From a virus: 64,000 nucleotides of DNA. The notes beneath the pieces are model-generated. The model made no database searches. It worked only from the letters and a program-made list of their open reading frames with translations, and was not told where the DNA came from. Below are positions 1-64,000 of the stretch, piece after piece. The stretch is taken from positions 1 through 64,000 of IMG/VR virus record IMGVR_UViG_3300028195_000197; one strand, given 5' to 3'. Every line of letters begins with the position of its first letter. Position 1 is the stretch's first letter. The position numbers and the translations under genes were made by a program.

Positions 1-606
1 TGCTTTTGCACTAGCCCCTAAAGATGTCACAGGCCAATCCTTTCTTTTCTCTCTGTAATCCATAGATGACCATTCAGTTATTCCTACATCTCCATCACTG
101 CCACATCCACCAGCAACTTGACCTAACCCAATATTAGCCACAATTGTAAGAGCTTGCAGTATTCCAGCTTGATTAGCTGTACCAGTAGGAAGTCCTGCTT
201 CATAAGCTATCTGAAATTGGTAGGGGGATTGATACACAGCACAGTTACACAACGACTGCACACAACTATAGTTTAAATATCCGAAAGTATCTTCAAATAT
301 ATAAGCACATCCGCTATCTTCTTTCAATGTACAAGATGTGCTTCCTTGTAAAGAAAGTACCTTCGCAGAGAGTATTTGATGCACATAACCATAATCTGTC
401 ACAATAAAATTGCTTGAGTTATAAGGATATGTACCCGTAACTATAGTTGGCAGGAGAAATGTGCCAATATACTTACTTGCCCTTTGTTCTGCGATCAGAA
501 AAGCATTTTGACGTTGTGTAGCAGTAGACGTACCTGTCTGTCCACCATATTCAACATATATATCTTCTGTCAAAATCAGGGGGGTAGAATACGGATATAT
601 TAGCAT
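1..606 (-). CDS. Phage structural protein, partial (neck/connector-like), 3' end off the window
   Basis: An open frame reads leftward from an ATG at 606-604 for 202 codons with no stop before the window edge, so the C-terminus is missing. The product begins MLIYPYSTPLILTEDIYVEY and is rich in Tyr, Thr and Gly, with Cys pairs in the middle. The start overlaps the stop of the upstream gene (TAATG), so the two are translationally coupled. The residue-rich, soluble character and the partner gene suggest a virion protein such as a head-tail connector or adaptor, but I recognise no specific family. The frame is certain and the function is inference. Confidence 0.6.
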   Translation of the reverse strand, partial: MLIYPYSTPLILTEDIYVEYGGQTGTSTATQRQNAFLIAEQRASKYIGTFLLPTIVTGTYPYNSSNFIVTDYGYVHQILSAKVLSLQGSTSCTLKEDSGCAYIFEDTFGYLNYSCVQSLCNCAVYQSPYQFQIAYEAGLPTGTANQAGILQALTIVANIGLGQVAGGCGSDGDVGITEWSSMDYREKRKDWPVTSLGASAKA

Positions 607-872
607 TAGTACACAATATAACCAGAAACACTGCCAGAGGCACTAGGAGCGATAGCCCACCACTCATCCGTACTGTACCCATCTTCAAAAGTGGTTTTTG
701 TTGCCATATACATACCTTCTGTAGCAATAGAACCGCTAGGCCCAATTCTAGTAGCATCTGCACCTTCATTTACGATAAATAAAGTATGTCGAGGCCCTGC
801 TCCTACAATAAGAACTGGATATGCACTAGGTACTACAAATTTGAAATGTGCGCGATTTTGAGAAGTTGTCAT
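606..872 (-). CDS. Small virion-type protein, 88 aa
   Basis: It starts at ATG 872 after a GGAG ribosome-binding site and ends in a TAATG overlap with the next gene. The product is Ser/Gly/Ala-rich with short beta-like stretches (VLIVGAG, HTLFIVNEG), similar in flavour to phage head-decoration or tail-attachment proteins. It is the first gene behind the minus-strand half of the bidirectional promoter at 905-944. No family is recognised. Confidence 0.6.
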   Translation of the reverse strand: MTTSQNRAHFKFVVPSAYPVLIVGAGPRHTLFIVNEGADATRIGPSGSIATEGMYMATKTTFEDGYSTDEWWAIAPSASGSVSGYIVY

Positions 873-904
873 AATTACTCCATATAGACTTATTTTATAC
901 TCTA

Positions 905-944
905 ATTCTATTCTAATCTATTGAAGTTAGCAATGTGGTATTAT
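905..944. promoter_or_regulatory. Bidirectional promoter cassette, copy 1
   Basis: Forward direction: AATCT at 915-919, 19 nt, then -10 TATTAT at 939-944 inside TGTGGTATTAT, driving the gene at 969. Reverse direction: -35 TTGCTA (933-928), exactly 17 nt, then -10 TAGAAT (910-905), driving 872. The same block recurs at 61096-61135 and 62669-62708. Confidence 0.75.
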
Positions 945-968
945 TTATCAGAATATAAGGAGAATAAC

Positions 969-1532
969 ATGAAAATATCAAAAGAAGAATATGCGGAATA
1001 CCAAACCCTACTAAAGAAATCTAAATATATTTATTCAAGAGACTCTGCAAAGAGTATAAAATCTTTAGAAGACGATATAGATTTGCCCATCAAAGATTGT
1101 GTAGCAATGTTAGCTTTAATTGGATGTGAGCCTGTTTTCTCTTGTTGTGGCTTTGATTATGACGGGCAACCTTTACACAAATCTCATCAATTAGGCTATC
1201 CATACGTAAGGCTAACAGACAATTTATACTCAGAAGCTCTTCTCACATCTCCTTTCAAACAGGGATGGACAGCGAAAATTTTTGGTTCTCAGATAAGTTT
1301 AGAATTAAATACTTCTATGAATCCACATTGGAGAAAAGCGTCTTGTATACACTACTCAGAAGAAGCGGTTATAGGGATACAATATTTAGAAAACTTACTT
1401 CACAACAATAAACATCTATTTAATGATTTTGTAGTCCTAAAAGATACTAACGCTTCTCATGCTTCAGAACTGAAGTTTTGGCAGTATCCCCCTAAAACTC
1501 CTTGGACAATTTATAAAGAAGATTACATTTAA
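969..1532 (+). CDS. Conserved-looking hypothetical protein, 187 aa
   Basis: I chose ATG 969 because AAGGAG lies 8 nt upstream; longer readings of the frame run back through the promoter. The product is soluble with scattered Cys (GCEPVFSCCGFDYDG near residue 55), a central Trp/His-rich part and no signal peptide or membrane segment. It is a single-gene transcript closed by the hairpin at 1559-1609. I do not recognise the family. Confidence 0.7.
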   Translation: MKISKEEYAEYQTLLKKSKYIYSRDSAKSIKSLEDDIDLPIKDCVAMLALIGCEPVFSCCGFDYDGQPLHKSHQLGYPYVRLTDNLYSEALLTSPFKQGWTAKIFGSQISLELNTSMNPHWRKASCIHYSEEAVIGIQYLENLLHNNKHLFNDFVVLKDTNASHASELKFWQYPPKTPWTIYKEDYI

Positions 1533-1558
1533 TAATACATCCAGCTATCGTATAAGAA

Positions 1559-1609
1559 AAACCCGCCACAGTTGAGCATATCCCAAAGGGGTAGAGGCTT
1601 GGCGGGTTT
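1559..1609. terminator. Bidirectional terminator between convergent genes
   Basis: A 10-bp stem AAACCCGCCA / TGGCGGGTTT closes a 31-nt loop containing a smaller CCC/GGG stem. On the minus strand the stem is followed by a T run, as expected for the end of the sugar operon. On the plus strand it follows the stop at 1532. Confidence 0.75.
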
Positions 1610-1632
1610 ACTAAATGTCAGTATATCAGATG

Positions 1633-2451
1633 TCAATAGTATTTGTAAGAGTCATAAAGAAAAAGTCCCGAATTTGACCACTTGGCTCTGAAAATATTAG
1701 CATTTTGCCGCAATGGAAATCCTAAGTTCTTTTTTTGTGCAGTAGCTCCTACATGATGATGTCCAATAATGTCGGTATCTAAGTACACTCTTTTACCCTG
1801 TGCTTTGACAGAGAGTGATAATGAAACATCTTCGTAAGTTCCAAGTCCATAATCTTCATCGAACCCGCCAGCTCTATTGAATAATTCTCTGCGAATAACA
1901 AAACATGCACCAGTAACTCCGAAAACGTCCCTAGATACACAGCACTTAGGATTATTAGCACTCCAACCGACTAAAGGATGAATGACATTTGCTTCTACAT
2001 CCATAGATAATCCTATGTGCTGAACCTTTCCAGCAGGTCTATTAGGGTCTACACTATCATCTGGAAAGAGAAGTTTTATTCCCAACATACCAATAGAATC
2101 ATCTTTCATGGTCTCTAACATACGATCTACGGCTGTTTCAGATAACAGAACATCATCCGTGAGCAGAAGAACTAAAGGAGCTTTGCCCATAGCAATACCA
2201 GTATTGCAGAGACGAGGATAGCCAACATTCTGTCCAAGCATCTTCGCATTATATTTCTCTAATAATTCACGATGATTATTTCTATCTGGAATATCTTCAT
2301 TTCCATCAATAAGATAGATATTGAATGTTTTCACTGTTTGAGTTTCTAAGGCATCTAAACATTTCTCTAGGATGTCGTATCTACCAGCGGTAGGAACTAC
2401 TACATCCAGAAGAAACTTTTCCTTCTTTGACTTGTTTCGTTTTCTACTCAT
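1633..2451 (-). CDS. Family 2 glycosyltransferase, 272 aa
   Basis: A GT-A fold is indicated by the N-terminal VVVPTAGRYDILEKCLDAL nucleotide-binding start, a central LLLTDDVLL acidic motif standing for the metal-binding DxD, and a later FGVTGACFVIRRELFNRAGG acceptor-side segment typical of GT2 rhamnosyl-type transferases. A lysine/arginine-rich N-terminus precedes the domain. It is the last gene of the sugar operon and overlaps the upstream GT4 gene by 8 nt. The expected role is transfer of a sugar from an NDP donor onto a growing glycan. Donor and acceptor cannot be read from sequence. Confidence 0.88.
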   Translation of the reverse strand: MSRKRNKSKKEKFLLDVVVPTAGRYDILEKCLDALETQTVKTFNIYLIDGNEDIPDRNNHRELLEKYNAKMLGQNVGYPRLCNTGIAMGKAPLVLLLTDDVLLSETAVDRMLETMKDDSIGMLGIKLLFPDDSVDPNRPAGKVQHIGLSMDVEANVIHPLVGWSANNPKCCVSRDVFGVTGACFVIRRELFNRAGGFDEDYGLGTYEDVSLSLSVKAQGKRVYLDTDIIGHHHVGATAQKKNLGFPLRQNANIFRAKWSNSGLFLYDSYKYY

Positions 2452-3592
2452 CTAAAACCTCTTCTATCATTTCTTTAAGTTGATTTACGGGAATATCCCA
2501 TGTAAGCGATTTTACATAATGTAAAGCAGCATCAGACATGTGCTTCATAATACGACCATCTTTTACACAATATAATATTTCTTCTGTCGCTTTTTCTCTG
2601 TCTATCATACTACGCTTAGAATTGCCCCAAACATCAGTAAACTCGTACTCAGGACGAATCAAAAACCCTCTAAGAACTGTCCCTAGACCATCAGCAAGTA
2701 ATTCAGTCATTGCTCCAGTATCAGTAGCCATTACTGGCAATCCTACGCTCATAGCCTCTAGTAGAGGTAATCCAAGACCCTCTGCTTTACTTGTATTCAA
2801 ATATAAATCAGATGCAGCATATAGAGACCATAAAACATCCTGCGGTAATCCCCGTTCCATAATCACTAATTCATCATTTATATCTAATTGTGAAGCCAAA
2901 TCTCGTATTTTATGCCCTACATGACTATGTTCTCTAGTCACAAGAATGTATTTCAGATTGTCTACACCTGACTTCTTCACCTTAGAGACAATATCCATAG
3001 CAGCCCACAAGTTCTTTCTTTCTTGATTATCTGCTACAGAAAGGATGACAAATTTATCGTCAAGCTCCATAGATTTTCTAATTCTATTTCTAGTTTCTTC
3101 ATCACGTTCAGGCCAGATTTCTGTATCAGAACCAATCTTAATATGTTTAGCTTTTGTGAGACCAGCTTTCTTGGCTTCTCTAGTTGCCAATTCGCTAATA
3201 AAGAAAACTCCATCAGCAAACATTAAAGAACCTGCCCATGACATAGTAAGAGGGCCATTCTCTAAAGGAGTAATGACAAGATACTTAGAAGGTAACTCTT
3301 TCAGTTTCTCAATAAAGAATATTTGATGAGGAACATCTAAAGCAACTACAACTATATCAGGTTGCCAATCTAAAAAATGCAGATTATGAGCTATAGCATG
3401 AGCAGACTTAAAATCTTTAGCAGGAATGATAGAGAAGGGAAAATCATGTTCGCTTCCATCATTTCCTAACCCAATTGCCTTCACATCAAAACCCAATCCA
3501 ACTAAGCCCTTCATCAAAGGCAAAGAAATGTACATGTATCCAGAGCCTATAAAGGCTAAATCCGTAATAAATAAAATCTTTTTAGATGTCAT
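2444..3592 (-). CDS. Family 4 (GT-B) glycosyltransferase, 382 aa
   Basis: The C-terminal half carries the GT4 signature: ILSVADNQERKNL, then SKAEGLGLPLLEAMSVGLPV with the E-x7-E type motif and TDTGAMTELL. The N-terminal Rossmann half begins KKILFITDLAFIGSGYMY. Its length matches single-domain GT4 enzymes. It is tightly coupled to its neighbours by an 8-nt overlap downstream and a 11-nt overlap upstream. It probably adds one residue of the glycan encoded by this operon. Confidence 0.88.
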   Translation of the reverse strand: MTSKKILFITDLAFIGSGYMYISLPLMKGLVGLGFDVKAIGLGNDGSEHDFPFSIIPAKDFKSAHAIAHNLHFLDWQPDIVVVALDVPHQIFFIEKLKELPSKYLVITPLENGPLTMSWAGSLMFADGVFFISELATREAKKAGLTKAKHIKIGSDTEIWPERDEETRNRIRKSMELDDKFVILSVADNQERKNLWAAMDIVSKVKKSGVDNLKYILVTREHSHVGHKIRDLASQLDINDELVIMERGLPQDVLWSLYAASDLYLNTSKAEGLGLPLLEAMSVGLPVMATDTGAMTELLADGLGTVLRGFLIRPEYEFTDVWGNSKRSMIDREKATEEILYCVKDGRIMKHMSDAALHYVKSLTWDIPVNQLKEMIEEVLDE

Positions 3593-3788
3593 TAATTATT
3601 TTCCTTAAATAAACAGAAACGTTATTTTCTTTAGCCCATCTTTTAGCTTCTTCTAATCCAGAAGACCTCAAGACACGCCTTACTTTGTTCTTTTCTCTAG
3701 TATGCATATTCCTATAGCGAGTACATTTATCTTTATTGCGACCATGTTTCTTATTTCCACCAGAACTAGATTTTTGTTTTTGCGGCAT
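3582..3788 (-). CDS. Small basic protein, 68 aa
   Basis: The protein is very rich in Lys and Arg, with an N-terminal QKQKSSSGGNKKHGRNKDK stretch and a C-terminal amphipathic helix. The composition suggests nucleic-acid binding. It sits inside the sugar operon between two GT4 genes, overlapping the downstream start by 11 nt. No family is recognised. Confidence 0.6.
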   Translation of the reverse strand: MPQKQKSSSGGNKKHGRNKDKCTRYRNMHTREKNKVRRVLRSSGLEEAKRWAKENNVSVYLRKIINDI

Positions 3789-3798
3789 TTGTATCCTT

Positions 3799-4848
3799 TT
3801 ATTTATAATGAATATTGAAAACTTTATCGTTCCAGATTTCTAAGATTCTATCCAAAGCAAACCTTTCCTTTGCTAACTTCTGTACTTGCATAGCATTTTC
3901 TTTCAACTTATCTTGATTTCTAAGCGTAGCCACTACTGTATCTACAAACTCTCTATTCCATTCAGGAGAGTAAACATTTCCAGCAATTACAGTCCCCATG
4001 TTTGTAGTCCTTGTTGCCCCAACATCACTTGTAATAGGGTAACATCCAGCCACTTGATTTTCAGCAGTAGCGATACCAAAAAGCTCATCATAAATAGATG
4101 GGTACAACTCCAATTGTGCTTCCAGTTGATGCCTAATAAGTTCATCTCTCTTTACCGCACCAAGATACGTTACTCCAGGAAGCCTAGCAAACGTAGTCTT
4201 GAATTGCTGTGTAGCAGTAGGGTCTGCCCATTCACTCCATAATCTCCAATCAGACGTAATCACCAAAGATGCTTCTGGAACATCTCTAACGATTTCTGCC
4301 CATGCAGCATGTAACTGCATTACACCTCTATCAGGCATATGATTGAAGATACAACGATAAGGAACTTTCTCTACTTCATTTTCTTCATACTCCCATATAC
4401 GAATTGGAATGTCTATGGTAATAGTGTCCTGAATGCCATAAATATCTCTAAAATAATCAGCATGACGTTCTGAGATAGTAACAATCTTATCTACTTTTTG
4501 AGCAAACTTTCCAAAGTCTCCCTTTGTATGTTGGTCACAAGACACCCAAACTTTCAATCCTACTGTATCGGGAGTAAGTCTATCGTTAGGAGAACGCCAC
4601 ACAATTACAACATCTCTTTCATCTTCTGGAACAAAAGCATCTACTGGAAGTTGATTGAATACAGAACTATTAGGATACTTAGGACTGTTATAAAGAGTTA
4701 CTTCATGTCCAGCTTCATGCCAAGCTCTACAAATCGTGAGAAGGAATAGCTCCGCGCCTCCTACGCCCATACGACCATCTTCACCAGAAATACTTTTCTC
4801 TGATACTTCAAGAGGGCTGCCATCATTGCAAAGCAAGTCAATTTTCAT
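3799..4848 (-). CDS. Glycosyltransferase, GT-B fold, 349 aa
   Basis: The N-terminus has a GGAELFLLTICRAWHEAGHEVTLY segment typical of GT4 enzymes (glycine loop followed by helix). The C-terminal half has YPSIYDELFGIATAENQVAGCYPITSD split across the acceptor and donor sites, the usual E...E donor motif region. Six-gene glycosyltransferase context supports the call. The start at 4848 overlaps the end of the zinc protein gene by 11 nt. Confidence 0.82.
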   Translation of the reverse strand: MKIDLLCNDGSPLEVSEKSISGEDGRMGVGGAELFLLTICRAWHEAGHEVTLYNSPKYPNSSVFNQLPVDAFVPEDERDVVIVWRSPNDRLTPDTVGLKVWVSCDQHTKGDFGKFAQKVDKIVTISERHADYFRDIYGIQDTITIDIPIRIWEYEENEVEKVPYRCIFNHMPDRGVMQLHAAWAEIVRDVPEASLVITSDWRLWSEWADPTATQQFKTTFARLPGVTYLGAVKRDELIRHQLEAQLELYPSIYDELFGIATAENQVAGCYPITSDVGATRTTNMGTVIAGNVYSPEWNREFVDTVVATLRNQDKLKENAMQVQKLAKERFALDRILEIWNDKVFNIHYK

Positions 4849-5068
4849 TTTTCTTCTCCGCTAGTCTGAATTCTTTACACGTAAATACTCCATCCACTAC
4901 TGGACAGCTAGTGCATTGAGACACCCAAAATTTTTGGATACCATTCCAATCTACAACAAACCCATGCTCATGTAGTTTATGCCCACACTCACAGACAGCA
5001 TTGAAAATAGCCAATTCCGCTTCATCCTTACCATCTGCATAATCGTCAAAAATACTAAATTTTATCAT
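4838..5068 (-). CDS. Small Cys-rich protein, 76 aa
   Basis: Two Cys pairs (CECGH near residue 26 and CTSCP near residue 53) plus a later Cys suggest a single zinc site. The start ATGA overlaps the sulfotransferase stop, so it is coupled to that gene. The function is unknown; small zinc proteins are frequent in this genome. Confidence 0.65.
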   Translation of the reverse strand: MIKFSIFDDYADGKDEAELAIFNAVCECGHKLHEHGFVVDWNGIQKFWVSQCTSCPVVDGVFTCKEFRLAEKKNEN

Positions 5069-5793
5069 AGCGTATACCCTAATTTTCTTATTGTCGCTCC
5101 TAACTGTTCCGCCGCCTGTTTCTTGTGTTCGTCAGTAAACACATCTTTCCATTCCCCAGGAACGCCCCTTCTAAAAGTAGGGTTTCCGTGTCTCGGTTTT
5201 AGATGTTCAAAATTCCAAGCTGTATTTATCGTTATTTCAGGAGCAAGGAACTCTTTTATCTTTTCTAACGTCTCTATTCCGTTCAATCTCAAATCTTCAT
5301 ATTTTACAGTATAAACAAAATCGTGCTTCATCCACCCTAGCCAATTTAGCCATCTACAAGATGCAAATTCTATTAGGTATTTTATGGGGTCTCCAGAACC
5401 ATATACTGTTCTACTATCCTTCATGCGGAAGTTCCAAAGAGCGTGATCTGAATTTCCCCTGCTAAACAGCTTCATCATATTGTAATACTCAGAAACTATA
5501 ATGTCTCTAGGGTCTCTAATATTAAAAAGAACTTTAGTAGGCTTCTTTTGTATAGCTACTGCATATTCTGGCAGGTAAGATACGTGACCAAATTTTCCTT
5601 TATAAAATTCTTCTAGCGCATTTACTGTTACCAGTATACCGTCCTTATCTATGGTATTCTCCAATCCAACGTAATCTGGAAGATTATGAGTCCCATTATG
5701 ACTTCTGTCTACAATATCCGCCGTAATTCCAAAAGCGGGCATAATTTGATGAGTTCCTGACTTTTGATATGATGTAATAAACAATCTAGCCAT
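5065..5793 (-). CDS. Sulfotransferase-family protein, 242 aa
   Basis: The N-terminal ITSYQKSGTHQIMPAFG matches the PAPS 5'-phosphosulfate loop (YPKSGTxW type). LFNIRDPRDIIVSEYYNMM at about residue 100 matches the 3'-phosphate-binding motif (RNPRDxxVSxYHF type). I chose ATG 5793, preceded by AAGGAATAAC, over an upstream reading. Within a glycan cluster the likely role is O-sulfation of a sugar, with PAPS from the host. The Trp after the P-loop is replaced by His-Gln, so substrate specificity is uncertain. Confidence 0.8.
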   Translation of the reverse strand: MARLFITSYQKSGTHQIMPAFGITADIVDRSHNGTHNLPDYVGLENTIDKDGILVTVNALEEFYKGKFGHVSYLPEYAVAIQKKPTKVLFNIRDPRDIIVSEYYNMMKLFSRGNSDHALWNFRMKDSRTVYGSGDPIKYLIEFASCRWLNWLGWMKHDFVYTVKYEDLRLNGIETLEKIKEFLAPEITINTAWNFEHLKPRHGNPTFRRGVPGEWKDVFTDEHKKQAAEQLGATIRKLGYTL

Positions 5794-5794
5794 G

Positions 5795-6487
5795 TTATTC
5801 CTTTGCCCAAGGAGGAAGCCTTTTCGGTTTTCCTGCAAAATTAAATGGGTGACTTGTCTTTATCCCAACGGAATTATACCACTTCACCTTATCATCTATA
5901 GTATCTGGATGCCACGACTTGTGAAGAAGAGCCATAGGCACTTTAAGTTCTTCATAGTCTGACGATATTCCTCTATAAGTAGCATGATGCTTTTGCTCAT
6001 CTGCGTATATGTCTAGTTCATCAGGTCGCCATGCCCATAAAGCCAAATAATCCTTATCAAAATCTCTATTCATATAAGGGAAGAACTCTCTATCTCCCCA
6101 CATATATAACCTAAAAGCATTGACTTGAGATTTACTTGTATGTTCCAGTACCTTCCTAGCATTTCTTCTCAATGTATAAGTAGGAACATCGTCCATATCA
6201 TCCAATATTAGCCAATCTGGAGATAGTTTCTTCGCTTTTTCTAGCACAAAATTTATGTGAGGATTATCTGGATTCCACGAACATCCAGTTGGAAACTTTT
6301 CCACGACATCATAATTATGTATAATAACTTTCTTATTCTTGGATAACAGGTTCAAAGAATCATCTGTACTTCCACCATCTGAAACTACAATAGAATCTGC
6401 AAAGTCGTATCCGTGCAAAAATCTTTCTATATTCTTCTCTTCGTTTAGACATCTAACAGCCACCACAATATTGACAGATTTTTTCAT
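5795..6487 (-). CDS. Family 2 glycosyltransferase, 230 aa
   Basis: VAVRCLNEEKNIERFLHG followed by SIVVSDGGSTDDSL is the classic GT2 donor-binding start, and WLILDDMDDVP supplies the acidic metal-binding motif near residue 95. The start at 6487 lies 1 nt after the upstream stop. The downstream sulfotransferase starts 1 nt after this stop, showing strict operon packing. Confidence 0.85.
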   Translation of the reverse strand: MKKSVNIVVAVRCLNEEKNIERFLHGYDFADSIVVSDGGSTDDSLNLLSKNKKVIIHNYDVVEKFPTGCSWNPDNPHINFVLEKAKKLSPDWLILDDMDDVPTYTLRRNARKVLEHTSKSQVNAFRLYMWGDREFFPYMNRDFDKDYLALWAWRPDELDIYADEQKHHATYRGISSDYEELKVPMALLHKSWHPDTIDDKVKWYNSVGIKTSHPFNFAGKPKRLPPWAKE

Positions 6488-6488
6488 G

Positions 6489-7070
6489 CTAATATCTTTT
6501 AGCCTTTTCACACATAAACCAAAACTCTTGGTTAGTATTCTTTCTCCATATCACATTCCATCCAGAACGCTTCAATAAGAAATTCCACTGATCTTCTTCC
6601 AATACAGAATAATGTCCCTGCCCTACACGCCCCCAATAGGCGGGGTTTGGAAGAACAAGGCATAGGAAGTGTGCTGATACCCTGTACCACTCCATTAGGG
6701 TAAGCAGTGGGGCAGGACTATGCTCAAGGGAATGACGAGAGAAGATAAGTCCAAAGGATTCATCTGCAAACTCTTCTAAGAAACTAAAGTCTCCGTTGAT
6801 AACATTCTTTCCTAAACCTTTTAATTTCTCTACATCCATTCCGTTTGAGATACCAGTGTATTCAATGCCTAATTTCTTGAAAAATCCTTCTGCAATAGCA
6901 GCATCTCCGCACCCAACATCAAGGACAGTTTTTACACCCTTTAACCCGCTTATCCATTCTGTCATAATGCCTCGCATAAGCGCAGTATGTCCTTTATCAG
7001 GAGGAGATGGGTAGTCATCTTTTATAAGTTCGTTTAAAAAGATGTTCCAATTCCTGAAATCTCTCAGCAT
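6489..7070 (-). CDS. SAM-dependent class I methyltransferase, 193 aa
   Basis: Motif I is VKTVLDVGCGDAAIAEGF around residue 45, followed by an acidic strand end and a FSRHSLEHSPAP segment (motif IV/post-IV of type 11/25 methyltransferases). In this setting it most likely methylates a sugar or an acceptor group. ATG 7070 overlaps the stop of rfbH. Confidence 0.85.
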   Translation of the reverse strand: MLRDFRNWNIFLNELIKDDYPSPPDKGHTALMRGIMTEWISGLKGVKTVLDVGCGDAAIAEGFFKKLGIEYTGISNGMDVEKLKGLGKNVINGDFSFLEEFADESFGLIFSRHSLEHSPAPLLTLMEWYRVSAHFLCLVLPNPAYWGRVGQGHYSVLEEDQWNFLLKRSGWNVIWRKNTNQEFWFMCEKAKRY

Positions 7071-8407
7071 CCTTCTCTCCCTTCTAAGAATTCTCTAAAC
7101 ACAGAAATAATATAGTCCATGATTTCAGGTGTCATGCTTGGATGTAATCCTATCCAGAAAGTCATTTCTGTTACAATATCGCTATTGTAGAGTTTATCTT
7201 GAACTAAATATTCAATATCTCTATAGGCTGGCTGTCTTAATAAGTTACTTCCAAAAAGAAGCCTTGTTCCAACTTTATTCTTATCCAGATGAGCTATAAG
7301 TTCTGCTCTTGTGAAGTTACAGGCATAAGATTTTATTGTGATAGGAAAACCAAACCAGGAAGGTTCACTATCTAAAGCAGGTCTAGGAAGGATGAACCAA
7401 TTCTCAAACTCTTGCATCTTCTCAAACAAATAAATAAAATTATACCTACGCGCCTCAACTATTTCATCCAACCTATCTATTTGTGAAGACAGAAGAGATG
7501 CCTGTAAGTCTGTCATTTTTAAGTTGTAGCCTAAACGAGTGTAAACATATTTATGGTCATATCCTTCTGGCAAACCTTCAAATTTATGTTCAAAGCGTTT
7601 CCCACAAGCAGCATCCTGTCCAGTAGCACAGAAACAATCTCTACCCCAATCTCTAAGAGATTTCACAACCTTAGAAATCATAAAACTATTTGTAAGAACT
7701 GCCCCACCTTCACCACCAGAAATATGATGAGCGGGATAATAAGAATGGGTAGAAATATCTCCGTAGGATTCCACAGGCTTTTCTTGAAAAGTGCTACCTA
7801 AAGAGTCACAGCAATCCGACATCATAAATATATTATATTCTCTACAAAGGTCTTCAATAGCTTCTGCATCAAATACATTACCCATTGTATGAGCAAGAAT
7901 AACTGCTTTTGTTTTTCCTTCTACAATCGCTTCTGCTATATCTTCAACATCAGGAACATAAGTACCTAAAGCTACATCTACAAATACAGGAATAGCTCCT
8001 GCTTGAATAATGGCATTTACGGTAGTGGGGAAATTTACAGCAGTGGTTATGACTTCATCTCCAGGCTTTATTCTTCTTTCACCAAACTCAGGAGCGGTCA
8101 TAGCCATAATAGCAAGAAGATTTGCACTACTGCCACTATTACACAGTGTAATATATTTAGAAGAATTTCTAAGATAGCTCTTTAGTTTTCGTGTATATTC
8201 TCTAGCGTATTTCCCTTCTGTATACCACTTATCTAAAGCACACTCCACCAAAGATGCTACATCAGCACCATTCCAAACATCTCCACCATTATACATAGCT
8301 CCATGTGTAGGAATGAAAGTTTCTCCAGGAATAAATTCATTATGCGTTCCTGAAACTAAATGTTTTACGGCTGCTACAATTGCACTCTTCCCAAGTTTAT
8401 TTAGCAT
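7064..8407 (-). CDS. rfbH: CDP-4-keto-6-deoxyglucose 3-dehydrase (RfbH/E1 type), 447 aa
   Basis: This is a PLP-dependent DegT/DnrJ/EryC1-fold enzyme. The segment HSYYPAHHISGGEGGAVLT is diagnostic: the usual PLP lysine is replaced by His, as in E1/RfbH and ColD dehydrases. It is followed by RDWGRDCFCATGQDAACGKR, the Cys cluster that holds a [2Fe-2S] centre in RfbH. Its length matches the family (about 437 aa). The enzyme removes the C-3 hydroxyl of CDP-4-keto-6-deoxy-D-glucose on the way to paratose, abequose, tyvelose or ascarylose. The partner reductase (RfbI/E3) is not seen in the window and would come from the host. Confidence 0.93.
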   Translation of the reverse strand: MLNKLGKSAIVAAVKHLVSGTHNEFIPGETFIPTHGAMYNGGDVWNGADVASLVECALDKWYTEGKYAREYTRKLKSYLRNSSKYITLCNSGSSANLLAIMAMTAPEFGERRIKPGDEVITTAVNFPTTVNAIIQAGAIPVFVDVALGTYVPDVEDIAEAIVEGKTKAVILAHTMGNVFDAEAIEDLCREYNIFMMSDCCDSLGSTFQEKPVESYGDISTHSYYPAHHISGGEGGAVLTNSFMISKVVKSLRDWGRDCFCATGQDAACGKRFEHKFEGLPEGYDHKYVYTRLGYNLKMTDLQASLLSSQIDRLDEIVEARRYNFIYLFEKMQEFENWFILPRPALDSEPSWFGFPITIKSYACNFTRAELIAHLDKNKVGTRLLFGSNLLRQPAYRDIEYLVQDKLYNSDIVTEMTFWIGLHPSMTPEIMDYIISVFREFLEGREGC

Positions 8408-9236
8408 GTTTTATTATATCTTCTATTGTATCTTGTAATGAATATTGCTGAACAAATCCCATAGATTTTAGTTTTGACACATCCAAAACCATATTATCTG
8501 TTTGAACATCTTTATGAAATTTTGGAATGGGTATTAGCTCTAATAAATTTATTCCTCGTACTTCACAATGAACATCTTCTATTATTTCTTTCACTATCCG
8601 ACCATTTCCAGAACCTATGTTTATAATCTCCCCTGATTCTGATGTCATAGCGATTTTTATTGCTCTTACAACATCTCTAACATCCATATAATCTCTATAG
8701 CACTCTGTATCATATAAATAATCTACTTTTCTCCCCTTTACCAATTCCGTAATCATATACTGGAGAGCGTTTTTCTTCCTGTCTGCTTTTTCATCTACTC
8801 CACCAATCACATTACAAAGTCTCAGAATTCTGTATTTCATATTGTAAGTTTTGCAGTAACTAGCTAATAACATCTCAGCAGCATATTTTGTGACAGAATA
8901 GAATCCCGTAGGATTACAGCAAGCAGTTTCTTTTACAGGAACAAAGTCCTGTCGTCCATAAACGAACCAACTAGACAAAAACGTAATGTCTGATTTCTCT
9001 CCGTGTATCCGTCTCATATTCTCAAGGAATGTAACAAGAGTAGTTAAATTAGTATCAATATCCAAGTAAGGTTTTTTCTTTACATGATAATTGTGAACTG
9101 TGCTAATCCCATACAAGACTTTTGGTGTTCTGGAAGCATAATCGAATTTGTCCTGAATAATTACGTCATCCTCAAACTGACGAACAAATTCTTTTCCTAT
9201 ATAACCATTTCCAAAGAGACTAATTTTTGAATTCAT
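8397..9236 (-). CDS. NAD(P)-dependent sugar epimerase/reductase, extended SDR, 279 aa
   Basis: The N-terminus has a GNGYIG dinucleotide-binding loop. A catalytic YSVTKYAAE (YxxxK) follows FLSSWFVYG, and CYRDYMDVRDVVRAI is the usual substrate-lid region. Placed directly between RfbH and the CDP-glucose dehydratase, it is the natural candidate for the last step of a 3,6-dideoxyhexose pathway (paratose/abequose-synthase-like 4-ketoreductase). An alternative is a 2-epimerase. The role is inferred from context. Confidence 0.85.
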   Translation of the reverse strand: MNSKISLFGNGYIGKEFVRQFEDDVIIQDKFDYASRTPKVLYGISTVHNYHVKKKPYLDIDTNLTTLVTFLENMRRIHGEKSDITFLSSWFVYGRQDFVPVKETACCNPTGFYSVTKYAAEMLLASYCKTYNMKYRILRLCNVIGGVDEKADRKKNALQYMITELVKGRKVDYLYDTECYRDYMDVRDVVRAIKIAMTSESGEIINIGSGNGRIVKEIIEDVHCEVRGINLLELIPIPKFHKDVQTDNMVLDVSKLKSMGFVQQYSLQDTIEDIIKHAK

Positions 9237-10152
9237 TTTGATACCATTTCACAGTTTTCTCTAATCCTTCTTGTAAGGATGTGCTAGGTGTCCAACCAAG
9301 GACTTCTTTTACACGATCACAATTAACATGCTGATTAGGAATTTCTCCTCTTAGTTGGTGTTCAAAATTTATAAATAAATCATTCCTTACAAGACTTATA
9401 ATCATCTTTACAATATCCCCCACAGAAGTAGCACATTCTGCACCAAAATTGAATACATTATAATCCTTCTCGTACCCATATTCAGCAGCAAGTGCATATC
9501 CATCTACAATATCCTTCACATAGACGTAATCTCTTAGATTTGTACCGTCTCCTCTAATAACGGGGTTCTTTCCATCTACCAACCTTTTTACTGTTCTAGG
9601 AACAATTCTCTCTAAGTGGGGGTCACCTTCACCATACACATTAGCATTTCTGATAATGGTTGTAGGAACATTAAAGAATCTGGCATACATAGTTGCCAGG
9701 TTATCTCCACATAATTTAGACACGTTGTAGGGATGGTCTAATCCTAACAAATCACTTGTATCTTCTATGAAAGGGGTGTCCCCATAAACTTTATCTGTAG
9801 AGATATGTACATAACCACCTACTCCAATCTTATTCAGGACAGAGAGAAGATTGTAAGTCCCTCGTATATTCACATCTAATGTCTCATACTCCATCTCTCC
9901 AGCAATTCCTACAATGGGCTGTGCCGCTAAATGGAATACGATGTCTGGTTTCAGGTCTTCCAATGCGTCAGAGAAGGATTCTAAATCAAGCAAATCTCCA
10001 AACAATTTCCAAGTATTAGGACGTTTAGATTCTTTTATGTGAATAAACTCAGTGACTTCTGCTCCAGAGTTTAATAGCTTAGTGACTAAATGATTACCGA
10101 TAAACCCTGTAGCTCCAGTAACTAGCACTTTTTTATCTTTCCAGAAAGTCAT
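9220..10152 (-). CDS. rfbG: CDP-glucose 4,6-dehydratase-like extended SDR, 310 aa
   Basis: Seen in the sequence are LVTGATGFIGNHL at the N-terminus, IVFHLAAQPIVG, STDKVYGD, catalytic YNVSKLCGD, and RIVPRTVKRLVDGKNPVIRG-type donor contacts. The HLAAQP and STDKVYGD signatures together are typical of CDP-glucose 4,6-dehydratase, and the next-door RfbH makes that substrate likely. dTDP- or GDP-sugar dehydratase activity cannot be excluded by eye. It overlaps the downstream SDR gene by 17 nt. Confidence 0.82.
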   Translation of the reverse strand: MTFWKDKKVLVTGATGFIGNHLVTKLLNSGAEVTEFIHIKESKRPNTWKLFGDLLDLESFSDALEDLKPDIVFHLAAQPIVGIAGEMEYETLDVNIRGTYNLLSVLNKIGVGGYVHISTDKVYGDTPFIEDTSDLLGLDHPYNVSKLCGDNLATMYARFFNVPTTIIRNANVYGEGDPHLERIVPRTVKRLVDGKNPVIRGDGTNLRDYVYVKDIVDGYALAAEYGYEKDYNVFNFGAECATSVGDIVKMIISLVRNDLFINFEHQLRGEIPNQHVNCDRVKEVLGWTPSTSLQEGLEKTVKWYQNEFKN

Positions 10153-10156
10153 AATA

Positions 10157-10534
10157 TTACCTATTCACTGGTTGATGTTTGTTATTATCAGTATGATGTT
10201 TACAAACAAGTAAAGCTCCTTGTGAACTACCATGCTGCTTATAGGCATCGTAATTTACTACTACAGCAGGAGAGCCACACGTACAAAACAATACCCATCC
10301 TAACTTTCTGGCATCTCTATAAACGAAATGATTATCATAAGGAGTACATTTCACTTTACCAATTGAAGGAATGAATACATGTTCTTGCCTAACAAATTCC
10401 TTTCCGTCAGATGTAACTCTATTCAAATCTCCACGATGATGTATTATATTAGGAGGCTTTGCTGTTTTCATAGCAACTTCAATTGGTGATAGGTCTGTAG
10501 ATGCCTTGGGAGAACCACCATTATTTTTACTCAT
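10157..10534 (-). CDS. Hypothetical Cys/His protein, 125 aa
   Basis: The C-terminal third contains FCTCG and a later LVCKHHTDNNKH, which could form one zinc site. The N-terminal half is polar with no membrane segment. It lies inside the sugar operon between the CDP-glucose dehydratase and a glycosyltransferase, overlapping the latter's end by 8 nt. No family is recognised. Confidence 0.65.
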   Translation of the reverse strand: MSKNNGGSPKASTDLSPIEVAMKTAKPPNIIHHRGDLNRVTSDGKEFVRQEHVFIPSIGKVKCTPYDNHFVYRDARKLGWVLFCTCGSPAVVVNYDAYKQHGSSQGALLVCKHHTDNNKHQPVNR

Positions 10535-11471
10535 CCAATCTAAACTCCTTCAACACTTTACTAACAAGTGCATCATAGGTAAAATCTTCCATGTTAACTT
10601 TATTATATGCAGCAAGAGCAATCTCTTCTGCTTCGTGTGGACTATTCAATGCCCACTGCACTCTAAGAACTGCTTCATCTAAATTATCAAATCCTAAATA
10701 ATGATGACCTTCTTTGAAGCCGAATCTTTCTAAATCATCGCACCTATCAATGATGGGGCAGAGTTTCATTGCCATCAATTCAAATACACGAGCGTTCAAA
10801 TCCCCCAAAGATGACCAATTCAATCCCAATTTCGCTCGATTATTCAGTTCTCGATATTCATCAAATATTGGCCCATTCTCAAATAGAACAGAAACACCTA
10901 ATGAACGTAACTTGTTTACCCAATCAACTCTTTGCTGGTAAGGCATACCAATAAGAACAGCGTCAGTATCCTTTTCAATCTCTGTCATAGGATAATGCAC
11001 ATCAGGGTCAAACGCATAATGCAGTAAAACATCATCACCTTGAGCGTATTTGGGATGCATATTAAAAAATTTGTCAGATATGTTTCTGGAGTGAGTATAG
11101 TCAAGACAATGCCCATCCGTACCTACCGAAGCAACAAATCCATCAGTAGGTTTATCTACAAAATCTGCCCCTGCATTGATAGTGATTACCAAATCTGGAA
11201 TCCATGAACCTAGTTGCGCTTTTACCAGCGCATAAGGAACACGAACATTTGGCTTAAATGGAGTTACAATTGTAGGAGGCTTTGCGTATTTTTCTAATAC
11301 ACTCATCCCACCCAGCCAAGGAATCCAACTGCCAGTATATGCTCCACAGTTTTTGAAGTCTATGTTAGGATTTCTCTTGAAAGCGTTTTCCCAGTATCGA
11401 GACATTGAAAGTGGATACCAATCTGATAAGCACAATACCTTTATTTTTTCTTTCGGAATTCCGTGCATCAT
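10527..11471 (-). CDS. CgeB-like GT-B glycosyltransferase, 314 aa
   Basis: The C-terminal half has RAKLGLNWSSLGDLNARVFE, ELMAMKLCPI and GHHYLGFDNLDEAV, the arrangement of the CgeB/DUF3880 type group 1 transferases (R-x-F-E-x-x-A). The N-terminus VLCLSDWYP begins the first Rossmann domain. I chose ATG 11471, which overlaps the upstream stop as ATGA; an in-frame ATG at 11483 also exists. Confidence 0.8.
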   Translation of the reverse strand: MMHGIPKEKIKVLCLSDWYPLSMSRYWENAFKRNPNIDFKNCGAYTGSWIPWLGGMSVLEKYAKPPTIVTPFKPNVRVPYALVKAQLGSWIPDLVITINAGADFVDKPTDGFVASVGTDGHCLDYTHSRNISDKFFNMHPKYAQGDDVLLHYAFDPDVHYPMTEIEKDTDAVLIGMPYQQRVDWVNKLRSLGVSVLFENGPIFDEYRELNNRAKLGLNWSSLGDLNARVFELMAMKLCPIIDRCDDLERFGFKEGHHYLGFDNLDEAVLRVQWALNSPHEAEEIALAAYNKVNMEDFTYDALVSKVLKEFRLDE

Positions 11472-12139
11472 TTTGTCGCCCATTTTTCTCTAAACTTTTC
11501 CTGATTTATTCTTGTACCTTTCTGTCTATCTTCCCCATATCCTATAGTCTTGCCTCCAAGGTGCATCACAACTTCTGGAGAGAGTGACCATAGATCGTAA
11601 CCCTTTTCTAAAGCTGTTGTAGAAATATCTACATCTTCAAAATCGTTAGGAGCATATCTAGTATCAAAATATCCTAATTCTTCCCAACCTTCTTTAGTAG
11701 TTGCCAGAACAAATCCTTCTGCATAAGGGAATACTTTACCATCAAACTCATTCCATCCAGTAGTCTCAGTATATATTTTTCCACTGATTAATGTTTTTGG
11801 ACATTTTTCTAATCTCTTTTCAATTTCTTCAAAGAAACCTTTGTAAACCCTAACATCCGTTGATGCTAAAATAACCACATCTCCAGACGCTTCTTTTAGC
11901 CCCTTATTAGAAGTTAGAAGAAATCCCAAATTTTTTTCGTTGTGGATGACAGAAATATTCAACATACCACTTCCTAACCACCAAAAAATACCGCCCCTAA
12001 ATCCATCTTCTGTACTTTTGTCATCTACAATAATTATATCTAAAGTATCTTTACTTCCTTTAGTATTATATATATCAAACAAAAGTTGATGAAGTAGTGC
12101 CCAATTGTTATAAGCAGGAATGACTACAGTAGTTTTCAC
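11468..12139 (-). CDS. Family 2 glycosyltransferase, 223 aa
   Basis: TVVIPAYNNWALLHQLLFDI and IIIVDDKSTEDGF form the nucleotide-binding half. VVILASTDVRVYKGFFEE supplies the DxD-like acidic motif, and DFEDVDISTTALEKGYDLW is the ED-type catalytic region. It overlaps both neighbours by 4 nt. Confidence 0.88.
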   Translation of the reverse strand: MKTTVVIPAYNNWALLHQLLFDIYNTKGSKDTLDIIIVDDKSTEDGFRGGIFWWLGSGMLNISVIHNEKNLGFLLTSNKGLKEASGDVVILASTDVRVYKGFFEEIEKRLEKCPKTLISGKIYTETTGWNEFDGKVFPYAEGFVLATTKEGWEELGYFDTRYAPNDFEDVDISTTALEKGYDLWSLSPEVVMHLGGKTIGYGEDRQKGTRINQEKFREKWATK

Positions 12140-12948
12140 AGCAACTCCAATCCATCTCTATAAGAATACTGAGGCAATCCAAGTTTAGCAGAAAGAGATA
12201 CGTCTAAACCTGCTTTATGTGGTCTAGGAGCAAATTCTTTCTTGTCTTTTCTGTGAGTGGATGATGTAGGCAAAAGACTTCCGCAATCAAGAAAATGTCT
12301 TGCCATAAAGTCCACCCAACTTACAGTCTGGCTTCCAGAAATATGCAGTATTTTTGGCATCTTCTCTATATTATCAACATAATACAAAAGACTCTCAACA
12401 AAATGCTCTATGTGCATAAATGAGCGATACATGAAAGTAGGATAGGATTCTTGTAATGGATAAATTCTGTCTGTGTCAAATAAATAGCTAGTGCGAACAA
12501 CTTTCATGTTGTCGTACTCACCAGCCATATACTCACCAGATAATTTAGTTCTACCATATTGGTTTACAGGAACACGCCTATAGTAGTCTTCTTTATATGG
12601 CCCTTTCTTTATCCATCTTTTCAAAGGAAAATCAAAGTAACTTTTACCGCTAAACACATGATCGGTTGATAAAATGATTGTTGGGATACCCAGTTTACTG
12701 GTTACTTCTCCAAGATTGAATATCCCCATAACATTTACGTTGAACATATCTTTGAAATTCTTGTCGTCCTCACACCATTCAGGAGATGACTTAGAAGCAA
12801 GAGAGACGACCACATCACACTTACATGATGTAATCGCCTTCTCTACACTTTTTTCGTTTCTAATGTCACAGTCTAAAGGAACATATCCTTCTTGTTTCAA
12901 TAACTCTGTGCCAACCCTACCAGTATGCCCAATAACTGCTATTTTCAT
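12136..12948 (-). CDS. RmlD-like NDP-4-keto sugar reductase, 270 aa
   Basis: KIAVIGHTGRVG (NADPH loop), ILSTDHVFSG (RmlD STDYVF-type motif) and catalytic NQYGRTKLSGE (YxxxK) identify the RmlD substrate-binding SDR family at its usual length (about 280-300 aa). It is expected to reduce a 4-keto-6-deoxy sugar nucleotide. No RmlA, RmlB or RmlC is visible, so it may act on the CDP-sugar made by the neighbouring genes or on host dTDP intermediates. Confidence 0.85.
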   Translation of the reverse strand: MKIAVIGHTGRVGTELLKQEGYVPLDCDIRNEKSVEKAITSCKCDVVVSLASKSSPEWCEDDKNFKDMFNVNVMGIFNLGEVTSKLGIPTIILSTDHVFSGKSYFDFPLKRWIKKGPYKEDYYRRVPVNQYGRTKLSGEYMAGEYDNMKVVRTSYLFDTDRIYPLQESYPTFMYRSFMHIEHFVESLLYYVDNIEKMPKILHISGSQTVSWVDFMARHFLDCGSLLPTSSTHRKDKKEFAPRPHKAGLDVSLSAKLGLPQYSYRDGLELL

Positions 12949-12970
12949 TTTATCTTCTCTTTATATTAGT

Positions 12971-13171
12971 TTACCCTTTTGCGGCAGAAAGACTAACCGC
13001 CTTATTTGTCTTAAACCGCAAGGCTGCCACAATAATGGCTATACCAATACCTACCCATTCAGACACATCTGCTCCAGGGGTGTAATCCGCATATCCGAAC
13101 AATCCCGCTACTTGTAATAGCGCGTATAAAATAGAAAACCAAAGAGTTTTACTCTCATTCCAACTTTTCAT
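12971..13171 (-). CDS. Small membrane protein, possible holin, 66 aa
   Basis: It has two hydrophobic segments: LWFSILYALLQVAGLFGYA (about residues 9-28) and WVGIGIAIIVAALRF (about 39-53). A charged C-terminus follows. The size and topology resemble small two-span phage holins and related unassigned phage membrane proteins. It is first in a long late-type operon but has no adjacent lysin; the GH25 gene is elsewhere at 21425-23371. Confidence 0.65.
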   Translation of the reverse strand: MKSWNESKTLWFSILYALLQVAGLFGYADYTPGADVSEWVGIGIAIIVAALRFKTNKAVSLSAAKG

Positions 13172-13413
13172 TACATTGCTCCCGTTTCATGTAAATTTAC
13201 ATTAGTTTGCGATGCTAAAAAGAAACGCTTTTTACGTTTCCCGCAGCACGCTTTCGTATCAATTGCCAATATTTTGCCTAAATCACCTTCCTTTACCCAT
13301 CCCAATGAAACATGATTTCTAGGTGTCCAGATATACACAGTTTCCCCCACTTTCACGCTATGTCCGTTTTCATTATAATGTTGCGTAGCTACATAACCAT
13401 CTCTTTTCACCAT
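13171..13413 (-). CDS. Hypothetical protein, 80 aa, predicted leaderless
   Basis: ATG 13413 is preferred: it lies 6 nt after the -10 box TATACT (13425-13420), leaving no room for a ribosome-binding site. The longer frame to 13431 would start inside the promoter. The product has an SH3-like beta pattern (GETVYIWTPRNHVSLGWVKEGDLGKILAID) and a CCGKRKKR basic patch. It overlaps the next gene by 1 nt (TAATG). No family is assigned. Confidence 0.65.
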   Translation of the reverse strand: MVKRDGYVATQHYNENGHSVKVGETVYIWTPRNHVSLGWVKEGDLGKILAIDTKACCGKRKKRFFLASQTNVNLHETGAM

Positions 13414-13425
13414 AAAGACAGTATA
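13414..13425 (-). promoter_or_regulatory. Promoter of the sugar operon (extended -10)
   Basis: Minus-strand TTGTGGTATACT matches the TGTGGTATTAT type box found in the divergent cassettes. No good -35 or TTAATCT element is seen at the usual distance. The ATG at 13413 begins 6 nt after the box. Confidence 0.5.
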
Positions 13426-13453
13426 CCACAAAATTACTCTGAAGTATAAGAAT

Positions 13454-13702
13454 TTAGTAAGAATGTATAACAGACTTCATTCGCTGTATAGATTCTTTAA
13501 ATGCCGCCGCATTTATCATAAGAGTTCCTGTAACGTACTCAGAAACTACTTTTTCAAAATCAACTCTTCCATTGTCTCTAAAATAAAATACCTGATGTCT
13601 AGGGTCTGACTTATCTGCATGACTATAAAATCCACCTAGAGCTATCAAAGCAGAAGCCAGGTAAATATCTTTGGTTTCAAAATCTTCTCTTTTATCTTTC
13701 AT
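13454..13702 (-). CDS. DUF5659-like protein, 82 aa
   Basis: The pattern TKDIYLASALIALGGF...VFYFRDNGRVDFEKVVSEYVTG...FKESIQRMKSVIHSY matches the DUF5659 fold found in many phages and small bacterial genomes. That fold has an opening helix, two strands, and a closing helix ending in (K/R)xhhh. Function is unknown. AAGGAA precedes the ATG, directly after the terminator at 13724-13760. Confidence 0.7.
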   Translation of the reverse strand: MKDKREDFETKDIYLASALIALGGFYSHADKSDPRHQVFYFRDNGRVDFEKVVSEYVTGTLMINAAAFKESIQRMKSVIHSY

Positions 13703-13723
13703 ATAAATTCCTTATTAAAATGA

Positions 13724-13760
13724 AAACACCTTACTAATATAATAATTTAGTAAGGTGTTT
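13724..13760 (-). terminator. Rho-independent terminator
   Basis: A 14-bp stem AAACACCTTACTAA / TTAGTAAGGTGTTT with a 9-nt loop is followed on the minus strand by TTTTCATTTT. It ends the transcript carrying the gene at 13785-14072. Confidence 0.88.
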
Positions 13761-13784
13761 ATATCAAGCATATGAATTTATATT

Positions 13785-14072
13785 CTAATCAAACATCCCT
13801 ACAGTTTCACTAAAATCCATAGTCTGAGATAAGCAGAGATTAGGCTTTTTATATAATGGTCTAGGTCTCAAACCATGAGAAATATCTTGTGTAAACGTAG
13901 GGTTTACACCAAATAATTTACATTTCCTAGTTGTTCTATTGAAATAATCGCATGGTGTAACATAATCAGTTTCATCTCGTTCTTCACATAATCTGCCAGA
14001 AGGAACAAACTTCTTAGAGTAGTCTACATCTTTTCTACCTAACCTTCGTTCATGTGTGATATTCAATTCCAT
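13785..14072 (-). CDS. Hypothetical protein, 95 aa
   Basis: This soluble protein contains Cys residues at CEERDETDYVTPCDYFNRTTRKC that could form a metal site, and a C-terminal acidic tail. GGAGAAAAT precedes the ATG. It is last in a small operon closed by the terminator at 13724-13760. Not recognised. Confidence 0.65.
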   Translation of the reverse strand: MELNITHERRLGRKDVDYSKKFVPSGRLCEERDETDYVTPCDYFNRTTRKCKLFGVNPTFTQDISHGLRPRPLYKKPNLCLSQTMDFSETVGMFD

Positions 14073-14081
14073 ATTTTCTCC

Positions 14082-14240
14082 TTATCCAATTAATATAGGT
14101 AATACGATCTCAGGAACTTCCTGGCTTACTTGTGACGTAATAAAAATATACATGACTGTAACTATTAGTATTCCACAGAAAACACCAGAGATGAAGACTG
14201 TGAAATAGCGGAGGAATTTGGTTATTAGCTTTGTATTCAT
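14082..14240 (-). CDS. Small single-span membrane protein, 52 aa
   Basis: Reading from ATG 14240 gives MNTKLITKFLRYFTVFISGV followed by a hydrophobic stretch to about residue 34 and a soluble tail SQEVPEIVLPILIG. One clear membrane helix with positive residues before it fits an N-in topology. A GGAG lies 12 nt upstream, which is distant. It sits 9 nt before the next gene. Confidence 0.6.
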   Translation of the reverse strand: MNTKLITKFLRYFTVFISGVFCGILIVTVMYIFITSQVSQEVPEIVLPILIG

Positions 14241-14331
14241 ACTTATCTAAGTCTCCAAGTAAGTGTAGGTACAAAATATATCCTATAATTACACTTTTAT
14301 CCTTATTTGACAATAAGGATTACCGTTATTA

Positions 14332-14631
14332 TCACTTTATCGGAAGTTTGACGGTAATAACTCCTGATCCTTCACAAGTAACGCAATCACAACCACCAAA
14401 CGGGTCAGGTGACCCTAAAATATCTTTACCGCTACCGCCACAATCGTCACACTCTTCATATACATCTTCGCACCAACGACAAGCGTATTTTTCAAACCTA
14501 CGCATTTGGTCATCACAATTCAAGCATGTTGCATCATCTATACTTACACTATTCTCGCAAAAATAACATACAACATTCATCGCTATTCGATCTGGAGGCA
14601 TCCTAGTATCTTCTATATCTCTATCATTCAT
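14332..14631 (-). CDS. DnaJ-type zinc-finger protein, 99 aa
   Basis: The second half carries CDDCGGSGKDI and CVTCEGSGVI, repeats of the CxxCxGxG type that bind zinc in DnaJ. Further Cys pairs (CYFCE, CLNCD, CRWCED) lie upstream, giving up to two or three zinc sites. There is no J domain. It follows the promoter at 14650-14681 and an AAAGGAG site. Confidence 0.75.
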   Translation of the reverse strand: MNDRDIEDTRMPPDRIAMNVVCYFCENSVSIDDATCLNCDDQMRRFEKYACRWCEDVYEECDDCGGSGKDILGSPDPFGGCDCVTCEGSGVITVKLPIK

Positions 14632-14649
14632 AATCTTCTCCTTTCCTGC

Positions 14650-14681
14650 ATTTTACACCATTTATTCTTTATTAAGGTTAA
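14650..14681 (-). promoter_or_regulatory. Phage promoter TTAACCT-N19-TAAAAT
   Basis: Minus strand: TTAACCT at 14681-14675, 19 nt, TAAAAT at 14655-14650. This is the recurring promoter type described in the findings. It drives 14631. Confidence 0.65.
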
Positions 14682-14683
14682 AA

Positions 14684-14950
14684 TTAGATTGGGGATTTTT
14701 CACCTATTGCACCTTTAAGAGTTTCAGGATGAGCCATTACAATATCTCCCATCTTATAAAAAGAGCTATCTGGTTTGTATTTCTTAGTAATCACCAACTC
14801 TTTCTTACAAAAAGGAGACCACTTTCTACCATACAATTTAGTAAAAAGCCTTTCTTTTATGCTCCTATTTACATATTTTGCAGTATATCCATCTGGCACT
14901 ACTAAATTGCCATCTGATACGAGTTTGAAACCTGCTACATGATTCATCAT
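14684..14950 (-). CDS. Hypothetical protein, 88 aa
   Basis: A small basic soluble protein (VNRSIKERLFTKLYGRKW) with a Cys near residue 52, starting after GGAGAAAATT. It is expressed from the promoter just upstream at 14970-14999. Not recognised. Confidence 0.65.
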   Translation of the reverse strand: MMNHVAGFKLVSDGNLVVPDGYTAKYVNRSIKERLFTKLYGRKWSPFCKKELVITKKYKPDSSFYKMGDIVMAHPETLKGAIGEKSPI

Positions 14951-14969
14951 AATTTTCTCCTTTTCATAT

Positions 14970-14999
14970 ATCTTATCAGAAAATACCTAGGTGCAGATT
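14970..14999 (-). promoter_or_regulatory. Phage promoter AATCT-N19-TAAGAT
   Basis: Minus strand: AATCT at 14999-14995 within a TCTAATTCTAATCT direct repeat, 19 nt, TAAGAT at 14975-14970 preceded by TG. It drives 14950 and lies just past the GIY-YIG stop. Confidence 0.65.
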
Positions 15000-15008
15000 A
15001 GAATTAGA

Positions 15009-15902
15009 TTAGTATTTATCTTCACACAACCATGACTCATATCTAACAACTCTACCAACTGTAGGTTGACTAATACCTCCACATATCTCTCCTATCTCTC
15101 TTTGCGAGTAATTTCCTGTTTTCCATAATCTACGCATCTCTCTAGCAACATCACAATTTATTTTTGAAAGAGCGTGTTCTTCTTCTCGTGGAGCAGAGTT
15201 CTTTATATTTTGTTTATGTGCGCGGGATAAAGTTTTTTCTGGATACTTTGGAACACCTCTACCTAAATCTTTGCGGATAATCTTTCCTATCATAGCAGAA
15301 GACACTCCCCATATATCTCCAATTTCTTGTTGTGTGTAATCTCCAGACATATACAAGTTCTGTACTTCTTTATAGTCGGGTTTTGGTATAAGCAACTCAC
15401 GTTGTTCTGGAACACCTTTTCCTAAATCTTTCTTTACAATTCTACTAACTGTACGCCTACTCACATTATATATTTTACTAATCTTTTTTGTAGAAAGGTT
15501 AGTATCTTTATACAAATTTTGTATCTCTAATTCTTCATCTAAGGTTAAAGCAGAAACCTTTCTTTTCATTTCTTCTGACATAATACGACCTTCTGCATGT
15601 ACATCCGCATATTTAGATAAATTATAATCCTGTCCCCACTCAACTACATTATCCAAATACCATTGCTCTCTATCATATATAGATCCCCTATCTACCACTT
15701 CTTCTAAAATACTAAATTCAAAAGATGTTTCTCCATGAACATTCCATGAGTTCTGCAAAAGCGGATTGGGGTGAGCATTTCTTCTAAGAAAACTTTTATG
15801 ATGATTCCACCTATGTACAATATCTATACTACTCCCAATGTAAATTCTTCCATTCTCTAAGTTTACTATCTTGTATATTCCAGACACATTATTCATATCC
15901 AT
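15009..15902 (-). CDS. GIY-YIG homing endonuclease with HTH repeats, 297 aa
   Basis: The N-terminal GIY-YIG nuclease is clear: SGIYKIVNLENGRIYIGSS, then R-x3-H, and an Asn/Glu region near residue 80. The C-terminal two-thirds holds three HTH-like repeats, each of the form I-x-x-hYK/SGD-(Y)-(T/S)xxxIxxhhxVSxxhhxRhhxxDLG (about residues 115-165, 170-220, 255-290), which would give sequence-specific DNA binding. It sits free-standing behind the major capsid gene and its terminator, typical of a mobile homing gene. Its leader (15908-15996) is highly structured. Confidence 0.9.
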   Translation of the reverse strand: MDMNNVSGIYKIVNLENGRIYIGSSIDIVHRWNHHKSFLRRNAHPNPLLQNSWNVHGETSFEFSILEEVVDRGSIYDREQWYLDNVVEWGQDYNLSKYADVHAEGRIMSEEMKRKVSALTLDEELEIQNLYKDTNLSTKKISKIYNVSRRTVSRIVKKDLGKGVPEQRELLIPKPDYKEVQNLYMSGDYTQQEIGDIWGVSSAMIGKIIRKDLGRGVPKYPEKTLSRAHKQNIKNSAPREEEHALSKINCDVAREMRRLWKTGNYSQREIGEICGGISQPTVGRVVRYESWLCEDKY

Positions 15903-15907
15903 TCCAA

Positions 15908-15996
15908 AACAAATAGCGGCTAATGAAATTCGAGTGTTTGCTTATGACACAAGTTCACTAACCGCTATTTGTTCTCGAAGTCTTATGTCATAAGCA
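15908..15996 (-). other. Structured leader with three crossing complementary pairs
   Basis: On the minus strand the order is P1 TGCTTATGACA (15996-15986), P2 TTCGAG (15979-15974), P3 AACAAATAGCGG (15973-15962). The exact complements then follow in the same order: P1' (15949-15939), P2' (15934-15929), P3' (15919-15908). All 29 pairs are Watson-Crick. The last arm ends 6 nt before the GIY-YIG start codon, so P3 could control its translation. Confidence 0.7.
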
Positions 15997-16001
15997 TAAA
16001 G

Positions 16002-16030
16002 AGTATACCATTAAAATAAAAAGAGTGCAA
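16002..16030 (-). promoter_or_regulatory. Sigma70-like promoter for the GIY-YIG gene
   Basis: -35 TTGCAC (16030-16025) lies within the 3' arm of the capsid terminator, followed by a 17-nt spacer and -10 TATACT (16007-16002). The predicted start falls at the first helix of the structured leader. Confidence 0.6.
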
Positions 16031-16047
16031 GAAATTCTTGCACTCTT
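16021..16047 (-). terminator. Terminator after the major capsid gene
   Basis: A 13-bp perfect inverted repeat AAGAGTGCAAGAA / TTCTTGCACTCTT is followed on the minus strand by TTTTTATTTT. It lies 25 nt past the capsid stop. Confidence 0.9.
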
Positions 16048-16071
16048 AATCTAAATCGGACTAATCTTATC

Positions 16072-17259
16072 TTAATCGTTCGATAAGTGGACTACTGGAC
16101 AGGTTGATACCGATCTCCCACTGAACAAGCTCGTATATTTACCATGAGCGCATCGAGCTTTGGCAACTAGGACAGTTTTCTTCCAAATCTGGAACGCAAT
16201 TGCAGTACATCCAGGAGCTAAGTCCTTGAAAGCCAATGGGATTTGAGTCTTACGGAATATCAAAGGTTCTCCGTTGTGGCTCATACGCAGAGCGTAAAGG
16301 CTGGATTGGAATGTAGTTGCACTTGAAGCTGTGCGAGTAAAGTTACTATCCGCAACAACCATGAGCGTACCGATGCCAGTATTGACTTCACCTGCGAAGT
16401 TGTAACCAGGAACGATGCGACTTCCGTCATTGTGATTTACAAGTTGCGAACCTTGATAACCAAGTTGGAAATATGCGCTCATCATTTCTTGGATGGCAGT
16501 GGGATGACCGAAAACTGCGGTAGGTTTAGCACAACCTTCTGCTAAGAAACGGTCAAAGTTTGCACCAGAGAACGTGCCAGATGCCTCACTCGAAGCGTTT
16601 GTATGTGAGCCATTGCCAGAGGTGATGAGAGTTTCAATGCCATCATATTCGAGAGCGTTAGAGCTTGCGTTACCACGAACTAAGAGGCGATCTTCGCCAT
16701 TCAGTACGAGGGTTGCCATCAAAGCCATTTCTTTTGCTTTCAAATTAGCAACTGCCTGATTAGCTAACGTATTTACACCAGCAACACCAGGAAGTCCTTG
16801 ACCAGCAGGCATAGGCCCGTTCAAACTATCAATACCTACACCAAAACCGCCTTGCGACATGCCTGCTACAGCAGCAGAGTGCATGATGTCAGAAAGGGTT
16901 AGAGATTTGTAAGCGCCAATGTTTTTTAGTGTGGCAGTAACATTATCACCATCATGCTCATAATTTTCAGGGCATGCTCCATCCGCAAATGAAACATAAG
17001 ATGAACCAGAGACAAAAGCAAGTTCATCCATCTCTCGATAAGTAAATGCTTTCAGTCCAGTGCTTTCATCTGGAATAGCCCGAAGCAAATTTACTTCTTC
17101 GCACATAGCGAGTAGTTCAGTCGTGTCTAAGGGGGTAGGGTATTGTGCAGCAAAATCATCAGGAGTAGAAACTCCAGGGAGTACAGGGTCTGTTGCTTTT
17201 GAAACAAATCCCTGTTCTGCTACTTGGTCTTGACCAAGATTTAATACTAATTCAGGCAT
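16072..17259 (-). CDS. Major capsid protein, 395 aa
   Basis: It is located directly after the protease/scaffold gene and before a strong terminator, the usual place of the major head gene. It has its own promoter and a strong AGAAGGAGG site. Higher GC than surrounding genes and an Ala/Gly-rich composition fit high expression. The sequence has an N-terminal disordered part, then a mixed region (LKNIGAYKSLTLSDIMHSAAVAG; VLNGEDRLLVRGN). I see no explicit HK97 motif, so the fold is inferred from position and length. Confidence 0.82.
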   Translation of the reverse strand: MPELVLNLGQDQVAEQGFVSKATDPVLPGVSTPDDFAAQYPTPLDTTELLAMCEEVNLLRAIPDESTGLKAFTYREMDELAFVSGSSYVSFADGACPENYEHDGDNVTATLKNIGAYKSLTLSDIMHSAAVAGMSQGGFGVGIDSLNGPMPAGQGLPGVAGVNTLANQAVANLKAKEMALMATLVLNGEDRLLVRGNASSNALEYDGIETLITSGNGSHTNASSEASGTFSGANFDRFLAEGCAKPTAVFGHPTAIQEMMSAYFQLGYQGSQLVNHNDGSRIVPGYNFAGEVNTGIGTLMVVADSNFTRTASSATTFQSSLYALRMSHNGEPLIFRKTQIPLAFKDLAPGCTAIAFQIWKKTVLVAKARCAHGKYTSLFSGRSVSTCPVVHLSND

Positions 17260-17334
17260 TATAGCCTCCTTCTAATTCAATAGGTTTCCCACGCCGCCGA
17301 AGAAGGCTTAACCGTAGTTGTTGGTTATAGTTTT

Positions 17335-17363
17335 ATTCTACAACCTTGATTACATTATGTAAA
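17335..17363 (-). promoter_or_regulatory. Capsid gene promoter with operator-like palindrome
   Basis: -35 TTTACA (17363-17358), 17 nt, -10 TAGAAT (17340-17335) on the minus strand. The -35 overlaps the palindrome ATTACATTATGTAAA (17349-17363) that recurs upstream of early genes. Confidence 0.6.
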
Positions 17364-17370
17364 GTATAAC

Positions 17371-18888
17371 TTATCCCAATCCTGCAAGTCTCTCAATTTG
17401 AGATAATTGTTTTTGTCCCTGCTCAGTGATATTACTTCGCTTTACTTCAATGCTTCGAGGAGCGGGAACATCATCAGTAAGTGCTGGAGCTACAGATTGT
17501 GCAGTAAGTCCACTTAACTCTTTCACTAGCTGCGAAACGATTTCTTGTTTCAAAGTAGGAATAAGTTCTTGCATAGTAGATTTGATGACACCTGCAACGT
17601 CAGCTAATGCGCCTTGGGGGGCTACTTTAGACTTCACAACTTCTCCAAGCTCATTGAACATAGGCTGAATTTCTTTCAATGCTTCTTCGCCATAAATACC
17701 TTTTTCAGCAAGTTCAGCAAGTTTGTCTTCTAAGATTTTGGCAAATTCTACTACTTCTGATTTTGGAGTAACTTCTTCTTCGGGAACAACTTCTACTTTC
17801 TTAGCGGGAACTGCTTCCGCTTCAACTGATTTTCCGTCTTTCATAATTACCTCATCATTTACAGATTTCTCTGTACTAATTTCTTCATCAAATTCAATTC
17901 TCCATCCATCATCTCCAGCTTCACTCTTCACAGAAATATACCCAATTTCAACTCTTTCCCATGCAGAACGCTTATCGAATGAAAAACCTTTATCACCATC
18001 ACTGTATCCTACTCTGTATAAAGTTCCAGATTCGGACACAATAACGCTGTTTTCTGTAACAGTACGCACATACATTGGAGGACTGAATTCATCATAAAAA
18101 CTTCCTCGAACAGACCATGCGTAATCTTCTAAATCTTTTTCAGACTTCACAACCAAAATATCTTCAACTACTTGAGACTTCTGCTCAAGTTCGATGTCAC
18201 TTCCTATAATGCTCTCTGCATCATCTTTCTTAGTCATAATATCACTTGATTTCATTTCGATCTCCACATCAGTTCTAGGATGAGCAGGAACACGAGTAAA
18301 TGCTTTGTGTACCAAATGTCCTTTCAAATAAACTTTGTTCTCTACACATTTAGTACACAGTTCACATTTATCTTCTAACGATTTTCTAGTGAACACAAAA
18401 TCGTCACCATCTTTGATTTCATGCTTATGTTCTAAGTCAATAAATCCAATAGACACTCTAACTGGATTTTCAAAGTCTTTTTCTTCTGCATACAAATCAT
18501 TGTACACAGATTTCCAAATTCTATTGCCCAAATCATTATCATAAAGAACGTCTACTGATTTTAGTTTCTCCCCATCAAGATATAACTTTTCTTGTTCACC
18601 AGGAAGCTCATCAAAAGCGTCCGACTTATAGTGAGCAACAGATAGATAGGGTTTACCACCTTGCCACTTCTCTTCGTGAACAACAGTGTCAAATGGTTCT
18701 GGTACAGGAAGATTGTCATCACTTCTCTGAATGAAATCTTCAAAAAGTTCTACGGACATTTTCTCCCCGTAAACATCCTCTCCAGTATCAGAATTTACCA
18801 TGCGCAAGCGCATAGTCCCATCTGCTTTCTCACGAGAAGCCTTTACAATAATCATATCAACGCTAGAAATAGGTTGAACTTCGTCCAT
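17371..18888 (-). CDS. Prohead protease / scaffold fusion, 505 aa
   Basis: The N-terminal 210 residues look like a prohead protease: NPVRVSIGFIDLEHKH around residue 145 resembles the VSIGF strand of head-maturation proteases, and VHKAFTRVPAHPRTDVEIE resembles the later strand near the active site. The remaining part is acidic and helical (KSVEAEAVPAKKVEVVPEEE..., then a long helix to residue 470), as expected for an internal scaffold cleaved during head maturation. I cannot assign catalytic residues with confidence. It lies between portal and capsid genes. Confidence 0.72.
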   Translation of the reverse strand: MDEVQPISSVDMIIVKASREKADGTMRLRMVNSDTGEDVYGEKMSVELFEDFIQRSDDNLPVPEPFDTVVHEEKWQGGKPYLSVAHYKSDAFDELPGEQEKLYLDGEKLKSVDVLYDNDLGNRIWKSVYNDLYAEEKDFENPVRVSIGFIDLEHKHEIKDGDDFVFTRKSLEDKCELCTKCVENKVYLKGHLVHKAFTRVPAHPRTDVEIEMKSSDIMTKKDDAESIIGSDIELEQKSQVVEDILVVKSEKDLEDYAWSVRGSFYDEFSPPMYVRTVTENSVIVSESGTLYRVGYSDGDKGFSFDKRSAWERVEIGYISVKSEAGDDGWRIEFDEEISTEKSVNDEVIMKDGKSVEAEAVPAKKVEVVPEEEVTPKSEVVEFAKILEDKLAELAEKGIYGEEALKEIQPMFNELGEVVKSKVAPQGALADVAGVIKSTMQELIPTLKQEIVSQLVKELSGLTAQSVAPALTDDVPAPRSIEVKRSNITEQGQKQLSQIERLAGLG

Positions 18889-18890
18889 AT

Positions 18891-19196
18891 TTACTCCAAA
18901 ATTGTTACATTTAAGTAACGCTCTCTAAAACCAATTTCAAAAATATAAACCATCCAGCTAGTTATAGCTCCAGTGAAAAACTCACTTACAAAAGGAACGT
19001 AACCAACTCCTAACTCATAAAATACGGTAGACAATAAATCTACTCTAAAGATAGCTGCGAGTATGGAAAATATCCATACTCCAGAGCAAAGAGAACAATT
19101 TTGCCATTCGTTCAGAAATTGTGGAAGGGGAAACTTCTGAACTAGATAAATTGTTAATCTTCCAAATAACACTACTAACAAAAACCATTTAAGCAT
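18891..19196 (-). CDS. Membrane protein, 101 aa
   Basis: It has two or three hydrophobic segments: LKWFLLVVLFGRLTIYLV (residues 2-19), CSLCSGVWIFSILAAIF (34-50) and a third near 70-90. The NCSLCSGVW segment resembles DUF1360-type small membrane proteins of phages and Bacillus. It overlaps the upstream gene by 8 nt. The role in a head operon is unknown. Confidence 0.65.
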   Translation of the reverse strand: MLKWFLLVVLFGRLTIYLVQKFPLPQFLNEWQNCSLCSGVWIFSILAAIFRVDLLSTVFYELGVGYVPFVSEFFTGAITSWMVYIFEIGFRERYLNVTILE

Positions 19197-19449
19197 CTTT
19201 CTTAGGTCTACCTACTTTCTTTGCTACGACTTTAGGTTTTGATGCTTCATTTACCCATTCATATTTTGCCATATGAATAAAGAAGAAATCCACATTTACA
19301 CCTGCATCATTATGACGCATACCGCCATAAGTCTGTCCCATTACTTCCCATCCATTCTTTTGTAACTCTTGAACTTGCTTACGAAAGCTCTCATACTGAG
19401 TAGGATATTGTAAAGGAACTGTTTGCCAACCGATCTGTTTCTTAATCAT
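19189..19449 (-). CDS. Small protein with AT-hook-like tail, 86 aa
   Basis: The body QYESFRKQVQELQKNGWEVMGQTYGG resembles DUF4177-type small proteins (short strand-helix-strand, NGWExxG). The C-terminus PKVVAKKVGRPKKD ends in an AT-hook-like GRPKK motif, suggesting DNA contact. It lies between portal and protease genes. Confidence 0.65.
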   Translation of the reverse strand: MIKKQIGWQTVPLQYPTQYESFRKQVQELQKNGWEVMGQTYGGMRHNDAGVNVDFFFIHMAKYEWVNEASKPKVVAKKVGRPKKDA

Positions 19450-19462
19450 AACTAAACACCTC

Positions 19463-21397
19463 TCATTTGAATCTTCCTAAAAGACTTTTTGCTTCTAGGT
19501 TTATATAAGCCGAAACAAAACTATCAAAATCTCCATATAAGGCTTTATGGACATCTTTTACTATATTATCGTAATTTGTTTCTATATCAGTGTCAACACC
19601 GTTTTCTGTTAGTAAAATGTCTTTCAGAAGATAAATGGTAGACTTTCCTATAAATTCCTTTGCTCCATCATTTAAACTACTTTTAAATTCCTCAGCAACC
19701 GTATCCCAATCTACACCATGTAATTTTCCTTTCATGTCATCAGACATATTCTTTGTAGCTAATCTCTCAAGTTCTTCTGGTAAGGAGTTAGAGAAACTTA
19801 GCTTCATCCACTTTTTACCTTTCCAAACTGATTTTATAACTTCAATCAATTCTAAAGAATCAATATCTCCAAACAGAGAAGTATCTACCATAGAACGAAC
19901 CAAATAAATCTCATCTTCTGAAAGCTGTTTCTTTGCTTTAATAATAGACTCTCCAGCAGGTTTTACAATATCAGTAACGAAGCCTTTCACGTATCTTTCA
20001 AAATCTTTTGACTTATTTACAGAGATAGCAGATAAACGTACTTGCCCTTGTCCACCAGATGCTACACTTTCAGAACTTCCAAGAGAGCCAGGTCGTTCTG
20101 GAGACTTATTTGTATCTTCCTCTGGTTCAACGCCTTCTGGAATAGCTTCTTGAAAATCTTTACTCATCAGCCCATCTTGTAGCATTTGTAATCGCATTTC
20201 TTCGCGGGAGAATAGCCCCATCTCATACATTGGCTTGAAAGCTGTAACAGTAGCCAATCTTGCCTTACCCATTGCCATATTTACTTCATCGTCAGGGTCA
20301 ATGATGTTGAACTGTAATGTGTCAGGAAGAAAGTTCTCTATAAAACGTTTTATTGCTTTCTTTGCTCTAGCAATACCGCTTCGCTTAGTTCTACGCTCTT
20401 GGCGTATAGAACCTGCTAAAGTTTCTCCAGAAGCAGACGTAGTTTGTAACCCTATATCAGAGAGAGATAATCCATAAGCAGCAGTTACTATGGCTGCATA
20501 TTTCAAAGTAATCCTGTCATACATGATGTCATTCGGTACTTTACCAAAAGGAATAAATTTTACATCGGTAGTATGCTCATAAAGAATAGGAATAGCAAAT
20601 GAGCTAGGGTCTCCTGCTTGAAAAGCTCTAAACGCTTTCGCCCAATCGTATGCACTATCCTTTTCCATATCTCCTAAATCTAAAAGACCTGCTGGAGGAG
20701 TGTCTAGCAATAAATTGGAATAATATTGATCACCTCTACGCAACATCTCTAAAGCAAAATACACTTTTTCAGGAGGAGCCATTCCCCAACCATCCCTAAG
20801 AATATCATTTCTAGGAGTCATATACACACGAGACATGGCATAAGCGGGGAACTTAGCAGAATGACCATTATAGTACTGAACTACGGGGAATTCTCTGTTT
20901 AGAGTGGGATACAAGGTTGCTCCATCAATCGGCTTTACCCAAACAACTCTACCATTTGAACTGTCTTTCTTTCTTCCAATTTCTGCTCCTGCACCAAAAG
21001 GAATGTCCAGGAAATCAGACAAAATTCGTTCAACTAATCCTTCATATCCAAAATCATAATAATAGCCTCCCTTATCAATAAGTTTGGAGTAATATTTAAC
21101 CACTGATTTTAGCTCGTCACGTTTTTCACTGTCCCTAGCAGTAACAGACCAATCAAATCCAATAACTGTGGATAAAAGAGATTCTTTACAATCTACAGCA
21201 ATTGGCTGTAGCATAACAAACTTACGCCACATTTCAGCACTAACCGCATCAGGTCTAGCCCAAGGCGTAGTAAATCTGGTGAAGAATATATCATCAGTAT
21301 TTATAGAACGCTGACCAGACTCCTTTGAAGGTTCAGGAACTTCTGGAATTGGAGTTAATGTATTTTGTGAACTAGGAAATCCCAGTGTTTTTGTCAT
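19463..21397 (-). CDS. Portal protein, 644 aa
   Basis: Located between the terminase/lysozyme genes and the protease. Portal-like features include the N-terminal FTRFTTPWARPDAVSAEMWRK, a central YSNLLLDTPPAGLLDLGDM region, and the C-terminal stem/crown-type SLSDIGLQTTSASGETLAGSIRQERRTKR, a motif common in DUF935/SPP1-like portals. The C-terminal 200 residues after a PERPGSLGSSES linker form a separate helical domain that may be a fused head-morphogenesis module. The length is long for a portal, consistent with a fusion. Confidence 0.82.
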   Translation of the reverse strand: MTKTLGFPSSQNTLTPIPEVPEPSKESGQRSINTDDIFFTRFTTPWARPDAVSAEMWRKFVMLQPIAVDCKESLLSTVIGFDWSVTARDSEKRDELKSVVKYYSKLIDKGGYYYDFGYEGLVERILSDFLDIPFGAGAEIGRKKDSSNGRVVWVKPIDGATLYPTLNREFPVVQYYNGHSAKFPAYAMSRVYMTPRNDILRDGWGMAPPEKVYFALEMLRRGDQYYSNLLLDTPPAGLLDLGDMEKDSAYDWAKAFRAFQAGDPSSFAIPILYEHTTDVKFIPFGKVPNDIMYDRITLKYAAIVTAAYGLSLSDIGLQTTSASGETLAGSIRQERRTKRSGIARAKKAIKRFIENFLPDTLQFNIIDPDDEVNMAMGKARLATVTAFKPMYEMGLFSREEMRLQMLQDGLMSKDFQEAIPEGVEPEEDTNKSPERPGSLGSSESVASGGQGQVRLSAISVNKSKDFERYVKGFVTDIVKPAGESIIKAKKQLSEDEIYLVRSMVDTSLFGDIDSLELIEVIKSVWKGKKWMKLSFSNSLPEELERLATKNMSDDMKGKLHGVDWDTVAEEFKSSLNDGAKEFIGKSTIYLLKDILLTENGVDTDIETNYDNIVKDVHKALYGDFDSFVSAYINLEAKSLLGRFK

Positions 21398-21424
21398 AAA
21401 TAAATCCTTTTATTTTGCAATAGC

Positions 21425-23371
21425 CTAGAAAATATTTACATCTCTTGATAAATTTACAAGATGTTTCTTTTCTCCAACATTAACTTCTTCAAGTTCAGTT
21501 ATTAGGACATTAGATGTCCAAGGTTTCGCTAAATTAATAATACTTGACCCTATATTTTCCATACGCCCATCTATCATACGAGAAATCTGAGGCGCATTGG
21601 TGCTGACCATAAATCTATTATCGGGATGCTTTTCTGGTTTTACTACAGTAAACATCTGAACATATCTAGGATTACCATGAACATCTTCTGGGTAAGGTAA
21701 ATTATCTTGGTCTAATCCACCAAATCTTATTTCAGTGTCACTATCTCTACTTTCTTCGTAGTACATATTACCTTTAAAACCAAGAAGTTTAAAATAGTAA
21801 GGATTATTTAGTTCTAAGTTAGCACCAATAACATAATCTGTCGTAAAATTCTTATCTTCACTTGAAGTGTAATCGGTCAAAGCGCGATTCTGTGCCATGA
21901 GAGAAGAATAAACCATTACGTAATAAGCTATAGGCATCCCAGGGTTATCTAGCATCGAAAGCTCAAATTGGAAAAACTGAGTAGGTTCTTGTAACTGCAC
22001 AAAAACAACGCGCTGTTGATTAGGTTTAACAAAAACCGCAGTATAGGGTACAGATAATTTACTATATCTCTTATCTGTCTCAAAACCCCACCACCAATAT
22101 TTCCCATCATCAGGAGCAGTAACAAATCTCTTTATTTCAGCGGGAATGGAGCTTTTAGGTGGTATAAGGGAATTTAAAGTTTTTTCAGGAACTTCCCAAA
22201 CAAGTAAATCAGCATCATCAATAGAAATCCACCCTTCTATAGGAATATTAGGATTTTCTACGTATAATGTATGAAGCCATTTTTGACCTCTATCTGTAAC
22301 AATTCTATCTCCAACTATAACTGCTCCACGATAAGTTGTAGCAAGAATTTTTCCACTTCCACGCTCCTCCCTTACATTTACGTACTTCCATTTATCTTGA
22401 TAACAAGAATACAAATTCTCTGGACGATTAGGGTCAGGTTTCCAATTCCAACGTCTAGCAGGATTATCAGGAGGCTCTTCATCTACTACAGTTTCCAAAG
22501 TAACATACTTTTTACCTGTGAAAATATTTTCTACTGGAACGTGTAAAGTTGTCTCACAATAGATAAAACCGTCATCGTCAGGATGTTTTACATTCTTCAC
22601 TGGAAACTGTCTACCTCCCCAAGTCCTTGCTACAGTTTCATAATCTATTCCAGAGCCGTCCTTCAATGAAGGAACTTTACCAGAGACAACCGTTGCAAGG
22701 ATTTCAGGCTCCACTTCTTCCGCTACTTCTAATACATTATTTTCAATATTACCAGTAAAAATTTCCCATTCTTCATCCGTTCCCATGAAATAATTCAGGT
22801 CAATAGCCGTCTTTACATATTTATTCAAACCGTATGCAACACCATCCCCTCTCTCAGAGAACTGCCAAAGCAAAGATTTGAAAGGCTTATCAAATGGAGC
22901 ATCTGCTTCATATCTAGCTTCCCAAAAAGGATATTTCTCGAATAAATTCCACTTATCTTGAGGAACTTTCTCATTCCAATAATAATAACGAGTATAAACA
23001 CCAATCCTTCCAACCATTTCAGGAATCAATCTTTCAATTTCTCTAAGAAATGTGTGAAAGTCTACCCAAGATGCGTAAGGAGCATTGTCATAATCTCTTT
23101 CATAATCAGCCCAAATATAACCTTCTAAAGGATTATCTTTCAATACAGCAGCAAGAAGCTCTGCTTGTCTTGATGGTTTGTATCTTTGGTCGAAAAACCA
23201 ATAAGTGCTTCTAGGCAACATGCCTTCCGAAGCGTCATAGTTCTTCTGAAAATAATTATCAATCCAAGAACCCTGCCCTGCACGAAGAATAGTAAATTCT
23301 GCCCCATTAGCTACCATCTTTGTGTAATCTACATTCTCTGCCCAAAAACTTGTATCAGTACCGATTCTCAT
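21425..23371 (-). CDS. GH25 lysozyme fused to beta-rich modules, 648 aa
   Basis: Residues 1-205 form a GH25 muramidase: MRIGTDTSFWAENVDYTKM, YIWADYERDYD (catalytic acidic pair) and IDLNYFMGTDEEW at the end, closely following family length. Residues 230-380 resemble SH3b-like wall-binding segments (KILATTYRGAVIVGDRIV; WLHTLYVENPNIPIEGWI). The rest is beta-rich and unlike known lysins. Its position between terminase and portal, far from the holin-like gene, suggests a virion-associated lysin carried in the particle rather than only a late endolysin. Confidence 0.85.
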   Translation of the reverse strand: MRIGTDTSFWAENVDYTKMVANGAEFTILRAGQGSWIDNYFQKNYDASEGMLPRSTYWFFDQRYKPSRQAELLAAVLKDNPLEGYIWADYERDYDNAPYASWVDFHTFLREIERLIPEMVGRIGVYTRYYYWNEKVPQDKWNLFEKYPFWEARYEADAPFDKPFKSLLWQFSERGDGVAYGLNKYVKTAIDLNYFMGTDEEWEIFTGNIENNVLEVAEEVEPEILATVVSGKVPSLKDGSGIDYETVARTWGGRQFPVKNVKHPDDDGFIYCETTLHVPVENIFTGKKYVTLETVVDEEPPDNPARRWNWKPDPNRPENLYSCYQDKWKYVNVREERGSGKILATTYRGAVIVGDRIVTDRGQKWLHTLYVENPNIPIEGWISIDDADLLVWEVPEKTLNSLIPPKSSIPAEIKRFVTAPDDGKYWWWGFETDKRYSKLSVPYTAVFVKPNQQRVVFVQLQEPTQFFQFELSMLDNPGMPIAYYVMVYSSLMAQNRALTDYTSSEDKNFTTDYVIGANLELNNPYYFKLLGFKGNMYYEESRDSDTEIRFGGLDQDNLPYPEDVHGNPRYVQMFTVVKPEKHPDNRFMVSTNAPQISRMIDGRMENIGSSIINLAKPWTSNVLITELEEVNVGEKKHLVNLSRDVNIF

Positions 23372-23378
23372 ATCTCAC

Positions 23379-24890
23379 CTATAGTGTCATAAACTCGGAT
23401 TTCTTCCAAACCTTATACGGATTTAGTTCAAACATCCCGTTTGTGATTGAAGTAACTCTATCGTCATGGACAACTTGAGTAAATCCATCTATCTGTTTCA
23501 GGGTTTCCTTGTTCCATGCAGCTTCCATCATATACATTCTACCCTCTTGTGCTAGAGAAAACCACAACAAGTTCGCAGCCAAAACACGATCTCCGACCTT
23601 TTTTACATCTAAACCCTTCACAGTATGCGCCTGTAACTCAGGAAATCGCTTGAAATACTCCTGAACTGCTGCAACTGTAATCTTTCCCGATGCTCCTGGC
23701 TCTTGCTCAACCATAACTGTAATGAGAGGGCCATCTGCTCTAGCCACATTCGCAATTACTTCTATAGCCTTTTTATCTCCCCAATGACCACCAATTTGAT
23801 TTTGAATACAAAATATTGGTTTATCATTTGATTTTCCTTTGTGCTTAGAAATAAGAGTGCCTACCATTTCATCAGGATCATTCTTTGCTTGCTTCTTTTC
23901 AGTAGCAGCTAAATCCCAATATCTAAGAACATTAGTTTGGTCGGGAAGTAGCTCTTTGATTATCTTATTTTCTCCATCATCATTTGCGGTAAACCACCTA
24001 GCGTCACCAATCTTCCCTCCCTCTTCTGCAAAGTCTCCATCTACTTCTCTGTCTTTCAACCAGCCAGAAGGATAAGAGCTGAGAATAGACACATAAAATC
24101 CAGGATCAAGATTTTCTTTGTTATCATTGATAGACCCCTTGAAAGAAGAGATAAGGGAGTCCATACTAATTCCTTCTTTCTCCATAATTCCCAATACGAC
24201 ATCAGGCAAATCTTTTTCAATAAAGAACTCATAAAGCCAGTGGGACATACCCATTGGAGTAGTAGTAGTCCATGCTTGAGGGTTTTTACCAACACGAACA
24301 GAAGCAATAGCCATTTTCCAAGCCATGCCTGTAAGGTCATTTCGACTTTCATCATACCAAAGCCAATTTATATTCGGGCCTCGTGCACTATCAGGATTTT
24401 TCAACCCTTTACACATTACAGTAGCCCCATTCAAAAACACCATTGTAAAGGGTTGAGATGGTTGCCATTCATCATTAGCACGAGGCTTTTGTGAAGGAAC
24501 AACTAATTCCCAAGGAATCCACTGTTTGAACTCTTTCCAAGTAGAGTCTTTGAAATCAGAGAATAAAGGATTTATAACTGCTCCAGATTCTCCAGCTTTT
24601 ATTTTATTTAGTGCTTTCTGTCCTCCCGCTCCCGTTTTTCCAGAACCTCTCCCTCCATAAAATAACGAAAATCTACTTAAACTAGATATGAATCCTGCTT
24701 GTGCTTCTGTAGCATTATATAAAGTCCCATCCTTCTTTATAAAATACCCATTTTCGTCTACAGGCCAGACAAGGCTCTTCTTTTTTAAAATCCCAGCAGA
24801 TTCTTTCGGAAACTCTACACCTCTTGACCTTAGTTCTTCTAAAACTAATAAAAGAGAACGTTTATCATCCCGTGTAAAATTTTTACGCAT
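23379..24890 (-). CDS. terL: Terminase large subunit, 503 aa
   Basis: The ATPase domain shows Walker A LFYGGRGSGKTGAGG near residue 80, Walker B INWLWYDESRN near 175, and a TTTPMGMSHWLYEF coupling motif. The nuclease domain has LRYWDLAATEKKQAKNDPDEM and a later VMVEQEPGASGK acidic cluster. It cuts and pumps DNA into the prohead. The length is normal. It overlaps the small-subunit-like gene by 8 nt. Confidence 0.93.
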   Translation of the reverse strand: MRKNFTRDDKRSLLLVLEELRSRGVEFPKESAGILKKKSLVWPVDENGYFIKKDGTLYNATEAQAGFISSLSRFSLFYGGRGSGKTGAGGQKALNKIKAGESGAVINPLFSDFKDSTWKEFKQWIPWELVVPSQKPRANDEWQPSQPFTMVFLNGATVMCKGLKNPDSARGPNINWLWYDESRNDLTGMAWKMAIASVRVGKNPQAWTTTTPMGMSHWLYEFFIEKDLPDVVLGIMEKEGISMDSLISSFKGSINDNKENLDPGFYVSILSSYPSGWLKDREVDGDFAEEGGKIGDARWFTANDDGENKIIKELLPDQTNVLRYWDLAATEKKQAKNDPDEMVGTLISKHKGKSNDKPIFCIQNQIGGHWGDKKAIEVIANVARADGPLITVMVEQEPGASGKITVAAVQEYFKRFPELQAHTVKGLDVKKVGDRVLAANLLWFSLAQEGRMYMMEAAWNKETLKQIDGFTQVVHDDRVTSITNGMFELNPYKVWKKSEFMTL

Positions 24891-25431
24891 CTTCTACCCC
24901 TTCTTCAACTTCTACAACATCAACGTCAATTATTTCCCCTGCATCAGAAGCTCTCTCCAAGAGTTTTTGTGCTTCCAACATCAGATTTTCGTCTGACATT
25001 TTCAACATTTTTACTAATCTTTCAGAAATACCTCTGGAGATTCTTTCTAATTCTGCCCCCTTGAAAATTGCGCTAACAGCAGAAGACGAAGTGTCAAACT
25101 TATTATCTCTAAGCCATTCTATCCCCATCTTCTGTAACTCTTTACCTTTTGATGCCATTTGTTTTAGCATCAAAACTCTATGATTTACTAATTCGTCATC
25201 TACTATAGCTTCTGCTTTAGCATCTAACTCATCAGCATGAACATCCCAACTATTTTCATGTCTCCAATTTATTAGAATTGGAATAGATGGCTTTCTGCCA
25301 TGTTCATCTTCATCCATTTTTGCTCTTAGCTTATCAATTCCAATTCTCCCCATTGAATACCAAGTATTGAAGCAATTCTGTTTATATGTCTTTGAATAGT
25401 TTTTATATATTTTTTTCTTTGGGTTACTCAT
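24883..25431 (-). CDS. Probable terminase small subunit or packaging protein, 182 aa
   Basis: It lies directly upstream of terL with an 8-nt overlap. The N-terminal 60 residues are basic with a helix-turn-helix-like arrangement (GIDKLRAKMDEDEHGRKPSIPILINWRHENSWDVHADEL, similar to small terminase DNA-binding regions). The middle is helical, and the C-terminus is very acidic (GEIIDVDVVEVEEGVEDA). Assignment rests on position and character rather than a motif. Confidence 0.68.
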   Translation of the reverse strand: MSNPKKKIYKNYSKTYKQNCFNTWYSMGRIGIDKLRAKMDEDEHGRKPSIPILINWRHENSWDVHADELDAKAEAIVDDELVNHRVLMLKQMASKGKELQKMGIEWLRDNKFDTSSSAVSAIFKGAELERISRGISERLVKMLKMSDENLMLEAQKLLERASDAGEIIDVDVVEVEEGVEDA

Positions 25432-25473
25432 AAGATAATTGTACGAAGGTTTATCTTATTTGTAAAGAAGAAA

Positions 25474-26727
25474 TCATTTCCCAGTAGATTGCCACATTTC
25501 TTGCCATCCAAGTCTTTCTTCTTCCCAAACAAAACTCATAGTTGCTCTAATTGCTCCAGTATATCCAGATTCATGATGCCAATAATCAGTAGGAGCAATA
25601 CCAGGAAGTCTGCGAGTTTTTACACCACCAACTTCAAGAACTTCCTCGTGGTGCAAATGACCACTATGAGTTTCCCTATATTTTGATTTCCCCCATTCTT
25701 CGCAGGCTTCAACTGCCAACCAATGAACTCTATTTTTCTTGGACATCTCACCATGCTCTAACCCAATAAGATTTTCCCCAATCAGTTTCCACTTACGATT
25801 AGCATGTCCTAAATCTGTACTAAATGTATCTACATCTCTATAATGAGAAGCCATTCTACAAGCTAAATGATACATAGAAAGCCCATCATGGTTTCCAGGA
25901 ATATAAACGAATTCAACTGGAGCATATGTAAGAAGTTTATCTATCGTAGCAATAAACATCTGTGATGCTACATCAAACATCTCTAAAGGATTCATCCCAT
26001 TCCCATCAACTACTTGCTGATGTCTTTCAGTCTGCTGCTTTCTGTTAGAGAAATGAAACATGTCTCCTAGAGGAGCAAATATAATCTTACTGAACCCCAA
26101 AGCATCTCTTTCAATACGAGCAAATACATCAGCCATCATTCTAGGAAATATTTGCTCTAAATCACTATGATTTTCATTAAAGAAACGAGAACCTATATGA
26201 GCGTCAGAAGGACACATCTCTAAAACTCTTCTATTACTAGATAACAGAGAAGGGAATTTTACAACATTTTCAAATTTTTTGTTTTTATAATACTCTTTTA
26301 TAGCATCAATCGAGATTTCCTGAACTGTAAGCGGTTTCACCCTAATCTTGCTTTGGAACTGAATCACTCTACCTTTATCTTCCATTCTTAGAGCGTGCCA
26401 CATTCCACCAGTACTTTCAATTATTACCCATTTATCGGGGTCGTAATTATGCGCTTTCATTAATGCACAATCATCATTCACATCCCCTTCAAAAATTTCA
26501 ATAAGCCTATCAGATGAATATGTACCATCAACGTGTTTGTTATTTATCATTCTAGATGACATAGGCTGATTTTTTACTAGAATTCCCCTTTTCTTGCGTT
26601 CTTTTGTAAAAAGGTATCTAATTTGCCTTTTTGAATGACCATGCTTATCTGCTAATTCTTGCCAGAAAGGTTGTCCGTCACTTCTGTTCCAGCGTTTAAG
26701 ACAATCATTAAAGATTTCTTCATTCAA
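25474..26727 (-). CDS. Metallophosphoesterase with N-terminal HTH, 417 aa
   Basis: Residues about 150-400 carry the calcineurin-like metal motifs in order: CPSDAHIGSR (D-x-H), APLGDMFHF (GD), YIPGNHDG (GNHD), a central His, and HSGHLHHEE (GHxH). Residues 10-40 resemble a resolvase-type HTH (FWQELADKHGHSKRQIRYLF). It may be a DNA phosphodiesterase or nuclease working with packaging or recombination. In-operon position before the terminase is unusual for this family. Confidence 0.85.
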   Translation of the reverse strand: MNEEIFNDCLKRWNRSDGQPFWQELADKHGHSKRQIRYLFTKERKKRGILVKNQPMSSRMINNKHVDGTYSSDRLIEIFEGDVNDDCALMKAHNYDPDKWVIIESTGGMWHALRMEDKGRVIQFQSKIRVKPLTVQEISIDAIKEYYKNKKFENVVKFPSLLSSNRRVLEMCPSDAHIGSRFFNENHSDLEQIFPRMMADVFARIERDALGFSKIIFAPLGDMFHFSNRKQQTERHQQVVDGNGMNPLEMFDVASQMFIATIDKLLTYAPVEFVYIPGNHDGLSMYHLACRMASHYRDVDTFSTDLGHANRKWKLIGENLIGLEHGEMSKKNRVHWLAVEACEEWGKSKYRETHSGHLHHEEVLEVGGVKTRRLPGIAPTDYWHHESGYTGAIRATMSFVWEEERLGWQEMWQSTGK

Positions 26728-26760
26728 TTTGAACTCCTATGATTTATTTTACAATTCCCA

Positions 26761-27045
26761 CTAAATATAATCTTCCCTACCAAACATAACAAGATACTTT
26801 TTTCTACGTTCTTGAAGCATTTTCACATTTTCTTCCGATGCTCCCATTCTATGATATTCAGAATGACACTCAGAACAATGTAATCCGATATTCTTCCAAT
26901 CCTTCGCAATCTTACCACGAGATTTAGGAATAATGTGACTTCTTTCTGTACCTAAATTCCAACAAGTGCCTTTTTTTAGACCAATGCACCGACTATTAAA
27001 TAACCATAAGATAAACTCTAAGCTATCACTAGGTTCTTTTTGCAT
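26761..27045 (-). CDS. HNH endonuclease, 94 aa
   Basis: RSHIIPKSRGKIAKDWKNIGLHCSECHSEYHRM gives the His-Asn-His core with an xCxxCH zinc knuckle. Small HNH proteins beside terminase genes are required for specific genome cleavage in several cos-type phages, which is the likely role here. The downstream end abuts the phosphoesterase gene after 33 nt, and its start follows the upstream stop directly. Confidence 0.82.
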   Translation of the reverse strand: MQKEPSDSLEFILWLFNSRCIGLKKGTCWNLGTERSHIIPKSRGKIAKDWKNIGLHCSECHSEYHRMGASEENVKMLQERRKKYLVMFGREDYI

Positions 27046-27435
27046 TTAGTCCACCAAATATTCAGGATTATCTCGATAAAATTCTCTATACTTCCTAGTC
27101 CCTTCTTTGTAACAAGAAAGAAGTCGTCTTTGAACGTTATATTTCCAAATCACTTCCAAATCAAAAGTTTCACTATCGTCCGTTTCAAACTGAACAACAT
27201 ACATCATGTAAATTCTTTTCGCTTCTTCTAAATTCTCTAATCCCCATCTCCACATAGCTTGAACACAAGCCTCATGTGTATAAGGTCTTCCAGTATAAGG
27301 ATTCTTTCCAAATTCTCTCTCATACCAAGCAGCCACTTTTCTGTAACTTCCACCAGTACCCATTCTTACATAGTACTGACGAAAGAGAGCTTCCCCTTCC
27401 ATTTCTTTTCTTTTTATCATTTTTGGAAATGCCAT
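27046..27435 (-). CDS. Small-terminase-like or HTH protein, 129 aa
   Basis: The N-terminus holds an HTH-like region (GSYRKVAAWYEREFGKNPYTGRPYTHEACVQAMWRW) with a wing. The C-terminus is helical and charged. As the second gene of the packaging operon it could be the true DNA-recognition terminase subunit, with 24883-25431 as an accessory. Function is inferred from position only. Confidence 0.65.
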   Translation of the reverse strand: MAFPKMIKRKEMEGEALFRQYYVRMGTGGSYRKVAAWYEREFGKNPYTGRPYTHEACVQAMWRWGLENLEEAKRIYMMYVVQFETDDSETFDLEVIWKYNVQRRLLSCYKEGTRKYREFYRDNPEYLVD

Positions 27436-27444
27436 TATGTACCC

Positions 27445-27606
27445 TTAAACTAAATTAGATAAAAAATAAAATATTCCTATAGCGACAGAAAAAATGCCAA
27501 TAAGTTCCCACCCAACACCATTTCCTTGAATAGCATTTCCAATAACTTCAGTACCAAAGAATATAGAACTAATTAATGTTAAAGATTTCAAAATTAAAAT
27601 TATCAT
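27445..27606 (-). CDS. Two-span membrane peptide, 53 aa
   Basis: From ATG 27606 the product begins MIILILKSLTLISSIFFGTE and has a second hydrophobic segment WELIGIFSVAIGIFYFL. AAAGGAG sits 6 nt upstream. It is the first gene of the packaging and head operon, immediately behind the promoter at 27629-27660. A holin-like role is possible from topology but unproven. Confidence 0.7.
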   Translation of the reverse strand: MIILILKSLTLISSIFFGTEVIGNAIQGNGVGWELIGIFSVAIGIFYFLSNLV

Positions 27607-27628
27607 TTTTTCTCCTTTAATTAAATAT

Positions 27629-27660
27629 ACTATATCACAGTGTCAAGATATAAACATTAA
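27629..27660 (-). promoter_or_regulatory. Promoter of the packaging/head operon
   Basis: Minus strand: TTAATGT (27660-27654), 19 nt, TATAGT (27634-27629) in the context TGTGATATAGT. It diverges from the early promoter at 27804-27835 across a very AT-rich gap. Confidence 0.7.
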
Positions 27661-27803
27661 TATAAGATTAGAGTTTTAAGGGGTTATTTATTAGTTAAAA
27701 TTAAGTTAATCTATTAATAACATACTTATTATAGAATCTACAAGGAATTTAGTATATTTATTAATGTAATACTAACAAATACAACAAAATTCTCATGTTA
27801 TTT
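27661..27803. other. AT-rich gap between divergent early and late promoters
   Basis: This is 143 nt of very AT-rich DNA without a frame of coding quality, containing several TTAAT and TTATTA steps. It separates the leftward head promoter from the rightward early promoter. It could be a regulatory hub or DNA-unwinding region; I see no clear repeat array here. Confidence 0.4.
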
Positions 27804-27835
27804 TAATAAAAGTGTCAAGAATATATGATAGAATG
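27804..27835 (+). promoter_or_regulatory. First early promoter
   Basis: TTAATAA (27804-27810), 19 nt, TAGAAT (27830-27835) preceded by TGA (extended -10). It begins the whole rightward early region. The ATG at 27841 starts only 5 nt after the -10 box. Confidence 0.65.
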
Positions 27836-27840
27836 GGTTT

Positions 27841-27933
27841 ATGTCACAGAGAACCTTATTAGTATCTCCCCCGCAATCAACATCTCTCTGTGACGGAATT
27901 TGTGTTGGTTGTTGGGGAGATATTAATAAATAG
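27841..27933 (+). CDS. Possible 30-aa leader peptide
   Basis: An ATG 5 nt past the -10 box opens a 30-codon frame, with a product beginning MSQRTLLVSPPQSTSL and ending with three Cys (CDGICVGCWGD). It lies entirely on the switching RNA structure at 27843-27929 and stops 9 nt before the next start. It could be a leaderless leader peptide whose translation selects between the two helices, or simply a chance frame. No ribosome-binding site exists. Confidence 0.35.
   Translation: MSQRTLLVSPPQSTSLCDGICVGCWGDINK
27843..27929 (+). other. Leader with two mutually exclusive long helices
   Basis: Helix 1 pairs GTCACAGAGA (27843-27852) with TCTCTGTGAC (27885-27894). Helix 2 pairs 27856-27871 and 27874-27882 with 27914-27929 and 27903-27911, 25 pairs with two G-U. 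The arms alternate (1, 2, 1', 2'). With only about 3 nt between arms both cannot form fully. The TAGGAG site for the gene at 27942 follows the last arm. Confidence 0.7.
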
Positions 27934-27941
27934 GAGTAGAG

Positions 27942-28160
27942 ATGAAAATTTTTAGTGCTAGTATTCTAAACAAGACAGGTGTAATTATTCCAGAAGGGCA
28001 TTATTTTGGAGTAATGAGAGAACATACAGTTTCTTTTGTGTATGCATCTAACATATATACTTTTTTGGTAGCAGATAATGTTACAGGAATAGATGTTCTT
28101 GTAGATATAGAAATGAAAATTGAAAATGGACAACAAACTTTTATAGTGGACACATTATGA
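27942..28160 (+). CDS. Hypothetical protein, 72 aa
   Basis: First full-length gene of the early region, with TAGGAG placed 6 nt before the ATG. It is predicted to be an all-beta small protein (TGVIIPEGHYFGVMREHTVSFVY...). It ends in an ATGA overlap with the membrane-protein gene. Not recognised. Confidence 0.7.
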   Translation: MKIFSASILNKTGVIIPEGHYFGVMREHTVSFVYASNIYTFLVADNVTGIDVLVDIEMKIENGQQTFIVDTL

Positions 28161-28981
28161 AAACTAATTGGTTAGCAAATATTTTTAATTGGATAGGGGA
28201 TGTATTTGATGTTTTCAATCCCGCAGCTTATCGTTTTCTTTCAGCGGTATTGCCTTATACCACTCCTATTCCTGTAGCATGGCTTACAATGGACAGTACA
28301 GCAGCATTTCTAAACTTCCCTCCTGGAATAGCTTTTACTTTTGTTTTTGGTTTGGAAGGCATGGGTTTATGGTTTACATCCATGTTCGTAGAAGCTGTCG
28401 TAGATTGGATTAAAAGTAAAAACTGGAAGACATTTTTTATTGTCGGATTATTTGGAGCGGTAGTGGCAATTTATGTTTATTTGTTAGTTAGTCTAAATGT
28501 GAAACTAGAAACTGCTACAGGAAACACAGACCCTATTCTTTCTCAAGTAATTACTCTTCTTTGCTTCCTGCCTCTTTTAACAGGTATTGGTAACGGATAC
28601 TATAAACTAAAATTAGAGCATGATGTCTCAACAGAAACAAAAATGAGTAAGAAAGAAGAATTAGAAGAAAGAATTCGGCAGGAGAAACGGGCAGATCGAA
28701 ATAGACGATGGGAAATTAAACATGGTGTAAAAGTATATCCAAGTGATGTCCAACTTGGACATGAACTTGGACAAAACCCATCTGTCCAAGTCTTAGATAA
28801 TAACCAACTTGGACAATATGGTAGTAATTGGAAATCTAATGCTGAAATGATGGATACAGAAACCTTAGAATGGATAACGTCTGCAAGTGCAAAAGAAATA
28901 CAAAACACTTATCCAGTTAGTCGCTCAACTGCCTATAATTTGATAGGCTATGCTATAGAAGAATTAGAAAAGAGAGGATGA
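28157..28981 (+). CDS. Membrane protein with C-terminal HTH, 274 aa
   Basis: It has three to four hydrophobic segments within residues 20-155 (e.g. IAFTFVFGLEGMGLWFTSMF; FFIVGLFGAVVAIYVYLLV; VITLLCFLPLLTGIG). A long basic helix follows (KKEELEERIRQEKRADRNRR). The C-terminus SASAKEIQNTYPVSRSTAYNLIGYAIEELE looks like a helix-turn-helix. This suggests a membrane-anchored DNA-binding protein. Its own gene contains the TTGGACA repeats at 28747-28815. The family is not recognised. Confidence 0.7.
   Translation: MKTNWLANIFNWIGDVFDVFNPAAYRFLSAVLPYTTPIPVAWLTMDSTAAFLNFPPGIAFTFVFGLEGMGLWFTSMFVEAVVDWIKSKNWKTFFIVGLFGAVVAIYVYLLVSLNVKLETATGNTDPILSQVITLLCFLPLLTGIGNGYYKLKLEHDVSTETKMSKKEELEERIRQEKRADRNRRWEIKHGVKVYPSDVQLGHELGQNPSVQVLDNNQLGQYGSNWKSNAEMMDTETLEWITSASAKEIQNTYPVSRSTAYNLIGYAIEELEKRG
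28747..28815 (+). repeat. Cluster of five TTGGACA repeats (iteron-like)
   Basis: A 15-bp palindrome TGTCCAACTTGGACA (28747-28761) is followed by AACTTGGACA (28764-28773), inverted TGTCCAAG (28783-28790) and CAACTTGGACA (28805-28815). They lie inside the membrane/HTH gene. In the protein they encode QLG-type repeats, so coding repetition is an alternative explanation. Confidence 0.6.
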
Positions 28982-28982
28982 A

Positions 28983-29540
28983 ATGAATAGATTTCTTAGA
29001 TTGTGTGTGACAGTAGTGGGAATTGTGCTTTTAGGTCAGTCTATTATATGGAGCAAGGATGGATTTGGTCTTGATTTTGAGATAGGAAATGATTCTGTTG
29101 TTTTTGTGGGCTTTTTGTTGGCTATCGTAGCCTCATTGCTACAATTCATTTTGTCCACAGATTTCATTGATCTGAATCCTACTTTGGTGTTCTTAGGAGT
29201 ACTCGCTTATTTTTACTCCATTTATACAAATGCTGTGGGAATAGGAAGTCTTCAAGCAGAAGGGGCATCTCCTTTTATGAAATGGGCTTTAGCCTTTCTA
29301 ATTGATATGTCTCCAGAGTTGATGATTTCATGGGGTCTAGGAGAGAGTCGGTCTGGAGACCTGTTTACTACAATTGGTAAATCCTTTGCTGATTATGCGT
29401 TTAGTGATAAGCCTCCTGAGAACAAGAAAAAGTTACATAATAAAAGATATAATACAAATAAACCTTCGCATAAGTTTACAAGAGAAAAGGCTCGTGAGAA
29501 TGAATTACGATATAGGCAGACAATTGGCAGAAGAGGGTAG
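28983..29540 (+). CDS. Multispan membrane protein, 185 aa
   Basis: It has three hydrophobic segments (LCVTVVGIVLLGQSIIW; VVFVGFLLAIVASLLQFIL; LVFLGVLAYFYSIYTNAVG), then a strongly basic C-terminal tail of about 50 residues (KKKLHNKRYNTNKPSHKFTREKAREN). It starts 1 nt after the preceding gene and precedes another membrane protein, forming an early membrane cluster. Function unknown. Confidence 0.7.
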   Translation: MNRFLRLCVTVVGIVLLGQSIIWSKDGFGLDFEIGNDSVVFVGFLLAIVASLLQFILSTDFIDLNPTLVFLGVLAYFYSIYTNAVGIGSLQAEGASPFMKWALAFLIDMSPELMISWGLGESRSGDLFTTIGKSFADYAFSDKPPENKKKLHNKRYNTNKPSHKFTREKARENELRYRQTIGRRG

Positions 29541-29542
29541 TA

Positions 29543-30046
29543 GTGCCTTCTGGAAAGATTCATAATAGAGAGTGGAGAAGAAGGTTAAAGATTTGTACAA
29601 TCTGGCTTCCTCTGCTCTCTTTTATTTTACTTGAATATACACTTTCATATATTTATCCTTACTCGTGTGCAGGAAGACATTGTTTTACCAACTCTCTGCT
29701 CATATCCATAGGGATGCCTTTAGGATATTTGTTAGGCAGGATAGTTACTCCAGATTTAGATCAGGCAAACATTACAGTGACAGAATGGGACGTAATGAGA
29801 TGGCTAGGAGACTTTGGGGCTATATTTGTAGGTTATTGGATGTTCTATGGACGTAGAATGAAGCATAGGAGCTTTTGGTCACATTCCTACGTGTTTAGTT
29901 CATTTATTCGTATGTTATACCAATTTTGGTGGATAGCCTTTCTTCGCCCTTCTGGTTTAGTGTTATTTATTTTATTTGGCGTGTTTGTTGGTTTATCTGT
30001 ATCCGATGGGATACACATTTGGTACGACTATAATTATGATGAGTAG
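29543..30046 (+). CDS. DUF2227/YdjM-like metal-binding membrane protein, 167 aa
   Basis: It begins MPSGKIHNR with a GTG start and contains GRIVTPDLDQ, MKHRSFWSHS and SDGIHIWYD. The order H, PDLD, HRS-x2-H, D-x2-H matches the DUF2227/DUF457 (YdjM) family of membrane-embedded, presumably metal-dependent hydrolases. Four hydrophobic segments are visible. The substrate is unknown in the family. It is expressed early, with two other membrane proteins. Confidence 0.78.
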   Translation: MPSGKIHNREWRRRLKICTIWLPLLSFILLEYTLSYIYPYSCAGRHCFTNSLLISIGMPLGYLLGRIVTPDLDQANITVTEWDVMRWLGDFGAIFVGYWMFYGRRMKHRSFWSHSYVFSSFIRMLYQFWWIAFLRPSGLVLFILFGVFVGLSVSDGIHIWYDYNYDE

Positions 30047-30056
30047 GAGAATAAAT

Positions 30057-30290
30057 ATGTTTTATTATGTAATAGTGACTTTTTCTCTTGAAGATAAGGG
30101 ATCGCGTTATAATGGAGTTGGATGTGTTTGGGCAGATGACCACAAACATGCGCTTAAAAAATCTTTATGTCTTTATGAGCCATATACCATCCATTCAATA
30201 GAGATTAATAAGTTAGAATTGGACACAATAAGAAAAACCGCCACTCTAGGAGGAATGGTGCTGGCGAGATTTGAAGAATTTTTATATTAG
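30057..30290 (+). CDS. Hypothetical protein, 77 aa
   Basis: ATG 30057 follows AGGAGAATAA; an upstream in-frame reading overlaps the previous gene and is rejected. The protein is a compact alpha/beta protein (FYYVIVTFSLEDKG...CVWADDHKHALKKSL). Not recognised. Confidence 0.65.
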   Translation: MFYYVIVTFSLEDKGSRYNGVGCVWADDHKHALKKSLCLYEPYTIHSIEINKLELDTIRKTATLGGMVLARFEEFLY

Positions 30291-30298
30291 GAGTAGAG

Positions 30299-30481
30299 AT
30301 GAAACTTTACACAAAGAAATTACAGCAGCAAAATAAAATGTTAGAAGAATACTTTATAAAGATATCTTTAAAGCATAGAGATATTCGGTTAGTCATTCTA
30401 AAACATTCATTAACCGCTTCTCTTGACGAATGTGGCGATACTTGCTGGTGTAATGAGATAGAAGACATTTTAGATAGTTGA
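30299..30481 (+). CDS. Hypothetical protein, 60 aa
   Basis: A good AGGAG site sits 6 nt before the ATG. Mostly helical and charged, with a C-terminal CGDTCWCNEIEDIL Cys cluster. Not recognised. Confidence 0.6.
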   Translation: MKLYTKKLQQQNKMLEEYFIKISLKHRDIRLVILKHSLTASLDECGDTCWCNEIEDILDS

Positions 30482-30506
30482 AGTTTTGTAAATGTAAGTC
30501 TATAAT
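30478..30506 (+). promoter_or_regulatory. Sigma70-like promoter
   Basis: TTGAAG (30478-30483), 17 nt, TATAAT (30501-30506). It drives the gene starting at 30537. Confidence 0.6.
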
Positions 30507-30536
30507 TTTAGTGTGGAAACTAAACAGGAGACTTTG

Positions 30537-30860
30537 ATGACTATTGATAAAGATAAATTTGTTGCTCTGGAAACGCGAGTAGAAAAGATTAGTAAAATCG
30601 TGATAGGGAATGGGGAAAAGGGTATGGCAGAAACTCTACGCAATGTAGGGGATGCCGTTGATAGAATAGAAGCAGCATTAACGACTCATGTTGAAAATGA
30701 TAATTTAGAAGAAAGACGAAGAAAGTCTCGCAGAGAACGTCTCCTGGAAAAGTTTCTAATAGCCGCAGTCGCTTTATTGGGAACAGGAGTGGGGGGAGTC
30801 ATTACTTATGGTTTTAAGTTATATCCTGTCTTGGAAAAACTGCTAAATACAGTTCCATAA
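30537..30860 (+). CDS. Coiled-coil protein with C-terminal membrane anchor, 107 aa
   Basis: ATG 30537 has AGGAG 6 nt upstream and is preferred to the GTG at 30513. The N-terminal 65 residues are helical (VALETRVEKISKIVIGNGEKG...IEAALTTHVENDN). A basic stretch RRRKSRRERLLEK precedes one membrane helix (FLIAAVALLGTGVGGVITYGF). The layout resembles haemolysin XhlA or Bdbs-type phage membrane-associated proteins, but an early location argues against a simple lysis role. Confidence 0.65.
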   Translation: MTIDKDKFVALETRVEKISKIVIGNGEKGMAETLRNVGDAVDRIEAALTTHVENDNLEERRRKSRRERLLEKFLIAAVALLGTGVGGVITYGFKLYPVLEKLLNTVP

Positions 30861-30874
30861 ACTCTTATCTATTT

Positions 30875-30906
30875 TTAATGTTTTAACTCAAATAAAGTGG
30901 TATTAT
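30875..30906 (+). promoter_or_regulatory. Phage promoter TTAATGT-N19-TATTAT
   Basis: TTAATGT at 30875-30881 and TATTAT at 30901-30906 in the GTGGTATTAT context. Transcription would begin just before the structured leader at 30919-31004. Confidence 0.7.
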
Positions 30907-30918
30907 ATATCTAACATC

Positions 30919-31004
30919 TTCTCCTTTGATGTGTTGGGTACGCAAGACAGACTTAGTAACTTTCTGATAGGAGCTACTAAGTCTGTCTGCATCAAATAGG
31001 AGAA
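30919..31004 (+). other. Nested stem-loop leader that can hide a ribosome-binding site
   Basis: Three nested stems: TTCTCC (30919-30924) with GGAGAA (30999-31004); TTTGATG (30925-30931) with CATCAAA (30990-30996); and a 14-bp stem (30945-30958 with 30975-30988) closing a 16-nt loop that contains AGGAG. The anti-SD at 30919 can pair with either the loop AGGAG or the downstream GGAGAA. Confidence 0.7.
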
Positions 31005-31038
31005 ATCAATTTAATATTTTACATGGTGTAAACTACTT

Positions 31039-31194
31039 ATGGTTCAATCCCCATCCAAAAAACTAATTTATTGTCCAGTGTGTAAGGAAGAGACTGTGCA
31101 TACTCCACATCCTAATGATCTTGTAGCAATTCCAGATACGGAATATGTCGTATGTGAAAAATGTAATAGGCATAGGGCCTACTATAAAATTTAG
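31039..31194 (+). CDS. Zinc-ribbon protein, 51 aa
   Basis: Frame from ATG 31039: the product has YCPVCKEE near residue 12 and VCEKCNRH near residue 39, two CxxC knuckles 24 residues apart, a classic one-zinc ribbon. No ribosome-binding site lies close to the ATG. The nearest GGAGAA is about 35 nt upstream in the leader stem, so initiation may be leaderless or use a second promoter in TTTACATGGTGTAAA (31018-31032). Confidence 0.65.
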   Translation: MVQSPSKKLIYCPVCKEETVHTPHPNDLVAIPDTEYVVCEKCNRHRAYYKI

Positions 31195-31217
31195 ATATGT
31201 ATTCTGCATATCACTTA

Positions 31218-31540
31218 GTTGGGCGGCTTAACTGTCGTCAAAGTTAAAGGAGAAAAATGCCATTAGAATATATGCGCCAAAGTCCACCAGATGAAGACGA
31301 GGGTTTTGAATGCCACGTCTGCCATGATGATTATTCGGTAAACGCAGAGCATGTTCATATACGAAATCATAAAAAGGAAGAGATTTATTTTTGTTTTGGT
31401 TGTGCTGCGCTGATCCATGAACAAGTGAAAAAGGGCAGGTCAAATCCGTACAGCCATTTTTACTCTGGTTACGCAACAATAGCAGCTCTCAGGGAAGATA
31501 TTGCCGCACTTAATGCCTATATAAAAAGAAGCCGCCCAAC
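31218..31540. repeat. 12-bp inverted repeats flanking one gene
   Basis: GTTGGGCGGCTT (31218-31229) and AAGCCGCCCAAC (31529-31540) are perfect complements placed before and at the end of the gene 31257-31550. Immediately after the right copy, the 31533-31577 segment can fold with GCCCAAC against GTTGGCG and TGAAGC against GCTTTCA. The arrangement resembles an integron gene cassette. Confidence 0.45.
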
Positions 31541-31550
31541 CAACGGGTGA
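31257..31550 (+). CDS. Zinc-binding protein, 97 aa
   Basis: FECHVCHDD near residue 18 and FCFGCAA near residue 46 form a probable zinc ribbon with intervening His. The C-terminal helix is amphipathic. AAAGGAG lies 6 nt upstream of the ATG. Slightly higher GC than its neighbours, and bracketed by the 12-bp inverted repeats. Function not known. Confidence 0.7.
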   Translation: MPLEYMRQSPPDEDEGFECHVCHDDYSVNAEHVHIRNHKKEEIYFCFGCAALIHEQVKKGRSNPYSHFYSGYATIAALREDIAALNAYIKRSRPTNG

Positions 31551-31679
31551 AGCGGATTTGGCTTTCAGCGTTGGCGTAGAAGACTGTTTGGTTTGCGGTG
31601 CTGGCTATTGCATTTGTGATGAAAAAGAAAAGTCACCAAAGTAACCCGAAACCCGTGACATCCAAAAGGAGATGATAGA

Positions 31680-31958
31680 ATGAACGAGAACGAGAAGTTT
31701 CTAAGAACAGCGATAGAGCATTTTGGAAACGACAAGCAGATGGTTGTGTGTATAGAGGAAATGGCAGAGCTTACACAGCAACTATCCAAGATAGTAATAG
31801 AACACCCAAACAAGGATAGAGAGAAAGTTGTGGAAGAAATGGCTGATGTTGAAATTATGTTAAATCAAGTGAAGATAATATTAGAAATAGATGAGTTGGA
31901 ACTAGAGAGATACAAAAGGATGAAATTAGAAAGGCTGAAAGGGATAATTCAGCCGTGA
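31680..31958 (+). CDS. MazG-like nucleotide pyrophosphohydrolase, 92 aa
   Basis: VVCIEEMAELTQQLSK followed by KVVEEMADVEIMLNQV is the all-alpha NTP-PPase signature (ExxE then ExxD helices). The length fits the single-domain phage versions. Likely substrates are NTPs, dNTPs or alarmones; phage MazG proteins are thought to adjust the nucleotide pool. AAAGGAGATG lies upstream. Confidence 0.82.
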   Translation: MNENEKFLRTAIEHFGNDKQMVVCIEEMAELTQQLSKIVIEHPNKDREKVVEEMADVEIMLNQVKIILEIDELELERYKRMKLERLKGIIQP

Positions 31959-32044
31959 CATCCATCACTTACCATGCGGAGAGTGCGGTCGCTGAAATAG
32001 AAGCGGCAGTATTCTCATTTGGTGTTATTGCTTTAGTTAGATAA
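31955..32044 (+). CDS. Possible 29-aa peptide
   Basis: A GTG overlapping the mazG-like stop (GTGA) opens 29 codons; the product has a hydrophobic C-terminal half (AVFSFGVIALVR). No strong ribosome-binding site, so it depends on coupling. Low confidence. Confidence 0.3.
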   Translation: MTSITYHAESAVAEIEAAVFSFGVIALVR

Positions 32045-32323
32045 GTTACACATAGGGGGATAGATAGACTGTCTAGTTGTCAAGGGGGAATGATTTGGGG
32101 GAGATTAGAAAATGGTTTTATGGGATGGTGCTTGTGTTTTCCTGCCTTTCATCTTTCCCACAATTCTGACCATATTACTCCACATTCATTTGTGATATAT
32201 AGTACATGCACATTAATTATTTCTCATAATTCTCTTATGCTCTACTCATAGTAGCAGCGGGTTTAATGCTATCATATTGACAGGGGACGGCGCTTGCTGT
32301 CCTTACTATCAGAGGAGTTTATT
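32045..32323. other. Non-coding stretch before the zinc/TM gene
   Basis: I find no convincing frame, no promoter of the standard type and no T-run terminator in this 279-nt stretch. Near its end GGACGGC GCTT GCTGTCC (about 32284-32304) forms a 7-bp hairpin just before the AGGAG site of 32324. Upstream, TTTAATGCTATCATATTGACA resembles the flanks of the hairpin family described below. Confidence 0.4.
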
Positions 32324-32656
32324 ATGTGTCCGTACTGTTTCAGTGATAATGTAGAATTAGGTTATGGTAATGAAGATCTTGTTTATTGCTTTGATTGTGA
32401 TCATGAGCATAAACCAGAAGATACCATAGAAGACGATTGTATTGATGGGGATTACCCTAGCCCGTACGACCCCCCCGTACAATCGGACTATGATTACACT
32501 TGCACGTGTGAAGATCGTCCTTGTTGCGGATGTAATTCAGAGAGCGGCCAGATTAGCATATTGTACGCTGTTATAGTGACTGTCTTGGCAGTGATTTTAC
32601 ATAGTGTATATAATGCCATTGTACTTCCTATGATAGCAGTACTAGGGAGTATCTAA
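32324..32656 (+). CDS. Zinc ribbon plus membrane anchor protein, 110 aa
   Basis: ATG 32324 follows GAGGAG. The N-terminal CPYCFSDN...VYCFDCDHEH is a zinc ribbon, followed by an acidic, Pro-rich linker. A second Cys cluster (CTCEDRPCCGC) precedes one membrane helix near the C-terminus. It overlaps the next gene by 1 nt (TAATG). Unrecognised family. Confidence 0.68.
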   Translation: MCPYCFSDNVELGYGNEDLVYCFDCDHEHKPEDTIEDDCIDGDYPSPYDPPVQSDYDYTCTCEDRPCCGCNSESGQISILYAVIVTVLAVILHSVYNAIVLPMIAVLGSI

Positions 32657-32835
32657 TGACACAGAGAAGCGCACAGAGCGATTGCGCAATGGGCACGTGC
32701 TTATTGTGTGGGGAGTATACACAATCCCCTTGTATCGCTTGCAGTACTGTCTATGCGGATGACATGCCCTTAGAATTGGGGATCCAATGGACGGACGAAG
32801 ATTACAATGAAGAGATGGACGACTATTATAATTAA
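32656..32835 (+). CDS. Cys-rich small protein, 59 aa
   Basis: TAATG-coupled to the gene before. The product has CLLCGEYTQSPCIACS, a two-knuckle zinc motif, and an acidic C-terminus (DEDYNEEMDDYYN). Base composition is noticeably more GC-rich than the region. Function unknown. Confidence 0.6.
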   Translation: MTQRSAQSDCAMGTCLLCGEYTQSPCIACSTVYADDMPLELGIQWTDEDYNEEMDDYYN

Positions 32836-32841
32836 CATCTT

Positions 32842-32875
32842 ATTGCTATGGTATCAAGAGGGATATTATAGCAAT
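32842..32875 (+). other. Intergenic hairpin, family member 1
   Basis: Stem ATTGCTAT / ATAGCAAT closes an 18-nt loop with AAGAGGGAT. It is followed by TGACATATTAATTA and the AAAAAGGAG of the next gene. Confidence 0.6.
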
Positions 32876-32912
32876 GACATATTAATTATTAGACTAAAAA
32901 GGAGTAAGTAAA

Positions 32913-33077
32913 ATGGATACATTAGAATTGTGGGATTATCTGATTGACCGTGAGATCGCTACACGTGAGGAATTGTCACTTGTCACTAATATTATTGGTT
33001 ACAGTGTAGAATCTCTCTTGAAAGTGTTGTATGCTAGAACGGGCTATAATTCAGTTAAGCAGATTGAAGAAGATTAA
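32913..33077 (+). CDS. Hypothetical protein, 54 aa
   Basis: AAAAAGGAG precedes ATG 32913. The product is mostly helical (LELWDYLIDREIATREELSLV) and resembles the small acidic helical proteins common in early phage regions. Not recognised. Confidence 0.6.
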   Translation: MDTLELWDYLIDREIATREELSLVTNIIGYSVESLLKVLYARTGYNSVKQIEED

Positions 33078-33087
33078 TTCTATTATG

Positions 33088-33114
33088 AGTGAGTATTAAA
33101 TGTTAGTACTCACT
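33088..33114 (+). terminator. Hairpin with terminator character
   Basis: AGTGAGTA / TACTCACT 8-bp stem with an 11-nt loop, followed by TTCAATAAAA. The T run is poor, so it may instead be a pausing or processing site. Confidence 0.4.
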
Positions 33115-33161
33115 TTCAATAAAATTAATGCTATATTAGAAAGAAAAAGGAGCTTGTCAAG

Positions 33162-33536
33162 ATGGATGAGAAAAAAGAATTAGATTGTACTTGCAAACGC
33201 TGCCAAGAGATTGACTCTATGCTTGAAAATCCTATACCAGCTTATAAATTAACACTGTCAAAACAAGAACGTCAAGCTATAGACTGGGTTGGGTATAGAT
33301 ACTCCAATGGTGACGATCTTTTTGATCTGCTTTGCAAGTGTGATTATATATCAGAACATAAAACATCATGCGCATGGGATTCTGAAAGTGATATTACTTT
33401 TCTAATTCCTGAATATATAGCATGGGAAATTGCAGAAAACGCAGAAGAAGAGGATGGGGATTATGTGTATAATTTCCCGTGTTTTGCTAATGAGTTTGCA
33501 CATAAACTACGTTTATTTTGTGAGAATTTAGTGTAG
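33162..33536 (+). CDS. Hypothetical acidic protein, 124 aa
   Basis: The N-terminal DCTCKRCQEI is a Cys pair motif; the rest is acidic and mixed alpha/beta with further Cys. AAGGAG lies 10 nt before the ATG. Not recognised. Confidence 0.65.
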   Translation: MDEKKELDCTCKRCQEIDSMLENPIPAYKLTLSKQERQAIDWVGYRYSNGDDLFDLLCKCDYISEHKTSCAWDSESDITFLIPEYIAWEIAENAEEEDGDYVYNFPCFANEFAHKLRLFCENLV

Positions 33537-33552
33537 ATAAGGAGTAATAAAG

Positions 33553-33771
33553 ATGGATGATAAAACAGTACTAAAAGGTAAAGAATGGAATGGATATTTT
33601 AGACGACACACTGTAGACGTTGGTAAAATGGGAATTATGGAATTATACAGTGGCGTAACCCATAAATATCAGAGTATTTATAAAGTAGGCGAGTATTATT
33701 TTATTTTCGCTTTCAAGCGAGGATATAAAAATATTAGTACGCTGAAAAGATTAATTTCTACTCACCTTTAG
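33553..33771 (+). CDS. Hypothetical protein, 72 aa
   Basis: A small basic beta-rich protein (KEWNGYFRRHTVDVGKMGIM). AAGGAG precedes the ATG. It ends just before the hairpin at 33786-33821. Not recognised. Confidence 0.65.
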   Translation: MDDKTVLKGKEWNGYFRRHTVDVGKMGIMELYSGVTHKYQSIYKVGEYYFIFAFKRGYKNISTLKRLISTHL

Positions 33772-33785
33772 TTAGAATCTTAATG

Positions 33786-33821
33786 TGATGGTATCAGGAG
33801 GATTATAAAAAGATACCATCA
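33786..33821 (+). other. Intergenic hairpin, family member 2
   Basis: 10-bp stem TGATGGTATC / GATACCATCA, loop AGGAGGATTATAAAAA, preceded by GAATCTTAATG and followed by TATTGACATTTTAATTA. Confidence 0.65.
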
Positions 33822-33861
33822 TATTGACATTTTAATTAATCAAATAAAAAGGAGAAAGGTA

Positions 33862-34332
33862 ATGAGTATTCAATTTAAGCAATTTACAGGGGATATTAAT
33901 TGGCAAGAATACGGGGGGAAGTTTATCAGTAAGAAATTTAATAATGGTGATTTTGATTATTACCTAGTATTAAATTTCGTGAATACAGAAGGATTAGAAG
34001 AAATAAGCAGTAAGTATCATCTTTCTTTGGACATTGTAGCACCAACTGAATTTGAAGACTTAAACGGGGCAATGAGCTGTGTTTGTTTTTCAGAATGGGG
34101 AGATGAAAACAACCCTATTCATTTAGTAGATGCCATTCACGACTATTCAGGAGGCGTCACCGCTTGGTGGTTGGAAGGAGATAATTATAAAGAACTTTTC
34201 AAAGAAGCACATAAACAGGCAATGACTATTAATGGATTATTTGGTTTTGTGATGGATAGAGCGCAAAATAGAATTGGCTCTGATGGATGGGATTTTATAA
34301 AGGGTGACATTATGGCGGGACTGAATAAATAA
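33862..34332 (+). CDS. Hypothetical protein, 156 aa
   Basis: Acidic, soluble, mixed alpha/beta (INWQEYGGKFISKKFNNGDF; AWWLEGDNYKELFKEAHKQA). The acidity recalls DNA-mimic antirestriction proteins, but no motif supports that. AAAAGGAG precedes the ATG. Confidence 0.65.
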   Translation: MSIQFKQFTGDINWQEYGGKFISKKFNNGDFDYYLVLNFVNTEGLEEISSKYHLSLDIVAPTEFEDLNGAMSCVCFSEWGDENNPIHLVDAIHDYSGGVTAWWLEGDNYKELFKEAHKQAMTINGLFGFVMDRAQNRIGSDGWDFIKGDIMAGLNK

Positions 34333-34342
34333 TTAGAATCTT

Positions 34343-34384
34343 AATGCAATTATACGAGGGGGTATAAAAAAGTATGATTGCATT
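34343..34384 (+). other. Intergenic hairpin, family member 3
   Basis: 13-bp stem (34343-34355 with 34372-34384, one G-U), loop GAGGGGGTATAAAAAA, preceded by GAATCTT and followed by TGACATATTAATTA. Confidence 0.65.
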
Positions 34385-34428
34385 GACATATTAATTATAT
34401 TTTACATAATGTAAAAAGGAGAAAAAAG

Positions 34429-34662
34429 ATGAGCGATATTAAAGCCTTCACCTATAAAGATGATAAACTTTCTTTTGTTGGCAAACTGGTAAAGGGTAAG
34501 GTGATATGTCCTGATTGCTATGATGGAAAACATCTTAACAAAAAAGATGGATATAATCATGCCGAGTTATTCCTGATTAATGTCTTACCTTATAATCAGC
34601 ATTGTAATGATTGTAAAAGATTAATCGTTTTTGGTGGTGATAATATGATGGATTTATTTTAA
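34429..34662 (+). CDS. Zinc-binding protein, 77 aa
   Basis: ICPDCYDGKH near residue 25 and HCNDCKRL near residue 59 form a zinc ribbon. The palindrome TTTACATAATGTAAA (34401-34415) lies just before its AAAAGGAG site. Function unknown. Confidence 0.68.
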   Translation: MSDIKAFTYKDDKLSFVGKLVKGKVICPDCYDGKHLNKKDGYNHAELFLINVLPYNQHCNDCKRLIVFGGDNMMDLF

Positions 34663-34679
34663 TAATCTCTCATACAGAA

Positions 34680-34711
34680 TTAATCTTAATTCCAGGATTC
34701 TATATTACAAT
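34680..34711 (+). promoter_or_regulatory. Phage promoter TTAATCT-N19-TACAAT
   Basis: TTAATCT at 34680-34686, TACAAT at 34706-34711. The 17 nt CTCTCATACAGAATTAA that includes the -35 side is repeated exactly at 46662-46678. Confidence 0.68.
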
Positions 34712-34743
34712 CAAAAACATATAAACGAAGGAGAAATATATAC

Positions 34744-34854
34744 ATGGTAAAAAGTAAAAATACACAGTGTAAAAAAGAGAATCTTATTCTCTGGTTGAGC
34801 CTATCCGTAGGCTATACGTTTATTGTGTTTGGATTGATTCTATCAGTAATATAA
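34744..34854 (+). CDS. Single-span membrane peptide, 36 aa
   Basis: A basic N-terminus (VKSKNTQCKKEN) is followed by one hydrophobic helix (LILWLSLSVGYTFIVFGLIL). GAAGGAG precedes ATG 34744. The following gene begins 15 nt later. Confidence 0.6.
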   Translation: MVKSKNTQCKKENLILWLSLSVGYTFIVFGLILSVI

Positions 34855-34869
34855 AAAGGAGATTTTAAA

Positions 34870-35244
34870 ATGAATGCTACAAAAAAAGAAAAACTACAAT
34901 GGATGTTAGATAATTTATCTACTTATGATGAAGAGAGGGCAGAGGATATTGGCAAAAAAGCATTGCTGGAATCTATTGCAGAAAATATCAGAAAAGAAGC
35001 AATTTATCAGCATAACTTAATCCGACATAAATTTAATATGCAATCCCTAATTGCGGATCATTTGCAAGGTTTACCTAGTTGGTGTGATATTCCTTTTGCT
35101 AATTGGGAGATATTAGAACTGTTACGAAGTTGGGGTTATACGTTAGATACAGAACAAAAAGAAGATAACGCATTAAATAATTACTGGATGTTTTGCTCAG
35201 GATATATTCTCTCATTATTTGAAAAAGAGAATATAAAATTATAA
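34870..35244 (+). CDS. Hypothetical protein, 124 aa
   Basis: A helical, mildly acidic soluble protein with no visible motif. AAAAGGAG lies before the ATG. It is followed by the fourth hairpin of the family. Confidence 0.65.
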   Translation: MNATKKEKLQWMLDNLSTYDEERAEDIGKKALLESIAENIRKEAIYQHNLIRHKFNMQSLIADHLQGLPSWCDIPFANWEILELLRSWGYTLDTEQKEDNALNNYWMFCSGYILSLFEKENIKL

Positions 35245-35258
35245 ATAAGTAAAATCTT

Positions 35259-35298
35259 ACTATACAGAAATTATCAGGGAGGAGATTTTCTGTATAGT
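35259..35298 (+). other. Intergenic hairpin, family member 4
   Basis: 12-bp perfect stem ACTATACAGAAA / TTTCTGTATAGT, loop TTATCAGGGAGGAGAT, preceded by AATCTT and followed by GACATTTTAAAT. Confidence 0.65.
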
Positions 35299-35332
35299 GA
35301 CATTTTAAATATTTACGTAAAAAGGAGAAAAG

Positions 35333-35638
35333 ATGTACACAGAAAAAACAAAAGTAATTTTTAGGACATTTAAAGATATTGATGAGGTAATTGCTTTCTT
35401 TCCTGAGGAACTAGGTACTAATGATTTAAATACTTGTAATTCCTACATGCACATTGGACAGCATGGGAGTGCATATACTCATATTACAAGTAAAACCAGA
35501 CCATCCACAAAAGAAGAAATTAAACCCATCTATGATGAACTAAAAAGTATTGGATATAATCTGGTAGTGAAAAAGAAATTCTTGTATAGCCATTTTATCA
35601 CACGAAGAGACAAACTAAACGCAATCGGGAGAAAATAA
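35333..35638 (+). CDS. Hypothetical protein, 101 aa
   Basis: A basic alpha/beta protein (KVIFRTFKDIDEVIAFFPEE). AAAAGGAG precedes the ATG. The stop overlaps the next start (TAATG), so it is co-translated with the clamp-like gene. Confidence 0.65.
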   Translation: MYTEKTKVIFRTFKDIDEVIAFFPEELGTNDLNTCNSYMHIGQHGSAYTHITSKTRPSTKEEIKPIYDELKSIGYNLVVKKKFLYSHFITRRDKLNAIGRK

Positions 35639-36180
35639 TGTTTTATAATAAATGGGCAGAAAAACAAGCAAAAAGAAATTATGATTCTGACGGGTTAGAT
35701 TTTACCACTTATAGCCATTGCTATATTTGCGGTAAACCATCAAAAGCAAAAACCGTCACGCTAAACGGCTTTCATCCTGCTTGTGAGCGTAACGAATTAA
35801 AATATAAACCAAATAAAAAGAGCAATTTTAAAGCCCTCGCTAAACTTCCAAAATTTAATAAATCCTTTCCTATCCTGTCTCATGTATACATCATTGTAAA
35901 AAATGGCTTTCTTTGCTTTGTTATGACAGATTTAGAGAAAGTAAAACACGGAATCATAGAAGGGGTAAAGGGAAATTGTAATATATGTGTACCTCGTGAT
36001 GTTTTTGTTGATACCATCATTCTGTTATCCAATGAAGGAGAAGATTTTACCATTGCACAGGATGATGAAACCATGAGTATGATTATCAGCACTAAGAACT
36101 CCAAAACAACTATTAAGGGAATTGATAAAAAAGAATTTCCAAACATCAAAGAAATTTTAGATCGTCAAAAGGATGTATAA
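35638..36180 (+). CDS. Zinc knuckle plus single sliding-clamp-like domain, 180 aa
   Basis: Residues 20-45 hold CYICGKPSKAKTVTLNGFHPAC, a CxxC...HxxC zinc motif. Residues about 60-178 follow the pattern of domain 1 of DNA polymerase III beta: FPILSHVYIIVKNGFLCFVMTDLEK, then CVPRDVFVDTIILLS, and GIDKKEFPNI. Only one of the three clamp domains is present. It could be a clamp mimic, a trimer-forming short clamp or a host-clamp modulator. The resemblance is by eye. Confidence 0.6.
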   Translation: MFYNKWAEKQAKRNYDSDGLDFTTYSHCYICGKPSKAKTVTLNGFHPACERNELKYKPNKKSNFKALAKLPKFNKSFPILSHVYIIVKNGFLCFVMTDLEKVKHGIIEGVKGNCNICVPRDVFVDTIILLSNEGEDFTIAQDDETMSMIISTKNSKTTIKGIDKKEFPNIKEILDRQKDV

Positions 36181-36184
36181 GATT

Positions 36185-36319
36185 ATGAATGATTATAAAA
36201 AGAAGTCTCCTCCTGTCACTCATGCGGATTTTTATAAGGCATCACAGGAGAGATTTTCTCAGTATCTAGTTAGTAAATCCGTACAATTAGCGAAAGATTA
36301 TACAGTAGAAAAGGAATAA
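36185..36319 (+). CDS. Small hypothetical protein, 44 aa
   Basis: It starts 4 nt after the previous stop, likely by coupling. Basic N-terminus, then an amphipathic helix (FYKASQERFSQYLVSKSVQL). Not recognised. Confidence 0.5.
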   Translation: MNDYKKKSPPVTHADFYKASQERFSQYLVSKSVQLAKDYTVEKE

Positions 36320-36322
36320 CAC

Positions 36323-36532
36323 ATGAACGCAGAAGACCTTTTAGAATTCGGTAGACAATTTTCCAATTTGGGATGGTCAATACAAGACCAAATACAAACT
36401 ATGCTTGATGGAGACTTTAGCGACATTAATCCTAATGCTTTTCGTATTGCAAAGCAAAAACTGTCTGGTTATAGTGAGGATTTAGATAATTTCTTGCTTG
36501 ACTGTGAATTGAATTTGAAACATGAAGATTAA
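36323..36532 (+). CDS. Hypothetical acidic protein, 69 aa
   Basis: AAGGAATAACAC precedes the ATG. Helical, acidic, with a single late Cys. Not recognised. Confidence 0.6.
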   Translation: MNAEDLLEFGRQFSNLGWSIQDQIQTMLDGDFSDINPNAFRIAKQKLSGYSEDLDNFLLDCELNLKHED

Positions 36533-36570
36533 AATTTTCTAATAAAAATCCCTGTTCTACTCATCCAGGA

Positions 36571-36602
36571 TTAATCTACATAGTGTAAAATTACTGTGTA
36601 GA
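36571..36602 (+). promoter_or_regulatory. Probable phage promoter, weak -10
   Basis: TTAATCT at 36571-36577 with the palindrome CTACATAGTGTAAA (36576-36589). At the standard 19-nt spacing the -10 is TGTAGA, a poor match. Confidence 0.4.
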
Positions 36603-36615
36603 TAAAAAGGAGAAA

Positions 36616-36843
36616 ATGATGGACGGTAAAATTCACAATAAAGAAACTTTGCTTTATGGATGTAAAAAAGAAAGCCCCGATTACATGGAGGAGATTTTGC
36701 ATCACCAAAAAGGTTATGTAAATAGAGACAAACTAATTTCTGCTTATTCAGAATGGGCAGAAGAAAATGGCTATGATAGATTGAGAATTTCTGTTATTGA
36801 TTTATCTATTCCTCCAGATTTTAAATCCACTGTAAATATTTAG
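36616..36843 (+). CDS. Hypothetical protein, 75 aa
   Basis: Two ATGs in tandem (36616 and 36619); the second is better spaced from AAGGAG. The product has YGCKKESPDYMEEILHHQ and a C-terminal strand region. Not recognised. Confidence 0.6.
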   Translation: MMDGKIHNKETLLYGCKKESPDYMEEILHHQKGYVNRDKLISAYSEWAEENGYDRLRISVIDLSIPPDFKSTVNI

Positions 36844-36852
36844 GCAATTGAA

Positions 36853-37041
36853 ATGAATAAGAAAATAAATCCTTGTCCTTTTTGTAGAAATAAAAACTTT
36901 AAACTTTATACAATAGGGCATGGACGATCACATCAAAAAGATATGCTTCAATGTTTAACACCCACTTGTATTTTACGTTATATTGCTTTTCCAGTTAATG
37001 AATGGCAGAAGCAACTAAAAAGGAGAACAGATAATGAATGA
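36853..37041 (+). CDS. Lar-like zinc protein, 62 aa
   Basis: NPCPFCRNKNF at residue 7 and QCLTPTCILRY near 34, then a closing NEWQKQLKRR, follow the Lar/restriction-alleviation zinc-ribbon layout (CPFCG...C-x-x-C...WNxR). In Lar-family phage proteins the layout is common but function is rarely proven. Confidence 0.6.
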   Translation: MNKKINPCPFCRNKNFKLYTIGHGRSHQKDMLQCLTPTCILRYIAFPVNEWQKQLKRRTDNE

Positions 37042-37291
37042 GAAAATAAAAGAGATTCTGAACGAGATGGAAGATGAATTAATTGAAAATGGATGTTTTC
37101 ACGAATTAGATTCTTGGGATGATGTCTGCATAATCTTTAATTATCCGAATTATTGGGATAGCTATCCAGAATTTGCTAGTCAAATTGAACTTGAGACGGA
37201 AAATATTTTAGCACTAGAAAATCAACTAAAAGAAGCGGGATTCTCTGGATTCTTTTGGGTGAATGACTATGTAAAGCACATTAATATTTAG
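37034..37291 (+). CDS. Hypothetical acidic protein, 85 aa
   Basis: It overlaps the previous gene by 8 nt with AAAAGGAG inside that gene. Very acidic, helical start (KIKEILNEMEDELIENG). Not recognised. Confidence 0.65.
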   Translation: MNEKIKEILNEMEDELIENGCFHELDSWDDVCIIFNYPNYWDSYPEFASQIELETENILALENQLKEAGFSGFFWVNDYVKHINI

Positions 37292-37299
37292 GAGAAAAA

Positions 37300-37371
37300 A
37301 TGACCACTATCGGAATTGTATTTGTAATCGTGCTGATTCTTATCGGCATCTATGGAAGCTGGTTTGGATAA
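37300..37371 (+). CDS. Single-span membrane peptide, 23 aa
   Basis: ATG 37300 sits 6 nt after TTAGGAGAAAA. The product is essentially one membrane helix (IGIVFVIVLILIGIYGSWF), similar in size to small phage membrane peptides of unknown role. Confidence 0.55.
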   Translation: MTTIGIVFVIVLILIGIYGSWFG

Positions 37372-37376
37372 ACATA

Positions 37377-37526
37377 ATGTTTACCCCTAACGAAAAACTC
37401 GCTAACTGTTTCGCTTGTACTCTCGCTCCTGTAATGAGAGTATGCAACATGTGTGATTTTAGATGTTACAGCCCGTTAGAGATAAAGAAGATCAATACTA
37501 AGAAATATATTCTTATCCTAAATTAA
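37377..37526 (+). CDS. Cys-rich small protein, 49 aa
   Basis: It starts 5 nt after the membrane peptide. CFACTLAP and CNMCDFRC make a four-Cys zinc motif. The stop codon overlaps the -35 element of the promoter at 37523. Confidence 0.55.
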   Translation: MFTPNEKLANCFACTLAPVMRVCNMCDFRCYSPLEIKKINTKKYILILN

Positions 37527-37554
37527 TCTTAGGATTATCTACATGATGTAAAAT
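37523..37554 (+). promoter_or_regulatory. Phage promoter TTAATCT-N19-TAAAAT
   Basis: TTAATCT 37523-37529, TAAAAT 37549-37554, with the palindrome CTACATGATGTAAA (37539-37552) spanning the -10. Drives the P-loop ATPase gene. Confidence 0.68.
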
Positions 37555-37579
37555 GGATAAGAATTAAAGGAGAAGAAAG

Positions 37580-38242
37580 ATGAAACTATCAGAAAAAACC
37601 ATCTTTGAAGAAGTGAAAGATTTGGAAGTGAAAAACCGTGAACGTCTCTTGGAACTTTACACTGAACCCCGTGTAATCGGCATCATTGGTGATATAGGAA
37701 CATCCAAAAGCAACACTGCATACTTCATCATAGATCAACTTTTAGAAAGATATGATATGAACCTTTACACTTTTGGATTGAGAAAAAAGATAAAGGGAGC
37801 GATTGCAATTTATCAGGTGTCTGAATTAGAGAAGTTGCGTAACGCTATAATCTTTTTAGACGAAGCCAATTTATTGCTGGACATTGAAAACAGAACGAAG
37901 AAAAAGAAAATTCAAGAAATGTTTCAACTATTAGCGCATAATAATTGTCATGTTACTTTGATTAGCCCTCCTAACACGTTCAAGAAATTTCTAGCTGCAA
38001 AACTTACAGCTATGATTTTGCACGAGATTACAATCGCTCAATGTATCAATCGCTCTTATGTAGCAGATACCGTACAAACGTACAGCGGATTAGAGAGAGG
38101 TTCTACTATGCTCTCATTGCCACGAGGCAAGGCTATCATCTTCGATGGAGACCATTATCATCCTGTTTCTATACCATACGTTCAGGAAGCAGATACGAAA
38201 AAAGATAATCCATCACTACTGAGACCAAAAATAAAAGGTTAG
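37580..38242 (+). CDS. P-loop ATPase, 220 aa
   Basis: VIGIIGDIGTSKSNTAYFII is a Walker A variant (GxxGTSKSN) near residue 30. NAIIFLDEANLLLD is Walker B near residue 90, and VTLISPPNTF is a likely sensor strand. The overall layout (about 220 aa, no helicase motifs) recalls Zot/FtsK-like or packaging-type ATPases. A specific role cannot be stated. It has its own promoter at the head of an operon of small genes. Confidence 0.75.
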   Translation: MKLSEKTIFEEVKDLEVKNRERLLELYTEPRVIGIIGDIGTSKSNTAYFIIDQLLERYDMNLYTFGLRKKIKGAIAIYQVSELEKLRNAIIFLDEANLLLDIENRTKKKKIQEMFQLLAHNNCHVTLISPPNTFKKFLAAKLTAMILHEITIAQCINRSYVADTVQTYSGLERGSTMLSLPRGKAIIFDGDHYHPVSIPYVQEADTKKDNPSLLRPKIKG

Positions 38243-38302
38243 AAAAACCGTAATGGTTCTTGTAAAATGTCCTGTAAAATGTAATGAAAAAGGAGAAATA
38301 AA

Positions 38303-38548
38303 ATGCGAGAAATTGTAGGAGCAAAAATTGGTTCAATTATTACCAACATTCCGTCTAAAATCTTTGATGCAGTTGAAAAAGGAAGAATCACGAAATTCTT
38401 ATCTAAGAAGGAAATGCAATTTATGAGTAATTGTGACTTAGGGAAGAAATGGGATGACATGGCGAAATCTCCTGTATTGTTTGTGATTGATGATGAAAAC
38501 GAGAAAGTGTATCCTCCAGACCATCTTTCAAAGGAGCTAGAAGAATGA
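38303..38548 (+). CDS. Hypothetical protein, 81 aa
   Basis: AAAAAGGAG before the ATG; upstream are two close copies of TGTAAAATGT. A basic, mixed alpha/beta protein. It ends in ATGA overlap with the next gene. Confidence 0.65.
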   Translation: MREIVGAKIGSIITNIPSKIFDAVEKGRITKFLSKKEMQFMSNCDLGKKWDDMAKSPVLFVIDDENEKVYPPDHLSKELEE

Positions 38549-38766
38549 ACTTCCCCACTCTTACAGCCCTAAAAACCTGGGCAGACTATAAACTTCCTGT
38601 CTATCTTCCTTTTGACCTAGAAGAAGTAGACACAACACAAAGAGACCTTCCTAGAGACATCGTAGAGATGCAGAAGGATGGAATGTTTCACTACTTCAAA
38701 GAAGATGGGGGATTTCACCTCCTGATGAGTAGTAAAAATAGTTTAGTAGAAGGAGAAATAGAATGA
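38545..38766 (+). CDS. Hypothetical protein, 73 aa
   Basis: ATGA-coupled to both neighbours. Acidic soluble protein (LPVYLPFDLEEVDTTQRDL). Not recognised. Confidence 0.65.
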   Translation: MNFPTLTALKTWADYKLPVYLPFDLEEVDTTQRDLPRDIVEMQKDGMFHYFKEDGGFHLLMSSKNSLVEGEIE

Positions 38767-39026
38767 AAGAAGGTGATTTGAGAGTGTGGCATATCCCACA
38801 AATTCCTGGAGATGCTTTTTATGTTCCTGTTTCTTCTCCAGAAGAAGCTGGAAAGTTGCTGAATACCTTAGCACAATATGACCTATTCCAGTATGAGAAC
38901 AATATAAAACCTGATTACTCTAATGCGTCTGGTTTAGAAGTTGTTGAATCTGGTGAATGGTGCGAATGGTATAGCAAATATGACGAAGATATTGACGAGT
39001 ATTTAGAAGCTGAAATAGATGAATAA
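38763..39026 (+). CDS. Hypothetical acidic protein, 87 aa
   Basis: The C-terminal part is strongly acidic (YDEDIDEYLEAEIDE). AAGGAG lies within the end of the preceding gene. Not recognised. Confidence 0.65.
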   Translation: MKEGDLRVWHIPQIPGDAFYVPVSSPEEAGKLLNTLAQYDLFQYENNIKPDYSNASGLEVVESGEWCEWYSKYDEDIDEYLEAEIDE

Positions 39027-39240
39027 AAAATACGAATTCCTTGTATCAGATGATAAGAAGTCATGTGTAATCTTCTCCCTACGCCCCTACAAGCGTCTAG
39101 GAACGGTTACACGGACTAATGGCTCTCGTAGCATACAAACATTCGCTCCAGGTGTTACGTGGCTTCCTGTTTACAAAGCATTAGAAGCAATGGGAGCGAT
39201 TACTAAAGAAGAATCAATCTTGAAACAATTAGGAGTTTGA
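39019..39240 (+). CDS. Hypothetical basic protein, 73 aa
   Basis: It overlaps the upstream gene by 8 nt. Beta-rich (CVIFSLRPYKRLGTVTRTNG), basic, possibly nucleic-acid binding. Not recognised. Confidence 0.62.
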   Translation: MNKKYEFLVSDDKKSCVIFSLRPYKRLGTVTRTNGSRSIQTFAPGVTWLPVYKALEAMGAITKEESILKQLGV

Positions 39241-39242
39241 AA

Positions 39243-39416
39243 ATGAAACTGATTAGACTTTGTAAATGTCGAGTATGTACCGCTTTATTTTTACGACATC
39301 CTTTCAATAAAGATTTACAAGAATTACAAGTTTGTGGAAAGACTTGTAAACGTCTAGCAGAGTTGACAGATAAAGCAGATGCGCATTTAGAATTTTTAGG
39401 AGAATTTCTGAAATGA
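39243..39416 (+). CDS. Cys-rich small protein, 57 aa
   Basis: Starts 2 nt after the previous stop. LCKCRVCTALF and VCGKTCKRL give four or five Cys in two pairs, a zinc-finger-like layout. ATGA overlap downstream. Confidence 0.6.
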   Translation: MKLIRLCKCRVCTALFLRHPFNKDLQELQVCGKTCKRLAELTDKADAHLEFLGEFLK

Positions 39417-39721
39417 GCATGAAAATGAAACCAGATGACCCCGCTTATTGGATGTTAGTTGACGGAATAGAAACAATTCCTACTACCCACAATAAGTTTT
39501 GTTATATATGTAATGACCCTGAATTTGCACAGATGGGACTTCCTCTTTGTTATGAATGTGTAATTTGTGATGCTCACGTTCCAGCAGATGATATTGAATG
39601 TGATAATGGACACATGCAACCAACTTGTCCAGAAGAAGATTACGAAATAAGAAAAAAGTATGGCTTAGAAATTTCAAAAGACCTTCTTGAATATATGGAG
39701 AAAGGAGATAAACAAGAATGA
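39413..39721 (+). CDS. Zinc-binding protein, 102 aa
   Basis: A run of Cys (CYICNDPEF, CYECVICDAH, ECDNGHMQPTC) suggests two zinc sites in residues 25-75. Coupled at both ends by ATGA overlaps. Function unknown. Confidence 0.65.
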   Translation: MSMKMKPDDPAYWMLVDGIETIPTTHNKFCYICNDPEFAQMGLPLCYECVICDAHVPADDIECDNGHMQPTCPEEDYEIRKKYGLEISKDLLEYMEKGDKQE

Positions 39722-39963
39722 AATTTAAAAATGGTGAGATAAAAGCCCCTACTGGATTAGATTGGGTATTCAATTTTGGTAAGTATAAAGATGAACAGCC
39801 TACTATCCGTGAACTTTTAGATCGTGACCCTTCCTATGTTGTCTGGTGCTGTGAAAATTTGGATTGGTTTGATGTAGATGCTTATATCTATGATATGGCA
39901 TTGGAGAAAGACACCAGCTGGTATCGTAGCGGAGAAGATGGCGATAGATTTTCAATCTACTAA
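39718..39963 (+). CDS. DUF3820-like protein, 81 aa
   Basis: VFNFGKYKDEQPTIRELLDRDPSYVVWCCEN matches the small DUF3820/exonuclease-X C-terminal pattern (FGKYKG...dPsYlxWl). In other phages this motif occurs alone and its function is unproven. Confidence 0.6.
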   Translation: MKFKNGEIKAPTGLDWVFNFGKYKDEQPTIRELLDRDPSYVVWCCENLDWFDVDAYIYDMALEKDTSWYRSGEDGDRFSIY

Positions 39964-39974
39964 AGGAGAATAAA

Positions 39975-40202
39975 ATGAACTGTAACAGATGCAAACATAG
40001 AGAATATACACTATGTAAAAACCCCAAGAATTTCCAGCCTCGCTTTAGGCAATATAATCGTGTGAAGCAGTTGAGCAAGGTGAACTTCCCAATCCCCCCT
40101 GTATGGTGTAAAGGATTCGAGCCAATGTTTACTATTATCTTACAGGGAAGTGATTTTTCTGTACCTTGTCCAAGTGATCCCCCGCATTGGGAAATTCTCT
40201 AA
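39975..40202 (+). CDS. Cys-containing small protein, 75 aa
   Basis: CNRCKHREYTLCKNP at the N-terminus gives a three-Cys knuckle with VWCKGFEP later, a likely zinc site. AAAGGAG precedes the ATG. It is the last gene before the candidate ncRNA. Confidence 0.62.
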   Translation: MNCNRCKHREYTLCKNPKNFQPRFRQYNRVKQLSKVNFPIPPVWCKGFEPMFTIILQGSDFSVPCPSDPPHWEIL

Positions 40203-40209
40203 TCCAATA

Positions 40210-40241
40210 TTAATCTTCTATAATAGATTTAATGTTATTAT
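40210..40241 (+). promoter_or_regulatory. Promoter of the candidate ncRNA
   Basis: TTAATCT (40210-40216), 19 nt, TATTAT (40236-40241). The predicted start near 40248 coincides with the first base pairs of the RNA's closing stem. Confidence 0.7.
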
Positions 40242-40246
40242 ATAGT

Positions 40247-40456
40247 TAGTGATGGCGGTGTGGAAAGCTAGTCGGTAACGTCTAGGCGACTTGGAGACAC
40301 ACAGCCAAGAGAGTTGTGAAAGACTGATATTGACATTGTGCATGGTAAGTCGGTTGAGTAACTACCCAAAGGCGTAAGAATAAGCACAATGCACAGAAAA
40401 TACGAAAGTATGCCTAATAGCGGGTTCACGCAGGATTAGCGACCTGCCCATCACTA
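40247..40456 (+). ncRNA. Candidate structured RNA of about 210 nt, family unknown
   Basis: A 9-bp closing stem TAGTGATGG (40247-40255) / CCATCACTA (40448-40456) brackets a region with no credible frame. Internal helices include GTGTG/CACAC, AGTCG/CGACT, CATTGTGC/GCACAATG (8 bp), ATAC-GAAA-GTAT with a GNRA loop, and GCAGG/CCTGC. AGGC/GCCT can cross the 8-bp helix. A phage promoter is positioned to start exactly at the closing stem. It does not look like tRNA, tmRNA, RNase P or a self-splicing intron. Confidence 0.65.
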
Positions 40457-40480
40457 GGAATTATTTTATAGGAGAATTAT

Positions 40481-40786
40481 ATGGAAGATAAATACGTGGA
40501 AGTGGAAGTTTATGGGACAGTAACTATTCCTGGCACATTCTATGAAGGGTTTGCGGAGTGGTATTATTTACTACACCCTCGTCCAGTGGAAAGAGATAGC
40601 TGGATGTCGGATGACACTTACATGTTCCATGTAGTAAGTGTGCGAGGTAAGCCTCACGATATTATAGTAAAAGGGGCATTTCTTATAAATTATCATGTAG
40701 CAGGAAAAAAGATTGATATAAAAGATGTGTCATTACAAGAACATTTAGACTTATTTGGTTCAGAAGTAGAAAAGGAGAAAGAATAA
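40481..40786 (+). CDS. Hypothetical protein, 101 aa
   Basis: ATAGGAG precedes the ATG, directly after the ncRNA, so it may share its transcript. Beta-rich (VEVEVYGTVTIPGTFYEGFAE). The TAATG overlap couples it to the putative ssDNA-binding gene. Confidence 0.65.
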   Translation: MEDKYVEVEVYGTVTIPGTFYEGFAEWYYLLHPRPVERDSWMSDDTYMFHVVSVRGKPHDIIVKGAFLINYHVAGKKIDIKDVSLQEHLDLFGSEVEKEKE

Positions 40787-41589
40787 TGAAATATTCAAAA
40801 GGTAATGGTGGTGGGGGAAAATGGGTTAGCGGTAAGGCTCGTTTTGAAGAACGTAATGGAACATGGAAAGTTATCTTTGCTCCAAAGAAACAAGGTGATG
40901 AACCTAAGAGCTATAAATTTCCAGATTCCTTGCTTCCTGAATATCCAGAGAAGGTTGAGATTGGGACTAAATACTTTGTAGTTATTGTTCTTGAAGCTGG
41001 TGCTGATGGAGAAGCTACTAGCAAAGTAGAAAAAGTCTCTGATATTCGCCCACTTATGTGGGTAGATGAAAAGATGAAGATTGTAGATTGTACTCGTGAA
41101 GGCAATAAGCCAGAAGGTACACCTAAATTCTATTCAAAGAAATCTACTTACAAAGAAGACGAAGAAGTTCACATGGTAAACTGGATGTTTGAATTCCAGG
41201 AAGGTGATTACAAAGGTGTACGAGTTCCTTATAATGTACATTATCGCTTTACGGCAGATGAGAACGGAGAAGCTGTCTACGATTTCTCGGAATATGTCTA
41301 CAATCTTCCCCAAGCAACTCGTGTCCATCAAATAGTAAATTTCTACGATAAGATGTTGGGAGTGTTGGACACTCCGATTGTATGGGAAGAAGATGGAAAC
41401 ATCATTCCTACTCTCTATGGTCGCATTTTGGCAGCGGATAAAACTTTCCTAGTCACAGGTGTAAATGGTTGGATTGACGATTTGGAAGTAATTGATGTTC
41501 CTGAACCTGCTCCTGAGCCTGATGTAGAGAAAGAAGACCACACTGTAACTGACATTCATCCAGAAGACGAATTACCAGAAGAATGGTAA
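40786..41589 (+). CDS. Putative ssDNA-binding or replication accessory protein, 267 aa
   Basis: It has a Gly-rich N-terminus (KGNGGGGKWVSGKARFEE), a beta-rich body, and a C-terminal acidic tail ending DIHPEDELPEEW. The acidic tail and its place just before primase and helicase genes fit an SSB-like protein. No OB-fold motif is certain. It is followed by a strong terminator. Confidence 0.55.
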   Translation: MKYSKGNGGGGKWVSGKARFEERNGTWKVIFAPKKQGDEPKSYKFPDSLLPEYPEKVEIGTKYFVVIVLEAGADGEATSKVEKVSDIRPLMWVDEKMKIVDCTREGNKPEGTPKFYSKKSTYKEDEEVHMVNWMFEFQEGDYKGVRVPYNVHYRFTADENGEAVYDFSEYVYNLPQATRVHQIVNFYDKMLGVLDTPIVWEEDGNIIPTLYGRILAADKTFLVTGVNGWIDDLEVIDVPEPAPEPDVEKEDHTVTDIHPEDELPEEW

Positions 41590-41611
41590 ATCGTTGTAAG
41601 TAAACTTTACA

Positions 41612-41637
41612 AAAGAGGATGCTAACCCATCCTCTTT
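41612..41637 (+). terminator. Rho-independent terminator
   Basis: AAAGAGGATG / CATCCTCTTT, 10-bp stem with a 6-nt loop, followed by ATTTTA. It separates the SSB-like operon from primase. Confidence 0.88.
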
Positions 41638-41649
41638 ATTTTACATAAA

Positions 41650-42528
41650 ATGGCTAAAGAAAACCCAACACTACAAAGAGAGTTATTTGATTTGTTAGAT
41701 GGAGCATATTGGCTCGATAATTCCCGCTACTTTGCTTGCTACTGCCCGATAGAATCTCATGCTAAACAAGCTCTTATGGTTTATGTAGATGGTTGTTGGT
41801 GCGCTTCTTGTAATCGCTCATATTCCCTTGAGTACATAAAGAGTAAATCTTCTTCCCTGCCAACATCATATCGTCCCACGATAGTAGAATACAGAACACT
41901 TCCTAGATGGAGACAGTGGGAAAAGAGATATGGAGATTTGCAGGGGATCGCTGATGCAGCACATAAAAATCTTCTAAAGATTAAAGCCACTTATTTCAAA
42001 AATCGTGGATTAGAAGGGTATATAAAGAAAGCCCATTACGGTCTTATGGATGGATTTGCTGTTATTCCTGTATTTGATAAAGAACATAATGTGATTGACA
42101 TAGTGTGTAGGTCTATCAAACAGCAAAATGTGAAATATGCGGTAGCTAGTATTTCAGAGAATGAAATTCGTCCACTGTATTGTTTAGATTGGGACTTAGT
42201 GATGAGAAGTCAGAAAGTCTATGTAGTCTTTGGGATTTTCGATCTCACAGCTTTTGACATTCTAGGATTGCCTTGTTTAACTGGGATCACTGGTAAGTCC
42301 ATAAATCCTTCCCTGTTCGATGAATTTCCAGGAAAAGAGTTTGTAATTGTCCCCGATAGAAACGAAGAAAAAGATGCTTACAAGTTGGCTTCAAATTTGG
42401 GATGGCGAGGTTCAGTATTGAGAGTGAACTATCCTTTCAAGATAAAAGATATGGATGAGTTGAGACGGAGTACATCTCCTAATGAATGGAAGCGTCTTTA
42501 TGAAGGCGAATGGAGTAAAGATGAGTGA
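41650..42528 (+). CDS. DNA primase, DnaG-type, 292 aa
   Basis: An N-terminal zinc finger (CYCPIESHAKQALMVYVDG with WCASCNRSY) is of the CHC2/CxxC kind. The C-terminal Toprim region shows VYVVFGIFD, GLPCLTGITG and VIVPDRNEEKD, with Asp-rich metal motifs. The catalytic Glu of Toprim motif I is replaced by the FGIFD form. Expected to synthesise RNA primers. It has no ribosome-binding site and starts 12 nt after a terminator, so its start signal is unclear (possibly leaderless from TATTTT). Confidence 0.82.
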   Translation: MAKENPTLQRELFDLLDGAYWLDNSRYFACYCPIESHAKQALMVYVDGCWCASCNRSYSLEYIKSKSSSLPTSYRPTIVEYRTLPRWRQWEKRYGDLQGIADAAHKNLLKIKATYFKNRGLEGYIKKAHYGLMDGFAVIPVFDKEHNVIDIVCRSIKQQNVKYAVASISENEIRPLYCLDWDLVMRSQKVYVVFGIFDLTAFDILGLPCLTGITGKSINPSLFDEFPGKEFVIVPDRNEEKDAYKLASNLGWRGSVLRVNYPFKIKDMDELRRSTSPNEWKRLYEGEWSKDE

Positions 42529-42748
42529 TACTATTGAAACTATGAGCTATGAACAACTTAGACATTATCTAATAACGGAAGGATGTGAACCTAGTCTATA
42601 TAAACGTGGGCATTTATATAGAGCGCATGTAAATAGGGGGGGTAATTTTTGGGAAGACGCAGAAACCCCCATAAAAGCCTTGCGGAAAGCATCTATGTTG
42701 TGGGTAAATAGTGGTAGATGGGAAAGAGCGACAAAGGATACATTATGA
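42521..42748 (+). CDS. Hypothetical protein, 75 aa
   Basis: ATG 42521 overlaps the primase stop and is preferred to an upstream ATG inside primase. A compact protein with SYEQLRHYLITEGCEPSLYKR and a Trp-rich C-terminus. Lies between primase and helicase, so a replication role is possible. Confidence 0.62.
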   Translation: MSDTIETMSYEQLRHYLITEGCEPSLYKRGHLYRAHVNRGGNFWEDAETPIKALRKASMLWVNSGRWERATKDTL

Positions 42749-43983
42749 ACTGGTACGATCAAAGCCAAATAGTTTTCGGACTTATAGCCTTAAAGAAAAT
42801 CAAGCATCACTCAGTTCTTCCAAAGAATCTCTATCCTCCATTTGATACGCCAGTGGCGTACATGCACGAAAATCCTGAATGGGAAGTTGAAGACCTCCAC
42901 CTCAAGTTCCAATCTAACGAGTGGGAAATTGCTATGAACGCCGCTCGTAGTCTAAATGGTACAGCAACCAGTGTAAACTGGGCGAGAGACCTGGAAAAGA
43001 TGCGTATTATGTGGGAAACAGGGGCTAAACTCACTAAAACAGGAGATAAACTACAGAAAGGGGAAGATGTAGAAGTTCTTTCTATTGTTAGTGACTTGAA
43101 GATGATGTCCGTGACCGAGGAAATAGGTCTGCATGTGGCATCAGAAGTAGATTTGACAGATGTTGTAGCATTGCAGAAATGTGGATGGAAAGAAATAGAT
43201 GAAACATTTGGTGGAATACCTGCCAGTGGCCCTCTTGTAGTTTATGCTACCACTAAAACTGGTAAATCTTTTTGGATTTCAAAACTTATTAATGAGTTCC
43301 TGCATTATTATCCTGAAAAACGTGCTACAGTGTTTTCGTTAGAAATGGCATATAAGCGGTATCTAAAGCGTTCATTTGATATGTACCCATCACTTAAAGA
43401 AGTTTCAGATCGTTTACTTGTGACCAGTAGAGCATCTAATATGAAAGAAGTTATAGCGATTACCTCCACAGAACCCACAGACCTGGTGGTTATTGATGGC
43501 ATTGCTGATGCTGTAATGGGAGAAAAGTCTGCATCAAAGATGGATGAAGCCTGGAGTGATGTAAAGAGAATGGGTAGAATGTTAGAAATTCCAGTAGTAG
43601 CAGTAGCACAGCCTAATAGAGCATCTAAATTCAATTCTCAAGAGCAATTTATAGGCCGTTACGATATTGAATGGTCGGGAGCGGCAGAAAACGCAGCAGA
43701 AATGATGATAGCACTTCAATATCTAGGCACTAATGCTAGGATTGAAAATAAAATCTTTCCTGTAGTTGAAGATTCTTATTACATGATAAATTATTTCTCC
43801 CGTGACAGTGAGAATATTGGAGCAGTTATTTTAGATAAGCATGTATCTTCACCAGAAGGGAGACGATTATGGGAAAGTTCTGCTCATGGCATAACAAAAA
43901 ATGGTGAGATTGTTCCTCAACTCTATAAAGAAGGATTGTACAAAGCAGAGGGAAGTAATTCTAGTAGTAGGGCAAAACGATGA
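42745..43983 (+). CDS. DnaB/RecA-fold replicative helicase, 412 aa
   Basis: Walker A PLVVYATTKTGKSFW near residue 165, Walker B DLVVIDGIADAV near 250, followed by VVAVAQPNR (motif H3-like Q) and R-finger candidates. ATG 42745 has AAAGGA 8 nt upstream and overlaps the previous stop; the longer frame is rejected. It lies directly after primase, the usual pair, and precedes polymerase. Confidence 0.85.
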   Translation: MNWYDQSQIVFGLIALKKIKHHSVLPKNLYPPFDTPVAYMHENPEWEVEDLHLKFQSNEWEIAMNAARSLNGTATSVNWARDLEKMRIMWETGAKLTKTGDKLQKGEDVEVLSIVSDLKMMSVTEEIGLHVASEVDLTDVVALQKCGWKEIDETFGGIPASGPLVVYATTKTGKSFWISKLINEFLHYYPEKRATVFSLEMAYKRYLKRSFDMYPSLKEVSDRLLVTSRASNMKEVIAITSTEPTDLVVIDGIADAVMGEKSASKMDEAWSDVKRMGRMLEIPVVAVAQPNRASKFNSQEQFIGRYDIEWSGAAENAAEMMIALQYLGTNARIENKIFPVVEDSYYMINYFSRDSENIGAVILDKHVSSPEGRRLWESSAHGITKNGEIVPQLYKEGLYKAEGSNSSSRAKR

Positions 43984-44234
43984 AAAATCTGCAAAGGTTC
44001 ATGTTCTCTGGCGAACGGGCAAATGGAAATGGAATTATTTCTGGTTTCTTTCTTATCTGGAACGATGTTCCTGTAATATTGGAATATAGAAACGGGGCTG
44101 TTATAGGACATGAGGTAATAGTAGGAACATTGGCAAGATTAAATGAAGATGTCTGGGAAGGGAGAAGTGTTTGTACATGTGAATACCCAGACACCATGTT
44201 TAGTGTCTGTCATTGTGGTAAAGTGTTACTCTAA
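43980..44234 (+). CDS. Hypothetical protein, 84 aa
   Basis: ATGA-coupled to the helicase. N-terminal beta segments (GIISGFFLIWNDVPVILEYRNG), then CTCEYPDTMFSVCHCG Cys cluster. Not recognised. Confidence 0.65.
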   Translation: MKNLQRFMFSGERANGNGIISGFFLIWNDVPVILEYRNGAVIGHEVIVGTLARLNEDVWEGRSVCTCEYPDTMFSVCHCGKVLL

Positions 44235-44241
44235 CCTGAAA

Positions 44242-44273
44242 TTAATCTTCATTTACATTATGTAAAGTATAAT
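44242..44273 (+). promoter_or_regulatory. Phage promoter TTAATCT-N19-TATAAT with palindrome
   Basis: TTAATCT 44242-44248 and TATAAT 44268-44273, spanning the perfect palindrome TTTACATTATGTAAA (44252-44266). The best example of an operator inside the promoter spacer. Confidence 0.75.
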
Positions 44274-44296
44274 GTTGGAGAGTAAAGGACAGAACG

Positions 44297-44509
44297 ATGT
44301 TAGTTAGAGAATTCTTATCGCGAGGATATACCCAATGGGTAGAAGTTCATTATTCCATTGCTGGAACTACTGAGCAAGCTAAACTTTGGTTTGCTGATAA
44401 AGGTCTCTCTGGTGAATTCTTCCCCATGTATTTCAATGAACCTGATGAAGATAAACCAAGAGAAGGAAGATTTGGGTTTTGGTTGCCAATAACGAAGGAG
44501 AAAAGATGA
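44297..44509 (+). CDS. Hypothetical protein, 70 aa
   Basis: First gene behind the promoter at 44242-44273. AAAGGA precedes the ATG. Mixed alpha/beta (YSIAGTTEQAKLWFADKGLSG). Overlaps the YopX-like gene by 4 nt. Confidence 0.65.
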   Translation: MLVREFLSRGYTQWVEVHYSIAGTTEQAKLWFADKGLSGEFFPMYFNEPDEDKPREGRFGFWLPITKEKR

Positions 44510-44931
44510 GAGAGCTAAAGTTTCGAGCTTGGTATCATAAAGGAACTTATTGCAAAGAGCCTAAGATGTACTGGTTTGATTTGATGTGGGGGAATACTTC
44601 GCAGCAAGGGTCTGGATGGATTGGAATGTTGCCCATTGGAGAAACAAGAAAATACAGAATGATGGGGGATAACAGAAAGCAGATTGACCCTGATGATTGT
44701 GAGATTATGCAGTTCACTGATTATCAAGACATGAATGGCGTTGGTATTTGCGAAGGGGATTTGGTTCAAGATGAACAATATATCAAAGAGATCGTTTTCC
44801 ATAAAGGTGTATTTACAGTAAAGAATACAGATTCAAGGTTTGCTTTACCTGCATCTGGCGACTATCTCAGAGTATATGGACATAGCCTTGAAGTTGTCGG
44901 AAATATCTACGAGAATCCTGAATTATTATGA
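44506..44931 (+). CDS. YopX-family protein, 141 aa
   Basis: It begins MRELKFRAWYHKGTYCKEPK, has IMQFTDYQDMNGVGICEGDLV and ends VVGNIYENPELL, the beginning, middle and end signatures of the phage YopX family. Function is unknown in the family. GAAGGAG precedes the ATG; it overlaps the polymerase gene by 4 nt. Confidence 0.85.
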   Translation: MRELKFRAWYHKGTYCKEPKMYWFDLMWGNTSQQGSGWIGMLPIGETRKYRMMGDNRKQIDPDDCEIMQFTDYQDMNGVGICEGDLVQDEQYIKEIVFHKGVFTVKNTDSRFALPASGDYLRVYGHSLEVVGNIYENPELL

Positions 44932-46661
44932 AATCAATTAGAGACCTGCCCATAAAAATCATACATGAAATCCCTCCTGTACTCAGTAGCAAAGAAAAAT
45001 GTGCAATTGATACAGAATGGTTTTTGATGGATAAGGATAGACTTCATCGTCCTGTACTCACTGATGGCTCACCAAATGGATTTTTAGCGTGTGTGACTTT
45101 CTGCTTCAATGGTGAGGATGTGTATTTCGTAACCAATCCTGATGATGTTCAGGAAGCAATGGACAATGTATCAGAGGCTACACAAATTTACGCAAATTGC
45201 AAATTTGATCTTGTTCATCTTCGTAGACATGCTCATATTCCAGTTAGAATAAATAAACTTTGGGATGTAATCACACTAGACCGCATCATGTGGTCTGGTC
45301 TCTATTCCAGCTTTACTTTAGCTGACATTACTAGACGCAGATTACACATGCACCTTCCTAAAGAAGACAGGAAGGATTTTGCTAAAGCGGATAAACTTAC
45401 TCCTGAATTGGAGCAGTATAGTGCCTACGATCCTGTGGCAACGTGGCACGTTTATCAACATCAAATCCGTGACGTTCTAAAGAATGACCCTAATGCTCTA
45501 AAACTATGGGCAGAAGTAGACCTTCCTGCTCTAAATACCGTTATGTCCATGAAAGGTTTCAAAGCCAATAAAAATTTGTGGTATGAAATTGCAGATGAGA
45601 ACATGGAAAAGAAAACTTCTCTGCAATCTAAATATGATATAAATCTACGGTCAGCAAAACAAGTAGGGGAATTATTAGCTTCTCAGGGCATTGAACTTCC
45701 TAAAACCGCCAAGGGAAACTACTCTACAGCAATAAAGACATTAGAAGGTATGGAAGACCCTAATGAAACTATTTTAGACCTGATTGAACTATCATCTCTG
45801 AAATCTAAGACAACTACTTATGGTAGAGGATTTATGGAGAATTCTGTAGAGCCAGATAACAGGATTTACGCAGACTTCAATCCTCTTCGAGCTGCAACTG
45901 GTCGCTTCGGATGCTCAAAACCTAATCTACAAAACGTACCTAATAAATACACTGACCCTAGATATAGAGAGTGCTTTATAGCAGGAGAAGGAAACGTGTT
46001 AGTAGTAGGAGATTGGTCATCTCAAGAACCTAGAGGTGGTGCATATCTAGCACAAGATCAGACTATGATAGATATTTTCAATGACGATAAAGATATTTAC
46101 ATTGAATCTGCTCGTCTTATGTTTGGATGGGAATTGACTAAAGATGACCCTAGAAGAAGTCACCCCATCAAGCCAGTTGTTTTGGGCGCATTTTATGGTC
46201 TGACGAAACATGGTCTATTCAATAACAACCAGATACCTAAAGATGAAGGTGAGAAACTTCTCAATAAGTTCTTTGAAGTGTTTCATGGAGTAGCTGATTG
46301 GATTGATGAAATGAGAGATGGTAGAGAGTATGTTGAAACTATCATGGGCAGAAAGTATTGGCTAAATCCTTATGACTACAAGAGCAGGAACAATGCTTGC
46401 AATTCTCCTGTACAAGGGTCTGCCAGTGACGCTATGAAGATGGCTGGATGGGAGTTTGTGAAGCAATGGGGTGACTTAGAACACTCTCCTATCGTAAACT
46501 TTGTCCACGATGAAATGATAATTGAAGTTGCAGAAGAAGATAAAGATAGAGCCATGACGTTACTAGACGAATGTATGGTGTCTGTAGCTGAAAAGATGCA
46601 CCCAGGTGTCAAAGCTCGTGCAGATATAGGGTTCGGGCAAAATTGGAGTGCAAAAGCGTAA
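44928..46661 (+). CDS. Family A DNA polymerase, 577 aa
   Basis: The N-terminal 3'-5' exonuclease begins CAIDTEWFL (Asp/Glu of Exo I) and has later acidic exo motifs (YDPVATWHVYQ). The polymerase part shows RAATGRFGCSKPNLQNVP, motif A VLVVGDWSSQEPRGGAYLAQD split, motif B KPVVLGAFYGLTKHG, and motif C NFVHDEMIIEV. No 5'-3' exonuclease domain, as usual in phages. It replicates the genome with the primase and helicase just upstream. Confidence 0.93.
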   Translation: MKSIRDLPIKIIHEIPPVLSSKEKCAIDTEWFLMDKDRLHRPVLTDGSPNGFLACVTFCFNGEDVYFVTNPDDVQEAMDNVSEATQIYANCKFDLVHLRRHAHIPVRINKLWDVITLDRIMWSGLYSSFTLADITRRRLHMHLPKEDRKDFAKADKLTPELEQYSAYDPVATWHVYQHQIRDVLKNDPNALKLWAEVDLPALNTVMSMKGFKANKNLWYEIADENMEKKTSLQSKYDINLRSAKQVGELLASQGIELPKTAKGNYSTAIKTLEGMEDPNETILDLIELSSLKSKTTTYGRGFMENSVEPDNRIYADFNPLRAATGRFGCSKPNLQNVPNKYTDPRYRECFIAGEGNVLVVGDWSSQEPRGGAYLAQDQTMIDIFNDDKDIYIESARLMFGWELTKDDPRRSHPIKPVVLGAFYGLTKHGLFNNNQIPKDEGEKLLNKFFEVFHGVADWIDEMRDGREYVETIMGRKYWLNPYDYKSRNNACNSPVQGSASDAMKMAGWEFVKQWGDLEHSPIVNFVHDEMIIEVAEEDKDRAMTLLDECMVSVAEKMHPGVKARADIGFGQNWSAKA

Positions 46662-46674
46662 CTCTCATACAGAA

Positions 46675-46706
46675 TTAACAATTACATTGTGTAATTATGG
46701 TAAGAT
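46675..46706 (+). promoter_or_regulatory. Phage promoter TTAACAA-N19-TAAGAT
   Basis: TTAACAA 46675-46681, TAAGAT 46701-46706, with palindrome ATTACATTGTGTAAT (46681-46695) in the spacer. Drives the UDG gene and those following. Confidence 0.65.
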
Positions 46707-46724
46707 TTACGAAAGGAAAAATAA

Positions 46725-47228
46725 ATGAATTGCCCACACTGTAACAAAACTCTCGTTCTCCCTTCTGGTTATAGAGAATCTAAGATCCTCATTATAAGAG
46801 ATGAACCTTATAAGACAGAGTATTCAGACTATAAACGTCCAAGATTTAAGCCTCACTCTACTCCTAAATCCATCCTGCAAGATGAAATGTTCAGATTAGG
46901 AGTAGATTTCAGTCAAGTAAGAATAGCTAATCTGTGGCAGCATGTTCCTAATAAGAAAGAAGAGTGTTTCCAGGAAATGAAGAAATCTCTCTTTGCTGAA
47001 ACTAGAGGAAAGAAAGCTATTCTTTTAGCTGGAGCAGATGTAGTGAAATTCTTTACGGGGTATAATGTATCCGAGATTAGCGGATTACAAGTAGAAAGTA
47101 ATAAACTTTCTGCACCTATTGTCTTTGCTAGTGTAGACCCTACCACTGCCATGAGTAGAGGAATGGGAGAGATCAGATTTTCAATAGAGAACTTTGTGAA
47201 GAAATTGATTGAAGAGGATGTTTTATGA
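46725..47228 (+). CDS. Uracil-DNA glycosylase superfamily protein, 167 aa
   Basis: N-terminal CPHCNKTLVLP zinc knuckle, then KILIIRDEPYKTEYSD in place of the usual GEAPG motif I, VRIANLWQHVP, and a C-terminal FASVDPTTA. The layout and its partnership with phage polymerase genes fit UDG-like superfamily members. The catalytic loop is divergent (RDEP), so activity is uncertain. Confidence 0.75.
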   Translation: MNCPHCNKTLVLPSGYRESKILIIRDEPYKTEYSDYKRPRFKPHSTPKSILQDEMFRLGVDFSQVRIANLWQHVPNKKEECFQEMKKSLFAETRGKKAILLAGADVVKFFTGYNVSEISGLQVESNKLSAPIVFASVDPTTAMSRGMGEIRFSIENFVKKLIEEDVL

Positions 47229-47923
47229 CAGAAATGATGACCGCTAGAGTACTTATTGATGGAAAGACCATTACACGAAAAGATTTTGAGTCTGCTGCTG
47301 ATGATGTCATTCGAGAATTGAAGGAAACTGGAAATGTGGAAGGGGTAAATAATGCGTTAGTGACTTTGAACGGGCTAGGTCAATTTTCTGTTTTCCTTTC
47401 GTGCAAGGTTTTATATGGGTACAGTTCTTGGTGGAAAGACACAAACCAAGATGAGATAAGGGGAGATAACTTCTTTGACTATATAACGTCTTTGCAATTA
47501 CATGGATTAGCAAATCCTCTCACAATCGAAAGGTACATAAATTTGTGGGAACATTATGAACGTGGCACGTTACTAGAGGAAATAAAAAATAGACCCCTTT
47601 CTGAACAAATTGCTATCGTAGCAGTAGTAGAAGATGATAGATACCATATCAATGATGATGATTGGGAAGAATTAGTAGATGCTGCCAATGGCACAGAAAT
47701 TCGTAGGATTTTACGGAAGATAAAAGGTAAAGAGCCTACAAAAGGTTCTTATGTCCTTCACTTAGGTAGAGATGGAGAATTGTACGTTTGGCATCAAGGA
47801 CAGAGAGTTTATTGGGGACAGGTGAAACTTCCTAATGGAACTACTGACCCTATTGAAAAAAGAGTGATAGAGAAGATGTGTAATCGTTTGAAGAATGGTA
47901 GTATGAGTCCTATAGTGGACTAA
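47225..47923 (+). CDS. Hypothetical protein, 232 aa
   Basis: Coupled to UDG by ATGA. Mixed alpha/beta with IDGKTITRKDFESAADDVIREL at the start and two Trp-rich segments later (LYGYSSWWKDTNQDE). An HTH-like acidic middle (DDWEELVDAANGTEIRRIL) is possible. Not recognised. Confidence 0.65.
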   Translation: MTEMMTARVLIDGKTITRKDFESAADDVIRELKETGNVEGVNNALVTLNGLGQFSVFLSCKVLYGYSSWWKDTNQDEIRGDNFFDYITSLQLHGLANPLTIERYINLWEHYERGTLLEEIKNRPLSEQIAIVAVVEDDRYHINDDDWEELVDAANGTEIRRILRKIKGKEPTKGSYVLHLGRDGELYVWHQGQRVYWGQVKLPNGTTDPIEKRVIEKMCNRLKNGSMSPIVD

Positions 47924-47935
47924 AAGGAGAATAAA

Positions 47936-48268
47936 ATGTTTGAAGAATATAGAAAAGCCTATGATGAGATGGAAGCAGAGATTATAAATCTGAGAGCTAA
48001 TATTTTTAATTTGCAGTGCCTTCTGAGAGATGCAGAAGGAAAATATCGTCCTCGTATGGATGAAGCAGAGAAAACAATTAAAGATGCTGTGTTGAAACAA
48101 GAAAATAATGTTACTTTACATGATGTATATGCAAAATTCACTAAAGGTAGAGTAACTACATCTTGGAAGAAAGTTGCAGTTGCTTGTGAAGCTCCACAAG
48201 AAATTATTGATGCTAACACAAAGCAGGGGAAGCCTTCTGTTTCTGTAAGTGTATTAGAGGAGAATTAA
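47936..48268 (+). CDS. Coiled-coil protein, 110 aa
   Basis: The N-terminal 70 residues form a strong coiled coil (AYDEMEAEIINLRANIFNLQCLLRDAEGKYRPRMDEAEK); the C-terminus is beta-like. It lies 1 nt before the recombinase gene, a place where phages often encode recombination mediators or Gam-type proteins. That role is inference only. Confidence 0.62.
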   Translation: MFEEYRKAYDEMEAEIINLRANIFNLQCLLRDAEGKYRPRMDEAEKTIKDAVLKQENNVTLHDVYAKFTKGRVTTSWKKVAVACEAPQEIIDANTKQGKPSVSVSVLEEN

Positions 48269-48269
48269 T

Positions 48270-49340
48270 ATGGTAAAGTTCGTAGGATCGCATACTAATT
48301 TTGAATGGGCAGAAACTGGTTATTACTCATTAGACTTGGCTTTACGCAGAAACTATTTGGAATTGGGTTTTCCTAGTCGTACCCTTACAGAAGTGTACGG
48401 GCCAACTTCTATTGGCAAGTCTACTTTCATAAATAGTGTAGCGGGAACTTTAGGGAAGCTGAAAACTCTAAATATAGCTTGTTTAGACTTAGAACCACAA
48501 GCGGAGGAGACTATTGCAGCTATTTGCGAAACTGTGGGATTTGATGGAGAGTGGAAGTGGGTTGAACCATCTAAAGTAGATAAACATGGTGCATTTACTG
48601 ATGAACACCTTCTCAAAGAGCTTCTAAAGAATGTAAAGGATAATTACATCACCATTTTAGATAGCGTAGCATCGGTAGCCCCTGTGTCAGAAGTAGAAGG
48701 AGATATTGGAGACGCAAATATGGGAAGACGGGCATTTCCAATGGCTCAATTCTCTCGTGGAATGAATAGAGCATTGAAATATTCTGATGAAGGAACATTC
48801 TCTTTTATGGCTAATCATAAATATGAGAAGATGGCTACTCGTTCAATGTTCGCTGTTTATACTGCCCCTGGTGGAGTAGTGAAAGAAAATATGTGTCATA
48901 TCCGTATTGAAGCAAAGAATCCTTGGATAAAATTAGGCACTTCAAATAAGTTAGCTCATTTCGGAGAAGGTTGGTTATTTGAAGGTAAGGTTCTAAAAAA
49001 TCGTGGAGGTATCAGCAAGACAGATTTTTGGGTATTTATGATTGGGGGTCAGGGAATTCATAAAGGGCTAACAGCTTTATTTGATTGTGTAAAACTAAAA
49101 CTTGTAAAGGTTGGAGGTTCAACCATCAAAAACATGTCTGTTGCTTTGAAAAACGGAACTGGAGAAATCGTGAATGTATATGATGCAGTAAAAGAAAGAG
49201 ACAGTTTTGATTTTGCTCCCTTCTTCACCGCATTGAAAAGCCATCAATTATCCGCAGAGGATGACGCTAAAGCTATTGAAAATGCAAAAAAAGAAGATGA
49301 TGTTGTCTTTGTAGATGTATCTGGAGTAAAAGATGAATGA
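48270..49340 (+). CDS. RecA/RadA-like recombinase, 356 aa
   Basis: Walker A EVYGPTSIGKSTF near residue 48, Walker B NYITILDSVASVAP near 125, then FMANHKYEKMATRS and TAPGGVVKENMCHIRIEAK in the L1/L2 region. The ATP site and the order of motifs match RecA-fold strand-exchange proteins such as T4 UvsX. The acidic C-terminus fits RecA. It starts 1 nt after the coiled-coil gene. Confidence 0.87.
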   Translation: MVKFVGSHTNFEWAETGYYSLDLALRRNYLELGFPSRTLTEVYGPTSIGKSTFINSVAGTLGKLKTLNIACLDLEPQAEETIAAICETVGFDGEWKWVEPSKVDKHGAFTDEHLLKELLKNVKDNYITILDSVASVAPVSEVEGDIGDANMGRRAFPMAQFSRGMNRALKYSDEGTFSFMANHKYEKMATRSMFAVYTAPGGVVKENMCHIRIEAKNPWIKLGTSNKLAHFGEGWLFEGKVLKNRGGISKTDFWVFMIGGQGIHKGLTALFDCVKLKLVKVGGSTIKNMSVALKNGTGEIVNVYDAVKERDSFDFAPFFTALKSHQLSAEDDAKAIENAKKEDDVVFVDVSGVKDE

Positions 49341-49506
49341 TATTATGATGTGGTATGTTCAACAAAGCATGGAAGAGTATCTGGAGTGTTTTGAAGAACC
49401 TACAAAATCAAATATGTTAGAGCATCACAAGAAAACAAATTACGAAGATGTAAGTAAAGATGTCCTTCTTCGTGCATTAGAACTAGCTGTAGTAGATGTA
49501 GGCTAA
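49333..49506 (+). CDS. Hypothetical protein, 57 aa
   Basis: ATG overlaps the recombinase stop by 8 nt. The product is helical and acidic (MMWYVQQSMEEYLECFEEPT ... VSKDVLLRALELAVVDVG). Not recognised. Confidence 0.6.
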   Translation: MNDIMMWYVQQSMEEYLECFEEPTKSNMLEHHKKTNYEDVSKDVLLRALELAVVDVG

Positions 49507-49540
49507 ATTGGACAAAATTAGTCCAATTCAACGTTTAGCC
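49501..49540 (+). terminator. Two-part hairpin after the recombinase operon
   Basis: Inner stem AATTGGAC / GTCCAATT (49506-49513 with 49521-49528) and outer GGCTAAA / TTTAGCC (49501-49507 with 49534-49540). It lacks a clean T run, so termination is likely but not certain. Confidence 0.55.
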
Positions 49541-49601
49541 AAATACCCGTAGAAAATTTTTCCAGATTTTGCTCTTTTCGCAATATTTCATTGAGACAAA
49601 A

Positions 49602-49778
49602 ATGCTTTACACATATAAATGTACATCATGTAAACATCAATTCACTTATAATAAAAAAATAAGTGATGAAACCAAACCTCTCTGTCCAGTATGTGATTTG
49701 AAGACAGAGAGAGTTTTTACTTCCGTTCCTGTAATATATAAAGCAAATGGATTTTATTCTAAGGATAACCAAAAATGA
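49602..49778 (+). CDS. FmdB-like zinc ribbon protein, 58 aa
   Basis: From ATG 49602 it reads MLYTYKCTSCKHQF, the usual FmdB start (M-x-x-Y-x-C-x-x-C-x-x-x-F), with CPVCDLKTERVF later. Putative transcription-regulator-type zinc ribbon widespread in phages. Overlaps the methyltransferase by 4 nt. Confidence 0.72.
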   Translation: MLYTYKCTSCKHQFTYNKKISDETKPLCPVCDLKTERVFTSVPVIYKANGFYSKDNQK

Positions 49779-50326
49779 TAAAAGATTTAGTGTGTGCAGA
49801 TGCCTGGGAGTGGATGAGGGAACAGCCTGATAATGCAGTTGACCATATAATTACAGATTTTGAATATGGTCAGCCTTTTTATCTTGATGAATGTATTCGC
49901 ATTTGTAAGGGGAACATCATTACTTTCTGTGCATCAGAAGACCATCCATTTGACCCTACAGAAAGAGCTTACTGGATAAAAACCCCTAGCACAAAGAACT
50001 ATTCCAAAAAATTAGGCAGATTTGTAGAAAAGATATTTATTTACCGTCAAGGAGAAATCTACAACCTTTTACATTGGTCTCAGATGACTGGAGTATACGA
50101 AGATAGAGTAGTAGAACGTAAGGGGCATCCTTGGAGAAAGCCTTTGTCTCTGATTGAGCGTTTAGTGAGGATATATACTAATAAAGGAGACACTGTTCTT
50201 GACCCTTTTGTAGGGACTGGTACTTTACTAGAATCTTGTCAAAATTTAGATAGAGATAGTATAGGGGTGGATAATGATATGCAATGGATAACTTATTGTA
50301 AAGAATCTTACGGTCACTGGATGTAG
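49775..50326 (+). CDS. DNA methyltransferase-like protein with altered motif IV, 183 aa
   Basis: C-terminal motif I VLDPFVGTGTLLES and SIGVDNDMQW are typical of beta-class N4-cytosine/N6-adenine methyltransferases. The catalytic motif IV, expected as (D/S/N)PPY, reads TDFEYG. That suggests an unusual or inactive catalytic centre. Short length compared with active enzymes. Confidence 0.78.
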   Translation: MIKDLVCADAWEWMREQPDNAVDHIITDFEYGQPFYLDECIRICKGNIITFCASEDHPFDPTERAYWIKTPSTKNYSKKLGRFVEKIFIYRQGEIYNLLHWSQMTGVYEDRVVERKGHPWRKPLSLIERLVRIYTNKGDTVLDPFVGTGTLLESCQNLDRDSIGVDNDMQWITYCKESYGHWM

Positions 50327-50327
50327 A

Positions 50328-50639
50328 ATGAAATTACCTTCTCAAGTCACGCTAAAAAAGTATGGACTATCAGAAGATGATTATATTGAATTATATAATA
50401 AGCATGATGGGGCGTGTCATGTTTGTTTAGTCAAACCGAAAAATAGTACACGGGCATTAGCCATTGAACATGAGCATGTACCTGGTTTCAAGAAAATGTT
50501 ACCAGAAGAGAAACGAAAATATTGTAGAGGTATCGCTTGTTTTATCTGTAATTACCGTCTACTTACTAGGGGGGTCACACTAGAGCGGTTGAGAAACGCT
50601 GTAAGATATTTGGAAGAATACGAAAGCATCGTCAAATAG
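50328..50639 (+). CDS. Endonuclease VII-like HNH resolvase, 103 aa
   Basis: ACHVCLVKPKNSTRALAIEHEHVPG followed by YCRGIACFICNYRLLTRG matches phage recombination endonuclease VII (C-x2-C, H-x-H, RGxxCxxCN). It resolves branched DNA during replication and packaging. Last gene of the early region; its stop abuts that of the convergent tail-module gene within an AAATAGCTATTT palindrome. Confidence 0.87.
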   Translation: MKLPSQVTLKKYGLSEDDYIELYNKHDGACHVCLVKPKNSTRALAIEHEHVPGFKKMLPEEKRKYCRGIACFICNYRLLTRGVTLERLRNAVRYLEEYESIVK

Positions 50640-50948
50640 CTATTTTTCTTTACTAATAATCTCTGCTCTTTTTGCCAGTAAGACATTCAACTTTTCTGAA
50701 TTACCTTCTCTATCTTCTATAAGAGCTTCAATCTTTGCACTATCCGTTATACCTGCATCTTTATAAGCCTGTTGTATTTTTTCGTCTGTTGTGAGATGTA
50801 ATAAAATACAGTCAGATAAATCACTTTCTTTGAGTTTCGGGATAGATGGACATTGAAATTCTCCATTTCCATCTATCCAAAAATGTGACTTTTCGAGATT
50901 GTATTTCTCTGCGAATTTTGCACCGTCAAAATTGTTAGGTATTTTCAT
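50640..50948 (-). CDS. Tail-module hypothetical protein, 102 aa
   Basis: N-terminal part resembles a tail-fibre-associated fragment (FWIDGNGEFQCPSIPKL), then a helical C-terminus. It follows the fibre genes on the same strand and probably encodes a fibre accessory protein or chaperone. Confidence 0.6.
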   Translation of the reverse strand: MKIPNNFDGAKFAEKYNLEKSHFWIDGNGEFQCPSIPKLKESDLSDCILLHLTTDEKIQQAYKDAGITDSAKIEALIEDREGNSEKLNVLLAKRAEIISKEK

Positions 50949-50958
50949 AATCTATATC

Positions 50959-51654
50959 CTAATTTGCTAATTTTACAATAGAAAATCGGCTTTGAGTGGA
51001 TCCAATATCAAGATTCCCTCCAGATGCTTGATAAACCTGACATTCTACATAATCGCTGGTGGACATTTCTATGGGGAAAAATGTAAAGGTTTGGTCTTGC
51101 CCTGCCCCGTTGTTCGGGAAAATGACTCCCCAAACATTTGCACCATTCAAATTAATCAATATTTGGCGGATACCTGTGTTATTTGATGCAAATATAATAT
51201 TTGCAATAACAAGATACTTACCATCTTCGGGAGCGGTCAAACGGCTGTTATTTGTTACGTTGTCGTGAAATGTGTCAGTATCCCAATCCTCCGCATCCCA
51301 TGTAAGCGTTGTCACCGTCGTATTAGATGTGCTTTGATTAGAAGTTTTCTTAACTTTCGCGGTAGGTAAAGATGCACTTCCAGTAACAGTTAAATTAGCT
51401 ACCGTGCCACTTACAGACAGAGTCGCATTAGCTCCAACTACGTTTAATATTGTACCTGTAGCTTGAGGAATTCCTTCATCCCAAAACATGAGACCTTCAC
51501 TACCTCCAGCAGAACCCCCAACACCAAATGGGCCAGTTTCTACCCCTGCATCGTCTAAGGCATATATGCCATCAGACTTTGGATAGAGCTTCCATTTTGT
51601 TGATGCGGGTGTAGTAGGGGTAGAGCCTTCTTCTACAACAATTAATACTGCCAT
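50959..51654 (-). CDS. Tail fibre or receptor-binding protein, C1q/TNF-like tip, 231 aa
   Basis: The C-terminal 130 residues have the alternating hydrophobic beta pattern of a C1q-type jelly-roll (SRLTAPEDGKYLVIANIIFA; FFPIEMSTSDYVECQVYQAS). The N-terminus is Gly/Ser/Thr-rich and begins MAVLIVVEEGSTPT. Such domains form trimeric receptor-binding tips in phages. It overlaps its upstream partner by TAATG. Confidence 0.72.
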   Translation of the reverse strand: MAVLIVVEEGSTPTTPASTKWKLYPKSDGIYALDDAGVETGPFGVGGSAGGSEGLMFWDEGIPQATGTILNVVGANATLSVSGTVANLTVTGSASLPTAKVKKTSNQSTSNTTVTTLTWDAEDWDTDTFHDNVTNNSRLTAPEDGKYLVIANIIFASNNTGIRQILINLNGANVWGVIFPNNGAGQDQTFTFFPIEMSTSDYVECQVYQASGGNLDIGSTQSRFSIVKLAN

Positions 51655-53087
51655 TATTCTATTACCTCCAACACACTATCGCCTTCCAATGTTAGTGTGT
51701 GAGTGTCTAAGTCAAAATAGTCTGTAACGATAAGATTTCCTGTATCTGGAATGGTTAAGTCTGCTAACAATTTTCTTAGAGTATAATTGACTGAGTGTGT
51801 ATGTGCTACTCCACCAATATTATAAGTAGTTCCAGTGGGAATATTTATTCCGTCTGATATAGTAGCAGAGAGAATTTTTGTAGTTGTCCCTGATGGGGTA
51901 TGATAAAACTCTGTTCTTGTACCATGATTAGTACCTGTCCAATCACCTTCTGCAACAAAGTCTATTTCTGATTGTGTGCTAGTCCATGTACTTCCATTAT
52001 AGCCTCTACCTCGCAATCTAAGTAACACATCATTATCTTGTACCGCATTTAGTGATGCTAGACTTCCCCTGGCTCTAAGACCTGCGACAAATGGAGCTAT
52101 TGAATCTCCAGTAGCCCACAATAAGTTGGCAGGAGATGTCGTTTGTCCAATGTTATGAAAAGTGTTTTCTCCTAGTGCTGGAGGTGTACCAGAACCAATA
52201 ACCACAACCTTTTCAGCTTTATGATACACAAATCCATCATTTCCACCAAAGACTCCACCATCATTAAATTGTACTTGTGTGTCTGCTCCACCAGGAGTTC
52301 CCCCTCCACCACCAGCAGATGTAGAGTGCCATTGTCTTAGATCATAAATATTATCCCAACCAATAGACGATGTACCACTAACCAAACGAATACCAGCAAC
52401 TAATAGATGAGTTGAATCTGATACAGAAGGTAAGTATTGAACTATATCTTGTGTACCAGTTATAGATGCAGTAAAGAAACTGCCTGAATTTAGTAAGAAT
52501 TCTGGATTTCCTGTTTCAGTGTCAATATAAACCACGCCCATAATAGCTGTATTATCTGTAGGTTTGTATTGAGCAATATCTCCAGTACCAGTAGCACCAA
52601 AAGTGACCAACACACCATCATCTTCTCTAAATTGGTAGGGGTAAATTGAAACATTGGCAGAGCCTTTAGTTCCAGAAGGATACGCTCCCAAGGGTACAAT
52701 TTGTCTACCTTGTACCCAAAGAATATCCCCTCCACCTCCACCATCAGGATTGAAGGCGTGTTGGTTTGCATGAGCGGGAACAAAAGAAGAAGTAGAGTTC
52801 CAGTTATTGTATCTTTGGGTATCTCTACCTTTTATTACATATCTATTTCCTTCTCTGACAACAAGTACAGCCAATCCAAATATGACAGAGACTGTCTCAT
52901 TAAATGCTTGAATTACTTCACTGAGATTATCTCTAAGTTGAACGTAGACATAGCCTGGACGATTAGGAACATCTACTAACTTATTTCCATTAAGGTAAAT
53001 GCCTAAAGTGCCAGCTATTTCTGTAGATTCTTTAGCTAGGGTCTTTGAATAATCTCTAAAGGCATTTTCAAATTTATTCTGTGTCAT
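51654..53087 (-). CDS. Tail fibre protein, 477 aa
   Basis: An adhesin-like beta-rich protein. GADTQVQFNDGGVFGGNDG followed by FVYHKAEKVVVIGS is a widely repeated phage-fibre motif. N-terminal part may be baseplate-anchoring, C-terminal part a fibre stalk. It lies downstream of the distal tail gene. Confidence 0.75.
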   Translation of the reverse strand: MTQNKFENAFRDYSKTLAKESTEIAGTLGIYLNGNKLVDVPNRPGYVYVQLRDNLSEVIQAFNETVSVIFGLAVLVVREGNRYVIKGRDTQRYNNWNSTSSFVPAHANQHAFNPDGGGGGDILWVQGRQIVPLGAYPSGTKGSANVSIYPYQFREDDGVLVTFGATGTGDIAQYKPTDNTAIMGVVYIDTETGNPEFLLNSGSFFTASITGTQDIVQYLPSVSDSTHLLVAGIRLVSGTSSIGWDNIYDLRQWHSTSAGGGGGTPGGADTQVQFNDGGVFGGNDGFVYHKAEKVVVIGSGTPPALGENTFHNIGQTTSPANLLWATGDSIAPFVAGLRARGSLASLNAVQDNDVLLRLRGRGYNGSTWTSTQSEIDFVAEGDWTGTNHGTRTEFYHTPSGTTTKILSATISDGINIPTGTTYNIGGVAHTHSVNYTLRKLLADLTIPDTGNLIVTDYFDLDTHTLTLEGDSVLEVIE

Positions 53088-53094
53088 ATTATGA

Positions 53095-55437
53095 TTATAA
53101 AGCTGATACCCTGTTTATTGTAGTTGTAGAAGTGAAAGTTCCTAACGTTGCATCTCCTCTTGTAGCTATCTGTAACGTATCCCCCGCAATAACCCTCATC
53201 ATTCTAACTACAGTAATCTTCTTTAGTCTCTCAAGACTTTCCCAAATGAATGAATACAGATGTATTCCCTCCCTACTGGATTCAAAAAGAATTTCTCCTA
53301 AAGTTCCTGCACCAGGTGCAGAAACGTCTTCAAAGTTTCCAGTGATAACATGCTGATACACTCCATCTGTATTGTAAAATATTGTCGTGGGATTAGTTTG
53401 GGAAACGTATAGTCCTAGCGTAAGGGGAGAGAATGTTGTTAGAACACTGAAAGTGGGGTTTATAGCTGGTGTAGTTCCAGAAAACATTGAGAGAGAATTA
53501 TCAGCATAGCTTCCAAACATAGCAGGAAACGAAAGAGACGGAATAGATGGAATGGAGAGATGAGGAGCTTGATAGCCTCCGTCATCTGGAACATCTGGAA
53601 TAGGAATAGTTTGCCCTGCTGCTCCAGTAACCAAAGAGGTGAAAGATATATTCTCTGGATAGAAAGTTTGGCTCGTGGAATTATATGTCCATCCAACACT
53701 TTCTGGCATATACGTTCCGCTTATATGTACACCTCTAGGAGTGTCGTCTGCATCTACTAGAAGCACTACAGTTTCTTGGGGAGCTAAATCAATATTTCTA
53801 AAGTTTCCAACTAACTTATAATTTGCAGAAGGATACTTGGAGTTCTTATTTGCTAATCTGTGCCCAGTTATCTTATTCAATTCGCTTTGAGACTGTAAGG
53901 CTAATCCTTGTGTCCGTTCAGCCTTACCTCTGTATAACGGCGCACCTCCTGGAGCATTAGACATAATAGGAGAGAAAGTACCAGTCACTACTCCACTATA
54001 AGCAATGCCTCCGTATTCTAAATAAGATATGGGATGTATAAGGTTCTCTGAGAAAACTGGAGTATCCACCCAATCACCTTTCTGCAATTCCATAATGGGA
54101 GTAGAGTATGTGCCATTCGCTTCTGGAAAAGATTTAGCGTCATTCTCTATCCAAATCTTCCCTTGCATATCAGACACAGCAGAGCCGAAAGTAGTTCCTT
54201 TTATGAAACTATTTATAGCATCGTAAATACTATTTCTATCGCTGTCGAAATATTGTATTGGTCTATCAAGACCTAGAACTTGTACATCATTTGTAGACAG
54301 AACGGTAGTATGCCATCTAAGATAATGATAAATCGCTTTGGATAAATTCAGATCATATAACTGATACCAATCAGAAGGAGAAGGAACGCTTTCTACTGAA
54401 ATAGAGAATCCTTCTTGCTCTTTCAAATATTCTGCTATACTGCCTACGTCAAAAGTAACTTCTCCGAACTTATAATTATATTGAATAGAACCTTTTAGAA
54501 TATGTCCCGTAAAGAAGATGTCAGAATTGCCAGATGCGTTACCGCCTATAGTTTGCTTTGTATTTCCAAACCAACTTTCTCCAAACAGAACGACCACATC
54601 TCCTTCATTTACAGAGATGTTTTCGAGAACACGTACAGTAGTAGTATATCCACCACCAGCACGACTTCCGTTTATTTGAGATAATTCCCACTTCAAAGGA
54701 GGAGTATTTGTACCTTCATCTGGTCTATCATAGACTGAAATATACCTATAAGATGTATCAACAAAATTAGTTCCTGTTACAGAAAGCCGTGTAACATAGT
54801 GACCAGGGGTATGATAATGTACATTTCCAGGAGTTGCGGCGGTAGAGCCTGTAACTGATGCCCCTTCAAACCACCAATGAGTGTCATATGGCGTATCAGC
54901 CACTTGCACTGTTCCTGTAGACGTATAATACGATGTTCCTGTGCCACTATCTAAATAAACCGCTCTATGAGGCCCTGCACATGGAAACGAGCCTAGAACT
55001 GTATTTTGGTTAGTATAAGGAATATCATAATCCTTATACCAAATTGTGCTTTCTGCATCAGCAGGGTCAGAGATGATTCTAGGAAATACTGGCAGAACTT
55101 CCCAAAATCTTTGAATAGTTAGATATAAATTATCTTTCCACTCTATATAAGAATTCTCAGCTACGACTATCTCAGAACTTGTTATAGAGCGAAGTCTTAC
55201 TGTACCAAGCTCTCTTCCACCTTCCGATGTTCCAACCAAAACAACCATACCAGTTTCTACAGATGTCCAAGAACCTTCCGTGACTGTATCATAAGAAATG
55301 GTTAGGGCGTTTCTATTTATAGTGGCATCGTCCACACGACACTTTAAGGCTGTAGTCGGCCTAAAAATACTTAGACTAAGCTTAGTGCGCTGAGGTCTAC
55401 TGCGGAGGAGAGATAACTCTTTTTGAGTTACTTTCAT
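53095..55437 (-). CDS. Large distal tail protein with PKD-like domain, 780 aa
   Basis: N-terminal 150 residues are mixed beta with transport-signal character. Around residues 190-245 a PKD-type motif is seen (WWFEGASVTGSTAATPGN, HYHTPGHYVTRLSVTG). Further segments are rich in Thr/Ser/Gly. By position after the distal tail gene, it is the tail tip/baseplate hub with adhesin features. Catalytic residues are not seen. Confidence 0.78.
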   Translation of the reverse strand: MKVTQKELSLLRSRPQRTKLSLSIFRPTTALKCRVDDATINRNALTISYDTVTEGSWTSVETGMVVLVGTSEGGRELGTVRLRSITSSEIVVAENSYIEWKDNLYLTIQRFWEVLPVFPRIISDPADAESTIWYKDYDIPYTNQNTVLGSFPCAGPHRAVYLDSGTGTSYYTSTGTVQVADTPYDTHWWFEGASVTGSTAATPGNVHYHTPGHYVTRLSVTGTNFVDTSYRYISVYDRPDEGTNTPPLKWELSQINGSRAGGGYTTTVRVLENISVNEGDVVVLFGESWFGNTKQTIGGNASGNSDIFFTGHILKGSIQYNYKFGEVTFDVGSIAEYLKEQEGFSISVESVPSPSDWYQLYDLNLSKAIYHYLRWHTTVLSTNDVQVLGLDRPIQYFDSDRNSIYDAINSFIKGTTFGSAVSDMQGKIWIENDAKSFPEANGTYSTPIMELQKGDWVDTPVFSENLIHPISYLEYGGIAYSGVVTGTFSPIMSNAPGGAPLYRGKAERTQGLALQSQSELNKITGHRLANKNSKYPSANYKLVGNFRNIDLAPQETVVLLVDADDTPRGVHISGTYMPESVGWTYNSTSQTFYPENISFTSLVTGAAGQTIPIPDVPDDGGYQAPHLSIPSIPSLSFPAMFGSYADNSLSMFSGTTPAINPTFSVLTTFSPLTLGLYVSQTNPTTIFYNTDGVYQHVITGNFEDVSAPGAGTLGEILFESSREGIHLYSFIWESLERLKKITVVRMMRVIAGDTLQIATRGDATLGTFTSTTTINRVSAL

Positions 55438-55784
55438 CCCGTTACAATCCCATATATCATCAAGATTACTTCCGTTTCATGTTCTGCGAAATAATCATTG
55501 CTAGAAGGCTCTGAAAGTGTGCAGCCCGAATAATTGGAAAACGACCATACAGCACCTTTATGTGAAGGTAAAGAAACTACAGCCGTACCAGTAACATCCA
55601 AAGCATCGTAAAGACCTTGAATTTCGTTTGCATCAGACATAGATGTAAGTTGCCATCTCATTTCAAATTCTCTTACACCAGCATATTCAGGATGACCATT
55701 TCCAGTAAACCCAATTGGTTCTCTACTAATCCACTTTCCTACTGTGGGCTGTAGACTTAAAGTTGTTCCGTTGATTATATACAT
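55434..55784 (-). CDS. Tail tip protein, 116 aa
   Basis: A beta-rich soluble protein (TTLSLQPTVGKWISREPIGFTG) between tape measure and hub genes, at the usual place of a distal tail protein but shorter. Coupled by TAATG to tape measure and ATGA to the hub gene. Confidence 0.68.
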   Translation of the reverse strand: MYIINGTTLSLQPTVGKWISREPIGFTGNGHPEYAGVREFEMRWQLTSMSDANEIQGLYDALDVTGTAVVSLPSHKGAVWSFSNYSGCTLSEPSSNDYFAEHETEVILMIYGIVTG

Positions 55785-58267
55785 TATCTTTCTCTCGCAA
55801 TAGTGTTTATTGTGCTGGACACTTGAGTAAGGGATTCATTTACAATTCTTCCTTGCAAGTCTGGATTTAAATCTACCATCACTCTCAAAGTTCCTCCGGT
55901 ATTTCCGCCAGAGAAGCTAGATGTAGGAATATTAGATGGTGTAAAGGCAGATGCAGGAAGCCCTTTCCTCAAGGATGATGACGTAGAACTTCCTTTATAT
56001 GAGCTAGAACTGACTGGTTGATTTATAGCTCTGCTAGCCATAATAGATGCCACGTTTGCTCTTGCATTAGCCGCCGCTGCTGCTACAACTGCTTGCATTT
56101 GTAATACTCCAGTAATTATAGCTCCTATTCCAGCTAACTGCTCTTGGGCATTTCTTAGCATACTTTCAGTGTTTGCACTATATAAATCATCAAACAGTCC
56201 ACCAGAACCATAAATCTCAGTTAGAGTGCCTAATAGTAAAGCCGCAGCTTCTTCTGATATTGTTTCAGCTTTCACAGCTTCTTCTAAAAATAACGCTAAT
56301 CTTTCATCAGCTTGTCTAGCAATGTCTTCTAACTCTCTTTGATGATCTTCTTCTGCACGTTGTCTCTTTAGGTCAAAATCTTCTTTCTGACGAGCAAGTT
56401 TAAGTTGGCGTTCTTCTTCTAGTAATCTAAGTCGCTCATTTCTATCATCAATAGCTTCTTTTAGCTGTCTAGCAGCATCTTCTCTACGCTCTTTCTTCCT
56501 TAGATCATTTTCATTGATAAGAGCTTGCTTGTCCATTTGGAATTGACGTTGCAGACGAATAACTTGTCTAGCATCTCTTTCACGTAAAGCATCTTCCAAA
56601 CTAAATAGGAACTTCTCTCGAAGTTGTCGAAGTTTCTCTTGAAACTTTGCTTCTTCATTTAGCTCTTTCTGACGAGATTTAGCCTGTATATCTGCTATCT
56701 TTTTATTAGAATCTCTAAGAATATCCTCACGCTTTAGAGCATAATCTTCATTTAGTCTTGTTCTTTTTCTATCAAAATCAACTTGCGCCCTATCTCCAGC
56801 AATAGCAAATTCTTCTTTTGCTTCTTGAGCTTTACGGGTAAGTTTCTCTAAATCGTCAGTGAGATCATCTAAGTCTAGTTCAGAAAGGTCTATGACTTCA
56901 TCTTCTAATTCGTTTATTGCTCCAGTAGCTTCATCAGAGTCAGATAAAATTTCAGGAAAAAATCTTTGCAGTCCCTCTCTCCATCCATCTTCAATTCCAT
57001 CAGATAAATCTTGTCCTATCTGCCCAACTCTACTTTTTAGAAGGTCAAAAAATCCTACCGCATCTTTAAAGTTTCCAGAAAATACAGATTTTACTGTCCA
57101 TCCGTAAGCCTCAACAATCCCCCCAAGAATTTCCCATCCAGCAGCTAACGCTCCTTGAGTAGCTGTCCACATCACTCTTATTTGCTTTGCGGTATCAATA
57201 GCAATTCTTAAATTCCGAATTAGGTTCAAAACACTTGGTGCTAGGGATGCTTTTACGCCCATCGTAAGTTCACCTAGCGATCTAAGCAAATCTTCCCATT
57301 CAGCATTTTGTTCTGCTATTGCGCCAGTATTAGTTTTAAGAAAATCCTCAATTAGTACCAATTCCTCCCCAGTATTTTCTAAAAGTATAGCTATTTTCAG
57401 CATATCTTTATCGTGCTTTGTTAATTCAGAAAACGCTTCTCCCACTTCCAAAATCTCGTATTTTAAAGCTGCTGCCTCTATACTATCTTTAGAGAAATCC
57501 AGCCCTAAAGTAGGCAAACCTCTTCCAGAAGGAGCTACTAATGCAGTTGTAATCTTTCTGGTAGTAGATAGAAGGTCTTCCTCTTCTCCTGACCTAATAT
57601 TTAAAACTCCAATAGCTTTCGCTATATCAATAATCTTTTGTTCAGTTATCCCCATTTCCTTTGTCATAATAGCAATTAAAGATACTTGCTCCGTTATGTC
57701 TACTTCTGAGAAAATTGGTAGAAGTTTCTTTATGTCCTGAATACCCTTTTTCAGCCCCGCCATAGAAGTTTCAATCCCACCTTGTGACAAAATGCGTTCT
57801 GCATTAGCTAAACGAAATAGAGATGTCTCAAACTGAGTAGCTGCTTCTTCTGCTTTTTTGAAAGTTTCAGTTATTTTCTGAATAACACCAAATACGACCA
57901 TAGAAGATAAAGCCCCTAAAGCTACTCTTAGAACATTTATTTTTGCGCTAAATGAAGAAGCACTTTTTCCAGCATTGGTCAGCAATTTTGATGCATCATC
58001 AACTTTTCTATTAAAGTTGTCAGTCATTACTAGTCTTTGAGCTTGTGTAATTTCTCCAAGACGCTGCTTTGTCATAAGAGCTTCTGCACTTAACTTTTTC
58101 ATGTAGGCAGCAGCTTCATTAATAGAGACCCCCATATCCGTAGAGAATTTCTTTATCTCTAAAGACATCTCTTTTATCCCCCTTTTTAACGCAAAAATCT
58201 TCTCGTCTGCTTTGATAGAATTTATAATAAGTTGGTATTCTACAATTTCTTTATCGGTCAGGGGCAT
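55784..58267 (-). CDS. Tape measure protein, 827 aa
   Basis: Long protein with an N-terminal helical region, hydrophobic stretches (LRVALGALSSMVVFGVIQ; NAWEILGGIVEAYGW-type) and a central charged coiled coil of over 200 residues (AREEFAIAGDRAQVDFDRKRTRL...). Its place after the tail chaperones and its size are typical of tape measure proteins. Using about 0.15 nm per residue, a tail of roughly 120 nm is inferred. Confidence 0.88.
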   Translation of the reverse strand: MPLTDKEIVEYQLIINSIKADEKIFALKRGIKEMSLEIKKFSTDMGVSINEAAAYMKKLSAEALMTKQRLGEITQAQRLVMTDNFNRKVDDASKLLTNAGKSASSFSAKINVLRVALGALSSMVVFGVIQKITETFKKAEEAATQFETSLFRLANAERILSQGGIETSMAGLKKGIQDIKKLLPIFSEVDITEQVSLIAIMTKEMGITEQKIIDIAKAIGVLNIRSGEEEDLLSTTRKITTALVAPSGRGLPTLGLDFSKDSIEAAALKYEILEVGEAFSELTKHDKDMLKIAILLENTGEELVLIEDFLKTNTGAIAEQNAEWEDLLRSLGELTMGVKASLAPSVLNLIRNLRIAIDTAKQIRVMWTATQGALAAGWEILGGIVEAYGWTVKSVFSGNFKDAVGFFDLLKSRVGQIGQDLSDGIEDGWREGLQRFFPEILSDSDEATGAINELEDEVIDLSELDLDDLTDDLEKLTRKAQEAKEEFAIAGDRAQVDFDRKRTRLNEDYALKREDILRDSNKKIADIQAKSRQKELNEEAKFQEKLRQLREKFLFSLEDALRERDARQVIRLQRQFQMDKQALINENDLRKKERREDAARQLKEAIDDRNERLRLLEEERQLKLARQKEDFDLKRQRAEEDHQRELEDIARQADERLALFLEEAVKAETISEEAAALLLGTLTEIYGSGGLFDDLYSANTESMLRNAQEQLAGIGAIITGVLQMQAVVAAAAANARANVASIMASRAINQPVSSSSYKGSSTSSSLRKGLPASAFTPSNIPTSSFSGGNTGGTLRVMVDLNPDLQGRIVNESLTQVSSTINTIARER

Positions 58268-58539
58268 TAAAACCTCTCAATTACGTCCACAAATTCAAAG
58301 AATCTATTTCTAATTACACCTTCTTGCATCAAAGAAATAAATTCTCCTGCGTTTTTAGTATCTACCTTATTATCATACAGAATATGAACACATTCAAGAA
58401 GGGCTTTAGGATCAGAAAGTTTTATTATCTCTAAGACTTCATCTTCTATAGTATCTTTTCTATCTCTCTTGTCTATTGCAGGTTTCAAGAGAAGATATAA
58501 TCTCCACATATCTTTTAGATTTAGTTTATTCGATTTCAT
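58267..58539 (-). CDS. Tail assembly chaperone-like protein, 90 aa
   Basis: Sits between the 213-aa gene and tape measure, the position of the second tail-assembly chaperone. Helical, charged, with LKDMWRLYLLLKPAIDKRDRK. It overlaps the upstream gene by 14 nt in another frame but has its own ATG, so a frameshift is not needed. Confidence 0.62.
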   Translation of the reverse strand: MKSNKLNLKDMWRLYLLLKPAIDKRDRKDTIEDEVLEIIKLSDPKALLECVHILYDNKVDTKNAGEFISLMQEGVIRNRFFEFVDVIERF

Positions 58540-59167
58540 TTAGATTTACACCCTGTCCAATCGGGAGAAGATTCTTAGGAACAGGAACTACTCTCTTGTT
58601 GTTTTTAGCGTTCATATCTGGAAGCATCCAATAAGGTTTAGGGAGATGAGTGTAAGTAGATTTCTTAGATTGCTTGTTATAAACGTAGGCAATTTCAGTA
58701 GTACTCCAGATAAACTCCCTTTCCAGATATTGTGCTGTAAGAATCTCTTGAATATATGACAAAGCATCATTTACAGAGAGATTAGCGATTTCTTCATTAC
58801 TCCACCCAAAAGCTGATGCAATAGTGCTACTATAGAAGAACCATAATCTTCCAGGATAATCCCAAGATTCTTTTTCTGATTCTTTATTAGGTTTGCGAAC
58901 TGTAAGAGGGATTTTCTTCGTGGTAGAAGTTACATCATGTATTTTGTAGAAAGAAATAAGTTCATCTTCCCAAAATACTTTATCTAAGTTCACTTTAACA
59001 CATAGAGCGGTAGTGATATAATCTCTCAATAATTCAGGAAGGTTGGGAGAGTTATCTTCTACCGCTTCTATGAAGCTAAATTTTAGGTCTTCTAAGGTTG
59101 CCCATTTTCTAAAGTTTACTTTCTTTAGAAGACGAGTTCCAAGTTTTAGTAGTATTGTATTTATCAT
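58526..59167 (-). CDS. Tail assembly chaperone-like or tail completion protein, 213 aa
   Basis: Located upstream of the short chaperone gene. Mixed alpha/beta, Trp-rich with AEDLKFSFIEAVEDNSPN-type helices. The place fits the first tail chaperone or a neck component. No motif confirms it. Confidence 0.58.
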   Translation of the reverse strand: MINTILLKLGTRLLKKVNFRKWATLEDLKFSFIEAVEDNSPNLPELLRDYITTALCVKVNLDKVFWEDELISFYKIHDVTSTTKKIPLTVRKPNKESEKESWDYPGRLWFFYSSTIASAFGWSNEEIANLSVNDALSYIQEILTAQYLEREFIWSTTEIAYVYNKQSKKSTYTHLPKPYWMLPDMNAKNNKRVVPVPKNLLPIGQGVNLNEIE

Positions 59168-59213
59168 CCCCCTAATGATACTCTAAAAACTAGGAATTTT
59201 CTATTCTTGAAAT

Positions 59214-59453
59214 CTACCAAGAATCATAAGGGTCTCTATCATCTCTTTCTTCTTTTTCAAATAAGTCATCTAACCACTTCACAATTTTGTATTTTGTTAA
59301 CCGATACAGCTTTAAAAATTTCAGGAATTTCTTTTCCTTATCAGAAAAATGAAACTCAATAAGTTCTCCTGTCATTAAATCATACCCTTCTCCAGAAGGT
59401 TCTGGCATAGACGCTTCTAGTATCAAATACTTTAGCCTAGATAATCTTTTCAT
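59214..59453 (-). CDS. Hypothetical protein, 79 aa
   Basis: Charged helical protein (LIEFHFSDKEKKFLKFLKL) ending in an acidic, Asp/Glu-rich tail. It is first behind the promoter at 59489-59520. Possibly another tail assembly factor. Confidence 0.6.
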   Translation of the reverse strand: MKRLSRLKYLILEASMPEPSGEGYDLMTGELIEFHFSDKEKKFLKFLKLYRLTKYKIVKWLDDLFEKEERDDRDPYDSW

Positions 59454-59488
59454 TCCATCTTCCTTTTACTAACAAATGTCCAGCCTTT

Positions 59489-59520
59489 ATAATAACACAA
59501 TTTACATGGTTGAAGATTAA
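59489..59520 (-). promoter_or_regulatory. Promoter for tail assembly genes
   Basis: Minus strand: TTAATCT (59520-59514), 19 nt, TATTAT (59494-59489), with a TGTGT context. It reads into 59453. Confidence 0.7.
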
Positions 59521-59601
59521 AATTAGATGAGATTATTGATGTGTCTTATTTGGCATATCCCCATTACTTTTATAGCCATTATGCACCTCCATGTGCGATA
59601 A

Positions 59602-59654
59602 GGGGCAGGGGTGATGAAGGAGCATCACCCTTTTCGGCATCCATGCCTAGCCCC
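59602..59654 (-). other. Three-way-junction RNA element, copy B
   Basis: GGGGC / GCCCC ends, with internal hairpins GGCAT-GG-ATGCC and GGGTGATG / CATCACCC. A -10-like TATAAT lies just upstream. Downstream a GCAC-ATGGAG-GTGC hairpin holds a GGAG site before an 18-codon frame that ends quickly. Copy A is at 61029-61081. Confidence 0.6.
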
Positions 59655-59691
59655 TATTTGGTATATTATACTACAAAACTGCTAACTCATG

Positions 59692-60318
59692 TTAAGGAAG
59701 CGCACTCAAATCCGACCTGATGATAACTCCAAACCGCTGATCTGATGGTTTCGTAGAATCTGCATATCCTCTAAGGACGAAGGATTGTGCCCAGGAATCT
59801 CCATAAAGCATCTGTAACTCGGCTGGCTCTACAGGTTGCGCTTTATGTAAGTGAATCAATAAGTAATCGCCAGTGTCTTCATTATACACGCGAGGTGCGT
59901 ACACCATGTAATATTGGTTGTTATTGAAACCACCAATGCCAACTTTTTCCGTTCCTGTCCCTACAGTAGCAGTAGAGAAACCTGCTAATTTAGTATAGAT
60001 AGAAAGCGGGAAAAGATTCTTAGTGGTAAACGCAAGGTCTACATAATCCCGTGTCTGAATAGTGCCTTTTACACCATCAGCATCACAACGAATATCGTTA
60101 GCAGTAACACCTTGCATAAAGGTTACATCGGTTACACATGCTAAACCGATATAAGGATATGAAGATGTACCACTCATACCCCAATAATAACCATCGCCAT
60201 CAGGGTTATTTAGGGGGTCTGCAAGATAATCTTGTAAATAAATATTTGGCGCACCATTAATATAAATCTCTTCTTGGGAAGTTGAACTTCCGATTGGTGT
60301 TCCTGTAATTAAGGACAC
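59692..60318 (-). CDS. Major tail (tube) protein, 208 aa
   Basis: GTG start with AGGAGG 6 nt upstream. Beta-rich, Gly/Ser/Thr-rich sequence of the length of phage tail tube proteins. It precedes chaperones and tape measure, as expected for the major tail protein. The stop of the HNH gene overlaps its ribosome-binding site. Confidence 0.8.
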   Translation of the reverse strand: MSLITGTPIGSSTSQEEIYINGAPNIYLQDYLADPLNNPDGDGYYWGMSGTSSYPYIGLACVTDVTFMQGVTANDIRCDADGVKGTIQTRDYVDLAFTTKNLFPLSIYTKLAGFSTATVGTGTEKVGIGGFNNNQYYMVYAPRVYNEDTGDYLLIHLHKAQPVEPAELQMLYGDSWAQSFVLRGYADSTKPSDQRFGVIIRSDLSALP

Positions 60319-60328
60319 TTTAAACCTC

Positions 60329-61006
60329 CTAAACCTTATAAGAAAGGTTTCTTTCTTTGATTGTTAAATTTCTCGGTAATTCAGGAATATATCTTGTATC
60401 CTTAGTTCCTTTAGAAGAATTACACGAACGACATAGTAATTGTACGTTACCTATAGTTAGATTTCCACCAAGACTTAACGGCTTTATGTGGTCGAGAGTG
60501 ATGGGTAATTCTTTCGTAAACTCTCTTTCACATTTACCACATCTATGATCTTGAACTTCTAACAGATAATCTATTCCTTTACTGGTCAAATCTGCAATGA
60601 CATTATTCTTTCTATCTCTTCGTCTCTCTAACTGTATCAGAAGTTTCTTCCTACCTTCTGGTGTTTTTCGCCATTCTTTCTGTCTACTAGCACACTTTTC
60701 TTTATTGTTATGATAATAATCTCTAGCGTACTTTCTAGTTTTCTCTCTATTTTCTTCCGAAGACGCTCTCCATCTTCTCATTCTTATTTTAGCGTTGTGT
60801 TTACCTTGCTCAGTTTCTCTATATTCTTTATCCTTCTCACGAAGCATCTTTCTATTTCTTTTCTTGTATTCTCTTGTCCAAGCATTTTTACATTCTTTGC
60901 AGGAAGAAGATAATCCATCAGACTTATCGCCTTTGTGATACTCACTCACATGTTTCTTTTCTTTACACTTACTACAAACTTTCCACTCACCAATTGCTCT
61001 AGGCAT
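60329..61006 (-). CDS. HNH homing endonuclease with basic N-terminus, 225 aa
   Basis: ATG 61006 is preferred because GGGAGG is correctly placed and the upstream frame is the leader RNA. An N-terminal zinc segment (CSKCKEKKHVSEYHKGDKSDG with CKECK) precedes a long basic, helical region. The C-terminal HNH core reads RCGKCEREFTKELPITLDHIKPLSLGGNLT... CRSCNSSKG. Inserted in front of the tail tube gene as a mobile element. Confidence 0.9.
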   Translation of the reverse strand: MPRAIGEWKVCSKCKEKKHVSEYHKGDKSDGLSSSCKECKNAWTREYKKRNRKMLREKDKEYRETEQGKHNAKIRMRRWRASSEENREKTRKYARDYYHNNKEKCASRQKEWRKTPEGRKKLLIQLERRRDRKNNVIADLTSKGIDYLLEVQDHRCGKCEREFTKELPITLDHIKPLSLGGNLTIGNVQLLCRSCNSSKGTKDTRYIPELPRNLTIKERNLSYKV

Positions 61007-61028
61007 TTTGTACCTCCCAGTACATGTT

Positions 61029-61081
61029 GGGGCAGAGTGATGTGGGAGCATCACCTTTTCGGACTTTCCCATCCTAGCCCC
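61029..61081 (-). other. Three-way-junction RNA element, copy A, leader of the HNH gene
   Basis: GGGGC / GCCCC closing stem, GTGATG / CATCAC hairpin with loop CTCCCA, GGA / TCC short stem and the same linkers (CTAGG, CCGAAAAGG) as copy B. TATAAT lies just upstream. The GTAC-TGGGAG-GTAC hairpin displays or hides the GGAGG of the HNH start. Confidence 0.65.
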
Positions 61082-61095
61082 TTTATTATACTCTT

Positions 61096-61135
61096 ATTTT
61101 ATTCTAATCTATTAGGATATGCAATGTGGTATTAT
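61096..61135. promoter_or_regulatory. Bidirectional promoter cassette, copy 2
   Basis: Forward: AATCT 61106-61110, 19 nt, TATTAT 61130-61135. Reverse: TTGCAT 61124-61119, 17 nt, TAAAAT 61101-61096, then TATAAT nearer the HNH leader. Separates the HNH/tail operon from the methyltransferase genes. Confidence 0.75.
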
Positions 61136-61159
61136 GTTGAAGAATCAAGGAGAGAAAAA

Positions 61160-61366
61160 TTGAAGGGAATCTTGGATATTAATGATTTATATGAATTCAG
61201 TCTCAACATTTTAGAACCAGTACTGACGGGAATGTTTACCAAAGATGAATGTGAACATGAAGTGGATTCAAATTTAACTTGTAAGTTATGCAACAAAAAA
61301 CAAATTGCAGTATTTGGGGAAAATGAAGACTTTGTACGACATATTTTTATAGAAAAATGGGAATAA
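61160..61366 (+). CDS. Zinc-containing hypothetical protein, 68 aa
   Basis: TTG start at 61160 with AAGGAG 7 nt upstream; no ATG is available in the right place. CEHEVDSNLTCKLCNKK suggests a zinc site. Followed after 11 nt by the methyltransferase. Confidence 0.6.
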   Translation: MKGILDINDLYEFSLNILEPVLTGMFTKDECEHEVDSNLTCKLCNKKQIAVFGENEDFVRHIFIEKWE

Positions 61367-61377
61367 GGAAAGAAAGG

Positions 61378-62349
61378 ATGAGAGAAATTGAAACTGTTTT
61401 CGGGGACTGTCTTCTAGTTAGTAATAAGATACCTGATGAAAGTGTTGATTTAATACTGTCAGATGTACCATATGGGATTATGAAAGATTCTCCTAGTACA
61501 TGGAATAAGAACAATACTAAATGGGATACTGCAATAAGTCCAAAAAAGATATTTGCTATCGCAAACAGAGTATTAAGAAAAAAAGGTAAATTGATTCTGT
61601 TTAGCCAAGAACCTTATACAAACAAACTGATTACATCTGCGATAGCTGACATTCCATTTAGCTATAGAGCAATATGGGAAAAAAATAGCTTCGCTAATAA
61701 TTTAGGTGCAAAAAGAAATATGGTGTCCTTTTTTGAAGACATTTTAGTATTTAGTAAACATTTAGAAAGTGAACGCAATGATGACAATCCATGTAAAGAC
61801 TATTCGGAGAAGTTATTTGCCTATATAAATAAGCCCCTAACTTTTTTTAACACTTACTATGGAAATAGTAAGCTAGTTCATTTCTATACTAAAGGAAAAC
61901 AATTTAGATTGTGTACAGAGAGTATGTATAATAGTTTAATTGACGATTTTAACATTAAAAATATGGAAGGGTTTATTAGCTATAAGAAATTAAAACGTTT
62001 AGATGAAATATATAAGGGAAGATTTAAAAGTATCTTTAATCTTTGGGAAGGGGGTAAGTATAAAAGCAACATACTAAAATATAAAAAAGATTCCATCTCT
62101 TTTCATCCAACACAAAAACCTGTGATGTTAATGGAAGACCTGATAAAGACTTTTAGTAATGTTGGTGATGTAGTAGTAGACTTGACTTGCGGCTCTGGCT
62201 CTACTTTAGTGGGGTGTAAGAATACTGGACGTGATGGTATAGGGATAGATAATGGTTATTGCGAAAAAGATAAAATTGTAAATGGTATTCAGTTAAAAGG
62301 ATTGAAATGGGTAGAAATTGCTCAACTAAGATTGGATAAAGTTCTCTAA
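61378..62349 (+). CDS. DNA methyltransferase, beta class, 323 aa
   Basis: ATG 61378 preferred (AAAGG upstream). Motif IV reads ILSDVPYGI (DxPY type) near residue 40, and motif I VVVDLTCGSGSTLVGCK near 270, order IV-then-I as in beta-class N4-C/N6-A DNA methyltransferases. Expected to modify phage DNA against host restriction. Its stop overlaps that of the convergent gene. Confidence 0.87.
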   Translation: MREIETVFGDCLLVSNKIPDESVDLILSDVPYGIMKDSPSTWNKNNTKWDTAISPKKIFAIANRVLRKKGKLILFSQEPYTNKLITSAIADIPFSYRAIWEKNSFANNLGAKRNMVSFFEDILVFSKHLESERNDDNPCKDYSEKLFAYINKPLTFFNTYYGNSKLVHFYTKGKQFRLCTESMYNSLIDDFNIKNMEGFISYKKLKRLDEIYKGRFKSIFNLWEGGKYKSNILKYKKDSISFHPTQKPVMLMEDLIKTFSNVGDVVVDLTCGSGSTLVGCKNTGRDGIGIDNGYCEKDKIVNGIQLKGLKWVEIAQLRLDKVL

Positions 62350-62639
62350 TCCACTTCTTCAAATAACATGCTCGGAGAACCTCCGCAGCAATGTTTATTT
62401 CCTAATCGTTTTTCTAACAGAGCAGAAGCATCCCGCTCATCTACTTCTAAAACATAACCAGCCTTTAACCACACATACCATTCCTGTGTGACAGACCCTG
62501 GAAGTTTTACTTTTGCACTCAATAAGTTTCTCAACTTAATTTTATTGTAAGTTACAGTCTTCTTAGTATCAAGAGTAACTTTTGTTTCAGGGAGGGTTAC
62601 TTTTTTTTGTTCGGGTTTAGATTTCTTCTTAGATGCCAT
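62346..62639 (-). CDS. Small basic protein, 97 aa
   Basis: Lys-rich N-terminus (ASKKKSKPEQKK), then beta-rich middle (VKLPGSVTQEWYVWLKAGYVLEVD) and Cys-containing end (NKHCCGGSPS). The middle segment is similar in feel to small head-completion proteins. GCGAGG before the ATG. Confidence 0.65.
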   Translation of the reverse strand: MASKKKSKPEQKKVTLPETKVTLDTKKTVTYNKIKLRNLLSAKVKLPGSVTQEWYVWLKAGYVLEVDERDASALLEKRLGNKHCCGGSPSMLFEEVD

Positions 62640-62668
62640 ATAACCTCGCTTTGTTTAACTACATTCTA

Positions 62669-62708
62669 ATTCTATTCTAATCTACTCAAGTATGCAATGT
62701 GGTATTAT
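62669..62708. promoter_or_regulatory. Bidirectional promoter cassette, copy 3
   Basis: Forward: AATCT 62679-62683, 19 nt, TATTAT 62703-62708. Reverse: TTGCAT 62697-62692, 17 nt, TAGAAT 62674-62669. Drives the Dam-like gene one way and 62639 the other. Confidence 0.75.
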
Positions 62709-62714
62709 TATACT

Positions 62715-63383
62715 ATGTGGAGTTACTACGGAAGAAAGAAGAAAATAATAAAGAAATACCCTGAACCAATAACAGGGAGAATTGTTGAGCCTTTTGCTGG
62801 AACGGCTAGTTATGCTTATACTCACTGGGAAAATGATTGTATTATCATAGACAAATTTGATAAGATAATAAGAATATGGAAATACTTACAAAACGCATCG
62901 TCTAAAGACCTACTTTCTCTTCCAGAAGTAGAAAATGGGGAGTGCATAAAGCATAAACATGCTCAATTGTGCGAAGAAGAAAGATGGCTCATTGGATTTT
63001 GCATAAATAATGCCAGCCAAATTCCAAAACATACAGCGGGAAGGATGAACTTCAACTCATGGAGCAGAGATAAAATTAGAATATCCAAAGATTTATTCAA
63101 AATAAGACACTGGAATTTTATACTGGGGGAATACTCCTGTATAGAAAACATTACAGCAGATTGGTTTATAGATCCACCATACCAATTTCAAAACTTGTAC
63201 ACTCATAATGATGTCAATTACTCTGAACTTGACTTATGGTGCAAGGAAAGAAAAGGTCAAGTTATTGTATGTGAAAATTCAAAAGGGAGTTGGATGGAAT
63301 TTTCCACACTAACAGAACTGTCTGGACAAAGAACTAAAACTACAGAAGTTATTTGGCACAAAATTACTGCTGAAAATAAATAA
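62715..63383 (+). CDS. D12-class adenine DNA methyltransferase, 222 aa, predicted leaderless
   Basis: Motif I RIVEPFAGTASYAY near residue 22, and WFIDPPYQF near 150 (DPPY) identify the MethyltransfD12 (Dam-like) family. ATG 62715 lies exactly 6 nt after the -10 TATTAT and has no ribosome-binding site. Makes N6-methyladenine in phage DNA. Confidence 0.87.
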   Translation: MWSYYGRKKKIIKKYPEPITGRIVEPFAGTASYAYTHWENDCIIIDKFDKIIRIWKYLQNASSKDLLSLPEVENGECIKHKHAQLCEEERWLIGFCINNASQIPKHTAGRMNFNSWSRDKIRISKDLFKIRHWNFILGEYSCIENITADWFIDPPYQFQNLYTHNDVNYSELDLWCKERKGQVIVCENSKGSWMEFSTLTELSGQRTKTTEVIWHKITAENK

Positions 63384-63395
63384 GGAAAAAATTAC

Positions 63396-63953
63396 ATGGG
63401 CAAGAGAAGTGACTTTGAACGTAAATCAAGAGATTATTATGATACACCTTATGAAGCAGTAATTCCCCTAGCTTCACATCTACCGAAATCTTTTACTTAC
63501 ATAGAGCCTTGTTCTGGAAAGTCTTATCTTACTTGGCATCTATCTGAATTTGGTGGAGATGTTCTTGCTGAATATGACATTGAACCAAAGAATGACAGAA
63601 TGTCAAAATTAGACGCGCTTACTTTAGCAGAAAGACATATTCCCCAAGGTACAGATTTCATCATCACGAATCCTCCTTGGATTAGAACAAAGAAATCTGG
63701 TTATCTGCTACACAAACTAATTGAAGTGTTTGCTAACATTCGTCCTACATGGCTTCTAATAGATTCTGATTGGCACGATACGAAACAATCAGGAAAGTTA
63801 CTAGATGATTACTGCACTAAGATAGTTCCAATTGGAAGAGTGAAATGGTTTGGGAACATGACAGGCAAAGATAATTGTAGCTGGTATATGTTTGATAAGA
63901 ACAAGTGGCACGATTATATTTCCCCCGTAATAGAATTCTATCCTAGAGTTTAA
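63396..63953 (+). CDS. Methyltransferase-like protein, 185 aa
   Basis: TYIEPCSGKSYLTWHL (motif I-like), EYDIEPK (acidic) and FIITNPPWIR (NPPW catalytic motif) form a compact class I nucleic-acid methyltransferase. Starts after TAAGGAAAAAATTAC. Substrate could be DNA adenine or a protein/RNA target. Confidence 0.78.
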   Translation: MGKRSDFERKSRDYYDTPYEAVIPLASHLPKSFTYIEPCSGKSYLTWHLSEFGGDVLAEYDIEPKNDRMSKLDALTLAERHIPQGTDFIITNPPWIRTKKSGYLLHKLIEVFANIRPTWLLIDSDWHDTKQSGKLLDDYCTKIVPIGRVKWFGNMTGKDNCSWYMFDKNKWHDYISPVIEFYPRV

Positions 63954-63963
63954 GGAGTGAATG

Positions 63964-64000
63964 ATGAAAATGGATAAAGTTGCCAGTAGTAAAAATGACG
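63964..64000 (+). CDS. Partial CDS at right edge
   Basis: Two ATGs (63961, 63964) follow AAGGAGTGA; the second is better spaced. Only 12 codons are visible (start MKMDKVASS), so no function can be read. Confidence 0.5.
   Translation, partial: MKMDKVASSKND

Follow-up and report, generated by a model that had tools for sequence, protein, structure and literature searches.

A GC-rich noncoding element between a phage-family promoter and replication genes, probably a 5′ leader

Locus, composition and promoter family

The window analysed here is the whole stretch of DNA under study, 64,000 bases from an IMG/VR virus record whose full length is 67,247 bases. On its plus strand a 278-bp intergenic gap, bordered by ORFs of 75 and 101 aa, holds an element of 210 nt, and genes for replication proteins follow downstream. 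The features of the locus are:

39975-40202 (+): 75-aa ORF with its own Shine-Dalgarno (SD) sequence, the upstream border of the gap
40208-40242 (+): phage-family promoter, with the element TTAATCTT at 40210-40217 and the extended -10 TGTTATTAT at 40233-40241
40247-40456 (+): GC-rich putative leader element without an ORF
40470-40474 (+): SD sequence AGGAG of the first downstream gene, beginning 14 nt past the element
40481-40786 (+): 101-aa ORF, the first gene after the element, matching no family
40786-41589 (+): 267-aa ORF with an acidic tail, no family match
41650-42528 (+): primase-like protein (phrog_47, E 4e-9)
42718-43983 (+): DnaB-like helicase (PF03796 and phrog_19)
44928-46661 (+): family A DNA polymerase (PF00476, E 1e-65)

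For the 101-aa and 267-aa proteins AlphaFold yielded models of too low a quality for use (pLDDT 35 and 40), and an SSB role for the latter is only a guess.

The GC content of the element is 46.7%, while that of the genome is 36.8%, which places it in the top 0.8% among windows of equal length. Its flanks are AT-rich (44 nt at 16% GC and 24 nt at 21% GC). The combination of this GC content with AT-rich edges occurs at no other place in the window, by criteria that were chosen post hoc. Purines make up 60% of the plus strand of the element, which suits an RNA made from that strand and is no proof of one. A preliminary description of the locus had seen no credible reading frame, and codon usage agrees with it: gene-like usage is absent from every frame of the 210 nt on either strand. 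All ORFs of at least 12 codons on both strands scored below zero with a single exception, an ORF of 16 codons which scored about zero (the gene mean is +0.135 per codon). By measures other than folding energy the element is real and discrete.

The extended -10 sequence predicts a transcription start at about 40248, at the stem that closes the element. The family to which this promoter belongs was uncovered by listing extended -10 sites in gaps, where TTAAT was found exactly 18 nt before TG. The motif TTAAT-N18-TGnTAnnnT has five exact sites, 27629 (-), 27803 (+), 30875 (+), 40210 (+) and 59489 (-), all of them intergenic; block shuffles gave a mean of 0.8. A stricter form of the motif has four sites against none in 60 shuffles, and other spacings of TTAAT to TG produced zero or one match. 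Variant copies with CTAATCT and ATGTGGTATTAT occur elsewhere in the phage and in its relative. The sequences are therefore good evidence that a phage-specific promoter family exists and that the element lies directly behind one of its members. The phage-type promoter of the preliminary description, with its start at the closing stem, is strengthened by these five sites where 0.8 would be expected.

The CTAATCT...ATGTGGTATTAT promoter also forms a near-identical triplet on the plus strand (913-944, 61104-61135 and 62677-62708). The genome tail has one more copy and the related contig G001 has two.

Predicted folds of the element and its sister leaders

The main helices of the element are:

40247-40255 (+): 5′ arm of the closing stem, TAGTGATGG, pair probability 0.88 in the 210-nt fold
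40448-40456 (+): 3′ arm of the closing stem, CCATCACTA, pairing with 40247-40255
40334-40341 (+): 5′ arm of an exact 8-bp long-range pair, CATTGTGC, mean probability 0.82
40384-40391 (+): 3′ arm of the same pair, GCACAATG, pairing with 40334-40341
40400-40411 (+): GNRA hairpin ATAC-GAAA-GTAT, probability 0.71
40370-40376 and 40409-40415 (+): candidate 7-bp pseudoknot, AGGCGTA with TATGCCT, from the helix list
40420-40447 (+): possible 3′ hairpin GCGGGTT...GACCTGC beside the closing stem, from the helix list

The 9-bp closing stem, the exact 8-bp pair, the GNRA hairpin and all other helices listed in the preliminary description are present in the sequence or its fold, and the closing stem is lengthened by one G-U. 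The crossing AGGC/GCCT pair that it had considered possible grows to 7 bp, including one G-U. In this longer form it crosses the 8-bp helix, and as some of its bases also belong to the GAAA hairpin, the pair and the hairpin are mutually exclusive. Near the 3′ end, the helix 40420-40426/40441-40447 competes with 40267-40273/40434-40440. In predicted folds that start at 40248 and run to at least 40520, the closing stem is mostly lost.

The part of the earlier claim of a structured RNA that did not stand is folding beyond chance, which was not found for the 210-nt element by MFE z, random windows or helix shuffles. Two determinations of the MFE gave z = -1.35 and -1.47. Random windows of the same phage (n=220) had a mean z of -0.54, and 25% of them reached -1.35 or lower. 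Dinucleotide shuffles of the gap equalled the best single helix in 13% of cases and the best two nested helices in 8%. The opposite strand of the element scored better than the plus strand (z -2.5 relative to its own shuffles). Because the energy statistics are at the level of chance and the closing stem is labile in longer folds, the fold drawn for the element is hypothetical.

Two other members of the promoter family are followed by structured leaders:

27803-27834 (+): sister promoter with the family motif
27841-27931 (+): sister structured leader, a 15-bp stem with an inner stem, z -5.7
30875-30906 (+): sister promoter with the family motif
30913-31004 (+): sister structured leader, a closing stem of about 13 bp with a 14-bp perfect hairpin inside, z -5.5

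For each of the two leaders, none of 200 shuffles folded as well. The leader at 27841-27931 is directly followed by an SD sequence at 27932 and then an ATG; between its 5′ end and the loop of its hairpin there are 10 nt of complementarity, which make a pseudoknot likely in the leader region 27803-27942. In the other (region of interest 30875-31012) the closing stem buries AGGAG. Neither leader matched Rfam. The element and the two sister leaders have no words of 10 nt or longer in common, and their sizes differ too. Behind the remaining two family promoters, 27629 (-) and 59489 (-), a comparable leader is absent.

Near its 3′ end the element is similar to the beginning of the polymerase gene: 40435-40451 (ATTAGCGACCTGCCCAT) and 44937-44953, read in the same sense, are identical at 16 of 17 positions. 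The match was noticed post hoc, and shuffles reached it in 4% of cases anywhere in the window and in about 1% in start regions. It is only marginally significant and may be due to chance; an RNA site common to the element and the polymerase message is conceivable.

Other predicted RNA structures occur in the window. An int-alpA RNA (RF02996) is found at 59586-59657 (-), scoring 40.5 bits with a cut-off of 35.8 and with TATAAT just upstream. The segment that holds it (about 59180-59744) is absent from G001 and therefore looks like a recent insertion or loss. A gap at 15903-16071 (-) separates a 395-aa ORF from a gene for a GIY-YIG endonuclease. It contains a long and nearly perfect hairpin (z -7.3) together with an extended -10 (TGGTATACT) and a second hairpin that is terminator-like, an arrangement that is reminiscent of the leaders silencing phage homing endonucleases. 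The gap at 49507-49774 (+) also has a strong fold (z -3.7).

The preliminary description had matched the element to no known family by eye. Rfam 15 (4227 models) likewise yielded no family at the gathering cut-off or at E up to 10; the best chance matches, of 18.4 and 12.1 bits, were far under the cut-offs. A likeness to RNase P core motifs, seen by eye, was dropped as it had no cmscan support. ARAGORN detected no tRNA or tmRNA in the window. DNA similarity searches of phage and plasmid collections returned nothing real, and DNA-word scans (three over viral contigs, one over genome contigs) gave isolated seeds with no similarity past the seed. A set of 398 genomes, all from the phylum to which one chance match belonged, contained two short matches, both within protein genes. 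No homologue of the element was thus found in the collections scanned, which may omit records very near the window. Neighbour proteins led to one close contig only (L002/L006, 22.7 kb), which lacks the RNA region because it begins inside the helicase.

A probable cis-acting leader and its alternatives

The ribosome site of the 101-aa gene follows the element closely. The region 40457-40480 is AU-rich (21% GC) and the ATG at 40481 is about 24 nt past the element, with no intrinsic terminator between the element and this gene. The SD has a mean unpaired probability of about 0.7 in predicted transcripts whose 5′ end is at 40248 or within the element. In modelled read-through transcripts the value is 0-0.5 and varies with the assumed 5′ end. 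The SD of the transcript from its own promoter is predicted to be open in all fold windows tried, and the promoter-dependent opening of the SD would be a modest effect in these models.

The element is probably the cis-acting 5′ leader of the mRNA that carries the block of replication genes, a reading to which we assign a probability of roughly 0.55. Transcription would start at about 40248 from the phage-specific promoter family, the nascent leader would fold, and the RNA would continue into the 101-aa gene and then the replication genes. The leader would control the replication mRNA in cis, most likely post-transcriptionally, with the folded 5′ region beside the AU-rich ribosome site acting as an operator, bound by a protein if any, and/or as a shield of the 5′ end. 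In favour of this reading are the family promoter with its exact spacing, the missing terminator, the SD and ATG that come next, the predicted openness of this SD, the replication genes behind them, the structured sisters, the lack of a coding signal and the GC edges. Against it are the unexceptional fold, the lack of sequence in common with the sister leaders, the failure to find a homologue in the collections scanned and the length of 210 nt, which is long for a simple operator.

The reading that ranks second, and is unlikely, is a stand-alone phage small RNA that starts at 40248, is ended or processed near 40456 and acts in trans on host or phage targets. The predicted promoter of its own, the GC-rich noncoding island and a closing stem whose 5′ arm lies at the predicted start and whose 3′ arm lies at the GC edge would all suit such an RNA, but it would have neither an intrinsic terminator nor an Rfam match, and the SD of the next gene is only 14 nt downstream. 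Antisense targets in the phage were also sought and rejected, since the longest matches were 11 nt, about the level of chance. The abundant phage ncRNA proposed by the preliminary description, perhaps a ribozyme, regulator or defence RNA, therefore gives way to the cis-acting leader, which is the simpler reading because there is no terminator, the SD lies so close and two sister promoters have structured leaders. A separate RNA could still arise if the transcript is processed. Overall, the earlier observation is partly confirmed and its interpretation is partly supported. A noncoding gap with visible stems is not necessarily a free ncRNA; here the promoter, the absent terminator and the adjoining ribosome site indicate a leader.

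A promoter-proximal antitermination site that acts in cis on RNA polymerase is improbable. HK022 put and lambda nut are structured leader RNAs just downstream of phage early promoters, and folded leaders do follow several promoters of one family in this phage. However, unlike put and nut, the three leaders share neither sequence nor size as a repeated site would, no similar element stands behind each early promoter, and no link between leaders and terminators was found.

Less probable again is a riboswitch that senses a ligand, or an attenuator, belonging to a class not yet described. Its length and position would fit and the element has alternative helices that compete, but there is no Rfam match, no terminator hairpin and no homologue found, and the SD is not clearly sequestered. 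An ordinary untranslated spacer with chance stems and no special RNA function is about as improbable: the fold statistics are no better than those of shuffles, but the sharply bounded GC-rich block, in a genome that is compact and AT-rich, and the strong sister leaders argue against it. A role as a DNA element, for example a replication origin that unwinds at its AT-rich flanks and carries inverted repeats, is the least probable of all, as the AT-rich flanks and the nearby primase and helicase are set against an absence of iterons and a cumulative GC-skew turn that falls at 27638, in a divergent promoter region (the skew also tracks gene direction).

If the cis-acting leader is the right reading, a phage about which little is known, and which has hardly any relatives in the searched collections, couples its own promoter family to folded leaders before key gene blocks, and an RNA layer of control would lie over phage replication. 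A bolder form is doubtful, in which the element, about 210 nt long and folded into a defined tertiary structure, would represent a new class of structured phage RNAs and belong to a promoter-linked set of structured leaders controlling the replication genes of this phage lineage.

Comparison with known phage leaders

In the leaders of T4 gene e, soc, I-TevI and Aeh1 mobE, translation is set by the promoter used, and in T4 a simple hairpin produces this dependence (PMC3014915). The present locus would be similar in that the predicted read-through RNA hides the SD and the RNA from its own promoter exposes it. Unlike in the T4 cases, this is a prediction only and depends on the assumed 5′ end.

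T4 gene 43 has as its RNA operator a small hairpin, located at the gene itself, through which this replication gene is controlled by its own product (PMC3014915). Leader-level control, as proposed here, and the 16/17 resemblance of the 3′ end of the element to the polymerase gene start are the points of likeness. The difference is that the element lies 4.5 kb upstream of the polymerase gene.

The leader operator of gene 32 in T4 and RB69 mediates autogenous repression by gp32, and the T4 pseudoknot, of about 28 nt, lies ahead of the SSB gene itself (PMC535899). The fold considered here is far longer (about 210 nt), the first gene behind it encodes a 101-aa protein of no family, and the element has neither demonstrated UUAAA repeats nor a known binding protein. 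Shared with gene 32 would be a folded 5′ leader ahead of an A/U-rich SD stretch (40457-40480) and of replication genes; the crossing helix is a candidate for a pseudoknot in this leader. By analogy, T4 genes 32 and 43 would be the closest working models for how a leader could control the replication genes of this phage.
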